Origin: Halosimplex salinum
GTDB lineage: Archaea > Halobacteriota > Halobacteria > Halobacteriales > Haloarculaceae
Length of the DNA: 37,389 nucleotides
Assembly: GCF_003730195.1 (NCBI RefSeq)
Contig: NZ_QWGG01000018.1
Coordinates: 1-37,389 of the forward strand
Direction: 5' to 3'
Below are positions 1 through 37,389 of the stretch, one piece after another. How positions within the stretch are numbered: the stretch's first letter is position 1; every line of letters starts with the position of its first letter. The translations under genes were made by a program, and so were the position numbers. The notes below the pieces were generated by a model, which saw only the letters and a list, made by a program, of their open reading frames with translations, did no database searches and was not told the DNA's origin.

Positions 1-117
1 CTGGCGACGTGGCGCCAGCAGGGACGCAATCCCTACGACGAACTCAAGCGAGTTTCCCGAGACAACGAGATGATTTCACGAGCTCAGGCTGTGCCGGCCG
101 TTGAATCTTCGGGGTAA
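1..117 (+). CDS. C-terminal end of a probable transposase (partial, possibly IS66-like)
   Basis: The frame is open from the first base of the window to a TAA at 115-117 and gives 38 residues. The stretch LATWRQQGRNPYDELKRVS followed by a short acidic tail resembles my recollection of the C-terminus of IS66-type transposases, where a conserved 'W..qGrnp...Lkrv' segment occurs. The body of the gene lies outside the window, so the family call is tentative. The end overlaps the 3' end of the convergent 888-residue gene by 34 bases. This could mean that a transposon arrived at that gene's end and supplied its last codons. It may also be a chance open frame. Confidence 0.4.
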   Translation: MATWRQQGRNPYDELKRVSRDNEMISRAQAVPAVESSG

Positions 118-2750
118 ACACGTACAGATATTCTTGTGCCAAATCCTTCTACCTCTCCATCGTATTCACGTACTTTCAGCCACCCAAGATCATCTAATAC
201 CTCTCGAAGATTGAACCGGTCTTCAAACCCAGAAATGTAGCTTTCCTTGAAGTTGGATACTTTCTCAGGATCCAGATCTGACTCAATAATGTAATCTTCT
301 TCTCTACGTTCCAGGATTTCTTGCATTTGGTTATGAAGGGCCAGGAAGACCTCCTTCTTGTACTCTAATTCCTCTATCTCCGATTCTGCAACCCCGGTTT
401 TAGACAATTCTTCCGTGGAAACACTTTCAATCGTTTCCCCTAAATCAGGATAGCTTGGTTTCGCAATATCGATATCGGCCATCGGATTGTCTCCTTCATC
501 TAAATCTTCTAATTCATATCCTTCAGCATCTAGGAAGAGAAGACCCATAGCACAGAAGAACTCCTGTAACCACGTAAAGACAGCAGGCTGACTCACTTGC
601 ACCCCCTTGAAAACGTCTGAGTCCTCCGATTCCCACCTGAATAGGTCAAGGCGGGGATCGGTTAATATCTGGAAATATACCTCTGCCAACTTGTTAAAAC
701 TGTATCTCTTGATAGATTCGCTGAACATAACCTGGAAAACTGACTCAGGAAGGTTACCTGTCTGAACCTCCCTGTAGGCCCAAGCAGCAGCGACAAACCG
801 TGTTTCCTCAAACTCAGACTGAAACCCTTCCACTTTCTCTTGCTGCATCTCCAGCATCTCTAACCGGCTTTTTAACCGATCCAATTCTGGCTGCTCCTGT
901 ATTTCCCTATATCTGGACTGGAATCCCTTCACCAAGTCTTGCTCCCTCTCCAAGAACTCTAATCGATTTTCTAAATTCTCCCAATTCTCTGCTCTCTCTA
1001 ATTCATCGATCCTTCTTCTCAACTCGTAGATCTCAGATTCAGGCCGGACCATCACAAAATCGTCGTCACCCATATTCCACACGTTATTGAACGTCTGCGA
1101 GTCACCTTCCTCAACGGAAAGACGAAGAATATCTTCTAACGTTTCGTAGAAACTCTCGATATCAGAACTCACTCCCTCAACCTCTTCGACTGTGTTGGTA
1201 CGGCCAAGAGCCGCGGTCAACATAGTCAAAATATTATTCATCGAACTCAGAAGACCACTCACAAGACTGTAATCAACGGAGGGCTTGGAGAAAAGAATGC
1301 GATAATATGAGGCATACAAACCAATCGATTTCTCGAACAAGTAGTTCTCTCCTTGGCGGTGGTATGCCAGCGAGAGGCGAAAAATCTCAGCTCGAACTGT
1401 GTTGATCAAGTCAGAGCTCCCAGTCTCCCCGGCGGCCTCCATTATCTGGTAGAACTCACGGTAAATGTGATCCACCAGATCCGAAATCGGAGGAGGAGTG
1501 ACCCCATAGTCTTCGATCACTTCCCGGTTGAGAGTGGTACCATACTGAAGAAGGTCTACGTACAGCTCAAGGTATTTCTCCAGACCAGAGGGATTCAAAT
1601 TGCTAATCGCATTTCTCGTACTCGCACCAATCTGATCTAAATTCCTCTCCATCAAGCGATTGCCAGACTTCCAAGGCCTATCATCACTACAATAAACGGC
1701 TTCAGATAGGCCTTCAGCAAGCCCTCGGGGGACTTCTACAGGATTCACGTTTGTCCCATCGACCGCGACAACATCAACACCCGGTTGCAGCTCTGCTCCA
1801 AGATCTAAGTTGAGTACCAACGCCGATCCCCCGGCTTCATCAAATAAATCGCCGTGCTCTCGACATACTTCGTTCAACTTCTTCAAATCGATGTCAGCGA
1901 TATACCCGTCTAAACCGAGTTCTTGAGCCATGAAGACACGGCCATCCCTGTTAGTTCCCGTTCTCACAAAATCAGGCAGACTACCCTTAAGCAAGTTTTT
2001 CGAAATGGATTGACGGTCTTCCTCCTTTAGCTGAAGATCAATACCGCGCTGAACCTGCTCCACCGACATTTCGTCCATTGGGTCAAAGAAGATCAACCTC
2101 GCAACCCGGTAATACACATATCCAATTCCCAACACAGTGCCTGCAAAGCTGAAAAATGTCGCATCTACAAATAATGGATCCACCTCTTCTGGCGTATGGT
2201 AGAAATAGAGGTATGCAATAAGCCCGGATGAAGCCAACGTGAAATAGATCACCGGCATAATCCGCGAAGATGCAAAGAACTCCTGCACCACACCTTCACG
2301 GTACTCTGTCCGGGAAATCTGCTCCAACAAGAAAATCAAGACAATAAAACTGAGACTGGCAACCGTCAACTGAGCCTGCCAACCTGGCCTAATTAAACCC
2401 GTCTGAACCAAATCAGCCATTGGGAGTCCCAAATACGCCAGCGAAAACACGACGATAAATCCAAGCGGAATAACCCAAAGAAAGCTCCAGTACGTCAATA
2501 TCGACTTCCTGCTCTGAACCAAATTCTTCAACAACCAACGGTAGCCTCTAGACCTGATCTCCTCCCAAAGAGTCTTCAACCGTAGCGAGTTCCACGGGAA
2601 CAAGAATCCAGGATGTCTACGATACAAAGAATCAACGACCGGCCTAACGAAGAAGTAGACAATAGAGATGAGAAAACCTACCATAATTAGGCCTGACAAG
2701 ATCGAATACAACCCTACCGCCCCCAGGTCAACCATCGGGTGATAATTCAA
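84..2750 (-). CDS. Large membrane-anchored coiled-coil protein, function unknown
   Basis: This 888-residue protein has about five hydrophobic segments in the N-terminal quarter (roughly residues 13-35, 90-110, 128-143, 166-185 and 198-217). A long soluble, acidic domain follows. Residues about 585-660 are rich in heptad-like Glu/Leu/Arg repeats (ELRRRIDELERAE and two similar repeats), so a coiled coil is likely. I recognise no catalytic motif. The gene uses more A and T than the operons to its right, including many ATA, AAA and TTA codons, which suggests a separate origin. The ATG at 2750 is the first start before the first hydrophobic segment. It is probably an envelope-anchored sensor, defence or scaffold protein, but no function can be assigned. 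Confidence 0.8.
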   Translation of the reverse strand: MNYHPMVDLGAVGLYSILSGLIMVGFLISIVYFFVRPVVDSLYRRHPGFLFPWNSLRLKTLWEEIRSRGYRWLLKNLVQSRKSILTYWSFLWVIPLGFIVVFSLAYLGLPMADLVQTGLIRPGWQAQLTVASLSFIVLIFLLEQISRTEYREGVVQEFFASSRIMPVIYFTLASSGLIAYLYFYHTPEEVDPLFVDATFFSFAGTVLGIGYVYYRVARLIFFDPMDEMSVEQVQRGIDLQLKEEDRQSISKNLLKGSLPDFVRTGTNRDGRVFMAQELGLDGYIADIDLKKLNEVCREHGDLFDEAGGSALVLNLDLGAELQPGVDVVAVDGTNVNPVEVPRGLAEGLSEAVYCSDDRPWKSGNRLMERNLDQIGASTRNAISNLNPSGLEKYLELYVDLLQYGTTLNREVIEDYGVTPPPISDLVDHIYREFYQIMEAAGETGSSDLINTVRAEIFRLSLAYHRQGENYLFEKSIGLYASYYRILFSKPSVDYSLVSGLLSSMNNILTMLTAALGRTNTVEEVEGVSSDIESFYETLEDILRLSVEEGDSQTFNNVWNMGDDDFVMVRPESEIYELRRRIDELERAENWENLENRLEFLEREQDLVKGFQSRYREIQEQPELDRLKSRLEMLEMQQEKVEGFQSEFEETRFVAAAWAYREVQTGNLPESVFQVMFSESIKRYSFNKLAEVYFQILTDPRLDLFRWESEDSDVFKGVQVSQPAVFTWLQEFFCAMGLLFLDAEGYELEDLDEGDNPMADIDIAKPSYPDLGETIESVSTEELSKTGVAESEIEELEYKKEVFLALHNQMQEILERREEDYIIESDLDPEKVSNFKESYISGFEDRFNLREVLDDLGWLKVREYDGEVEGFGTRISVRVYPEDSTAGTA

Positions 2751-3078
2751 ATTTTGGATTATTAATACCTGTGACTACATCCAGATCTCTATGGCCCCAC
2801 ATTCTTGTCGTTACGGAGAGCCGGGCAGAGTTCCTTGATAAAATTCTCCTCCCGGTCAGTCACAAGTTCCTGATGATTCCGTGCCACTCTGTGAATAAGG
2901 TATATTTTGCTAACCAATATCTCTCTGAGCTCTCTATGCTGTGACCGATACGCGCGCTGTATCTCGCACGGCTACTGGAACATTTCTCGGAACTGGTACG
3001 CTAAGACAGAGCCGTTGAAGCCAGTCTCGGAACATAGTCGGTCGGTTTTTCTCTCCTACTGAAATCGAGAGCGGTTTC
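2751..3078. other. Divergent intergenic region, no assigned gene
   Basis: This 328-base stretch lies between the minus-strand membrane protein gene and the plus-strand DUF6884 operon, so it should hold both promoters. A minus-strand frame at 2789-2971 is open and looks protein-like but has only a TTG start near 2917; it may be a small gene or a remnant. No clear inverted repeat or RNA gene was seen. Confidence 0.4.
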
Positions 3079-3204
3079 ATGCCTACACAGTCACCCACGA
3101 CGACCGAGACGGCGTACTCTGCGTTCGTGCGTCGGTACGGTTTCCCCGGCCCGGAACGTCACACCATCCCCCATCCCCGCTCAACTAGGTGGACGAGTCG
3201 ATGA
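3079..3204 (+). CDS. Possible 41-residue leader protein of the DUF6884 operon
   Basis: An ATG at 3079 opens a 41-residue frame whose TGA (3202-3204) overlaps the ATG at 3201 of the next gene as ATGA. Several neighbouring operon genes are coupled in the same way (for example 4049/4052 and 24070/24073), which is the main support. The sequence contains AYSAFVRRYGFPGPERH and is basic at its end. I recognise no family. It could be a genuine small protein, a leader peptide that couples translation, or chance. Confidence 0.3.
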   Translation: MPTQSPTTTETAYSAFVRRYGFPGPERHTIPHPRSTRWTSR

Positions 3205-4052
3205 GTATCTCGCCGGCGCATCCATCGGTCGAGTCCGCCAACGACCCCGTCTCCCCTACGGGCGAACGGATTCAGCTCAGTGACCTCTCGGATATCTACG
3301 AACACGGGGCGCTCGCTCTCATCGGGTGTGGGGCCGCAAAGCGCAACCCAACCGACGAAAACGACCTCCGCCTAGCCTCGGTCGGTTCCGACGAGTCCTT
3401 CGGCCCCGACTGGACGGACGAAACCGGGCCCGCGTGGAAGGCTCGCGACCTCTACTCCTCGACCTATTTCCGCCTGAAGAAGCAGTTCGCCAGACGCCTC
3501 GCCAGCGTCGAGGGCGGCCGAGACGGCACCAGCCCGTGGGCGATTCTCTCCGCCAAACACCACGTCCTGATGCCCTGGAAGGACGTCAAGTACTACAACA
3601 AATCAATCGACGATCTCGGCGACGACGAAACGAATCCCGATCACCGCGTCGAAAATCCCAATGGCCTCCGCCGGCCTGACGGCCGCGAGATAGTTACAGA
3701 GCTCGACCAGTGGACGCGGCTCGTCGCATTCGGCCTCATAAAGTGGATTGCGTCCTTTCGCGCTGTCCGCGACCCGGCGGAAACGACGAATGCGCAGACG
3801 CTCTTCATCCTCGCCGGTCAGGACTACATCAACCCACTTCGCGACCGCGGCGTCTTCAAATACGGGATTTCGAGGATGACCGGCAATCCCAACCAGCTCA
3901 TCGAATTCCCCCTCGAACCCCGCTTCCTCTTCGAGGAGTTCAACAATGACGGCATCGGTGACCAGATGTGCTGGCTTTCGGACGCCATCGACCAACTCGA
4001 CGAGCCCGTAGCGCCCACAGAGCAGGCGACCTTCGAGGGGTGGTCGCTATGA
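3201..4052 (+). CDS. DUF6884 (YaaA-like) family protein
   Basis: The protein has 283 residues from the ATG at 3201; a GTG at 3189 would add four residues. Family signatures are IGCGAAK (residues 41-47), ARDLYSSTYF (81-90) and ILSAKHHVLMPW (115-126), the pattern of DUF6884/YaaA-like proteins found in phages, plasmids and bacteria. The Lys-rich Cys-containing first motif and the 'SAKHG-like' second motif probably line a nucleic-acid or nucleotide site, but the reaction is unknown. The stop codon overlaps the next start as ATGA, so it is translationally coupled to the zinc-finger gene and lies two genes before a cytosine methyltransferase-like gene. That context favours a role in DNA handling or modification, by inference only. 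Confidence 0.75.
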   Translation: MSISPAHPSVESANDPVSPTGERIQLSDLSDIYEHGALALIGCGAAKRNPTDENDLRLASVGSDESFGPDWTDETGPAWKARDLYSSTYFRLKKQFARRLASVEGGRDGTSPWAILSAKHHVLMPWKDVKYYNKSIDDLGDDETNPDHRVENPNGLRRPDGREIVTELDQWTRLVAFGLIKWIASFRAVRDPAETTNAQTLFILAGQDYINPLRDRGVFKYGISRMTGNPNQLIEFPLEPRFLFEEFNNDGIGDQMCWLSDAIDQLDEPVAPTEQATFEGWSL

Positions 4053-4582
4053 CGGAGAACGCTACTCTTGCAGCCTACACCTCTACCGAGACCGAACTGG
4101 AAGACGCGGCTCCACCGTCGCTCGAAGAACGTCTCCTCGCGGCCGTCTCGACGACGCTCTGTCTCCGCCTCATTCCCGGAACTGGTGATCCCTTCTACCT
4201 CAAGAACCGAGGGAAAGAACGCTATCTCTTCCGTGACGATCACGACCGCTGGTACATCCTCAAGCCGTCGGCAAAGGCTTCCGAGGAGGGCTATATCCGT
4301 TGGGTATTCCTCCCGGAGGATAAGCCCACGTGCCTCGCTCGCACCGGGCTCGAGCATCGCACTGTCGTCGGTTACGACTATGTCCGCCGATCCGAGGCTC
4401 CTGACCCAGTCGAGACTACAGTCACCACGAAGGAACTCACGGCTAGCTGGGGCGAAACAACCTATGAGTGCGGTGCGTGCGGCGAAGACTTCGACGAATC
4501 ACTCGATCACGCGCTCCACTGTTGGGAGGAACATCCGTGGATACCGACGCCTGGCCAGGTTCGTCTCGAACGGGGGAGGTAA
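4049..4582 (+). CDS. Zinc-finger protein, function unknown
   Basis: The ATG at 4049 overlaps the DUF6884 stop. The product has 177 residues. Its C-terminus carries a C2H2-like finger, with Cys141 and Cys144 in CGAC and several possible ligands in HALHCWEEH (His154, His157, Cys158, His162). The middle part (KNRGKERYLFRDDHDRWYIL) looks like a small beta-rich domain. The gene sits between DUF6884 and the cytosine methyltransferase-like gene with almost no spacing, so the three are probably co-expressed. A DNA-binding accessory role is plausible but not shown. Confidence 0.7.
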   Translation: MTENATLAAYTSTETELEDAAPPSLEERLLAAVSTTLCLRLIPGTGDPFYLKNRGKERYLFRDDHDRWYILKPSAKASEEGYIRWVFLPEDKPTCLARTGLEHRTVVGYDYVRRSEAPDPVETTVTTKELTASWGETTYECGACGEDFDESLDHALHCWEEHPWIPTPGQVRLERGR

Positions 4583-4585
4583 CCG

Positions 4586-5320
4586 ATGTCAGTCATCTCA
4601 GATGGCACTATCGGCGACCAAGCTCTCGAAGATCTCTGGGATCGCCCACTCGCGCTCGATCTCTTTGCCGGCGCCGGGGGCGCCTGCCGGGGCCTCCAGA
4701 CGTACGGCCATCACGGGCTCGGCTGGGAAGTTATCGGCATCGACGCTGACCAGCGGAAGGCTCGCTACTACCCTGGCGTCTTCGTCAAGCACGATCTGAC
4801 CGAGGGACTTCCCGAGGTCGTCGACGACTACGCCGACCAGATCGAAGTTGTCTGGGCCTCTGCCCCCTGCAGGTTCGCGACGGATCTTCAATTCGCACGT
4901 TCCGGAGAGAACCTCATCCCGCTCGCCCGCGACCTCTGTCAGGAGATCGATCCGCCGGTGTGGATACTCGAGAACGTGCCGGGTGCTCGCGATCATCTTG
5001 AGAATCCCGTCCAGTTCTGCGGGTCAGCGTTCGGCCTTGGCGTCCGCAAACACCGGCTCTTCGAGACGTCGTTCTTCGCGCACGGGACGCCGTGTTCGCA
5101 CCCCGAGAAGTTCGACTACGCAATCGGCGACCGCGAAGCCCCGGTGACCGGCTACCGGCAGGTCCACGGTCTCTCCCCGCACGCACCGTTGACCGCGAAA
5201 GCCCTACGCGAGGTCATTCCACCTGCCTACATCCACGAACTCCTCGATCAGTACATCCACTACGCCCCGCACACCCACGAAACCGCTCACTCGGCCGACC
5301 ACACTCCAAAATGCCAGTAA
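4586..5320 (+). CDS. Compact C5-cytosine DNA methyltransferase-like protein
   Basis: The 244-residue protein has the ordered motifs of C5-cytosine methyltransferases: SAM-binding DLFAGAGG at 25-32, ASAPCR with the candidate nucleophile Cys95, ENV at 129-131, RKHRLFE at 154-160 (motif VIII), and a motif X-like ending with IPPAYIHEL near 210-220. It is much shorter than typical enzymes (over 300 residues) because little target-recognition sequence lies between motifs VIII and X. Motif IV reads APC instead of PPC. A GGGGGAGG purine run before the ATG could act as ribosome-binding site. No restriction endonuclease is adjacent, so if active it is an orphan methylase or part of a modification operon with DUF6884. 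Confidence 0.8.
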   Translation: MSVISDGTIGDQALEDLWDRPLALDLFAGAGGACRGLQTYGHHGLGWEVIGIDADQRKARYYPGVFVKHDLTEGLPEVVDDYADQIEVVWASAPCRFATDLQFARSGENLIPLARDLCQEIDPPVWILENVPGARDHLENPVQFCGSAFGLGVRKHRLFETSFFAHGTPCSHPEKFDYAIGDREAPVTGYRQVHGLSPHAPLTAKALREVIPPAYIHELLDQYIHYAPHTHETAHSADHTPKCQ

Positions 5321-6021
5321 GACCACCGCTTCCCGACACCGTCTCACTCCCCTCTACTGTGAATGGGTGGGTCTACGACGACGAGGCTTCGTGGAACGCT
5401 CACGTCTGGACAGCTCCCGATGCCCCTCAATCAGTCGCCGTCTTCGACCACTTCGACAAGGTAGCTGTCAAAGCCATCGACGACCGGGTACAAGGCTTCC
5501 ACAACCGCGCTCCGGTCGCGACCGTCGACGCCATGGAGGACGACCGTTCGGCTAGTGTTATCCGAGCTATCGACAAAACCGTCGATTGGATGGAAACTAT
5601 CTCTCCCGGCACTTGGAAGCACCCTGCTGTCAACGAGGCTGTGTTCGACCCACCACCCGGTTACGAACTCACGCACTACTACATCGAGAGCAGAGAGGTG
5701 ATCGTCTACTACCATCGAGAAGGTGCTCGCGAAGGACAGCGACTTACGGGGAGTACGACTGCAGACGGTCTCGAAGTGACCACTGAAACATATCCATACC
5801 TTGTCGTCAAAGCGTGGCGAGGCAGCGGGAACGCTACCGTCGCGCTCGCCCCGTGGGACTATGCACACGAAACTGAGATGGTCGACGTCCGAAATCCACC
5901 CGACAAGTGCGGACTCGACATCGCACTGACGATCGCTCGTGACTATGCTGCCGCCGTACTCGGCGATGACACCGATCCGCCTGCCGTCGGGCAAGCAAAC
6001 CTCACAGCGTGGACACAGTAG
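5311..6021 (+). CDS. Hypothetical protein
   Basis: The ATG at 5311 overlaps the last ten bases of the methyltransferase-like gene and gives 236 residues beginning MPVRPPLPDTVSLP. A longer upstream extension in this frame runs antiparallel to coding sense and is arginine-rich, so it was not used. The protein is acidic and appears soluble, with no cysteines arranged as a zinc site. I recognise no family. Tight overlap on both sides places it in the same operon as the methyltransferase-like gene. Confidence 0.7.
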   Translation: MPVRPPLPDTVSLPSTVNGWVYDDEASWNAHVWTAPDAPQSVAVFDHFDKVAVKAIDDRVQGFHNRAPVATVDAMEDDRSASVIRAIDKTVDWMETISPGTWKHPAVNEAVFDPPPGYELTHYYIESREVIVYYHREGAREGQRLTGSTTADGLEVTTETYPYLVVKAWRGSGNATVALAPWDYAHETEMVDVRNPPDKCGLDIALTIARDYAAAVLGDDTDPPAVGQANLTAWTQ

Positions 6022-6701
6022 TTTACCATCCATACACTGTACAACACATCCCTCACCGAGAGTTTCTCACCCTCCACGAAGAGTGGAGGTTCCATCGATA
6101 TATGCACCAACTTATTCGCGTACTTGTTCCCGGCACCACTCAAGACGACGCCCTCGACCGCGCTCACAGCGCCCTCGACAAACTCGTCGGTGTCGGCATC
6201 GATACTGCCAGTGTCTACGACTACTACGGGACGTTCGATCAGGCGGACTCGCGTTACAAGCTGCACGTCGCAGACATCATCAATGCCGGCAACTCTGAGA
6301 CCGTCGACGAGACAACAGTCCCCCCAGCGTTCCCACTCGACAGCGAGGAGGGACAAGCACTCCTCGATGACGCGCTTGAGGAACAAACAGAGGAGTTCCG
6401 AGATACGTTGTCGAGATTCCAGTCGAAAGTCAACGATCTTTCTGTTGAGGACGTGATGAACAACGTCGACGGAGTACGATTCCACCTAGGACAGCTCGCC
6501 GAATGTCGAGGACCGTCAGTGTACATCTATAACGAATACGGAGGCGGTCTCGTATCACCGACGGCCGTCGACAAATACGTCGATCGCCTACACAACGCCT
6601 CGTCCGGTACTTCCGGCGGCGACGGTGACGCCGCAGCGGCCACAAAAGAAGATGATCAGATGTCCCGGGGATGGCTCGTCCCCGCCGACGTCCATTTCTA
6701 G
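6009..6701 (+). CDS. Hypothetical protein
   Basis: The frame starts with GTG at 6009, overlapping the previous gene by 13 bases; an internal ATG at 6102 is the alternative. The GTG is preferred because the extra residues (REFLTLHEEWRFHRYMHQL) look like normal coding sequence. The 230-residue product is acidic, predicted helical around residues 100-150, and ends with a low-complexity Gly/Ala/Asp linker before a short conserved-looking tail. No known domain was recognised. Confidence 0.65.
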   Translation: MDTVVYHPYTVQHIPHREFLTLHEEWRFHRYMHQLIRVLVPGTTQDDALDRAHSALDKLVGVGIDTASVYDYYGTFDQADSRYKLHVADIINAGNSETVDETTVPPAFPLDSEEGQALLDDALEEQTEEFRDTLSRFQSKVNDLSVEDVMNNVDGVRFHLGQLAECRGPSVYIYNEYGGGLVSPTAVDKYVDRLHNASSGTSGGDGDAAAATKEDDQMSRGWLVPADVHF

Positions 6702-6707
6702 CGCTTT

Positions 6708-7013
6708 ATGCCGAGTGAGCCACAGCTCTTCGAGACGCTTAACGACCCGAATCGGATAGCCTTCCGGGTAGAGCTTCCGGACGGGAAATTAACAGCGTTC
6801 GCGACGACTGGACGGACCGACGTTGCAATCGGCGAGCGGTACTGGAATTCCTACGACGGCGAACTATACCGCGTCACGATCGTCGACGACAAGACGGTCG
6901 AAGCAGTCCTCGAATTCGGCTGTGGGGATATCCCCCGATCAGTCTCCTTCGACTGTGAGTGGTTTACCCCAGACGGTCACTCCCTCCACCACATCGCTCC
7001 GGAGACCGAGTAA
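6708..7013 (+). CDS. Small acidic hypothetical protein
   Basis: The 101-residue protein is predicted to be mostly beta strand (alternating polar and hydrophobic residues, as in RIAFRVELPDGKLTAF). It starts six bases after the previous stop, which supports membership of the same operon. It has no membrane segment or metal site and no family was recognised. Confidence 0.6.
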   Translation: MPSEPQLFETLNDPNRIAFRVELPDGKLTAFATTGRTDVAIGERYWNSYDGELYRVTIVDDKTVEAVLEFGCGDIPRSVSFDCEWFTPDGHSLHHIAPETE

Positions 7014-7040
7014 CCGCCATCACTCTGTCGACTCTTCAGT

Positions 7041-7262
7041 ATGTCAGAACTTGCTTTCCCCGTTCGTGACGGGTCAAAACCAGCACCTCTTGACCATTCC
7101 TCGCTGGCCAGCAACAAACCAACCGAGCTCGCATCGACGATTCGCGCCGGCGATCACATCTTTGAGCGAACCGTCATCGACTCTCGAAGTCGATTCCCAA
7201 TTCCCCAGGTGAAGGCTCAGTACCTCACAAAGCATCCTCGGATAGCTGTTTCTGAAGCCTGA
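7041..7262 (+). CDS. Small hypothetical protein at the edge of an ISH3 insertion
   Basis: The frame encodes 73 residues and is the last plus-strand gene before the ISH3-type transposase. Its 3' end lies close to the region where the insertion element should begin, so the gene may be cut short. No motif was recognised and the coding call is moderate. Confidence 0.45.
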   Translation: MSELAFPVRDGSKPAPLDHSSLASNKPTELASTIRAGDHIFERTVIDSRSRFPIPQVKAQYLTKHPRIAVSEA

Positions 7263-7326
7263 GTTCCACGGCGGAACGGTTGTGCTGGTGGCCTTGACGA
7301 GAAGATCTTCGACGAACCGACGGAGA

Positions 7327-7366
7327 GCTGTCGCTGTCGGCGGCAGCCGCCGCCAACAGCGACAGC
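7327..7366. repeat. Long GC-rich hairpin downstream of the ISH3 transposase
   Basis: An 18-base arm at 7327-7344 (gctgtcgctgtcggcggc) pairs with 7349-7366 with one mismatch and a four-base loop. It lies just past the stop codon of the minus-strand transposase. It could end transcription of that gene or protect against read-through into it; it may also be part of the element's end. Confidence 0.6.
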
Positions 7367-7402
7367 GTCGCCACTCTCAACGAAGGCTAGCCCGGTCGGG
7401 GA

Positions 7403-8569
7403 TTAGCGGGTAAACCGGTCGTCTGGTGGTCGGTTTGCGGGGACGGCCCGACGCGTCGCGAGGGCCGTCCACGCTGCCCGTTGAATCATGTTGATGAACT
7501 CCTTGAACGACCACTTCCAGAGGCGACGCCCCCCACGGCGGGGCGTCGCCACGTATTCCCAGTGTAAATACCGCCAGACGTTCTGTAACAACAAGCTCAC
7601 CACGACGTACAGCAGCCGTACGACCGGATTTTGTGTCGAGGTCGTCGCAATACTTTGCTCGGAGAGTCGGTAGCTGGCCTCGATACCAAAGCGTTTCGCG
7701 TAGTGGTATCGAGCGTCTCGTGGTGAATCGATGAACGGCGCGTCAGCGGCGTAGCCGTGACGCGCCACTCCATGTTCGTCGTACCGTCCATTTTGGTACG
7801 TACAGTCGATGTAGACGGGAAACTCGACGGTCCAGCTGTGACCGTCGAGTTTCGCCGTCATGTCGTGTTGAATCACGCGACTCCAGCCTTCCGAGAGTTC
7901 TTGCTTGATCGTCTGCCCCCAGCGGACGATCGGCATGACGTAGGCGTGGTTGTGTGCCTGAAGCAGCGTCAAACACTTGCTGTCGTAGAATTCGCGGTCA
8001 AGAAAGACGGCCTTGACCTCGAGGTCAAGGCTGTCGAGGATACCGAGAAACTCTGCGAGGACACTGCTGGCGGTGTCGCCGTCTTCGAGACGGCGCACCG
8101 CCAGCGTGTAGCGTTTGTTCTTCACACGCGCGTAGAGTGTGGCGTAGGCGTGGAACGCAGTCGTTCCACGCTTCGCTTGTGAGTGGTACAGGCCGTCTGT
8201 CCCATCTTCGTCGCCGTAGTAGGGCCGCAGGTGGAGGTCTGAAACGACCTCCACCTGCTGGGGAAGGACGTCGAGAACGTCCTTCTGAAGGAGCGCATTT
8301 CCGACTTGCTCAAGCGTCTCAAGGTCGAATTTGGTTCGGAGATGGTAGAGAACCGAATTTTCGTGGGGGGCATCTTCGCTTTTCTCACAGAGCGTTGAGA
8401 CCGAGGTCCCGTCGGCGCACGCGCCGACGAGGACCTCGTAGATGTCTTCAGCATCGATCTCGGCGTTTTCAGCGAGTGTGAGGGTGGCTTCCTCGTCAAG
8501 GGAGTTGACGAGGAAGTTAAGAAGCTGGTCCTCGTGGATTTCACCGTCTGCTTGCTTGGTATTAGACAC
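7403..8569 (-). CDS. ISH3-family transposase (ISH27/ISH51-like)
   Basis: From the GTG at 8569 the product has 388 residues, about the usual length for this family (near 390); a TTG at 8593 would add eight residues. Features typical of ISH3 transposases are the N-terminal KQADGEIHEDQLLNFLVNSL, the core HLRPYYGDEDGTDGLY and FLDREFYD with acidic residues expected for the DDE catalytic triad, and a C-terminal RFGIEASYRL segment with the expected glutamate. The frame is intact, so the element could be active. Clear terminal inverted repeats could not be identified; the ends should lie near 7270-7330 and 8595-8640. Confidence 0.9.
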   Translation of the reverse strand: MSNTKQADGEIHEDQLLNFLVNSLDEEATLTLAENAEIDAEDIYEVLVGACADGTSVSTLCEKSEDAPHENSVLYHLRTKFDLETLEQVGNALLQKDVLDVLPQQVEVVSDLHLRPYYGDEDGTDGLYHSQAKRGTTAFHAYATLYARVKNKRYTLAVRRLEDGDTASSVLAEFLGILDSLDLEVKAVFLDREFYDSKCLTLLQAHNHAYVMPIVRWGQTIKQELSEGWSRVIQHDMTAKLDGHSWTVEFPVYIDCTYQNGRYDEHGVARHGYAADAPFIDSPRDARYHYAKRFGIEASYRLSEQSIATTSTQNPVVRLLYVVVSLLLQNVWRYLHWEYVATPRRGGRRLWKWSFKEFINMIQRAAWTALATRRAVPANRPPDDRFTR

Positions 8570-8675
8570 ACCTTCAGCAAGCAGACGTCTCAACTAACCG
8601 GCTTTGTGATGTACTGAGGCTGTTTACCGACGTCGCGTCATCACTAACATTCAGCTCACTCGAGGAGGCCGTTCA

Positions 8676-9371
8676 TTGGTCGTTCACTTCCAGGAACGGC
8701 TCCCTGCCGATGAGTCGATGGTCGCAGCGCTCCATTCGAGTGATCCTGAGTGGCGTACATACCCACCAGCGGGAATGCCGGATTTCCCACAGATGGACGT
8801 CGAACCTGGTGAAAAACCGGATTGGAGGGTTTCCCATTGGGAACCCGAGCGTGTCACGCCACCGCCTCTCGAGGACGTCACCGACCTCACAGTCCACCGC
8901 GTTTGTGGACGAGGGAGTCGGCAACTCGTCAATCACCTTCTTATCGGTGGTCCGGACGGCCGCATCGACCACCGCCTCGGCGGTGTCGCGAAATGGAAGG
9001 CCGGATTCATCGCTACCCACGAGGGGCATCCGTACTCAGTGGCGGTACTCGCACAGCCGTACACATACAGTTACGACGGGGCTCGTGAAGAGCTGTATGT
9101 TACACGGCTTGCGAATCACCCGAATCGCCCACCGAATACGTCGAGTTGGATGCTTGCGCGTCTTCGAGACTGGGTACGTGAGAATACCGACCGAAAGCGG
9201 CTCGTCGCGATCGCCGGCGTCGACGACAACACTGGAGTCTGCTACCGAGCCGCTGGGTTCGAACTCGATCGGATCAAACCCGTCTCGAGTACTGATTGGG
9301 AGAACCGTGAAGGACGTACTGTGCCCCGTCGCGACGAGTGGACTAAACGAAGGTACATCTCATCAGTATAA
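8676..9371 (+). CDS. Mom-like GNAT-fold protein
   Basis: The likely start is TTG at 8676, placed seven bases after a strong GGAGG (8664-8668); an ATG at 8718 is the alternative. An in-frame stop at 8607 blocks further extension. Residues about 104-197 resemble the GNAT-like fold of phage Mu Mom and XF1762-type proteins: LYVTRLANHP, then NTSSWMLARLRDW (154-166) and GVCYRAAGFEL (187-197). Mom adds a carbamoylmethyl group to adenine in DNA and blocks restriction. Assignment rests on motif order only. The gene directly follows the ISH3 element and may have lost upstream sequence to it. Confidence 0.55.
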   Translation: MVVHFQERLPADESMVAALHSSDPEWRTYPPAGMPDFPQMDVEPGEKPDWRVSHWEPERVTPPPLEDVTDLTVHRVCGRGSRQLVNHLLIGGPDGRIDHRLGGVAKWKAGFIATHEGHPYSVAVLAQPYTYSYDGAREELYVTRLANHPNRPPNTSSWMLARLRDWVRENTDRKRLVAIAGVDDNTGVCYRAAGFELDRIKPVSSTDWENREGRTVPRRDEWTKRRYISSV

Positions 9372-9382
9372 CATCTAATTAG

Positions 9383-10780
9383 TCAGGCGAACCGTTTCAG
9401 CGAGGATTTAGAGATATCTCCGAATCGAGAATCCTCCATTACGATATCAAGGATAGCCTCAGGATTGTGGAGTAACCGATGAGAGTTGTGGCGGCCACCG
9501 CCTTTTCCCATATTTACCTCCTTAGTTTCGATTACCTGGCTGAGCTGCATCTCATCAAGAATATCCCGGAACCGCCGTATCCCAATCGTGTCCATATCTA
9601 TCGCGTTAGTGATCTGCTGGTACGCATCGTAGAGTTCACCTGTGATGATGTAATCATCACGCGAGTAAAGTGACTTAGCAGCGATCGAGAGACAAGCCGC
9701 TTTCATTTGAGTGGGGGTTCCCTGGAGGAAGTCGCGGAATCGATCCTTTTCAAGTGCGTCTTGGGCTCTTCGCACGTGGTCTTCTTCGACCATGTCAGCT
9801 CCCTCACGATCGGCTAGCTCTCCTGCGGTCCTGAATAACCGCATTGCTTTCCGTGCATCTCCGTGTTCCTGGGCTGAGAAAGCCGCGACAAGAGGAATGA
9901 CCTCATCAGTAAGAACACCATCACGAAATGCGTCATCACGCCCGCGAAGAATCTCTTGAATCTGATTTGCATTATATGGGTCGAAATTGAGTTCTTGAGT
10001 CTGGAAGGCACTCTTGGTGCGTGGGTTCAACTCGTCGAAGAAGTTGATTTGATTGCTTATTGCTATAATTCCGATTTGACACGACGTATCATTTGATTCG
10101 ACTGCCTTCGCGAGACTCATCAGAACGTGGTCGCTCTTGAGAAGGTCGACTTCGTCGAGAATGATGATAGCCGAATCGTAGTGATCGAGAATCTGCCAGA
10201 GGCGTTTGTAGAACTTGTCTTTCGGTAGCCCGGTATCGGGCATTTTCACGACGTCCTCATCCTCGTCATAGATATCCTCGTCGTTCAGCTGTTGGCCGAT
10301 TGTCGAGATGACTTGGACTTCAGTTGAGGATTTCGAGCAGTCTAGATACGTATGGCCTATTCGGATATCATCAACTGCCGCATTGACAGCTCGACGAGTG
10401 ACGTATCGGGAGACAAGAGATTTTCCCGTTCCTGTTTTCCCAGTAATTGAGATGTGATTTGGGGCACCACCATAGACAGCGTCGTTCAGACAGCTGCTGA
10501 TAGTGGAAATATAATCGTCACGTCCGACAATTCGATCGCCATCAGGTACCCAACCGACACGGACCATCTCCTTATTTTGGAAAACTCCCTTCCGTTTAGA
10601 AAAGAGCGGGTCGTCAACCTTGAATTGTTGACCGTCCCCGTCGCTTGATGGCGGTTTTCCATTCTCGTCTGGACTCCCCTTCGGTTCCGATGTTTGGACG
10701 CGAGATTGGTCGTCTTGACCGTCTGAAGACGTAGAATCCAAATCTCGACTTTCATCGGAAGTCGAGGTGCCGTTTGACAT
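9383..10780 (-). CDS. orc1: Orc1/Cdc6-family replication initiator
   Basis: The 465-residue protein is an AAA+ ATPase with Walker A GKTGTGKS (114-121), Walker B IIILDEVD (205-212), a sensor-1 segment near IIAISNQ and a C-terminal winged-helix region. Residues 1-55 form an acidic disordered extension. Such proteins bind origin recognition boxes, open the duplex and load the MCM helicase. The ORB array starting 130 bases upstream of the gene strongly suggests that it initiates replication from that origin. A TATA-like cttaaaag (10805-10812) about 28 bases before the ATG suggests a leaderless transcript. The initiator is probably specific for this element rather than the main chromosome. Confidence 0.93.
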   Translation of the reverse strand: MSNGTSTSDESRDLDSTSSDGQDDQSRVQTSEPKGSPDENGKPPSSDGDGQQFKVDDPLFSKRKGVFQNKEMVRVGWVPDGDRIVGRDDYISTISSCLNDAVYGGAPNHISITGKTGTGKSLVSRYVTRRAVNAAVDDIRIGHTYLDCSKSSTEVQVISTIGQQLNDEDIYDEDEDVVKMPDTGLPKDKFYKRLWQILDHYDSAIIILDEVDLLKSDHVLMSLAKAVESNDTSCQIGIIAISNQINFFDELNPRTKSAFQTQELNFDPYNANQIQEILRGRDDAFRDGVLTDEVIPLVAAFSAQEHGDARKAMRLFRTAGELADREGADMVEEDHVRRAQDALEKDRFRDFLQGTPTQMKAACLSIAAKSLYSRDDYIITGELYDAYQQITNAIDMDTIGIRRFRDILDEMQLSQVIETKEVNMGKGGGRHNSHRLLHNPEAILDIVMEDSRFGDISKSSLKRFA

Positions 10781-10804
10781 AGAGGCACCGACGAAACCCG
10801 ATTA

Positions 10805-10812
10805 CTTAAAAG
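10805..10812 (-). promoter_or_regulatory. TATA box of the orc1 gene
   Basis: CTTTTAAG on the minus strand is centred about 28 bases before the ATG at 10780, the spacing expected for a haloarchaeal leaderless transcript. The site lies between the gene and the nearest ORB. Confidence 0.55.
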
Positions 10813-10908
10813 TATTCCCACCTCGACTTCCGACGTAAATCTACCACGAAAGAAGGTCTACTGGAAGGACTATCTCGATCTTCGAACAATCACGGAACCC
10901 AACACACA

Positions 10909-10930
10909 CACCCCTTCGGTTCCGTCGTTA
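10909..10930 (-). repeat. ORB1 (inverted, orc1-proximal)
   Basis: Read on the minus strand it is TAACGACGGAACCGAAGGGG followed by TG. It matches ORB3 exactly and faces the other five boxes across the AT-rich region. Confidence 0.85.
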
Positions 10931-11091
10931 CCGATGAACGTGTACCCCCCACGGGAAGGATACGTACAATCGCGGTTTAGTGGATAGAACGCGTCTCTAC
11001 GGCGTTTCTGGACGTTCCACCCCGTTACTGATTTTCATCTCGAACCTACCAGTCGCTCCGCTTCCTCCTCTCTAGTATTTTGTCCCGCGGA

Positions 11092-11155
11092 GTTATTCAA
11101 GCTGTATTGTAATAAAGCTAGGGTTAACTAACTCAACTTTTACATATTCTTATCG
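11092..11155. other. AT-rich candidate duplex-unwinding element
   Basis: This stretch is clearly richer in A and T than its surroundings, with TTATTC, ATTGTAATAAAG, GGTTAACTAACT and TTTTACATATTC. It lies between the inverted box and the first direct box, where strand opening is expected. Confidence 0.6.
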
Positions 11156-11215
11156 TGGGACAGAATACAGACGGCTTCTGCTATTCTCAGTCTAGTTACC
11201 GCTTTTCACGGCCGC

Positions 11216-11237
11216 TAACGTCGGAACCGGTGGGGTG
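11216..11237 (+). repeat. ORB2
   Basis: TAACGTCGGAACCGGTGGGG followed by TG. It is the first direct-orientation box after the AT-rich stretch. Confidence 0.85.
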
Positions 11238-11280
11238 TGTCTGGTCATCGTGATCTTGAGCTGCGTTGCCCTTGTCTATC

Positions 11281-11302
11281 TAACGACGGAACCGAAGGGG
11301 TG
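11281..11302 (+). repeat. ORB3
   Basis: TAACGACGGAACCGAAGGGG followed by TG, identical over 22 bases to ORB1 in reverse. Confidence 0.85.
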
Positions 11303-11446
11303 TGGGTCCGTCATCGAGTAGTGATAGGATTTTCCCGAGACCAATTCTCGTCTCTAATCTGTCCGTGGTATCCTGAAGTATTCATTCTTGACGAGGGTTC
11401 ACTCATCCCGCTCTTACTTTCATCTAAAGAGAGTAAATTCGCACGC

Positions 11447-11468
11447 TAACGCCGGAACTGGTGGGGTG
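11447..11468 (+). repeat. ORB4
   Basis: TAACGCCGGAACTGGTGGGG followed by TG. The match to ORB6 continues into the following TCCCCTC, giving about 26 shared bases. Confidence 0.85.
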
Positions 11469-11545
11469 TCCCCTCCCGAGATCTGGAGACTTCATACGAT
11501 TTGTCCCTCGTTTACGACGGAAGTCTAGGGGTGACCCCATTGCGA

Positions 11546-11567
11546 TAACGCCGGAACCGGTGGGGTG
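11546..11567 (+). repeat. ORB5
   Basis: TAACGCCGGAACCGGTGGGG followed by TG. It lies 15 bases before ORB6. Confidence 0.85.
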
Positions 11568-11581
11568 ATTTTCGCCTCTCC

Positions 11582-11603
11582 TTACGCCGGAACTGGTGGG
11601 GTG
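11582..11603 (+). repeat. ORB6
   Basis: TTACGCCGGAACTGGTGGGG followed by TG, with the same TCCCCTC extension as ORB4. It ends 50 bases before the start of the N6-methyltransferase-like gene, so initiator binding could also affect that gene's transcription. Confidence 0.85.
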
Positions 11604-11653
11604 TCCCCTCTCTGGATTTTTCCCTCCCCATGTTGAACTGAGGCGATTCGTCG

Positions 11654-12541
11654 ATGGCTTCCATCCCTGACCCGAGTACATACGAACCAATCACCGAGCA
11701 TCTCGATGAAGTCCACCAGAAAACGGGCCTTCGCACATACGACATCTTCACGAACTGGCTAAACTTCATCGTCACCGCTCTTAGTCGAAACGACGACGAC
11801 TACCTTGAACTCGTTCACGACCTCACAGATCGTCTCCACGATGACGACGATCTCACCAGAGATGTTCTCGAGACCTATGGGACTGCACTCGGAGCCCTCG
11901 TCAATACAATGGAAGAAACGACCGTTCCGGGATACCCGCACTCGGCGGAACTCCTCGGTGGGATTTACGAATACTACGGAGCTAACAGTTATGCCTTCGG
12001 CCAGCACTTCACACCCCAGAATATCGCCATCGCGAAGGCTCAGATGCTCTTCAGCACCCCCGAAGGCATTCGTGATGCCTCTCAGGAGGACCCTATCACG
12101 ATCAGCGATCCGGCGTGCGGGAGTGGTCGACTCCCGTTCCACGCTGTCCAGCAGCTCCGTCACATCTCACCTAACACGCCCACCGTTGTCGTTGCACGCG
12201 ACATCGACAAGACGTGCGCTCATATGGCCGTCATCAACTTTGCACTCCACGCCATCCCCGCGTACGTCGTCCACGGAAACTCCCTCACCTACGAGACGTG
12301 GCACGTATGGCGAGTAAACCATCCCACGCGAATCCTTACCGACTCAACCGTCAACGGGGCTATCACTGAACTCGACCCTGACAACGCACCCATCATAACG
12401 AGCTTTGAGGAGGCCGATGGCTCCGCTCAGGACGACACCAACAACGATAGCGACCTCTCCGAAGGAAACGTTGAGGACGCCGTCACGATCGATGATCCCG
12501 ATACCATCGAGAACGTCACGCTTGACGCCTTCAGCGAATAA
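11654..12541 (+). CDS. N6-adenine methyltransferase-like protein without a visible NPPY motif
   Basis: The 295-residue protein carries GQHFTP (116-121) and the SAM-binding motif DPACGSGRL (152-160), both typical of type I HsdM-like N6-methylases, followed by VVARDIDKTCAHMAVINFAL (motif II, SAM acidic residue Asp183). The catalytic NPPY/F motif expected after HGNSL (about 207-211) is absent; the chain continues with TYETWHVWRVNHP and an acidic tail. The enzyme may therefore be inactive, act as a SAM-binding regulator, or use an unusual catalytic site. It begins next to the origin array, so a role in marking or sensing origin methylation is conceivable. No endonuclease or specificity subunit is nearby. 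Confidence 0.78.
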   Translation: MASIPDPSTYEPITEHLDEVHQKTGLRTYDIFTNWLNFIVTALSRNDDDYLELVHDLTDRLHDDDDLTRDVLETYGTALGALVNTMEETTVPGYPHSAELLGGIYEYYGANSYAFGQHFTPQNIAIAKAQMLFSTPEGIRDASQEDPITISDPACGSGRLPFHAVQQLRHISPNTPTVVVARDIDKTCAHMAVINFALHAIPAYVVHGNSLTYETWHVWRVNHPTRILTDSTVNGAITELDPDNAPIITSFEEADGSAQDDTNNDSDLSEGNVEDAVTIDDPDTIENVTLDAFSE

Positions 12542-12564
12542 CTATCTGTATTCCACACTCCACA

Positions 12565-13095
12565 ATGTCCGTTGTTCTCCAATCCGAGGCGAACCGCCGT
12601 CAAGCCCTTCGAGAACTCTTGCAGGCCCTTGAGGACCATACGCCGCCGCCACGAGGTCTCGCACAAACCAAGTCTGGCGTCGTAGCTGCGATCGGGCCCG
12701 CACCGATGACCACCCGTGCGTGGTTCCTCGAGCGATATCCTCATCTCAAGGCCAGCGAAGAAACCACCGAAGCGCAGGTCTTCCGAGCGTACTGTTTCGC
12801 CCCGACTCACATTCGAAAACCAACTACGGATCCCCGCGATCACGTCCAAGGGAACTTCGTAGAAGATCACCTCGCCACCTGTCAAGTGTTCGTCCTCGAT
12901 CTTTCTGCTACCCACTTCGAAAATCACACGAGACTGGACGAAATTCTCCGGATCGCCAGCGAGCAATTCTCTCCTATCATCCGTGACGGTCGACGTGTCC
13001 TTGAGAAGACGATTGTTGGTTCCGCTCGAGACGTCCACGCACTCTATCAGCGCACTCGATATCAACCAGCTTGCGACCCATCGACGAATATGTGA
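12565..13095 (+). CDS. Hypothetical protein
   Basis: The 176-residue protein starts 24 bases after the methyltransferase-like gene and is probably co-transcribed with it. The N-terminal half is helical, and there is an AWFLERYPHLKASEETTEAQ segment that looks like a small helical DNA- or protein-binding domain. No family was recognised, and there are no membrane segments. Confidence 0.65.
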   Translation: MSVVLQSEANRRQALRELLQALEDHTPPPRGLAQTKSGVVAAIGPAPMTTRAWFLERYPHLKASEETTEAQVFRAYCFAPTHIRKPTTDPRDHVQGNFVEDHLATCQVFVLDLSATHFENHTRLDEILRIASEQFSPIIRDGRRVLEKTIVGSARDVHALYQRTRYQPACDPSTNM

Positions 13096-13194
13096 ATAAC
13101 ACTGCTCCTCGATAGGAACGACGACTACACGCTCGCTCGCGTCGACGACTAGCCAGTTCACGTTGGTCATTCGTAACATTACGGAGTCCTCACG

Positions 13195-14202
13195 ATGCCA
13201 TCGAATTCCCAATCCCAACTCGATGCGTTCACGACGACCGAAGAATCGACATCCGCCCACTCAACAAATACTACCGCAGTAACATCGACGACTGAGAAGT
13301 CTGAAGCGACCCACTCCACAGCGAAAACACCGCTAAACGATTTCTACGAGGATATCCAGAGGGTCTTCGAGGAAACATATCCGTCAGCACTGTTGAATGT
13401 CGATCAGGTTATGGCGCTCACTCCGGATCATAACGTCTTCTGTACGTCTGACCTTCCTGATGAGCTCGAGGTCGCCCCAGCCCGTATCGGTCAGTGGGAA
13501 CTCGACTACCACGACGACACAACCGTCACCTACCGAGCCTCGGGACGCGTCTTCGACGAACGATGGGGAGAAGGCGGGTCGATCGTCCGTCACCGCGTCT
13601 ACTTGAACGACTCCGGAGCGAACCGCGACGGGATGTGGCACTATATGACCGAACTCGTGACCGGCTACGGGAACCCCTCACAGGTTCGGAAGGCAGACAC
13701 CAGCGATAAGGCGCGACTCTCCGGGATACGCGGCCACAGCGTCCAGAACAACGACGGCGACTACGGCGTCTCCGGAGGGACGAACGCACGCTTTGAAGAC
13801 ATCAAGACCGCAGTCGCGACGGTCGTTGCCCAACTCCATACAGAGCCCTCCACAATCCGAACGCACCTCCCCGACACCGACGAACAGGAATGGACGCTCA
13901 CCAAATACGGCCTCAGAACGGCTACTTACGAGCGGCTGGCACCAAACGAGACAGATTACGACTACTTGCGTCTCACCGCGACGCAGGATCGCGTCTACCT
14001 TAAGGGGGCCAAGGAGAATGAGCCATCAGCTCACCACGACCGCGTGCCTGTCCCCATACCTGATTCGATCCCGCCCGCCTGTGCGACTCAGACCGAGCGA
14101 GCGACCACCGTTGTTGCCTCCTCGCTTTCCCCGCTGCTCATCGAGCCTATCCTCAAACAGCCAGTCGAGGAGGTTCTTGAAGCCATCGCGCTTCCACAGT
14201 GA
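13195..14202 (+). CDS. Hypothetical protein with a disordered N-terminus
   Basis: The 335-residue protein opens with about 45 Ser/Thr/Glu-rich residues, likely disordered, then a globular domain predicted alpha/beta (FYEDIQRVFEETYPSALLNV and following). It contains an internal segment rich in Gly/Asn/Asp (RGHSVQNNDGDYGVSGG). No catalytic motif was recognised. It follows the previous gene after about 100 bases on the same strand. Confidence 0.65.
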   Translation: MPSNSQSQLDAFTTTEESTSAHSTNTTAVTSTTEKSEATHSTAKTPLNDFYEDIQRVFEETYPSALLNVDQVMALTPDHNVFCTSDLPDELEVAPARIGQWELDYHDDTTVTYRASGRVFDERWGEGGSIVRHRVYLNDSGANRDGMWHYMTELVTGYGNPSQVRKADTSDKARLSGIRGHSVQNNDGDYGVSGGTNARFEDIKTAVATVVAQLHTEPSTIRTHLPDTDEQEWTLTKYGLRTATYERLAPNETDYDYLRLTATQDRVYLKGAKENEPSAHHDRVPVPIPDSIPPACATQTERATTVVASSLSPLLIEPILKQPVEEVLEAIALPQ

Positions 14203-14272
14203 GGATGAGACATTATCACCCCCCGGAATAGTCTTTTTGTCGGACGAAGAAGATGGAGCTACGGCTCCAGAG

Positions 14273-14809
14273 ATGCATCGACGTGGTCATTACGGACTCG
14301 CTCTTCTCGTCTTCTCACCGCTAGCGTTTTTCCTTACCGTTAGTCACGCATCTGGAGAAGCCCTCGTAGGAATTCTCATCGTCGCCGGCGTGGCACCGAT
14401 CCCTGATATCGACCAGCGTATCCCCTTCGTCTCGCACCGGGGCATCACGCACACCGTCTGGTTCATTATCGTCGCGTCCACGATCGCTACGGCCGTGACG
14501 TGGGCCGCGGCGCTTCAGGGAACACATACAGTAAACGGGACGCTGTCAACAGCAAGCGCTCCATCTCTCGTTCTTCCTGCGCTGGGCGTCGGCTTTCTCG
14601 TCGCGCTGGGGCTCACGACGCACCTCCTCGGTGACGTGATCACGCCGATGGGGATCAAACCGTTCGCCCCCGTGGACGACACGGAGTACACGTGGAAGCT
14701 TACGACGTCAGCGAACAGCACGGCAAACAACGCCCTCTTCGTCGCTGGACTCGGTGCCACAGGAGCGGCCATCTATATCCCGCAGGTCCTCGCGACGATT
14801 GGCGCGTAA
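14273..14809 (+). CDS. YdjM-like membrane-bound metal-dependent hydrolase (DUF457)
   Basis: The ATG at 14273 gives 178 residues starting MHRRGHYGLALLVFSP, the usual N-terminus of this family, with conserved His residues in HRRGH, HRGITHTVW and THLLGDVITPMG. The protein has about four hydrophobic segments. Family members (E. coli YdjM is LexA-regulated) are putative membrane metal-dependent hydrolases whose substrate is not established. A longer open frame upstream was not used because it overlaps the preceding gene in another frame and is Arg/Ser-rich. Confidence 0.8.
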   Translation: MHRRGHYGLALLVFSPLAFFLTVSHASGEALVGILIVAGVAPIPDIDQRIPFVSHRGITHTVWFIIVASTIATAVTWAAALQGTHTVNGTLSTASAPSLVLPALGVGFLVALGLTTHLLGDVITPMGIKPFAPVDDTEYTWKLTTSANSTANNALFVAGLGATGAAIYIPQVLATIGA

Positions 14810-14849
14810 CCGTGGCTCTAACGCGCTTATCGAGCAGTCTGTCTCTAAT

Positions 14850-14895
14850 AGTTACCCCACGAGAAGGGGAGAACCGCCCCCAACGTGGGGTAACT
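14850..14895. repeat. 46-bp inverted repeat, copy A
   Basis: Arms AGTTACCCCACG (14850-14861) and CGTGGGGTAACT (14884-14895) are perfect 12-bp inverted repeats around a 22-base centre. The same arms with the same 22-base spacing recur at 26252-26297 but with a different centre sequence. The element lies 56 bases before the next gene. It is a candidate operator or RNA stem-loop. Confidence 0.8.
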
Positions 14896-14951
14896 CGGAT
14901 AGATCATCGAGCGAATTTCTATCTCCCCTCTGTTGATGGAGGAATTCACGT

Positions 14952-15161
14952 ATGGGTAGTCTTTCCCGACACCGCGCAGAGCAACGCTTCCGCAAGGCTC
15001 TCGACCAGCGACTTCCAGATACGTCGAATCCGACCGGGACGCGTTCCGCCTACGAAGAAGCCACCGAGGAACTCCTCGGGATCGCCGTCGACACCAACGA
15101 ACTCAACAAGGCAGCTTGCCACCTCGTGACGGATCCCGACGCGATCGACTTCCCCGACTGA
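14952..15161 (+). CDS. Small hypothetical protein
   Basis: The 69-residue acidic protein (MGSLSRHRAEQRFRKALDQR...) is predicted to be helical. It is the first gene after inverted-repeat copy A and is followed ten bases later by the zinc-ribbon gene, so the two form a small operon. No family was recognised. Confidence 0.55.
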   Translation: MGSLSRHRAEQRFRKALDQRLPDTSNPTGTRSAYEEATEELLGIAVDTNELNKAACHLVTDPDAIDFPD

Positions 15162-15171
15162 CAGCACACAT

Positions 15172-15663
15172 ATGTCTGAATCCGACCTGACCGACGACCG
15201 ATGGATCGACGCTCACAGTGTAACCTGCGCCATCTGTGGTGGGCTCGCTGACGAACGCGAAACGAAGAACCTCTATGAAGATGACGACACCCACCTCGAG
15301 GGCGAGACACATTGGGATTGCTGGGAAACCCACGAATGCCTCGAGGGTGGCTGGCTGATTCGCGACCCCTCCCCCGACATTGAGGCAGACATCGATCCGC
15401 AGTCTGAAACTGTCTCACTTCCCGTCGTCTGCAAAGTCTGCGGGAAGGCCTACCGGATGTGCTACGACTTCGCTGCTCTCTACGATCCAGAAGCCGATAC
15501 CTTTGAAGAACAGATGCAGATCAACGCGCACATCCAAGCCCTCCACAATACCGTCAACAGCCTGGTCAACAACGGACAGATCGACCCCCAAGAAGCCCAG
15601 TACCTTCGGGACAACATCATCGCGGTCAAGGACCGACTCGAACAGCATCGCTCACACGAGTAG
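15172..15663 (+). CDS. Zinc-binding protein with two Cys clusters
   Basis: The 163-residue protein has a CAIC pair (Cys19, Cys22) and a CKVC pair (Cys87, Cys90) plus Cys50 and Cys97, giving one or two zinc sites. The C-terminal 60 residues are helical (NAHIQALHNTVNSLVNNG). It resembles the many small zinc-ribbon proteins of haloarchaeal plasmids, for which no function is established. Confidence 0.7.
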   Translation: MSESDLTDDRWIDAHSVTCAICGGLADERETKNLYEDDDTHLEGETHWDCWETHECLEGGWLIRDPSPDIEADIDPQSETVSLPVVCKVCGKAYRMCYDFAALYDPEADTFEEQMQINAHIQALHNTVNSLVNNGQIDPQEAQYLRDNIIAVKDRLEQHRSHE

Positions 15664-15682
15664 TATAAGCCGTAATTCAGTA

Positions 15683-15904
15683 ATGACGATCGAAACCGCA
15701 CACGACGCTCCCGAGACTGTCATCGCCCCGGCCGAAGAGATCCACGATTTCCTCGCGACTCGATTCGGTCGCGAAGACGTCCTCGTCGAAGTTGAGTCAT
15801 CCGGCGCTGTCCAGACCACAATCAATCAGGACGCTGGGATTGAGTACCCCAGTGAATGGGACACTCCTCAAAATACCATCCCCTCGCCAACTAAGACCGC
15901 CTAA
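15683..15904 (+). CDS. Small acidic hypothetical protein
   Basis: The ATG at 15683 gives 73 residues (MTIETAHDAPETVIAPAEEI...). It lies 19 bases after the zinc protein gene and closes this operon. Upstream in-frame codons belong to an antisense-like Ser/Arg-rich stretch overlapping the previous gene and were excluded. No family was recognised. Confidence 0.55.
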   Translation: MTIETAHDAPETVIAPAEEIHDFLATRFGREDVLVEVESSGAVQTTINQDAGIEYPSEWDTPQNTIPSPTKTA

Positions 15905-15949
15905 TAAGGTGTCATAGAACAGTTGTCACACTATTTCTTCACCTCTCGT

Positions 15950-16191
15950 TCACTCAATACAACGGCCTCCTTGATCGAATCATCGAGTCGGGAACGTCCC
16001 GATTCCCGAGAACCAGAAGGAAGACCTTTCGTGGTACAGCATCCGTCACGGGGTCGCAATGTATTGGGCGAACCACGTTGACCCCACACCACGTGAAAGA
16101 ACAACTCCGGTACAAAAGCGTCACGACGACGATGAAGTACCTCCACTCAGACTCGGACACCCGAGGGAGTGCGGTCGAACAAATCTGGTAA
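15950..16191 (+). pseudogene. C-terminal remnant of a tyrosine recombinase/integrase, frameshifted
   Basis: One frame reads ...KEDLSWYSIRHGVAMYWANH, the conserved region of haloarchaeal phage-type integrases around the catalytic Arg. Near 16080-16090 the match moves to another frame that reads TPHHVKEQLRYKSVTTTMKY and continues with LHSDSDTRGSAVEQIW before TAA at 16189-16191. KEQLRYKSVTTTMKYLH contains the expected catalytic tyrosine near the end. No start codon or N-terminal domain is present, so this is a decayed fragment. It marks a former integration site or the edge of an island, directly upstream of the zinc microprotein array. Confidence 0.8.
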
Positions 16192-16232
16192 TCTTCGCAG
16201 TTTTTCTCTATCTCTTTGACACCCGCAAAACT

Positions 16233-16239
16233 GATATAT
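16233..16239 (+). promoter_or_regulatory. TATA box of the zinc microprotein operon
   Basis: GATATAT, preceded by an A-rich BRE-like gcaaaact, is centred about 25 bases before the ATG at 16261. This spacing predicts a leaderless transcript beginning at the first microprotein gene. Confidence 0.6.
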
Positions 16240-16260
16240 CGAGATTTACAGCTTTGATGT

Positions 16261-16371
16261 ATGAGTGGAGACGATAGAGAGCCAATTAAGCGATATGTAA
16301 CTTGTTCAAAGCCCGGTTGCGACAATCAAATTGGCCGGGAACACGATTTCTGCCCCCTACATCGAGAATAA
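16261..16371 (+). CDS. Zinc-finger microprotein 1 of tandem array
   Basis: This 36-residue protein begins MSGDDREPIK and has the array motif Cys-x4-Cys-x10-Cys-x2-His (Cys15, Cys20, Cys31, His34) with the invariant IGREH before the second pair. It probably folds around one zinc ion. TAA overlaps the next ATG by one base, so translation is coupled. The gene is too short for usual gene-calling cut-offs, and its reality rests on four related neighbours. Confidence 0.8.
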   Translation: MSGDDREPIKRYVTCSKPGCDNQIGREHDFCPLHRE

Positions 16372-16478
16372 TGTCAGATGATGAGAGGCGGATGCTCCAA
16401 GGAGTTTGTAGGGAAAATGGCTGTGACAATCGCATTGGTCGGGAACACGATTACTGCTTCAAACACCGGGAGGCTTAA
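16371..16478 (+). CDS. Zinc-finger microprotein 2 of tandem array
   Basis: This 35-residue protein (MSDDERRMLQ...) has Cys13, Cys18, Cys29 and His32 in the same Cx4Cx10CxxH spacing, with RIGREHDYCFKH. Its ATG shares a base with the stop codon of copy 1. It is closest to copies 1 and 5 in the GREHD(F/Y)C part. Confidence 0.82.
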   Translation: MSDDERRMLQGVCRENGCDNRIGREHDYCFKHREA

Positions 16479-16489
16479 TCTACTCCGCT

Positions 16490-16606
16490 ATGTCTGATGA
16501 TGAAGATAAACTGAGTATATCGGCTAATGTTAAAGTGTGCCTCGAAGACGACTGTGAAGCCAGCATTGGGCGAGAACACAAATTCTGTCCGAAGCACCGA
16601 AGGTGA
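16490..16606 (+). CDS. Zinc-finger microprotein 3 of tandem array
   Basis: This 38-residue protein (MSDDEDKLSI...) has Cys17, Cys22, Cys33 and His36 with SIGREHKFCPKH. It starts 12 bases after copy 2. The N-terminal 14 residues differ from the other copies while the zinc site is conserved, as expected for diverged paralogues under selection for the fold. Confidence 0.82.
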   Translation: MSDDEDKLSISANVKVCLEDDCEASIGREHKFCPKHRR

Positions 16607-16608
16607 TT

Positions 16609-16722
16609 ATGTCGGACGATGACCCCTTTGAGATAGATCGAAAGCTTAGCTTGTGTGCTAAGTCGGGATGTGACACTCCCATAGGCCGAGAACACGAATT
16701 TTGTCCAAAACACCGAGATTGA
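16609..16722 (+). CDS. Zinc-finger microprotein 4 of tandem array
   Basis: This 37-residue protein (MSDDDPFEID...) has Cys16, Cys21, Cys32 and His35 with PIGREHEFCPKH. Only two bases separate it from the stop of copy 3. It is closest to copy 3 at the C-terminus (FCPKHR). Confidence 0.82.
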   Translation: MSDDDPFEIDRKLSLCAKSGCDTPIGREHEFCPKHRD

Positions 16723-16724
16723 GT

Positions 16725-16835
16725 ATGTCTGACGACGAATTTGAAACCGAGGCATTACAGAAGACCTGTGCTGAATCGGGATGTAAAACCGCAGTAGGGC
16801 GAGAACACGACTACTGCTTTGAACACCGTGAATAG
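16725..16835 (+). CDS. Zinc-finger microprotein 5 of tandem array
   Basis: This 36-residue protein (MSDDEFETEA...) has Cys15, Cys20, Cys31 and His34 with AVGREHDYCFEH. It starts two bases after copy 4 and ends four bases before the membrane protein gene, so that gene belongs to the same operon. Confidence 0.82.
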   Translation: MSDDEFETEALQKTCAESGCKTAVGREHDYCFEHRE

Positions 16836-16839
16836 TTAG

Positions 16840-17409
16840 ATGATTTCCATAGGATTGGTATATCTCATTTTACTTGGCGCTTTTATATCCGTTCCCGCTG
16901 GTCAGATTTTGATCAATCCAGCATCGACTACCGAAGCTCCCTCCTCTGAGGATTCAATGTCGGTGGTTGATAGAACAGCATCAGAATCGGTCGCCCTGTT
17001 TGCTATCGTATTAGTGGTGATTCAGTTTATACTGGAAGATAACCAGATGGGCTACTATCAGGAACTTACGATTGGAGTTCTGACTGTCTGTGCTGGTTTC
17101 TTGATGCTCACGTTCATTCTAGAACTCTTTAGTGACATTCGAGTAGTCCTATTTCATCTACAAATCACAGCTCTCAGATACTCCGGACTGCTTCTGTTTT
17201 CTGGACTGTTTTTCCTCCTCCAATCATACCAATTGAATCCGCAAATACAGTTACTATTCGGTGTGTTCGTTCTCCTTTCGTGGGTCACTTGGATAGTCCA
17301 CGAGCTGAACTACCTATTCAGAATCCAGCGTAGGGAGTGGGATAACAGAGATATAGATAGAGGTGAGTGGTTCCGCAAAGCAATTCGCAAAAAGCTCCCA
17401 TCCTCGTGA
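16840..17409 (+). CDS. Five-helix membrane protein at the end of the microprotein array
   Basis: The 189-residue protein has about five hydrophobic segments (residues 3-26, 48-66, 76-97, 113-131 and 137-157) and a basic, charged C-terminal tail of about 30 residues (RIQRREWDNRDIDRGEW...), likely cytoplasmic. No family was recognised. It starts four bases after the last zinc microprotein gene, which makes shared transcription and a shared function likely. Codon use is AT-rich like the array and unlike the operons at 11-15 kb. The IS701-type element sits 70 bases downstream and does not interrupt it. Confidence 0.75.
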   Translation: MISIGLVYLILLGAFISVPAGQILINPASTTEAPSSEDSMSVVDRTASESVALFAIVLVVIQFILEDNQMGYYQELTIGVLTVCAGFLMLTFILELFSDIRVVLFHLQITALRYSGLLLFSGLFFLLQSYQLNPQIQLLFGVFVLLSWVTWIVHELNYLFRIQRREWDNRDIDRGEWFRKAIRKKLPSS

Positions 17410-17479
17410 GATCTGGCTCTGTTGAAATCCTCAGCATATGATATATTCTGACCCGGTTGCGGTCAATACAGACAATTAA

Positions 17480-17495
17480 CTCAGCTTTGCACGTT
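17480..17495 (+). repeat. Left terminal inverted repeat of the IS701-type element
   Basis: CTCAGCTTTGCACGTT. It includes the stop codon of the transposase, which ends at 17481. Confidence 0.8.
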
Positions 17496-18704
17496 AGCGT
17501 CGGCGGTTGAGTGAACGAAGAGGTGGTCGATTTCTTCCATGAGATCATCGACGCCACGATCATCGTTGTCTCGAACCCACGAGAGAAGATTGTATACGGC
17601 CTCTTTCAGGGAATGTTCGAGGTTCGCTCGAAGCGATGACGCCTTCGAGCGAACCGTTCCCAAGGCGCTCGATTCAGGATCAAGACGAACGAGACTGTAG
17701 GCAGCCATCAGAAGGTGCCAGTGCCGACTGGCACCTTCGTCAGTCTGCATCTCGCAGTCTCCCAAGCCGAGATCCTGTTTCGAGTCCTCGAAGAACGTCT
17801 CGATGCGCCACCGCATCCCATAGGAGCGAATCACGTGCTCGGTCGGTGCGTCGATTTTGTTCGTGGCGAAGTACTTGACCGGATTCTCTTCGTCGTCCTC
17901 GGTTTCTTTCTCGGCGAGAACCAGCTTCACGTCTCCCAGTTGGGAGACGGGAAGCTTCTTCGTCCAGATGTGGTAAGCGTCATCCTCGATGTCGCGCTCA
18001 ACTGTGTCGATGCGCTCTGCCAGCGCATCGACGCGGAGTTCTTCGCCGGCGTAAGTCACCTTTCGATTGCTCCGAAGTGGGCCGATCCAGTCCTTGTCGT
18101 AGGATTCGATATGGTCAGGAAGGCCAGAATCGTGAGCGAACCACGAGTCGAAGAGGTAGGTGTCCGCAGGCACACCTACCTCTTCTTCGAGCTCCGTGAC
18201 GATGTCTCTGGCCAGATCGTATTTCGTATCGTGGTCGTTGTCCTCGTTGTCTTGCTGTTCGTAGAGGCGGAAAGTGAGTGGATAGGCGGTTTTGTCGTCA
18301 GCGTAGAAGGCGTAGATGAGGTCTTGACCCCAGACAGTGTCACCTTCGGCGTGATCGTAGAACCGGCCGACGCCGGGGACTTCGTCCCCGGCTTTCTCGG
18401 TGATCGTGTCGTCGAGGATGATGTAGCCATCCTTCGACCAGCGCGTTTCACCGTGTTTCTGAAGCTCTTCGAGGCGTTCGTGGTTGAACTCCTGTTCGTC
18501 CCAGTCGTACTCGGTGAGGAACTTGTTGAGGGCGCGTTTTCCCTGAGCTGGAAGGACTTCGCGTGCGATACCCGCCACGGTCTTGTTGCTGGCGGCAACA
18601 AGACCGGTGGCGTAGGTTTTCGCGTGATGACGTTGTGCTGGTGACAGCGACTCGAACTCGTCAAACACGCGCGTACACGACAAGAATTCCGTAATCGGCA
18701 TCAT
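17481..18704 (-). CDS. IS701-family transposase
   Basis: The 407-residue protein has the family hallmarks: an ILDDTITEKAG segment near residues 95-105 with the first catalytic Asp, GVGRFYDHAEGDTVWG after it, FDSWFAHDSG with the second Asp, and RWRIETFFEDSKQDLGL with the catalytic Glu. Length is usual for the family. The frame is undamaged and the element's ends are intact, so it is probably active or recently so. Confidence 0.93.
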   Translation of the reverse strand: MMPITEFLSCTRVFDEFESLSPAQRHHAKTYATGLVAASNKTVAGIAREVLPAQGKRALNKFLTEYDWDEQEFNHERLEELQKHGETRWSKDGYIILDDTITEKAGDEVPGVGRFYDHAEGDTVWGQDLIYAFYADDKTAYPLTFRLYEQQDNEDNDHDTKYDLARDIVTELEEEVGVPADTYLFDSWFAHDSGLPDHIESYDKDWIGPLRSNRKVTYAGEELRVDALAERIDTVERDIEDDAYHIWTKKLPVSQLGDVKLVLAEKETEDDEENPVKYFATNKIDAPTEHVIRSYGMRWRIETFFEDSKQDLGLGDCEMQTDEGASRHWHLLMAAYSLVRLDPESSALGTVRSKASSLRANLEHSLKEAVYNLLSWVRDNDDRGVDDLMEEIDHLFVHSTADANVQS

Positions 18705-18740
18705 CCGTCCTTGCCACCGCCTACGTCACGCTCCTACTTC

Positions 18741-18756
18741 AACGTGCAAAGTTGAG
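18741..18756 (-). repeat. Right terminal inverted repeat of the IS701-type element
   Basis: AACGTGCAAAGTTGAG, the complement of CTCAACTTTGCACGTT. It lies about 37 bases before the transposase start. Confidence 0.8.
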
Positions 18757-18848
18757 CAATTAAGTAATCACTTGATGGCGACGGCGAGCGCGAAGACGCG
18801 CAGAACCAGATCAATAACCATGATTCGCGTCGGGGCGCGTCATCCCGG

Positions 18849-19673
18849 TCACCCAACGAGCCCGGATTTGTAGTCGTCGCGGTCGTCGGACAGTTTATCT
18901 AACCGGGCTTGCGGGAGGCGCAGCGTGAATTCCGTATTCCCAGCTGATTTCTCGTCTATGTCTGAGACGTGGCCTTCGAGCGGCTTGTCCTTGATGACTT
19001 TCGTTGTCCCGACGAAATTCGACCCGGTGTAGGTGAGCCCGCTCTCTTCGACCGTGAGCTCGACCGCTGTCACCCCCGCGGTGTGCGGCGTGCCGCTCGT
19101 CCGCCATTCCTCGACCGTTACTTTCGACCCTTTTGAGATATCCACAAAGTCTTCCATAGTAACGTCGAGCTCAACGCGATCCACGCCCTCCACGTCGTCC
19201 AGGTTCGGCGTCTCGTCGGGCGACTCAATAGCGTTGTACAGCTTCGCAGTGATCTCGTTGATATTGTCCTCGGTGACTTTGTCGCCGATTATATTAGCGA
19301 GACTCGGACTTTCCTCTTGGAGTTCTTCAAACTCCATCCCGTGCAGTAGTGGGAGAATGACGTTCTCGTCCGCTTTATTGTGCTTCTGCACGAGACCATC
19401 GAGCTCCCATTCGGACATCCCCTCGAAATACGACGGGGAGATGAGGATGACAGCGTGTTCGGATTCCGTGAGGGCGCGGTCAATTGAGGAGCGGATGTTG
19501 TCTCCAATCCCGAGTTCGACGCCGTCGTACCATACATCGAGGCCGTACGCGGTGAGTTCGTCGTAGAGCGCGTTTGCTACGGGTTTGGAATCTTCGTGCG
19601 AGTAGGAGATCATCGCGTCGTATTCTTCCTCCCGTTCCTCCGCGGATTCGCCGGTTTCAGGTTCTTCGGTCAT
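18849..19673 (-). CDS. TIR-domain protein, candidate defence effector
   Basis: Residues about 17-120 of 274 form a TIR domain: YDAMISYSHEDS, LDVWYDGVELGIGDNI, SEHAVILISPSYF and SEWELDGL, where Glu90 is the likely catalytic glutamate. Prokaryotic TIR domains commonly cleave NAD+ or make cyclic ADP-ribose signals in anti-phage systems. The remaining 150 residues are beta-rich and acidic without a recognised domain and could sense a ligand or partner. A TATA-like element about 29 bases upstream, and GGGAG before the ATG, indicate its own promoter. The small membrane protein gene lies 70 bases upstream on the same strand. Confidence 0.85.
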   Translation of the reverse strand: MTEEPETGESAEEREEEYDAMISYSHEDSKPVANALYDELTAYGLDVWYDGVELGIGDNIRSSIDRALTESEHAVILISPSYFEGMSEWELDGLVQKHNKADENVILPLLHGMEFEELQEESPSLANIIGDKVTEDNINEITAKLYNAIESPDETPNLDDVEGVDRVELDVTMEDFVDISKGSKVTVEEWRTSGTPHTAGVTAVELTVEESGLTYTGSNFVGTTKVIKDKPLEGHVSDIDEKSAGNTEFTLRLPQARLDKLSDDRDDYKSGLVG

Positions 19674-19697
19674 TATCTCCCACGTTGCGTGTGATGC

Positions 19698-19705
19698 ATT
19701 AAAAA
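19698..19705 (-). promoter_or_regulatory. TATA box of the TIR gene
   Basis: TTTTTAAT on the minus strand is centred about 29 bases before the ATG at 19673, so the TIR gene can be transcribed independently of the membrane protein gene. Confidence 0.45.
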
Positions 19706-19743
19706 TTCACCAACCAGCACACCAGTTTGGTGACGTCCTGTTG

Positions 19744-20109
19744 TTATGGCCGGTATTCTTTGATGATGTCGGGTGGTTCTTGCCATTGCAGGAACCGGTG
19801 GAGTGGGTACGCGAGGAGCGCGCCGAACACCACCATTCCGGCGAGCGCCGCGATGAAGACCATCAGGAAGGCGACTAGTGCTTCGGGTGATGGGAGCGTG
19901 TACGAGGTGGTGGCAATGCCGTTCACTGTGAGCATCCCGGCAAAGAGTACGGCGGCAAAGAGCATTACGCCGATCCCGCGGGTCGTACTCCAGTTGAATG
20001 CCTCGTCGCGTATGAAGCGGTTCATGATTGCGTAAGCCGGCACGATGCTCGCGCTCACTGCAAATGCGCTGATGAGTAAGATGCTCGCCGCGGAGACGAC
20101 CTCAACCAT
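19744..20109 (-). CDS. Small three-helix membrane protein next to the TIR gene
   Basis: The 121-residue protein has three hydrophobic segments (about residues 3-28, 44-64 and 79-102). No family was recognised. It precedes the TIR gene on the same strand with a 70-base gap. Membrane partners are seen in some TIR- and other defence systems, but the link here rests only on position. Confidence 0.7.
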   Translation of the reverse strand: MVEVVSAASILLISAFAVSASIVPAYAIMNRFIRDEAFNWSTTRGIGVMLFAAVLFAGMLTVNGIATTSYTLPSPEALVAFLMVFIAALAGMVVFGALLAYPLHRFLQWQEPPDIIKEYRP

Positions 20110-20364
20110 TTACTGAAGGGAGTTCTCAGGGTCAGATATTCAATTTTGTTCTGCTAGATGGCTCAAACTCTTTCTCCAAGAAGAGATCAAAATCCCATTA
20201 CTCACAATTAACTTGCACACCTTACTGAGCAACGTATTCAGCCAGTCCACGCTGAAATAACTACTTTGTGAAGAGCCCTCTGAGGCCCTCACCGTCTAAC
20301 CCCATCATCCCAGCAGTCTCTCGATTAACGCGTCTTTGTTTGCGGCCACGGACCTGAACCGCTT

Positions 20365-20832
20365 ATGGCAACCCTGCAAGCAACTACCGCATCGAACCAT
20401 CCAACTGTCGACCCCGACGCTGTCGAGACAATTGAAGCAATAATCGACGACTACGACTTCTACGGGAGTTTCGATTCCCTGACCATCGGCGTTGTCGAAC
20501 CCAGCCAGGAGGACACTGACCCGTACCTCGAACTCTACGGGTACGTTGCCTTCGAGGTCACCAAGCCCATCCTCGACGAAGATGGGACTGTCGTTGATCG
20601 GGAAGACCACTGCACTGAGGAGTTCCTCGAACGTCTCGCGCCCCACCTTGAGGAACAACTCGTCGTGGAGACCGTCGGCTTCGAGAAGTGTCGCTTCCCG
20701 CTGCTTGCCGGCCAGTGGGTCGCTTGGCCCGATGGGACTATCACCTATAATTCGTTCGATCACGCTCCCGAGAACCCGTCCGTAGAGTCGGCTACGGAAA
20801 CTCCCGACGCTCGGTCTGAATCGTCCGCGTAA
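20365..20832 (+). CDS. Hypothetical protein
   Basis: The 155-residue acidic protein is predicted alpha/beta in its first 120 residues (DAVETIEAIIDDYDFYGSFD, then LELYGYVAFEVTKPI) and has a Ser/Glu/Ala tail. It is the first plus-strand gene after the TIR pair and is followed 21 bases later by a zinc protein gene. No family was recognised. Confidence 0.65.
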   Translation: MATLQATTASNHPTVDPDAVETIEAIIDDYDFYGSFDSLTIGVVEPSQEDTDPYLELYGYVAFEVTKPILDEDGTVVDREDHCTEEFLERLAPHLEEQLVVETVGFEKCRFPLLAGQWVAWPDGTITYNSFDHAPENPSVESATETPDARSESSA

Positions 20833-20853
20833 TCCCACACCCAGCTCATCATT

Positions 20854-21369
20854 ATGGAATCTACTGATACGGCGTCCGAGAACAACGACACTGACGAGCA
20901 AGCAGACCAGGCCGCTGAGCCGACATACATCAGTGTACAGCCAGCGTGTCCAGTCTGTCAGAACTCCAAGTTCGAATCTACCGAAGAAGGGGTGCCGAAC
21001 AATTTCGACACCCACTACGTCCACGTCAGATGTGCGAGATGCAAGACCCAGCTCACCATCGAGTATCGCGCTATCGATGTCTTCTGGCACGGCGGATTCG
21101 ACGGCCAGCACAGCGCCGTTTCGCAGGACCTCCTCACCCCAACCCAGAACGAGTACATCGACGAAGCATCGTATGGGGTACTTCCCGCCAGCGACCTCCT
21201 CTCATCCCTCGACTGGCCGCTCACCTGTGACTGCGGCGAGAAACTCACAGGGAACGAGCTCGTCTCCGATCCAACCGTCCTCCCCGACCACGATGTCGAC
21301 TACGATGATCCCGACTGCGAAACCATCCTCTTTCGATGCGTGAACTGCGACACCATCGTCACTGTATAG
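20854..21369 (+). CDS. Protein with two zinc ribbons
   Basis: The 171-residue protein has two probable zinc ribbons: CPVC/CARC (Cys32, 35, 60, 63) and CDC/CVNC (Cys125, 127, 162, 165). An acidic, disordered N-terminus of about 25 residues precedes them. It is similar in design to the other Cys-pair proteins of this element and may bind nucleic acid or protein partners. Function is unknown. Confidence 0.7.
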   Translation: MESTDTASENNDTDEQADQAAEPTYISVQPACPVCQNSKFESTEEGVPNNFDTHYVHVRCARCKTQLTIEYRAIDVFWHGGFDGQHSAVSQDLLTPTQNEYIDEASYGVLPASDLLSSLDWPLTCDCGEKLTGNELVSDPTVLPDHDVDYDDPDCETILFRCVNCDTIVTV

Positions 21370-21442
21370 TGTCTCAGAGCGGCGGCTACAGAAAGTGCAT
21401 ATAACAACAGCGAATCAAACGAAATAGGATGACGAAATCGGC

Positions 21443-21610
21443 TTAGAGATCTCGAGTTTGAACGGTCTTCCTGTCGTTCGCGTCTGCACGACGCGCAGCA
21501 TCGTCAAGGAGTTCAGCGACTTCCTCGTCGAGCACGTCGAAGAAGTCTGCCGAGACATTCATTCCGTCGAGGTGCTCTCGAACCTTCGATTGGACAATCA
21601 GGTCTGCCAT
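21443..21610 (-). CDS. DUF1931 family small histone-fold protein
   Basis: The 55-residue protein begins MADLIVQSKVREHL and ends NDRKTVQTRDL. The pattern MADLIV...V..HL...NV..DF...LDEEV.ELL.DAA.RA.ANDRKTVQ.RDL is that of the DUF1931 family, which has a histone-like fold and is common in haloarchaea. It is on the opposite strand to its neighbours. An AT-rich TATA-like sequence at about 21638-21648 precedes it. It may help package or regulate the element's DNA; that is inference. Confidence 0.8.
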   Translation of the reverse strand: MADLIVQSKVREHLDGMNVSADFFDVLDEEVAELLDDAARRADANDRKTVQTRDL

Positions 21611-21637
21611 ACGCGTTCCTAATTCTCAGACCCTAAC

Positions 21638-21648
21638 TTAATAATTAA
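21638..21648 (-). promoter_or_regulatory. Probable TATA region of the DUF1931 gene
   Basis: TTAATTATTAAG on the minus strand lies about 30 bases before the ATG at 21610. It is the only strongly AT-rich stretch upstream of that gene. Confidence 0.4.
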
Positions 21649-21871
21649 CGCCTCTATCGCCTGTTTTCTCTCGTCCTATATGCTCCGAGGACTCATCATG
21701 CTCGACATCGAGTCTCCCCCGTCTGGTAACTCACATATCTCACCACCATCAGATACCTCAGATACATATGATACAATCTCGGTAGAACCGGCCAAGCCTC
21801 CAACGTAACCCCTCAGTAACACTCACCCCTCCTCACAGCGCCCGCTCCGCAAACCATTCTCCACTCACCAG

Positions 21872-23338
21872 ATGCCTCCCTCGCTCTCCTACTGGACGGT
21901 CCAGCCTGACCGCTGGACGTTCGGCGCACAGAAGCTCCGCGACTGGGTCGAATCGCAACTCGACGGTCGCGTCCTCAATGCGTGTGCTGGACGGACCCGG
22001 CTCACCCACGATGGGCGGATCGTCCGGAACGACATCAATCCCGATATCGACGCCGACTATCACGTTGACGTCCGCGACCTTCCTGACATCCTCGAGGCTG
22101 AATCGTTCGACACGATCGTCCTCGACCCGCCATTCTCGAAACGACAGAGCACGACCACCTACGACTGCGAGGAGGACACACTACCCACAGTCACCGAACT
22201 CGCTCGCGTTGTCGACGCCCTCCTGAAACCCGGTGGTCGCGTTATCCGGCTCGGTTATACGACGTCGCTTATGCCGCCTGAAGAGGAGTACACGCTCGAA
22301 GAAGTCGCCGTCTGGAATACCCTTGGCCGCCAGCACGACTGGCTCAGTGTCGTCGCTCAGAAACCCAAAAACGAGATCACGTCGGCACGCCGCCCAATAC
22401 ACGAAACCGACGTAGCACTCCCGAACGCAGAAGCCACCGCGTCAGGTGGCGCCGCGACCAGCGGAAATGGGAACACGCCCCTCACCCTCGAGTACATCCG
22501 CCTCAGCCCTGAGATTATGCCTCAAGCCGGCGTCGCCGACTACCTTGCCACCCACCTCTCCGGGCGTGTCCTCAACGTCTCGACGCGTGAACGGTCACTC
22601 CCCCACGACGGCCACCTTGTGCGGATGAGCGTTGACGAATCCGTCGACGCCGCGTACCACTTCGACGAGCGCGAACTCGCAGCCGAATTCGCTGCCGGCA
22701 TCTTCAACACCGTCCTCGTGGACCTCCCGAGTGAGGCGTTCCAGCAGACCACCGATTACGCTGGCCGCACTACTGGCCGGGATACAGCACTCAAACAGGA
22801 ACTCCATCCACTCATCGCCGCGGGCGGCCAGATAATCCAAGTCGGCCACACCGCGACCTGTATGCCGCAGCGCCTCGACTATCGTCGATCCCGCGTCGCC
22901 GTCATCGAGCATCCTTGCGTCGAGCAGGACTGGATCATCAGTATAGATATGAAACAGAACACGGGACTCGATGTCCACGCGACCGACCGCGCACCCCTGG
23001 ACATCCACGTGCCCGACTCAGACGCCGAGGCACAGCACTCGTGTATTCGGTGTGGCGAGGGCTGGTATCTCCACCCCTCCTGGTACGTCGACTGTCCTAC
23101 CTGCGGAGCGCGACCCGAGAACTACTGCGTCACCGACGACGGCTCTATTCTTTACCAGGCACATCCCGAGCGCCTTGCCTACCTCGAAGAGCACCACAAC
23201 CGACACGAATGCGACCCCGGCGTCACTTCCAGAACGCCAGCCACCCTTTCCACCGACCAGGAGGACGACTCCACAACCGCCTCGACAGCCCCAACCGAAC
23301 AGGAATCCCTCGAACAGTTCGCTTCACAGAAGAACTAA
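21872..23338 (+). CDS. Tandem-duplicated SAM-methyltransferase-like protein with a C-terminal zinc finger
   Basis: The 488-residue protein contains two copies of a class I methyltransferase-like domain. Copy 1 (about 20-165) has VLNACAGRTRL (motif I region) and LDPPF (84-88), the catalytic (D/N)PP(Y/F) form. Copy 2 (about 220-365) repeats the layout, with GRVLNVSTRERSLPHDG and VLVDLPSEAF, where DPPF has become DLPS. A zinc finger (Cys391, 394, 408, 411) and CVTDDG...AHPERL follow, then a Ser/Thr tail. Copy 2 has probably lost catalysis and may bind DNA or partners. The target is unknown; DPPF suggests base methylation on an exocyclic amine. Confidence 0.72.
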   Translation: MPPSLSYWTVQPDRWTFGAQKLRDWVESQLDGRVLNACAGRTRLTHDGRIVRNDINPDIDADYHVDVRDLPDILEAESFDTIVLDPPFSKRQSTTTYDCEEDTLPTVTELARVVDALLKPGGRVIRLGYTTSLMPPEEEYTLEEVAVWNTLGRQHDWLSVVAQKPKNEITSARRPIHETDVALPNAEATASGGAATSGNGNTPLTLEYIRLSPEIMPQAGVADYLATHLSGRVLNVSTRERSLPHDGHLVRMSVDESVDAAYHFDERELAAEFAAGIFNTVLVDLPSEAFQQTTDYAGRTTGRDTALKQELHPLIAAGGQIIQVGHTATCMPQRLDYRRSRVAVIEHPCVEQDWIISIDMKQNTGLDVHATDRAPLDIHVPDSDAEAQHSCIRCGEGWYLHPSWYVDCPTCGARPENYCVTDDGSILYQAHPERLAYLEEHHNRHECDPGVTSRTPATLSTDQEDDSTTASTAPTEQESLEQFASQKN

Positions 23339-23365
23339 CCTCTGTCCCCCACCCTTCCCAACACT

Positions 23366-23647
23366 ATGTTCTCTCGCGCTCACTCTACGACAACTCGCCG
23401 CCAACACCATCAGCGCGCCTCAGCCCACGCCTGTCCCGAATGCGGAGCTGATCCGCTCATCATCATCTTCACTGACCCCGCCCCGAACGAGGACGCGACC
23501 TACTGGTTCGACTGTCCACACTGCACCTTCGCTTCGGCGCTTCGTGCGATACCAACAACTGACGACGAACCCACTCCTCAGGCCCCGTTAGCACAGGAGA
23601 ATATCAACGAGTACGTCGCAGCGATCGACGTCGAACCACCGTTCTAA
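23366..23647 (+). CDS. Small zinc-ribbon protein
   Basis: The 93-residue protein has one zinc ribbon (Cys23, 26, 50, 53 in CPEC and CPHC pairs) preceded by a basic, Ser/Thr-rich N-terminus of about 20 residues. It starts 28 bases after the tandem methyltransferase-like gene and is probably co-transcribed. Function is unknown. Confidence 0.6.
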   Translation: MFSRAHSTTTRRQHHQRASAHACPECGADPLIIIFTDPAPNEDATYWFDCPHCTFASALRAIPTTDDEPTPQAPLAQENINEYVAAIDVEPPF

Positions 23648-23722
23648 CAGCACCCTCCTCGCTCGGTGTGTTTTTCTCACTCTTCGAGCCTGAAAGCCCG
23701 TCGAACGGGCTGCGTGATCCAT

Positions 23723-24073
23723 ATGACCGAGACAGGCTCCACCACGTCCCCCGACGCCCGCAGCGAGACCTCCTACCAGCTGACTGGGTCCCGTCCAAGC
23801 GACAAACCGTACTCCGTCACAGCCATCGCACGCGACGACTGGGAGCCGGGTCAGCCCTGTCCCGAGTGTGGGACGTCCCACCTCCACGAGATGCATCTGA
23901 ACGAGGAATGTGCGATTCATCACGATGGGTCGAGCGCGTTCAGCGCCGCCCTCGATCGACTCGGCACCGTCGAGTACTGGTGTCCCGAATGTGAGACCGT
24001 CCTCTACCGCCACGCCGCATACGCTCTCTGGCTCGCCCTCACAAACAACCTCGACCACGACGCCTCAGTATGA
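23723..24073 (+). CDS. Zinc-ribbon protein coupled to the PP-loop gene
   Basis: The ATG at 23723 gives 116 residues; a GTG at 23666 would add 19 residues that look non-coding. One zinc ribbon is visible (Cys46, 49 in CPEC; Cys87, 90 in CPEC). The stop codon overlaps the ATG of the PP-loop enzyme gene as ATGA, so the two are translationally coupled and the protein may be that enzyme's partner. Confidence 0.65.
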   Translation: MTETGSTTSPDARSETSYQLTGSRPSDKPYSVTAIARDDWEPGQPCPECGTSHLHEMHLNEECAIHHDGSSAFSAALDRLGTVEYWCPECETVLYRHAAYALWLALTNNLDHDASV

Positions 24074-24996
24074 GCTCTACTGCCGCCGTCTCGTCGACGT
24101 CGGACTTCCGGCTGGGTTTCCCCGACGATGTCGACACCGAGGCCGCGAACACCGCCCGTCGCGTGATCAAGGCCGCCCCTGAAACAGACCGTGTCTACGC
24201 GCTCGTCTCCGGCGGCCACGATTCATTGACCGCGATGCACGTCGTCTATCAATCTCACTACCTCGATCTGGATGGTATCATCCACATCAATACGGGGATC
24301 GGCATCCCGGAGACGACCGCATTTGTCGAGGAGCGAGCAGAAGAACTTGGTATCCCGTACTACGAGGTCGGGGCACCCTGCGACGATCCGGGCCAAGAGC
24401 ACGAGTACCGTCGGCCGCACGAGGAATACACGGCGCTCATCCAGCGGTTTGGCTTCCCTGGCCCCGGAGCGCACAGGTATATGTACTGGAATCTCAAGGA
24501 GAAGCCGCTCTCGCGCTTCCTGAAGATGCTTGAGGACGACCTCCTTCTCATCTCCGGTGTCTCCCGGCACGAATCGCAGAACCGGATGGAAAACGTCGAC
24601 GCGAGCGGTCAGCAGGAGTTCCTTGGCTATCCGACGATCTCTCCGCTCGTCGAATTCACTCCACTTGATGTTCGCCGCTACCGACGCAGCCTCGACCTCC
24701 CGATGTCACCCGTAAAGGAGACGCTCGAAATCTCGGGAGAATGCCTCTGTGGGGCGTTCTCCAAACGGAAAGAACTCAGGATGATCCGGCTCTTCTATCC
24801 CGATGTCTATCGGCGCATTCTCTGTCTCGAAGCAACCGTCGGCGCGTTCGCCGCCCTGAACGACGGACCCGACGAGGCGTACAACCGCTGGGGCCATAAC
24901 CGACTGAAAGACCACGAACGCGAGGCGATGGACGATCCCGACCAGATGCTCCTCTGCCAGAGTTGCGAGCAGCGCCATCAGTGCAATACCTCCTAA
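24070..24996 (+). CDS. PP-loop ATPase, PAPS-reductase/DndC-like
   Basis: The 308-residue protein has the PP-loop motif SGGHDS (47-52), followed by IIHINTGIGIPET (70-82), a pattern shared by PAPS reductases, DndC and related adenylating enzymes. ECLCGAF (224-230) and LCQSCEQRHQC (295-305) provide five cysteines (225, 227, 296, 299, 305) that could hold an iron-sulphur cluster or zinc, as in DndC-like sulphur enzymes. It probably activates a carbonyl or sulphate group with ATP; the substrate is unknown. No DndD/DndE neighbour is present, so a complete phosphorothioate system is not shown. The DUF6610 gene follows on the same strand. Confidence 0.82.
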   Translation: MSSTAAVSSTSDFRLGFPDDVDTEAANTARRVIKAAPETDRVYALVSGGHDSLTAMHVVYQSHYLDLDGIIHINTGIGIPETTAFVEERAEELGIPYYEVGAPCDDPGQEHEYRRPHEEYTALIQRFGFPGPGAHRYMYWNLKEKPLSRFLKMLEDDLLLISGVSRHESQNRMENVDASGQQEFLGYPTISPLVEFTPLDVRRYRRSLDLPMSPVKETLEISGECLCGAFSKRKELRMIRLFYPDVYRRILCLEATVGAFAALNDGPDEAYNRWGHNRLKDHEREAMDDPDQMLLCQSCEQRHQCNTS

Positions 24997-25183
24997 CCGT
25001 CGCTCTGGACCACAACTCGTCACCTGAACGCTCCAACTCTCGAGATATGAATTCCTCCATCTCTCGGGACAGTACCTGTCTCGCGAGTCTTTCTTCGCGG
25101 CAGCTGGCCTGAGCCGCTGCACAGCACGGCATCCGTATCGTTCGTCAAGAACCGTCGCAACCAGCTATTCACACTTCCCGCGT

Positions 25184-26242
25184 ATGGCTTCCAGTTCTCT
25201 TCAGGTAGCTTCGGCTTCGACCGAGATACAACGTCCGTTCGCACCACCACACGCGACATCCGAACCAGACACCCTTGAGGCGGCTCGCCGCCCCGCATAT
25301 ATCGGCTTTCTCTTCAGAGCGCCGTTCGCGACGGACGCCTACAAATTCGGCTTCACCACGGGAATCCGTGAAGACTATCGCCTCCAGGTCGACTCCTACC
25401 GGAATGTCGACCTCCCCGTGGTTATGCTCGACAACGAGTTCCGCGACCCCGATCCCGACCGATACGTCGAGCGGTTCCGCGAGTACGAACCCGATGTGGC
25501 CGTCATCGGTGACGCTGAGACACCACAGGACGCCTGCGAGTACACCCAGCTCGCTCGCGACCTCCGCGAAGAGTTCCCGTCGACAACGTACATTATCGTC
25601 CCGAAGTGTCGCGAGGCAATCAAGATCATCGACGACGACCTCGTACTCGGGTATCCGCTCGGCTATTCGTCCCTCCACGCAGACGACTACAGCGACCCTG
25701 TGGACTGGCGTGGCCGCCATATTCACCTCCTCGGCGGGAGTCCCCCTATCCAGTACGAGGCGCTCCAGGACCTCACGCAGCCAACACTCACAGGTGCGTC
25801 GCCGGCGAACATCGTCGGGATGGACTGGAACGGGCCGGCGAAGGTCGCCTACCTCGGAGAGTACTGGAGTCGCGATGGCTGGCAATCCGCTGACAATCTC
25901 GGGATTCGTGAAACTGTCCGTCGGAGTCTCCGTGAGATGCGTGCCTTCTGGCAGGAGCGCGATCTCTGGCCGGAGACGACCCCCTGTGACGTCTACGGAG
26001 AAGCGGTTCAGGAGCCACAGGACCCCGTCTGGGCAGCGAACGGGCGAAATATCTATGAAAGGCCGAGTTCCTTCGCTCCTGACGATGCACCGGTCTACGA
26101 CCCGGAGGATCCCGACTACGATCCGCTCGAGGATGCGATCGTTATCGCGTACGAAAACGGATGGACGCTTGCGTACCGCAACGAGTCGGAACGGAAGCGT
26201 ATTGAGTACCAGGAGGGACTCACGCCCGTCAGCGGTGATTAG
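25184..26242 (+). CDS. DUF6610 protein, possible TGT/DpdA-like base-exchange enzyme
   Basis: The 352-residue protein has a run of motifs spaced as in a TIM barrel of the tRNA-guanine transglycosylase superfamily: LDNEF (82-86), VIGDAE (107-112), VPKC (139-142), LGYPLGYSS (155-163), HLLGGSP (181-187) and VGMDWN (211-216). In that superfamily Asp residues in comparable positions act in base exchange, and DpdA relatives insert 7-deazaguanines into DNA. The assignment to that fold is my inference from motif layout; DUF6610 itself is uncharacterised. It sits next to the PP-loop enzyme, which supports joint action on a base. Confidence 0.65.
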   Translation: MASSSLQVASASTEIQRPFAPPHATSEPDTLEAARRPAYIGFLFRAPFATDAYKFGFTTGIREDYRLQVDSYRNVDLPVVMLDNEFRDPDPDRYVERFREYEPDVAVIGDAETPQDACEYTQLARDLREEFPSTTYIIVPKCREAIKIIDDDLVLGYPLGYSSLHADDYSDPVDWRGRHIHLLGGSPPIQYEALQDLTQPTLTGASPANIVGMDWNGPAKVAYLGEYWSRDGWQSADNLGIRETVRRSLREMRAFWQERDLWPETTPCDVYGEAVQEPQDPVWAANGRNIYERPSSFAPDDAPVYDPEDPDYDPLEDAIVIAYENGWTLAYRNESERKRIEYQEGLTPVSGD

Positions 26243-26251
26243 TCTCTCTCG

Positions 26252-26297
26252 AGTTACCCCACGGCGAGGCATCTGCAACGTTCCTCGTGGGGTAACT
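26252..26297. repeat. 46-bp inverted repeat, copy B
   Basis: The arms AGTTACCCCACG (26252-26263) and CGTGGGGTAACT (26286-26297) and the 22-base spacing are identical to copy A at 14850-14895, while the centre differs. It starts ten bases after the DUF6610 stop codon and lies 83 bases before the next gene. It could serve as operator for that operon or end transcription of the previous one. Confidence 0.8.
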
Positions 26298-26380
26298 ATG
26301 GTGACCGCTATCACCTCTGAACGGGAATTCACTCAGAAACGCGGGTTTCTCCCCACCGCCAAGCAGGTGAAGTATTTCAT

Positions 26381-26656
26381 ATGTCAACAGCTGCCTCTAC
26401 CGTCGACCCGGAAACGATCGCACAAGCCGGTGACTCGCCTGAAACCATCCGCGACAAGGTCCTCCGCACGCTCTACCACACCGTCCCGGGAATCGAACTC
26501 GAGGATGTCCTCGAGCTTCGGGTACTCATCGATCCGCCGGCGAACGAGGATTCACATTCGAGGCAAGCGCAAGCCGTCCTTACAGCCGTCCAGGAGGAAG
26601 TAGAGACGTGGCCTGACCCGCCGACGATCCACACCCCACCTTCGGCCTATGAGTAA
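26381..26656 (+). CDS. Small hypothetical protein
   Basis: The 91-residue acidic protein (MSTAASTVDPETIAQAGDSP...) is the first gene after inverted-repeat copy B. Its stop overlaps the next gene's start region by eight bases, so the two are co-expressed. No family was recognised. Confidence 0.6.
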   Translation: MSTAASTVDPETIAQAGDSPETIRDKVLRTLYHTVPGIELEDVLELRVLIDPPANEDSHSRQAQAVLTAVQEEVETWPDPPTIHTPPSAYE

Positions 26657-26903
26657 GGCGTCATCCAATGGAGTCGAAGATATAGTGACTGACTCAGACG
26701 ACAAGATCCTCGAGGAACTCCCACCGAAACGATTTCTCGACACGTCCAACGCCCGCCTTATTAAGGCGGGCCTCCACTGTATGCATTCCCGAGAGACGAT
26801 CCAGCAGTACCTCGCTTACGAGAACCAGCACAAAAACCGAACGTGGGTACAACGACTTCTCGCGAGACGAGCCCGAGAACTTGCCGACGAGCAGTCGGAG
26901 TAG
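26649..26903 (+). CDS. Small hypothetical protein
   Basis: The 84-residue protein has an acidic N-terminus and a basic, helical C-terminus (WVQRLLARRARELADEQ). LIKAGLHCMHSRETIQQYLAYEN could be a small helical DNA-binding segment; this is a guess. It overlaps the preceding gene by eight bases. Confidence 0.6.
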   Translation: MSKASSNGVEDIVTDSDDKILEELPPKRFLDTSNARLIKAGLHCMHSRETIQQYLAYENQHKNRTWVQRLLARRARELADEQSE

Positions 26904-27012
26904 TTATACACGCCACTGCTTCAATGGGTCACTCAGAGCAGGAAAAGGAGTTCCATTAACACCGTCCCAAAGAACTACTACACAATCGGTCCTCAAGAGT
27001 ATACAACTGCAA

Positions 27013-27993
27013 ATGTCGGCTGAATCATTCAGCGAGTTCTCTTCTCAGGCTGTGGGCATTCTGGAAGACGAATTGATGGATATTGATGGTTCCAAACTTC
27101 AAGTCTCTCCAGAACTTCGACTATCCTACTTCAATCCATTCCTCTTTGATTCTGGTGAGAAATTCACTAAGTACCCATTCGACGCCATAGTATATCGCGA
27201 AGTAAGCTGGGAACCGACTGGGTTAGATCAGATTGACGATATCGAAAGATGGTTCCTCGAAGAAACCGACTCCGTTGAGATACCGATCGCAGTTGTCGAA
27301 TTCACCGAAGAACAACCACTCACATCGAATGCAGCGGTAAATCAGATCGCTCTCGAATCTCTTTCGAAATTTGATGCTATCTTACCGATGAGAGTACGAT
27401 ACGCACGTTTCGGTAGCTCTTCTTCCTCCTTCGAAAAAGACAACAACATCGTCTATTCCAAATTAAACTCAGCGAATTATTCCACAATTCAGCACAGCAT
27501 AGTCGAACCAATCCAGGCTCATATAGCCAAATATTCCGATAGAGAACTGCTCGAAGCTTTTAATTTAGATGAAAAGGTCCGACGATCCGATCCCGAGATA
27601 TTCTACCACTTCAATGACGTCCTCTGGGCCTACAATCACGACCGAAACAATATACTCGTAATCCTGCTGTCTGTCTACTTCGAGAACTATGTCAAAGACT
27701 TGCTAGAGGATTACTTTGAGGAGGCTCAAGACAACCCTGCTGCCTCAAATTTCTATGACGACGACTGGGGATTCGACCGATGTCTCAACGGGTGCAGAAG
27801 CTTCGGACTCCTCGAAGATGAGGACTACAACACCATCAATAAGATCCGAGACGCTAGAAATGACTACGCCCACGACATCGAATCTTTTGACAGCACCTAT
27901 AGTACTGACGCAGAAGACGAAGGACTCATCGAAGACGGAATCCAATTATATGAAGAGTTGATTGGCGTCAAGAAATCCATTATAGACGAATAG
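27013..27993 (+). CDS. HEPN-type protein, candidate RNase effector
   Basis: The ATG at 27013 gives 326 residues; an upstream extension to 26881 overlaps the previous gene and looks non-coding. The C-terminal 130 residues are helical and end in RDARNDYAHD, which contains the Rx4H signature of HEPN RNases (Arg282, His287). The N-terminal half has FDAIVYREV (56-64) and IPIAVVEFTEE (90-100), arranged like a decayed PD-(D/E)xK nuclease core with Thr in place of Lys. Codon use is AT-rich compared with the flanking operons, a sign of separate acquisition. It may be a defence effector; no antitoxin is evident beside it. Confidence 0.65.
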   Translation: MSAESFSEFSSQAVGILEDELMDIDGSKLQVSPELRLSYFNPFLFDSGEKFTKYPFDAIVYREVSWEPTGLDQIDDIERWFLEETDSVEIPIAVVEFTEEQPLTSNAAVNQIALESLSKFDAILPMRVRYARFGSSSSSFEKDNNIVYSKLNSANYSTIQHSIVEPIQAHIAKYSDRELLEAFNLDEKVRRSDPEIFYHFNDVLWAYNHDRNNILVILLSVYFENYVKDLLEDYFEEAQDNPAASNFYDDDWGFDRCLNGCRSFGLLEDEDYNTINKIRDARNDYAHDIESFDSTYSTDAEDEGLIEDGIQLYEELIGVKKSIIDE

Positions 27994-28013
27994 CCCTAAC
28001 ACACTCAATACGT

Positions 28014-29096
28014 CTACATCTCGGCAGGGTCGCGAGCCTGCTTCTGGTACTGATTATAGAGGTCCTCTCCCCATTGGACTACCGCTTCGTTCGAACTGAG
28101 GATCATCGCGATATGTTCTCCCTCCCCTGTTTTATTGTACGCCCCAATCGCGATTTGCTCCCTATCGTAAATACCAATGCCGAGCGTAAGTGGTTCGTCG
28201 AGACAAAAAATCTGAAAGTTGTCGTAGTTTGAGTCGTCCAGAAAGTACTCCATCTCCTCTTCATGGAGTCGCTGGTAGAGCGAGGCGTCGACGATCGCCT
28301 CCCCTTTCAGACCAAGTTTGAGCAGTTTATCGTACGCGCTAAAGAGCGTCGGGTTGAAGATCGATGTCAACACGCGGAAGTGGTCAAGCCGTGGATCGCA
28401 GAGTTTGAGAGCTGTCGCTAGGACGATTCCTGGAGAGTGGGGTGAGGAGACATACAGCTTTGCGTCAGCGAGGGCTCGAACTGGAATATCCGTTCTAATT
28501 GGACTGAGACGTTGGAACCAGGGTGCTTTATCCAACACCTGCTCGATTGTCTCGGCCAGTTCCTCATACCGTTTTACTGTTTGCTGCCCAGCGGGCGTGA
28601 GCCTGTGAACACCGTCGCTCTCTACACTCCATCCTTCCGTCTCAAACATCCGTAACGCTCTCCGAACAGTTGCACGCGACGGAGACCCGTTGGTTGTGTC
28701 CACCAACTCGCTCGGACGGCTGGGTTGCTCTGCAAGCGTTTGTAACAACGGGATAGTATGTTTCGACCGAGTTAGCTGGGTGAGTGGCTCGCGTTCGAGA
28801 CCATCTGGACACGATTCGAACGCTTCCAGCGTGATTTTCCCGCCTGCCGTCAGTTCATATCCACCCGTACCAGCTGTTTTCGTCAACCCCCAATCGGAAA
28901 GTTGCACGAGATGTTTCGATACCGTCTGTCGGGTGATCTCTCCCGATTCTGCGATAGTCGAGGCCGTCTTTGCGCCCCCGTCGAGTGAACGCAGTATATC
29001 TAAAGAGGTGGACCCAGCAAGATCACTAATGAATTCACGGACGACAATCCGTTCGTCCGTGAGTGGATTTGTGGTCGCACGCTCGGACTGCGTCAC
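28014..29096 (-). CDS. Transcription regulator with two winged-helix domains and a FilR1-type output domain
   Basis: The 360-residue protein starts with GTG at 29096. Residues about 15-95 form a winged helix (STIAESGEITRQTVSKHLVQL), and about 105-175 a second (RATVRRALRMFETEGW). The C-terminal half (PIRTDIPVRALADAKLYV through GIGIYDREQIAIGAYN) matches the FilR1 (methanogen output) domain, which binds small effectors. It is divergent from the P450 gene with a 160-base spacer and is the likely local regulator. Confidence 0.82.
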   Translation of the reverse strand: MTQSERATTNPLTDERIVVREFISDLAGSTSLDILRSLDGGAKTASTIAESGEITRQTVSKHLVQLSDWGLTKTAGTGGYELTAGGKITLEAFESCPDGLEREPLTQLTRSKHTIPLLQTLAEQPSRPSELVDTTNGSPSRATVRRALRMFETEGWSVESDGVHRLTPAGQQTVKRYEELAETIEQVLDKAPWFQRLSPIRTDIPVRALADAKLYVSSPHSPGIVLATALKLCDPRLDHFRVLTSIFNPTLFSAYDKLLKLGLKGEAIVDASLYQRLHEEEMEYFLDDSNYDNFQIFCLDEPLTLGIGIYDREQIAIGAYNKTGEGEHIAMILSSNEAVVQWGEDLYNQYQKQARDPAEM

Positions 29097-29227
29097 TTGT
29101 TTTCACCCGTTACTAAACTGCGTACCCAACGCTATGAATATATCGCACAACTCTGATATTGAATCGAACTTATTCGAATACCTTTCCCTTTCAAAACCCA
29201 ACCGAAACCCGTCTCTCAGCGGTACTT

Positions 29228-29237
29228 TTTACATATA
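29228..29237 (+). promoter_or_regulatory. TATA box of the cytochrome P450 gene
   Basis: TTTACATATA is centred about 27 bases before the GTG at 29259, which implies a leaderless mRNA. It lies in the spacer shared with the divergent FilR1-type regulator. Confidence 0.6.
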
Positions 29238-29258
29238 CTGAAACAAAGAGCGACTATC

Positions 29259-30644
29259 GTGAGCTCTCAACTACCACCGGCACCGTCCGGTTATCCGGTC
29301 CTCAAAAACGCTGTCCAGTTCGCTCGCGATCCATTCACGTTTGTAGAGCGGGCGACGGCGGAGTGCGGAGACATCTATCGGATGGCTCTCCCGGCAGTCG
29401 ACGATGTCTTTGTTTTCACTCACCCGGACCATCTTGACCGTGTCCTCGTGTCCGATGTCGAAGCCTTCGGGAAAACCGAGGACTATCAACGCGCGTTCGG
29501 GAACGGTCTCCTTTCAGTCGAGGGCCAGAAGTGGCGACAACAGCGCGATATGTTACAACCGCTCTTCTACCGAGACCACATAAGAGGCTACACAGAGCAA
29601 ATGGTTGCGTGTACCGAACGACGTCTCGAGACGTGGAGTGAGGGTGAAACACTAGATATGGAGCCTGAGATGAAGAACCTCACTCTAGAGGTCCTCTTTT
29701 CCACGCTGTTCGGTCGTTCGTTGGTCCCAGGCGAGGATCAAGAACTTCGGGATGCCGCTGACGGACTCAACGAATGGTTCACACCATCATCGTGGATTCT
29801 GCCACCGTGGATTCCGACACCGGCACGGCGTCGATTCAATCAATCCACGAAGCGCCTCCGTCAGGAGGTTCGAAGATTACTCGAAGAAGGAAGCGACCGA
29901 ACAAGAATCTCAGGCGACGAGGCAAGTGGGTCCAAGAACCAATCGAACTCTAAGCAGGCTGCTTACTCAAATACTCCAGACCTGCTCACACAGCTCCAAA
30001 AGGCGCGTAATAGGGCGGATGAAACAGATCTTACAATCGAAGAGATCGAAGATCAACTGATCACTATGGTTTTTGCGGGGCACGAGACGACCGCCGCAGC
30101 TCTTGCATTTACTTGGTACGCGCTGGCGACGAACCCAGACCTCCAAGAGCAACTTCATACGGAACTGGACACAGTTCTCGATGGAGACTCGCCCACTTAC
30201 GACGACCTCCAGGACTTGGAGTTCACAGAACGAATAATCTCTGAGGCGCTACGGCTCTACCCACCAGTTCATACGATTCCGCGCCGGACACTCACTGATG
30301 TCGAAGTCGGTGGATATCGGATTCCCGAGGACCACGAGATCCATCTATCGATAATCCATGTTCATCGAGATGGACGGTTCTATGATGAACCTATGGTGTT
30401 CCGCCCGGAACGATGGACTGATGAGTTCGAGGAGGAACTCCACGACTTTGCGTATGCCCCCTTTGGTGGTGGACGTCGAACTTGCATCGGTCGGGAGTTC
30501 GCTCTATTAGAAGCAAAAGTAGTCCTAGCAACGGTCGGGCAGAAATTCCAATTTGATTGGGAGAACGACGAAGCAATTGAACTTGAACCGCGGGTTACGA
30601 CTCGATCAAAAGAAGGCATCCCATTGCGAATTCGACAACGTTGA
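29259..30644 (+). CDS. Cytochrome P450
   Basis: The 461-residue protein starts with GTG. It has the I-helix oxygen-binding motif AGHETT (273-278), the K-helix ExxR (Glu329, Arg332), PERW (383-386) and the haem-binding loop FGGGRRTCIG (402-411) with axial Cys409. It lacks an N-terminal membrane anchor, so it should be cytoplasmic and needs separate electron donors (typically ferredoxin). An insertion rich in Gly/Ser/Asn near 211-238 is unusual. The substrate is unknown; related haloarchaeal enzymes have been proposed to act on fatty acids or terpenoids. The neighbouring regulator suggests substrate-dependent control. Confidence 0.93.
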   Translation: MSSQLPPAPSGYPVLKNAVQFARDPFTFVERATAECGDIYRMALPAVDDVFVFTHPDHLDRVLVSDVEAFGKTEDYQRAFGNGLLSVEGQKWRQQRDMLQPLFYRDHIRGYTEQMVACTERRLETWSEGETLDMEPEMKNLTLEVLFSTLFGRSLVPGEDQELRDAADGLNEWFTPSSWILPPWIPTPARRRFNQSTKRLRQEVRRLLEEGSDRTRISGDEASGSKNQSNSKQAAYSNTPDLLTQLQKARNRADETDLTIEEIEDQLITMVFAGHETTAAALAFTWYALATNPDLQEQLHTELDTVLDGDSPTYDDLQDLEFTERIISEALRLYPPVHTIPRRTLTDVEVGGYRIPEDHEIHLSIIHVHRDGRFYDEPMVFRPERWTDEFEEELHDFAYAPFGGGRRTCIGREFALLEAKVVLATVGQKFQFDWENDEAIELEPRVTTRSKEGIPLRIRQR

Positions 30645-30975
30645 GAGCATAACATTACATCTGATCTGATAAACATCCCCTCCGTAATCATCGAATAAAT
30701 CCCCGCCTTCTGAACCTGTGTATGTTCATACATTTTGACGGTGTAAACACGGATGAGTATAACACACAACCCGGTAATATTCAAAAGCGTATCTTATGAA
30801 CCGGAATTCAATCGGCGATCTCCTACTCTTCCCATTTCTAAAGCAGTCATTACTGTTCGATATCCGCCTGCCCGCCCTGCCCGAATTAGACAATGTCAGC
30901 ACAACACTAGTTCAAAACCCACCGCTCCGGAAGTATTGCCCTGCCAACCGCTCCCTGCAATAGTAGAATGCCCCA
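30645..30975. other. Gene-poor stretch after the P450 gene
   Basis: No gene of certain status was found. A 55-residue frame at 30796-30963 (MNRNSIGDLLLFPFLKQSLL...) ends 12 bases before the next gene and could be a small protein, but it has no recognised motif. The first 150 bases are AT-rich. A tgtatgttcatacat near 30720-30735 is a short palindrome of unknown meaning. Confidence 0.35.
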
Positions 30976-31377
30976 ATGACGACCATCGTCATCACACTGA
31001 AAGACGGAAAGATATCCACCGACGGAGGAATCGATGTTTCGTCCAGCCAATCGACGGCCCCAACCACTGATTCCCACAATATCAATCGTCACCTCGACCT
31101 CGATACAGTGGTTGATCTCGTCGAACAAATGTCCGAGGATGAGATCTGCGCCCGACAGAGCACCAAATATCCAAACTGGTCCCGAGGTGACCCTTGCCCT
31201 GTCTGTGAAAACATCGAACTCGCTATTATGGAGCTTAGAGAAGCTACCTACACTTCCTCTGACGGCGAGTTCGACTTTGACCACTTTACTGATAACACAG
31301 GACCACAGCTCTCGATTGTCTGCAAAGAATGCCGGACACACCTCCTCCACATCCCCTATCACACACTGACTGAATAG
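30976..31377 (+). CDS. Zinc-ribbon protein
   Basis: The 133-residue protein has a zinc ribbon with CPVC (Cys74, 77) and CKEC (Cys116, 119). The N-terminal 45 residues are polar. It belongs to the same loose class of plasmid zinc proteins as those at 15.2, 20.9 and 23.4-24.1 kb. It precedes rdfA by 183 bases. Function is unknown. Confidence 0.65.
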   Translation: MTTIVITLKDGKISTDGGIDVSSSQSTAPTTDSHNINRHLDLDTVVDLVEQMSEDEICARQSTKYPNWSRGDPCPVCENIELAIMELREATYTSSDGEFDFDHFTDNTGPQLSIVCKECRTHLLHIPYHTLTE

Positions 31378-31560
31378 GCCGGCTACGACTCGCTCAGCGT
31401 TACGGAGCCCAGCTATTGAGAACACAACTACAAAGTACTCACCACTCAATTAGGAACTCCTTGGATAAGAAACGGATATTAGATCAAGTTTAACTGAATG
31501 TCGGGCGGTCTAAAGAACACTTCGCTTTTATTGATGTGGACATAGAATTCCTACCCCGAG

Positions 31561-32391
31561 ATGTGCAAAGTCGACGATCTCATCGCAGAGTATGGATTAA
31601 CAGCCCCCGGGTCTGACTATGACTCTGTAGATGACTACCTCGCGAAACGGTGGACTGGAACTGACGGCCGCACTTCAGAAGGATATAAAAAACTCACAGA
31701 CTGGTTCAATAAACGAGTTCTCAAGTCGATATATGAAAAACACGGGAGATCCACTGTTAGCATCCATCTGGACCGAGAATACGATGTTATTGTAAACGAA
31801 GATAACATCCAACGCGCCGAGCTCGCGGCCGACCTCGAGGGCGACGGGATGGACATCGACGAACTCAAGAAAACGCTCATCTCTCACGGCACAATCCGAA
31901 ATCACCTCAAAAACTGTCTCGAAGTCGAAAAAGACACTCAGTCCACAACCAATTCCACTACTACGACTCGAGAGAAAGCCATCACGTCGGCGAAACGAAT
32001 GGCTGCCTCAAAAACAGAAAACATCCTTCCAGAACTGGCAAAAGACGGCGTTGTTCCTTTTGCAGACCAAGCCACCGTCGACGTCGAAATCAGACTACAA
32101 TGCCCCAAATGCGACACACGGGTCCCCATCGAAGATGCAATCAATCGGGGGTACGTCTGTAACGACCATATGACGGATCCAAACAATACAGACCCACCTA
32201 ACAATCCAACTTCAGATTCGCCGGAGAATACCGAATCTGACGAAGACGATTCACACCATCAGTCAGATACAACGATGAATTCCATGCCCTCATCACAAAC
32301 CTCTCTCCTGCTCTCTCTACTGGCCCTCGGAGTCACTTCGTTCTCGTCCCAATCGCCTATGCTAATAGATAGTATGCTCAACACCACGTAA
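31561..32391 (+). CDS. rdfA: RdfA-like protein (rod-determining factor family)
   Basis: The 276-residue protein begins CKVDDLIAEYGL and has a helical N-terminal domain with WFNKRVLKSIYEKHGRS, then a zinc site (Cys181, Cys184, Cys200, possibly His203) and an acidic, Asn/Ser-rich tail ending in a hydrophobic stretch (about 247-270). This layout and the adjacent SMC-related gene (2 bases later) fit the haloarchaeal RdfA family. Chromosomal RdfA affects rod shape in Haloferax volcanii; plasmid copies may serve partition or shape linked to the element. Family call is by recollection. Confidence 0.72.
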   Translation: MCKVDDLIAEYGLTAPGSDYDSVDDYLAKRWTGTDGRTSEGYKKLTDWFNKRVLKSIYEKHGRSTVSIHLDREYDVIVNEDNIQRAELAADLEGDGMDIDELKKTLISHGTIRNHLKNCLEVEKDTQSTTNSTTTTREKAITSAKRMAASKTENILPELAKDGVVPFADQATVDVEIRLQCPKCDTRVPIEDAINRGYVCNDHMTDPNNTDPPNNPTSDSPENTESDEDDSHHQSDTTMNSMPSSQTSLLLSLLALGVTSFSSQSPMLIDSMLNTT

Positions 32392-32393
32392 CC

Positions 32394-34184
32394 ATGACCT
32401 GGCATCTAGAAATCGAAAATATTGCAGGCATCCATCGAGGGGAGGCTACGATCGAATCCGGTGTGAACGCTGTCCGAGCGAGCAACTGGCAAGGAAAATC
32501 GAGCTTCCTCACCGCAATTGAAACAGCCTTCGGGACTGAAACAAGCCTCACCGAAGGCCAAGATCACGGTCATGTTGAGCTCGAAATCGACGACACCACC
32601 TACGCTGTCGACCTTGATCGTACCAACGGCACGATTACACAATCCGGCGATCCATACCTCACCGATGATGTCGATCGCGTCTGTGCTGACCTCTTCGCGT
32701 TCCTCGATGAAACCAACGAGGTCCGCCAAGCCGTCCGTGTGGGTGAAAACCTTGAGGACCTCCTCACTCGTCCCCTCGATTTCGAGAACATCGACGAGCA
32801 GATTGCCGACCTTAAAGGCGAACAGAAACAGGTCGAGGCCGAACTCGACCGAGCCCAAAACGCTGCTAACCGTCTCCCGCGCCTCCAAGAGAGGGTCACT
32901 TCGCTCGAATCCCAACTCGAAGACCTTCAGGAAGAGTGGGACGAACTCGACAACGAAGCTTCTTCAGATAGTGACGCTCGAGACGAGCTGAGTAACCTCC
33001 GCGCCCAGCTCGAGAAGACCAAGACAGACATCAACCGGTACGAATCAACCGCAGATCGCGTCGGGGATGAACTTGAAGCAAAAAAAGAGGAACTTGAGAC
33101 GTTGGATGTCCCAACACACGAGGAGCTCGAAGACGACCTCGAGGATCTCCAATCTGACCTCCACGAAATCGAACGGGATAAAGAACTCCTCCAGTCGATT
33201 TATGAGGTAAATCAGCGCATTCTCGAAGAAGACCGTCTCTCGCTTCTCACAGACGTCTCTCACGATATGCTCTCCGACCAGCTTGCCTGCTGGATCTGTG
33301 GCAACGACACCTCTCGTGAAGAGGTCGAGGCACAGTTAGACAGTATCTCTGACCGTCTTAATTCACTCCGCGACCAAGAGTCGACTCTCCGCAACAAGGT
33401 AAACGAGCTTCAGGAGAAACAACAGACTGTACGGGATGCGGAGCGGAAAGAACGCGACCTCCGCGACCGCATCGGAGAGCTTGAATCTCAGCTGGATGAC
33501 GCACAGACGAATCTTGAATCGGCCAGAGAACGAAAAGCCTCCCTCGAAGCACAGATTGACGAACTCGAAGATCAGGTCAGTGAGACGCAAGACCACGCGA
33601 CTGACCTCCAGAGTGAGATCAAATACACGGAAGCTGAGCTTGAAGACGCTCGTGACGAACTTGAGACAGTCAAGTCGGAAGCCTCGCAGCGTGATGTCCT
33701 CGAAGAGGAACTCGAATCTCTCCGCTCCGAGGTCGAGGACCTTCGAACACGCAAGGAGCGTGTGAAGCGAAACACTCGGGACGCATTCGATTCGGCGCTC
33801 TCCGACATTCTCACGAGATTCGACGTCGGGTTCGAGACAGCACGCCTCACCGACAACTTCGACCTCATCGTCGCACGTGGAGGCCGCGAAGCCAGCCTTG
33901 ACGCTCTCAGTGAAGGCGAGCGGGAACTCCTCGGCATCATCGCTGCTCTTGCCGGCCACGAAGCATTCGATGTCGCTGACCGGGTTCCCGTTATGCTGCT
34001 CGACGGGCATACCGGTCTCGACGATACCAACATCCACCATCTCGTCGATTACCTCTCTGAACGCGTCGATGTCCTCGTCCTCTCCGCCTTCCCCGAGTAC
34101 GACGCCTTCGAGGGTCACGAAGTCACTCCAACCAACTGGGAGACCATCTCCTACGGGGACGAGGTTGAGGAAGTCGTAGGATAG
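32394..34184 (+). CDS. Archaea-specific SMC-related ATPase with zinc hook
   Basis: The 596-residue protein has a degenerate Walker A at 30-37 (ASNWQGKSS), a long coiled coil (about 135-290 and 310-470), a central CxxC hook CWIC (Cys299-Cys302) as in Rad50, and at the C-terminus LSEGERELLGI (ABC signature) with the Walker B-like VPVMLLDGHTGLDD. The Walker B has Gly where SMC proteins have the catalytic Glu, which suggests weak ATP hydrolysis. Coiled-coil dimers would join through zinc at the hook. It likely organises DNA together with RdfA, whose gene ends two bases upstream. Confidence 0.87.
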   Translation: MTWHLEIENIAGIHRGEATIESGVNAVRASNWQGKSSFLTAIETAFGTETSLTEGQDHGHVELEIDDTTYAVDLDRTNGTITQSGDPYLTDDVDRVCADLFAFLDETNEVRQAVRVGENLEDLLTRPLDFENIDEQIADLKGEQKQVEAELDRAQNAANRLPRLQERVTSLESQLEDLQEEWDELDNEASSDSDARDELSNLRAQLEKTKTDINRYESTADRVGDELEAKKEELETLDVPTHEELEDDLEDLQSDLHEIERDKELLQSIYEVNQRILEEDRLSLLTDVSHDMLSDQLACWICGNDTSREEVEAQLDSISDRLNSLRDQESTLRNKVNELQEKQQTVRDAERKERDLRDRIGELESQLDDAQTNLESARERKASLEAQIDELEDQVSETQDHATDLQSEIKYTEAELEDARDELETVKSEASQRDVLEEELESLRSEVEDLRTRKERVKRNTRDAFDSALSDILTRFDVGFETARLTDNFDLIVARGGREASLDALSEGERELLGIIAALAGHEAFDVADRVPVMLLDGHTGLDDTNIHHLVDYLSERVDVLVLSAFPEYDAFEGHEVTPTNWETISYGDEVEEVVG

Positions 34185-34455
34185 TTCTCGCTGCTCACTC
34201 TCGATTTTATACCCCGCGGGGGGTTAATCTCTCAATGACTTTTTGCGAAGACGCGACTTCTGGCTCCCATATACTACTCTGTCCGCCCTGGCGTTCACTC
34301 ATCACGCTCACGAGTAGCTGCTCTACTGTCTCCCAATCGCGGAAAACACTTTGTCGCCGGACCACATATCCGCAGGTAAGTTCGCCCCCTATGCGGCCAG
34401 TAGCACTCGCAACTACCATCATCCGGGTTACTATCCAGTCCCGGAGTGGTGATGT
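34185..34455. other. Intergenic region with a GC-palindrome
   Basis: Between the SMC-related gene and the envelope protein gene, 34210-34225 holds a palindromic ACCCCGCGGGG, which recurs as ATACCCCCGCGGGGG at 34472-34486 inside the start of the next gene. Terminator or operator roles are possible. A 74-residue frame (34235-34459) overlaps the next start as ATGA but is Ser/Cys-rich and unconvincing. Confidence 0.35.
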
Positions 34456-36576
34456 ATGACCTCCCGGTTTGATACCCCCGCGGGGGATCAAGACAACCCC
34501 CGTCCATCCGACGAGCCTTCGTTGACGATCACTAGGGCTACACCTCGGCAGTTTTCCAGCCTCTTCGTCGCCTTCCTTCTCCTTTCGAGTGTCTGCTTCT
34601 CCACGATTGCGGTAGTCGCGACCAACGAATCCAACTCTACCGCGCAACCGCCGGTTGACGGGAATGCTCGTGTATTTGTCGCGAGTGATCGCGATACGGA
34701 GGCTCTCGGCATTCCGGGTGGCGGTCGTGGTGGCATTCTCCTCCAGTATGTTGTGGAGGCCAATGCGTCGACTGAAAACCTCTCTCGTGCTGTCGACACC
34801 TACACGCTTACGACCAATCCAGAGACGCGCGTCCGTATTGATGGCTCACCCCGGACACTGCAGGAGTATCGACTTGACCAGTTGGCGAGAGTTGAACGAA
34901 CAAACTCAACGAGTCGGTGGCCGGCAAGCGCACCGGACCGGGAGGATAGCCTATTCATCAAAGACGGCTTCATCGCGTATATGGGTGCGACCAGCGCTGC
35001 CGAAGTGAACGCCCCAGGAGCGGAAACAAACGGCACTTATCTAATGGGGCCAGACGGGCGTATCCTTGAGTACGTCGACTACCGCGTCGCCCTCCCAGAA
35101 CCAAATACGACCACCCGCTATGTCCGCGAAACAAAGGATGTCACCCTCAACATCCCTGCGCCGGAGGATAACTCGTCGGACGACGTACAGACCGTCACCA
35201 AGACAGTTGAGTTCGAGACGCTCGACGGTCACACTATCACGCGTACCGTCAGCGCCACCGGTCGTGGCCCGCTAACCGTAAATCGCTCTGTGACGGCCGT
35301 CGTCGGCGGCTATCGCACTAACACCACATACGATCTCGCCTCACAACGGGTTGAGCGTAACCTCAGCATCGACGATCAGACGTGGTCGAAACACACGACA
35401 CCAGAAACATCGGCACGAGAGGCCCGGTATATCGACTACGCAAACGCTCCCCCTTCGGATGGTGAGAGGCAACGTCTAGAGCTTCAGGCGACGATCAACG
35501 TCACCGCGGAAGTCACCACTGATCACTATTTCTACCATCCGCACAACGATACGTGGACGTACACTCACACGGAAGTCAATGCCACCTATGATGAGCTCAC
35601 CGTTACCGACGATCGGCCAGCCCACGTTGTCCCACCAGACAGCGTCTCGATTTCCCAGCGCGTAATTGAGGAACCACACGACCGCCGCTCCATCGTCCTC
35701 TCTATCGAGGGCCCGGAGCATCTCTCTGAACGGTCACTTTGGAGTTGGGCCGCCCTCAACGTAGAAGGAGACTCGAATGCTAATGCCCAACGCCTAACGA
35801 ACGTCTGGCAGGTCTACGGTGTCCGTCAGTACCGCTGGGGCGAAACAACGTCGAACTGGGACACAGACCCACAACGTACGGAGTTCCCACCAACACTTGC
35901 CCTCCGACTCACTGCTCGACAACCGTCCCCAAGTGTTGAGGCCGTCGGAGAAACGGATGTGTATCGTCACGGACGGGTGACGGATCTCCGCCAGCGCACT
36001 GTTCCTGGTGTCTCGAAGCGGGCGACCCTGGCGGAAAATGTGAATCTCACTACGGCGACCGCCAACCAGACCTCGAGAATTGTCATCAGGGACGCTCCCG
36101 GTCAGATCACCTCAGTAACGTCGGTCTTCGGGGATGAAATACCCGTCTCGACAACAGAGGTCACCTCGATGGAGGATTCGTCGCTCACCTACACCGTGAT
36201 TCCGCCGGAAGAAGGGGAAGAAAACGAGCCGCCGGAACTCAGACTCCGTCTTACTGGCCCAGACGGAACTCCACTCCCGGATCGGAAACTAATCTTGACC
36301 GGGGCGGTCGAATCCTCAGTCACTACAAACGACAACGGTGTCGCCTACGCTACGTTCGATAGTGCGACGATCACCGCGCGCTTCCCTGGTGACCCATACA
36401 CAGAGAATCACGACATCTACTACTCGTCCAGCCACACAACCGCGATCTCTCCCGGAAACGGGAGCCTGATTGTTGATCTCTGGACGTTCTTTTTACAGCC
36501 AGTACAGGCCGCTCTCCTCTCGCTGGCTGTGAGCGTAGGCTTGCTCGTCGGGGTCGGCTGGTATACCATCAAGTAG
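34456..36576 (+). CDS. Large cell-surface protein with N- and C-terminal membrane anchors
   Basis: The 706-residue protein has a hydrophobic segment near residues 34-55 (LFVAFLLLSSVCFSTIAVVA), a long Thr/Ser/Asn-rich extracellular region with many NxT/NxS sites for N-glycosylation, and a C-terminal hydrophobic segment of about 20 residues (ALLSLAVSVGLLVGVGW). Near residue 610 a Big/transthyretin-like fold is suggested by LRLTGPDGTPLPDRKLILTG. It looks like a surface component encoded with conjugation genes on haloarchaeal plasmids; the family is not certain. Confidence 0.75.
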   Translation: MTSRFDTPAGDQDNPRPSDEPSLTITRATPRQFSSLFVAFLLLSSVCFSTIAVVATNESNSTAQPPVDGNARVFVASDRDTEALGIPGGGRGGILLQYVVEANASTENLSRAVDTYTLTTNPETRVRIDGSPRTLQEYRLDQLARVERTNSTSRWPASAPDREDSLFIKDGFIAYMGATSAAEVNAPGAETNGTYLMGPDGRILEYVDYRVALPEPNTTTRYVRETKDVTLNIPAPEDNSSDDVQTVTKTVEFETLDGHTITRTVSATGRGPLTVNRSVTAVVGGYRTNTTYDLASQRVERNLSIDDQTWSKHTTPETSAREARYIDYANAPPSDGERQRLELQATINVTAEVTTDHYFYHPHNDTWTYTHTEVNATYDELTVTDDRPAHVVPPDSVSISQRVIEEPHDRRSIVLSIEGPEHLSERSLWSWAALNVEGDSNANAQRLTNVWQVYGVRQYRWGETTSNWDTDPQRTEFPPTLALRLTARQPSPSVEAVGETDVYRHGRVTDLRQRTVPGVSKRATLAENVNLTTATANQTSRIVIRDAPGQITSVTSVFGDEIPVSTTEVTSMEDSSLTYTVIPPEEGEENEPPELRLRLTGPDGTPLPDRKLILTGAVESSVTTNDNGVAYATFDSATITARFPGDPYTENHDIYYSSSHTTAISPGNGSLIVDLWTFFLQPVQAALLSLAVSVGLLVGVGWYTIK

Positions 36577-36690
36577 CCATCCCTCGCAATATTCTCTCAA
36601 GATTGACGACACCCACTTCTTCGTCATTCAGCCGGCCTTGCGAACTTCAGTTGACGATGAGATCGTAGCGCGACTCACTGTCCTCGGTCA

Positions 36691-37350
36691 ATGGCTATAT
36701 CCGATTGGTTCGGGGATAGAAGTTATAGGTATTGGACAACGTATTCTGACACAGCGATTCACATGGAGCGCTCTCCAACCACCCTTAGTAGGTGGCTCTA
36801 CCGTGTCGGTCGCCGTCTTCGCCACCGAAAGTCTAGGGACTCAACAGAAACCTCCGCAATGGAACCGTCGACGTCATCCAGCATCCTCTCGGCCAAAATT
36901 CAAGACCGTCTCTTGGGTATCGCACCTACAGCTCAACAAACCGTTTCCTCCACTGCGGCGATGGCTGCCCTCCCGATCATTCCGCTATTTAATCCCCTTG
37001 ACCCAGAGGATTGGTTCGAGGGGATCGTCAACACGCTCGCGACCGGCTTGACGAACGTCCTGGGCGAGGTTTTCGTGGGAATGGTCCAGGAGTTTCTCGT
37101 TATCGACCCGTTGTACTACCAGGAAGGAGCGAATGCAACTTTTATACAGAATCTCCAGTACTCGCTGATTCTCTTTCCGACCGTCATCGTCCTCGGAACG
37201 ATCGCGGCACTCTTTTCGGAAGCCCCAGAGGGCTCCTATTTACGGCAGGGAATCCGTATTGTGTACGTGTTTAGCCCCGATGAATTTCGCCACTATCTCG
37301 TAATAGGCGACCAATCGGGGGGATATGTACCCTCAGCAAGGGCTAATTGA
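36691..37350 (+). CDS. Membrane protein, possibly a conjugation channel component (possibly truncated)
   Basis: The 219-residue frame starts with ATG at 36691 and has an internal ATG at 36859 (MEPSTSSSIL), which may be the true start because the first 56 residues are basic and atypical. Hydrophobic stretches lie at about 87-100, 113-130 and 160-176. Location after the surface protein recalls conjugation modules with a multi-pass VirB6-like protein. The last 25 residues after VYVFSPDEF look unrelated and precede a hairpin, so the gene may be cut by an inserted element at about 37270. Confidence 0.6.
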   Translation: MAISDWFGDRSYRYWTTYSDTAIHMERSPTTLSRWLYRVGRRLRHRKSRDSTETSAMEPSTSSSILSAKIQDRLLGIAPTAQQTVSSTAAMAALPIIPLFNPLDPEDWFEGIVNTLATGLTNVLGEVFVGMVQEFLVIDPLYYQEGANATFIQNLQYSLILFPTVIVLGTIAALFSEAPEGSYLRQGIRIVYVFSPDEFRHYLVIGDQSGGYVPSARAN

Positions 37351-37359
37351 TTTTTTCCA

Positions 37360-37387
37360 GGGATGGTCTCCGCTCGGAGACCATCCC
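37360..37387. repeat. Perfect 13-bp hairpin at the right edge
   Basis: GGGATGGTCTCCG (37360-37372) and CGGAGACCATCCC (37375-37387) pair perfectly around a two-base loop, next to a TTTTTT run. It could be a terminator of the gene just ended or a hairpin at the end of an IS200/IS605-type element. The window ends here, so the rest of such an element cannot be seen. Confidence 0.65.
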
Positions 37388-37389
37388 GG

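Follow-up and report, generated by a model that had tools for sequence, protein, structure and literature searches.

A virus-derived array of zinc-finger microprotein genes and a membrane protein gene as likely prophage cargo of haloarchaea

We analysed a 37,389-nucleotide stretch of DNA from Halosimplex salinum (contig NZ_QWGG01000018.1; hereafter the window) and identified a module of five tandem zinc-finger microprotein genes and a membrane protein gene (16261-17409, + strand) that also occurs behind the integrase of viruses of the genus Haloferacalesvirus. From its position, the module most likely encodes virus-borne immunity or superinfection exclusion, and we assign a probability of about 0.5 to the reading that it is accessory cargo of temperate Haloferacalesvirus-type viruses that would shield the lysogen from other viruses, through exclusion or an infection-stopping membrane effector. 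Accessory and defence cargo of prophages is itself known; the module is likely an undescribed example of the defence type with an unusual anatomy, copies of which would also have stayed behind in plasmids and chromosomes of hosts.

Array anatomy and selection on its proteins

ORF inspection confirmed at exact positions the array set out in the original prediction: five consecutive ATG-initiated frames of 35-38 codons, each encoding a C-x4-C-x10-C-x2-H motif and GREH, followed four bases later by a 189-codon frame. The microprotein genes lie on the + strand at 16261-16371 (copy 1, 36 aa), 16371-16478 (copy 2, 35 aa), 16490-16606 (copy 3, 38 aa), 16609-16722 (copy 4, 37 aa) and 16725-16835 (copy 5, 36 aa), with spacings of -1, +11, +2 and +2, and the membrane protein gene follows at 16840-17409 (+). 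A six-frame search of the 37-kb window for the C-x4-C-x10-C-x2-H motif gave five occurrences, all within 16201-16840, and none of 300 shuffles of this 640-bp segment gave the motif. Hydropathy analysis likewise bears out the five membrane segments foreseen for the 189-aa protein, which ends in a basic tail containing ten Lys/Arg; by the positive-inside rule this tail is probably cytoplasmic. A TATA-like box, GATATATC (16233-16240, +), stands approximately 21-28 bases 5′ of the first ATG, a placement that fits a leaderless transcript, and the intergenic sequence GACACCCGCAAAACTGATRTAT is kept in both virus and host copies. A Rfam search found no RNA in the module region. Two parts of the original description hold for the window and not for the wider family. 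The single TATA box is not general, because copies 2 and 4 of the Haloplanus ruber array (8589-9374, - strand) each have a TATA-like TTTATAC approximately 27 bases before their ATG, and this array may comprise several transcription units; GREH, present in all five window copies, is replaced by GKED in viral copy 1 and by RGRKYC in the genome G370.

Comparison of the window genes with their viral orthologues in HRTV-21 by the Nei-Gojobori method demonstrates much silent and little protein change, from which it follows that the microproteins and the membrane protein are genuinely encoded and subject to purifying selection. For the microproteins together dN/dS is 0.15, with values of 0.21 for copy 1 (orthologue gp43), 0.13 for copy 2 (gp44), 0.31 for copy 3 (gp45) and 0.18 for copy 5 (gp47); copy 4 (gp46) differs by 20 silent and 7 replacement changes with dS saturated, and the membrane protein, 79% identical to gp48, has a dN/dS of 0.14. 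The earlier expectation of selection on protein is thus upheld, and neutral change is not supported. Pairing window and viral microproteins copy by copy is the best of all 120 pairings, and N-termini are 68% identical between orthologues compared to 37% between paralogues; each copy, judged from these alignments, therefore retains its own N-terminus.

Searches of PADLOC, Pfam, NCBIfam and PHROG gave no match above cut-off for either protein; Pfam DUF4818, CxC6 and PBP1_TM all fell below it. Weak sub-threshold matches of the microproteins are the WRKY19-type zinc finger PF24906 (at most 18.2 bits where the cut-off is 27, E 0.002, for a G370 copy only) and phrog_144, the zinc loops of phage HNH proteins (E 0.055, copy 1). 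Copy 5, modelled with moderate confidence (pLDDT 70), has predicted strands at residues 12-14 and 23-25 in a beta-hairpin and a predicted helix at 32-35 beginning beside C31 and H34, a layout that may be of the treble-clef kind and for which Foldseek returned only matches with E above 3, including a non-significant likeness to the A20 zinc finger. The predicted fold of the membrane protein (pLDDT 51) was too poor for structure search, and profile searches of PDB sequences returned nothing useful. DUF499 ATPase-like proteins of approximately 1100 aa (loci 1599-4898 and 594-3902) carry, close to their C-terminal end, a finger of similar C-x4-C...C-x2-H form; we do not count them as family members, as only finger spacing is in common.

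Viral origin and spread of the module

A tblastn search of 50,697 phage records recovered the membrane protein at 79% identity in five records representing four virus isolates, HRTV-13, HRTV-21, HRTV-24 and HJTV-2, all Haloferacalesvirus (Hafunaviridae). A match in Dunaliella viridis virus SI2 (E 9) was taken as chance, and an IMG/VR search returned only a genome of HJTV-2 length again. All four viruses share one gene order: tRNA-Thr (attP), a small gene, the integrase, five small genes that are the same five microproteins in the same order as in the window, and the membrane gene, with winged-helix and RtcB genes on the opposite strand. HRTV-21 gp43-gp48 and their counterparts are annotated as hypothetical, and the records propose no function. 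Directly upstream of the window array lies the 3′ end of this integrase (15961-16191, +; last approximately 76 of 397 codons), a stub with two frameshifting indels and 81% DNA identity to HRTV-21. Because identity at this level continues over a 1443-bp stretch that starts in the integrase and extends into the membrane gene, the DNA alignment identifies the window module as a viral fragment, the cargo of a Haloferacalesvirus integrase slot, a context that the original prediction had not recognised; the rest of the provirus would have been lost, leaving module and stub on a plasmid.

The window region is plasmid-like, with matches in Natronomonas marina and Halorarius halobius plasmids, which come from a family-level search apart from the 391-genome draw described below. 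The module has 0 differences in 1213 bp from these two plasmids, an identity of little weight given that the flanking DNA is almost as well conserved, and their gene tables include none of the five microproteins. An insertion sequence 3′ of the module (approximately 17473-18762; DDE transposase 17481-18704, - strand; inverted ends CTCAGCTTTGCACGTT / AACGTGCAAAGTTGAG; CAATTAA target duplication) is present in the window and absent from both sister plasmids, indicating from sequence comparison that it entered after the module was in place. Elsewhere, positions 12817-13516 are 13% diverged from the sister plasmids within an otherwise 98-100% identical stretch, a patch that suggests local recombination. 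A TIR-domain gene (18849-19673, - strand; PADLOC candidate PDC-S66, E 1.3e-34, weakly ThsB) is convergent with the module and adjoins it in both related plasmids. We rejected it as a module partner given this orientation and the lack of a TIR gene near the viral, Haloferax sulfurifontis, H. ruber, Halorubrum saccharovorum and G370 modules.

Across 391 haloarchaeal genomes, the membrane protein occurs in six, and finger arrays, two to five copies long, occur in exactly the same six. The proposed partnership with the membrane protein is therefore strict, and homologues, whose absence would have counted against the original prediction, occur in these genomes and in the four virus isolates. Weak membrane-protein matches in the genomes G200 and G025 lack an array and were set aside, the G025 protein having a rhomboid domain. 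Copy number varies among carriers: H. sulfurifontis ATCC BAA-897 has five copies with copy 1 damaged by loss of a zinc ligand, H. ruber R35 has five, H. saccharovorum DSM 1137 and G370 have three, and there are two in the genome G034. Upstream of the modules of H. sulfurifontis and G034, too, the integrase found in the window survives as a decayed stub, and the G370 module adjoins an unrelated tyrosine recombinase and has fingers without GREH. In G034 a clean deletion joins copy 2 to copy 5 within the GREH codons with loss of three copies, and this joint identifies recombination between repeats, at the sequence level, as a route by which array copy number changes. In H. ruber and H. saccharovorum the copy beside the membrane gene is nearest by pairwise identity to the window and viral copy 5, the sequences being too short for a tree to resolve.

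The integrase slot as a cargo site

In the four isolates the module fills a slot close to the attachment site, bounded by the integrase and a convergent winged-helix gene. This slot is empty in 12 related viruses, where no sequence separates the integrase stop from the winged-helix gene, and holds other cargo in further relatives: a PLD-like protein matching PADLOC candidate PDC-S05, itself only a candidate defence family, in HJTV-3, HRTV-16 and, by position, HRTV-9; a 48-aa Cys-containing protein in HSTV-3; and, in a provirus of genome G379 whose integrase is 95% identical, a GmrSD restriction protein. PMC7230728 likewise reports a DUF262 gene for the HF1-group provirus Hdep-prov1. With PDC-S05 and GmrSD proteins in the same slot, the module is placed by gene order in a slot that also carries defence genes. 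Less related integrases of the same type are followed by, among others, a restriction-modification gene and a CBASS cyclase accompanied by Cap15. One such CBASS locus (G209:C17:35500-42900) encodes the cyclase and a Cap15-type membrane effector behind a Haloferacalesvirus-like integrase (72-73% identical) beside tRNA-Thr. In the genome that contains the window, a further integrase of this type (73% identical) is intact and precedes an Eco57I-like methylase or restriction gene (C22:1-6500). Seven of ten cargo proteins behind such integrases match PADLOC at E below 1e-4, one of the seven weakly, a biased count in that the ten were chosen by size and place; none of ten core viral genes around the slot matches.

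Slot position points to cargo of advantage to the lysogen, in the simplest case because other viruses are stopped, and makes plausible the defence role that the original prediction had offered as a possibility. The G370 module beside an unrelated recombinase also counts for the cargo reading. Weighing against it, the carrier isolates were obtained as plaque-forming viruses, slot position is an indirect argument in that prophage slots also house metabolic and regulatory cargo, and PADLOC detects no homology of either protein to a known or candidate defence protein.

Competing readings, proposed mechanism and known systems

A regulatory role is the strongest competitor, although we consider it unlikely: the microproteins, in the manner of other HF1-group viral CxxC microproteins, would be small nucleic-acid- or protein-binding regulators of the integrase, of lysogeny or of host genes, with the membrane protein as a link to the envelope. 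The module adjoins the integrase and winged-helix genes, and PMC8707807 and PMC7230728 describe co-transcription of a CxxC microprotein with the HF2 integrase and report that further zinc-finger microproteins of haloarchaea are regulators. However, most viruses with the same integrase and winged-helix gene are without the module, which is therefore not required for lysogeny control; the G370 copy stands beside an unrelated integrase, and the membrane protein is left unexplained. We regard as improbable that host copies are functionless provirus leftovers, with selection acting in the virus only. Decay of the adjoining integrase stub, the damaged H. sulfurifontis copy 1, a dN/dS of 0.36 and 0.39 between window and H. 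sulfurifontis and the loss of three copies in G034 are in keeping with such a remnant, but all six window genes are open beside two frameshifts in the 231-bp integrase stub, dN/dS between window and G034 is 0.09, and three host lineages retained the module while losing the remaining provirus. Least probable in our judgement is an addiction module in which microproteins neutralise a toxic membrane protein and so retain the provirus or plasmid. The small genes lie upstream of the membrane gene and are tightly coupled to it, the two strictly co-occur, and they are found on plasmids; yet one toxin needs no five diverged antidotes with copy-specific conserved N-termini, no known toxin-antitoxin family was matched, and copy number ranges from two to five while the membrane gene is kept.

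If the module is cargo that protects the lysogen, the membrane protein would be the putative effector, acting either through an entry block at the membrane (superinfection exclusion) or by stopping infection, and the microproteins would be putative small zinc-binding, treble-clef-like adaptors. The copy adjoining the membrane gene may be the core partner, with the other copies, each with its conserved N-terminus, broadening what is sensed or bound; acidic microprotein N-termini could pair with the basic tail of the membrane protein, which we offer as an idea only. Tentatively, and with more doubt than confidence, we propose one membrane effector wired to a recombining zinc-finger adaptor array, in which specificity would be gained or lost via copy number. 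Arrays used as recognition modules would, if this holds, form an unusually small modular sensor set. The module is compact, with six genes, and open to testing. It draws attention to a slot behind the integrase in which defence genes are carried, in an intensively studied group of archaeal viruses whose lysogeny functions PMC8707807 calls unexplored. The module also illustrates that genes below routine annotation size can be selected and mobile.

Published accounts of HF1-group viruses describe many CxxC microproteins and an attP-CxxC-integrase unit, and the array was not encountered in the accessible parts of these papers (PMC7230728, PMC8707807); the term 'zinc finger' is absent from the main text of PMC8651126, which reported many of these virus genomes, and a search of the main texts of open-licence papers yielded nothing on such arrays. 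The one-domain CxxC microproteins of haloarchaea and HF1-group viruses resemble the array products in small size, zinc-ligand cysteines and hosts, but have CxxC knuckles, and the accessible part of PMC7230728 reports no tandem paralogues with a membrane gene, whereas the array encodes C-x4-C-x10-C-x2-H fingers. The PF24906 and phrog_144 fingers share the C-x4-C ... C-x2-H ligand pattern with the microproteins, which differ in being without an HNH nuclease or WRKY domain. The PDC-S05 PLD-like protein (HJTV-3, HRTV-16 and HRTV-9) and GmrSD (G379 provirus) have the slot in common with the module but are single nuclease-like proteins unrelated to it in sequence. The closest counterparts, HRTV-21 (gp43-gp48), HRTV-13, HRTV-24 and HJTV-2, are like the window in all six genes, their order and copy-by-copy orthology, and unlike it in having an intact integrase and a whole virus genome. 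We know of no superinfection-exclusion or membrane-effector system with tandem zinc-finger partners, and found no sequence relation of the module to such systems. In prophage superinfection exclusion and membrane-effector defence, as in the module, a small multi-helix membrane protein is carried by a prophage, and the working would be similar if the proposed model holds.
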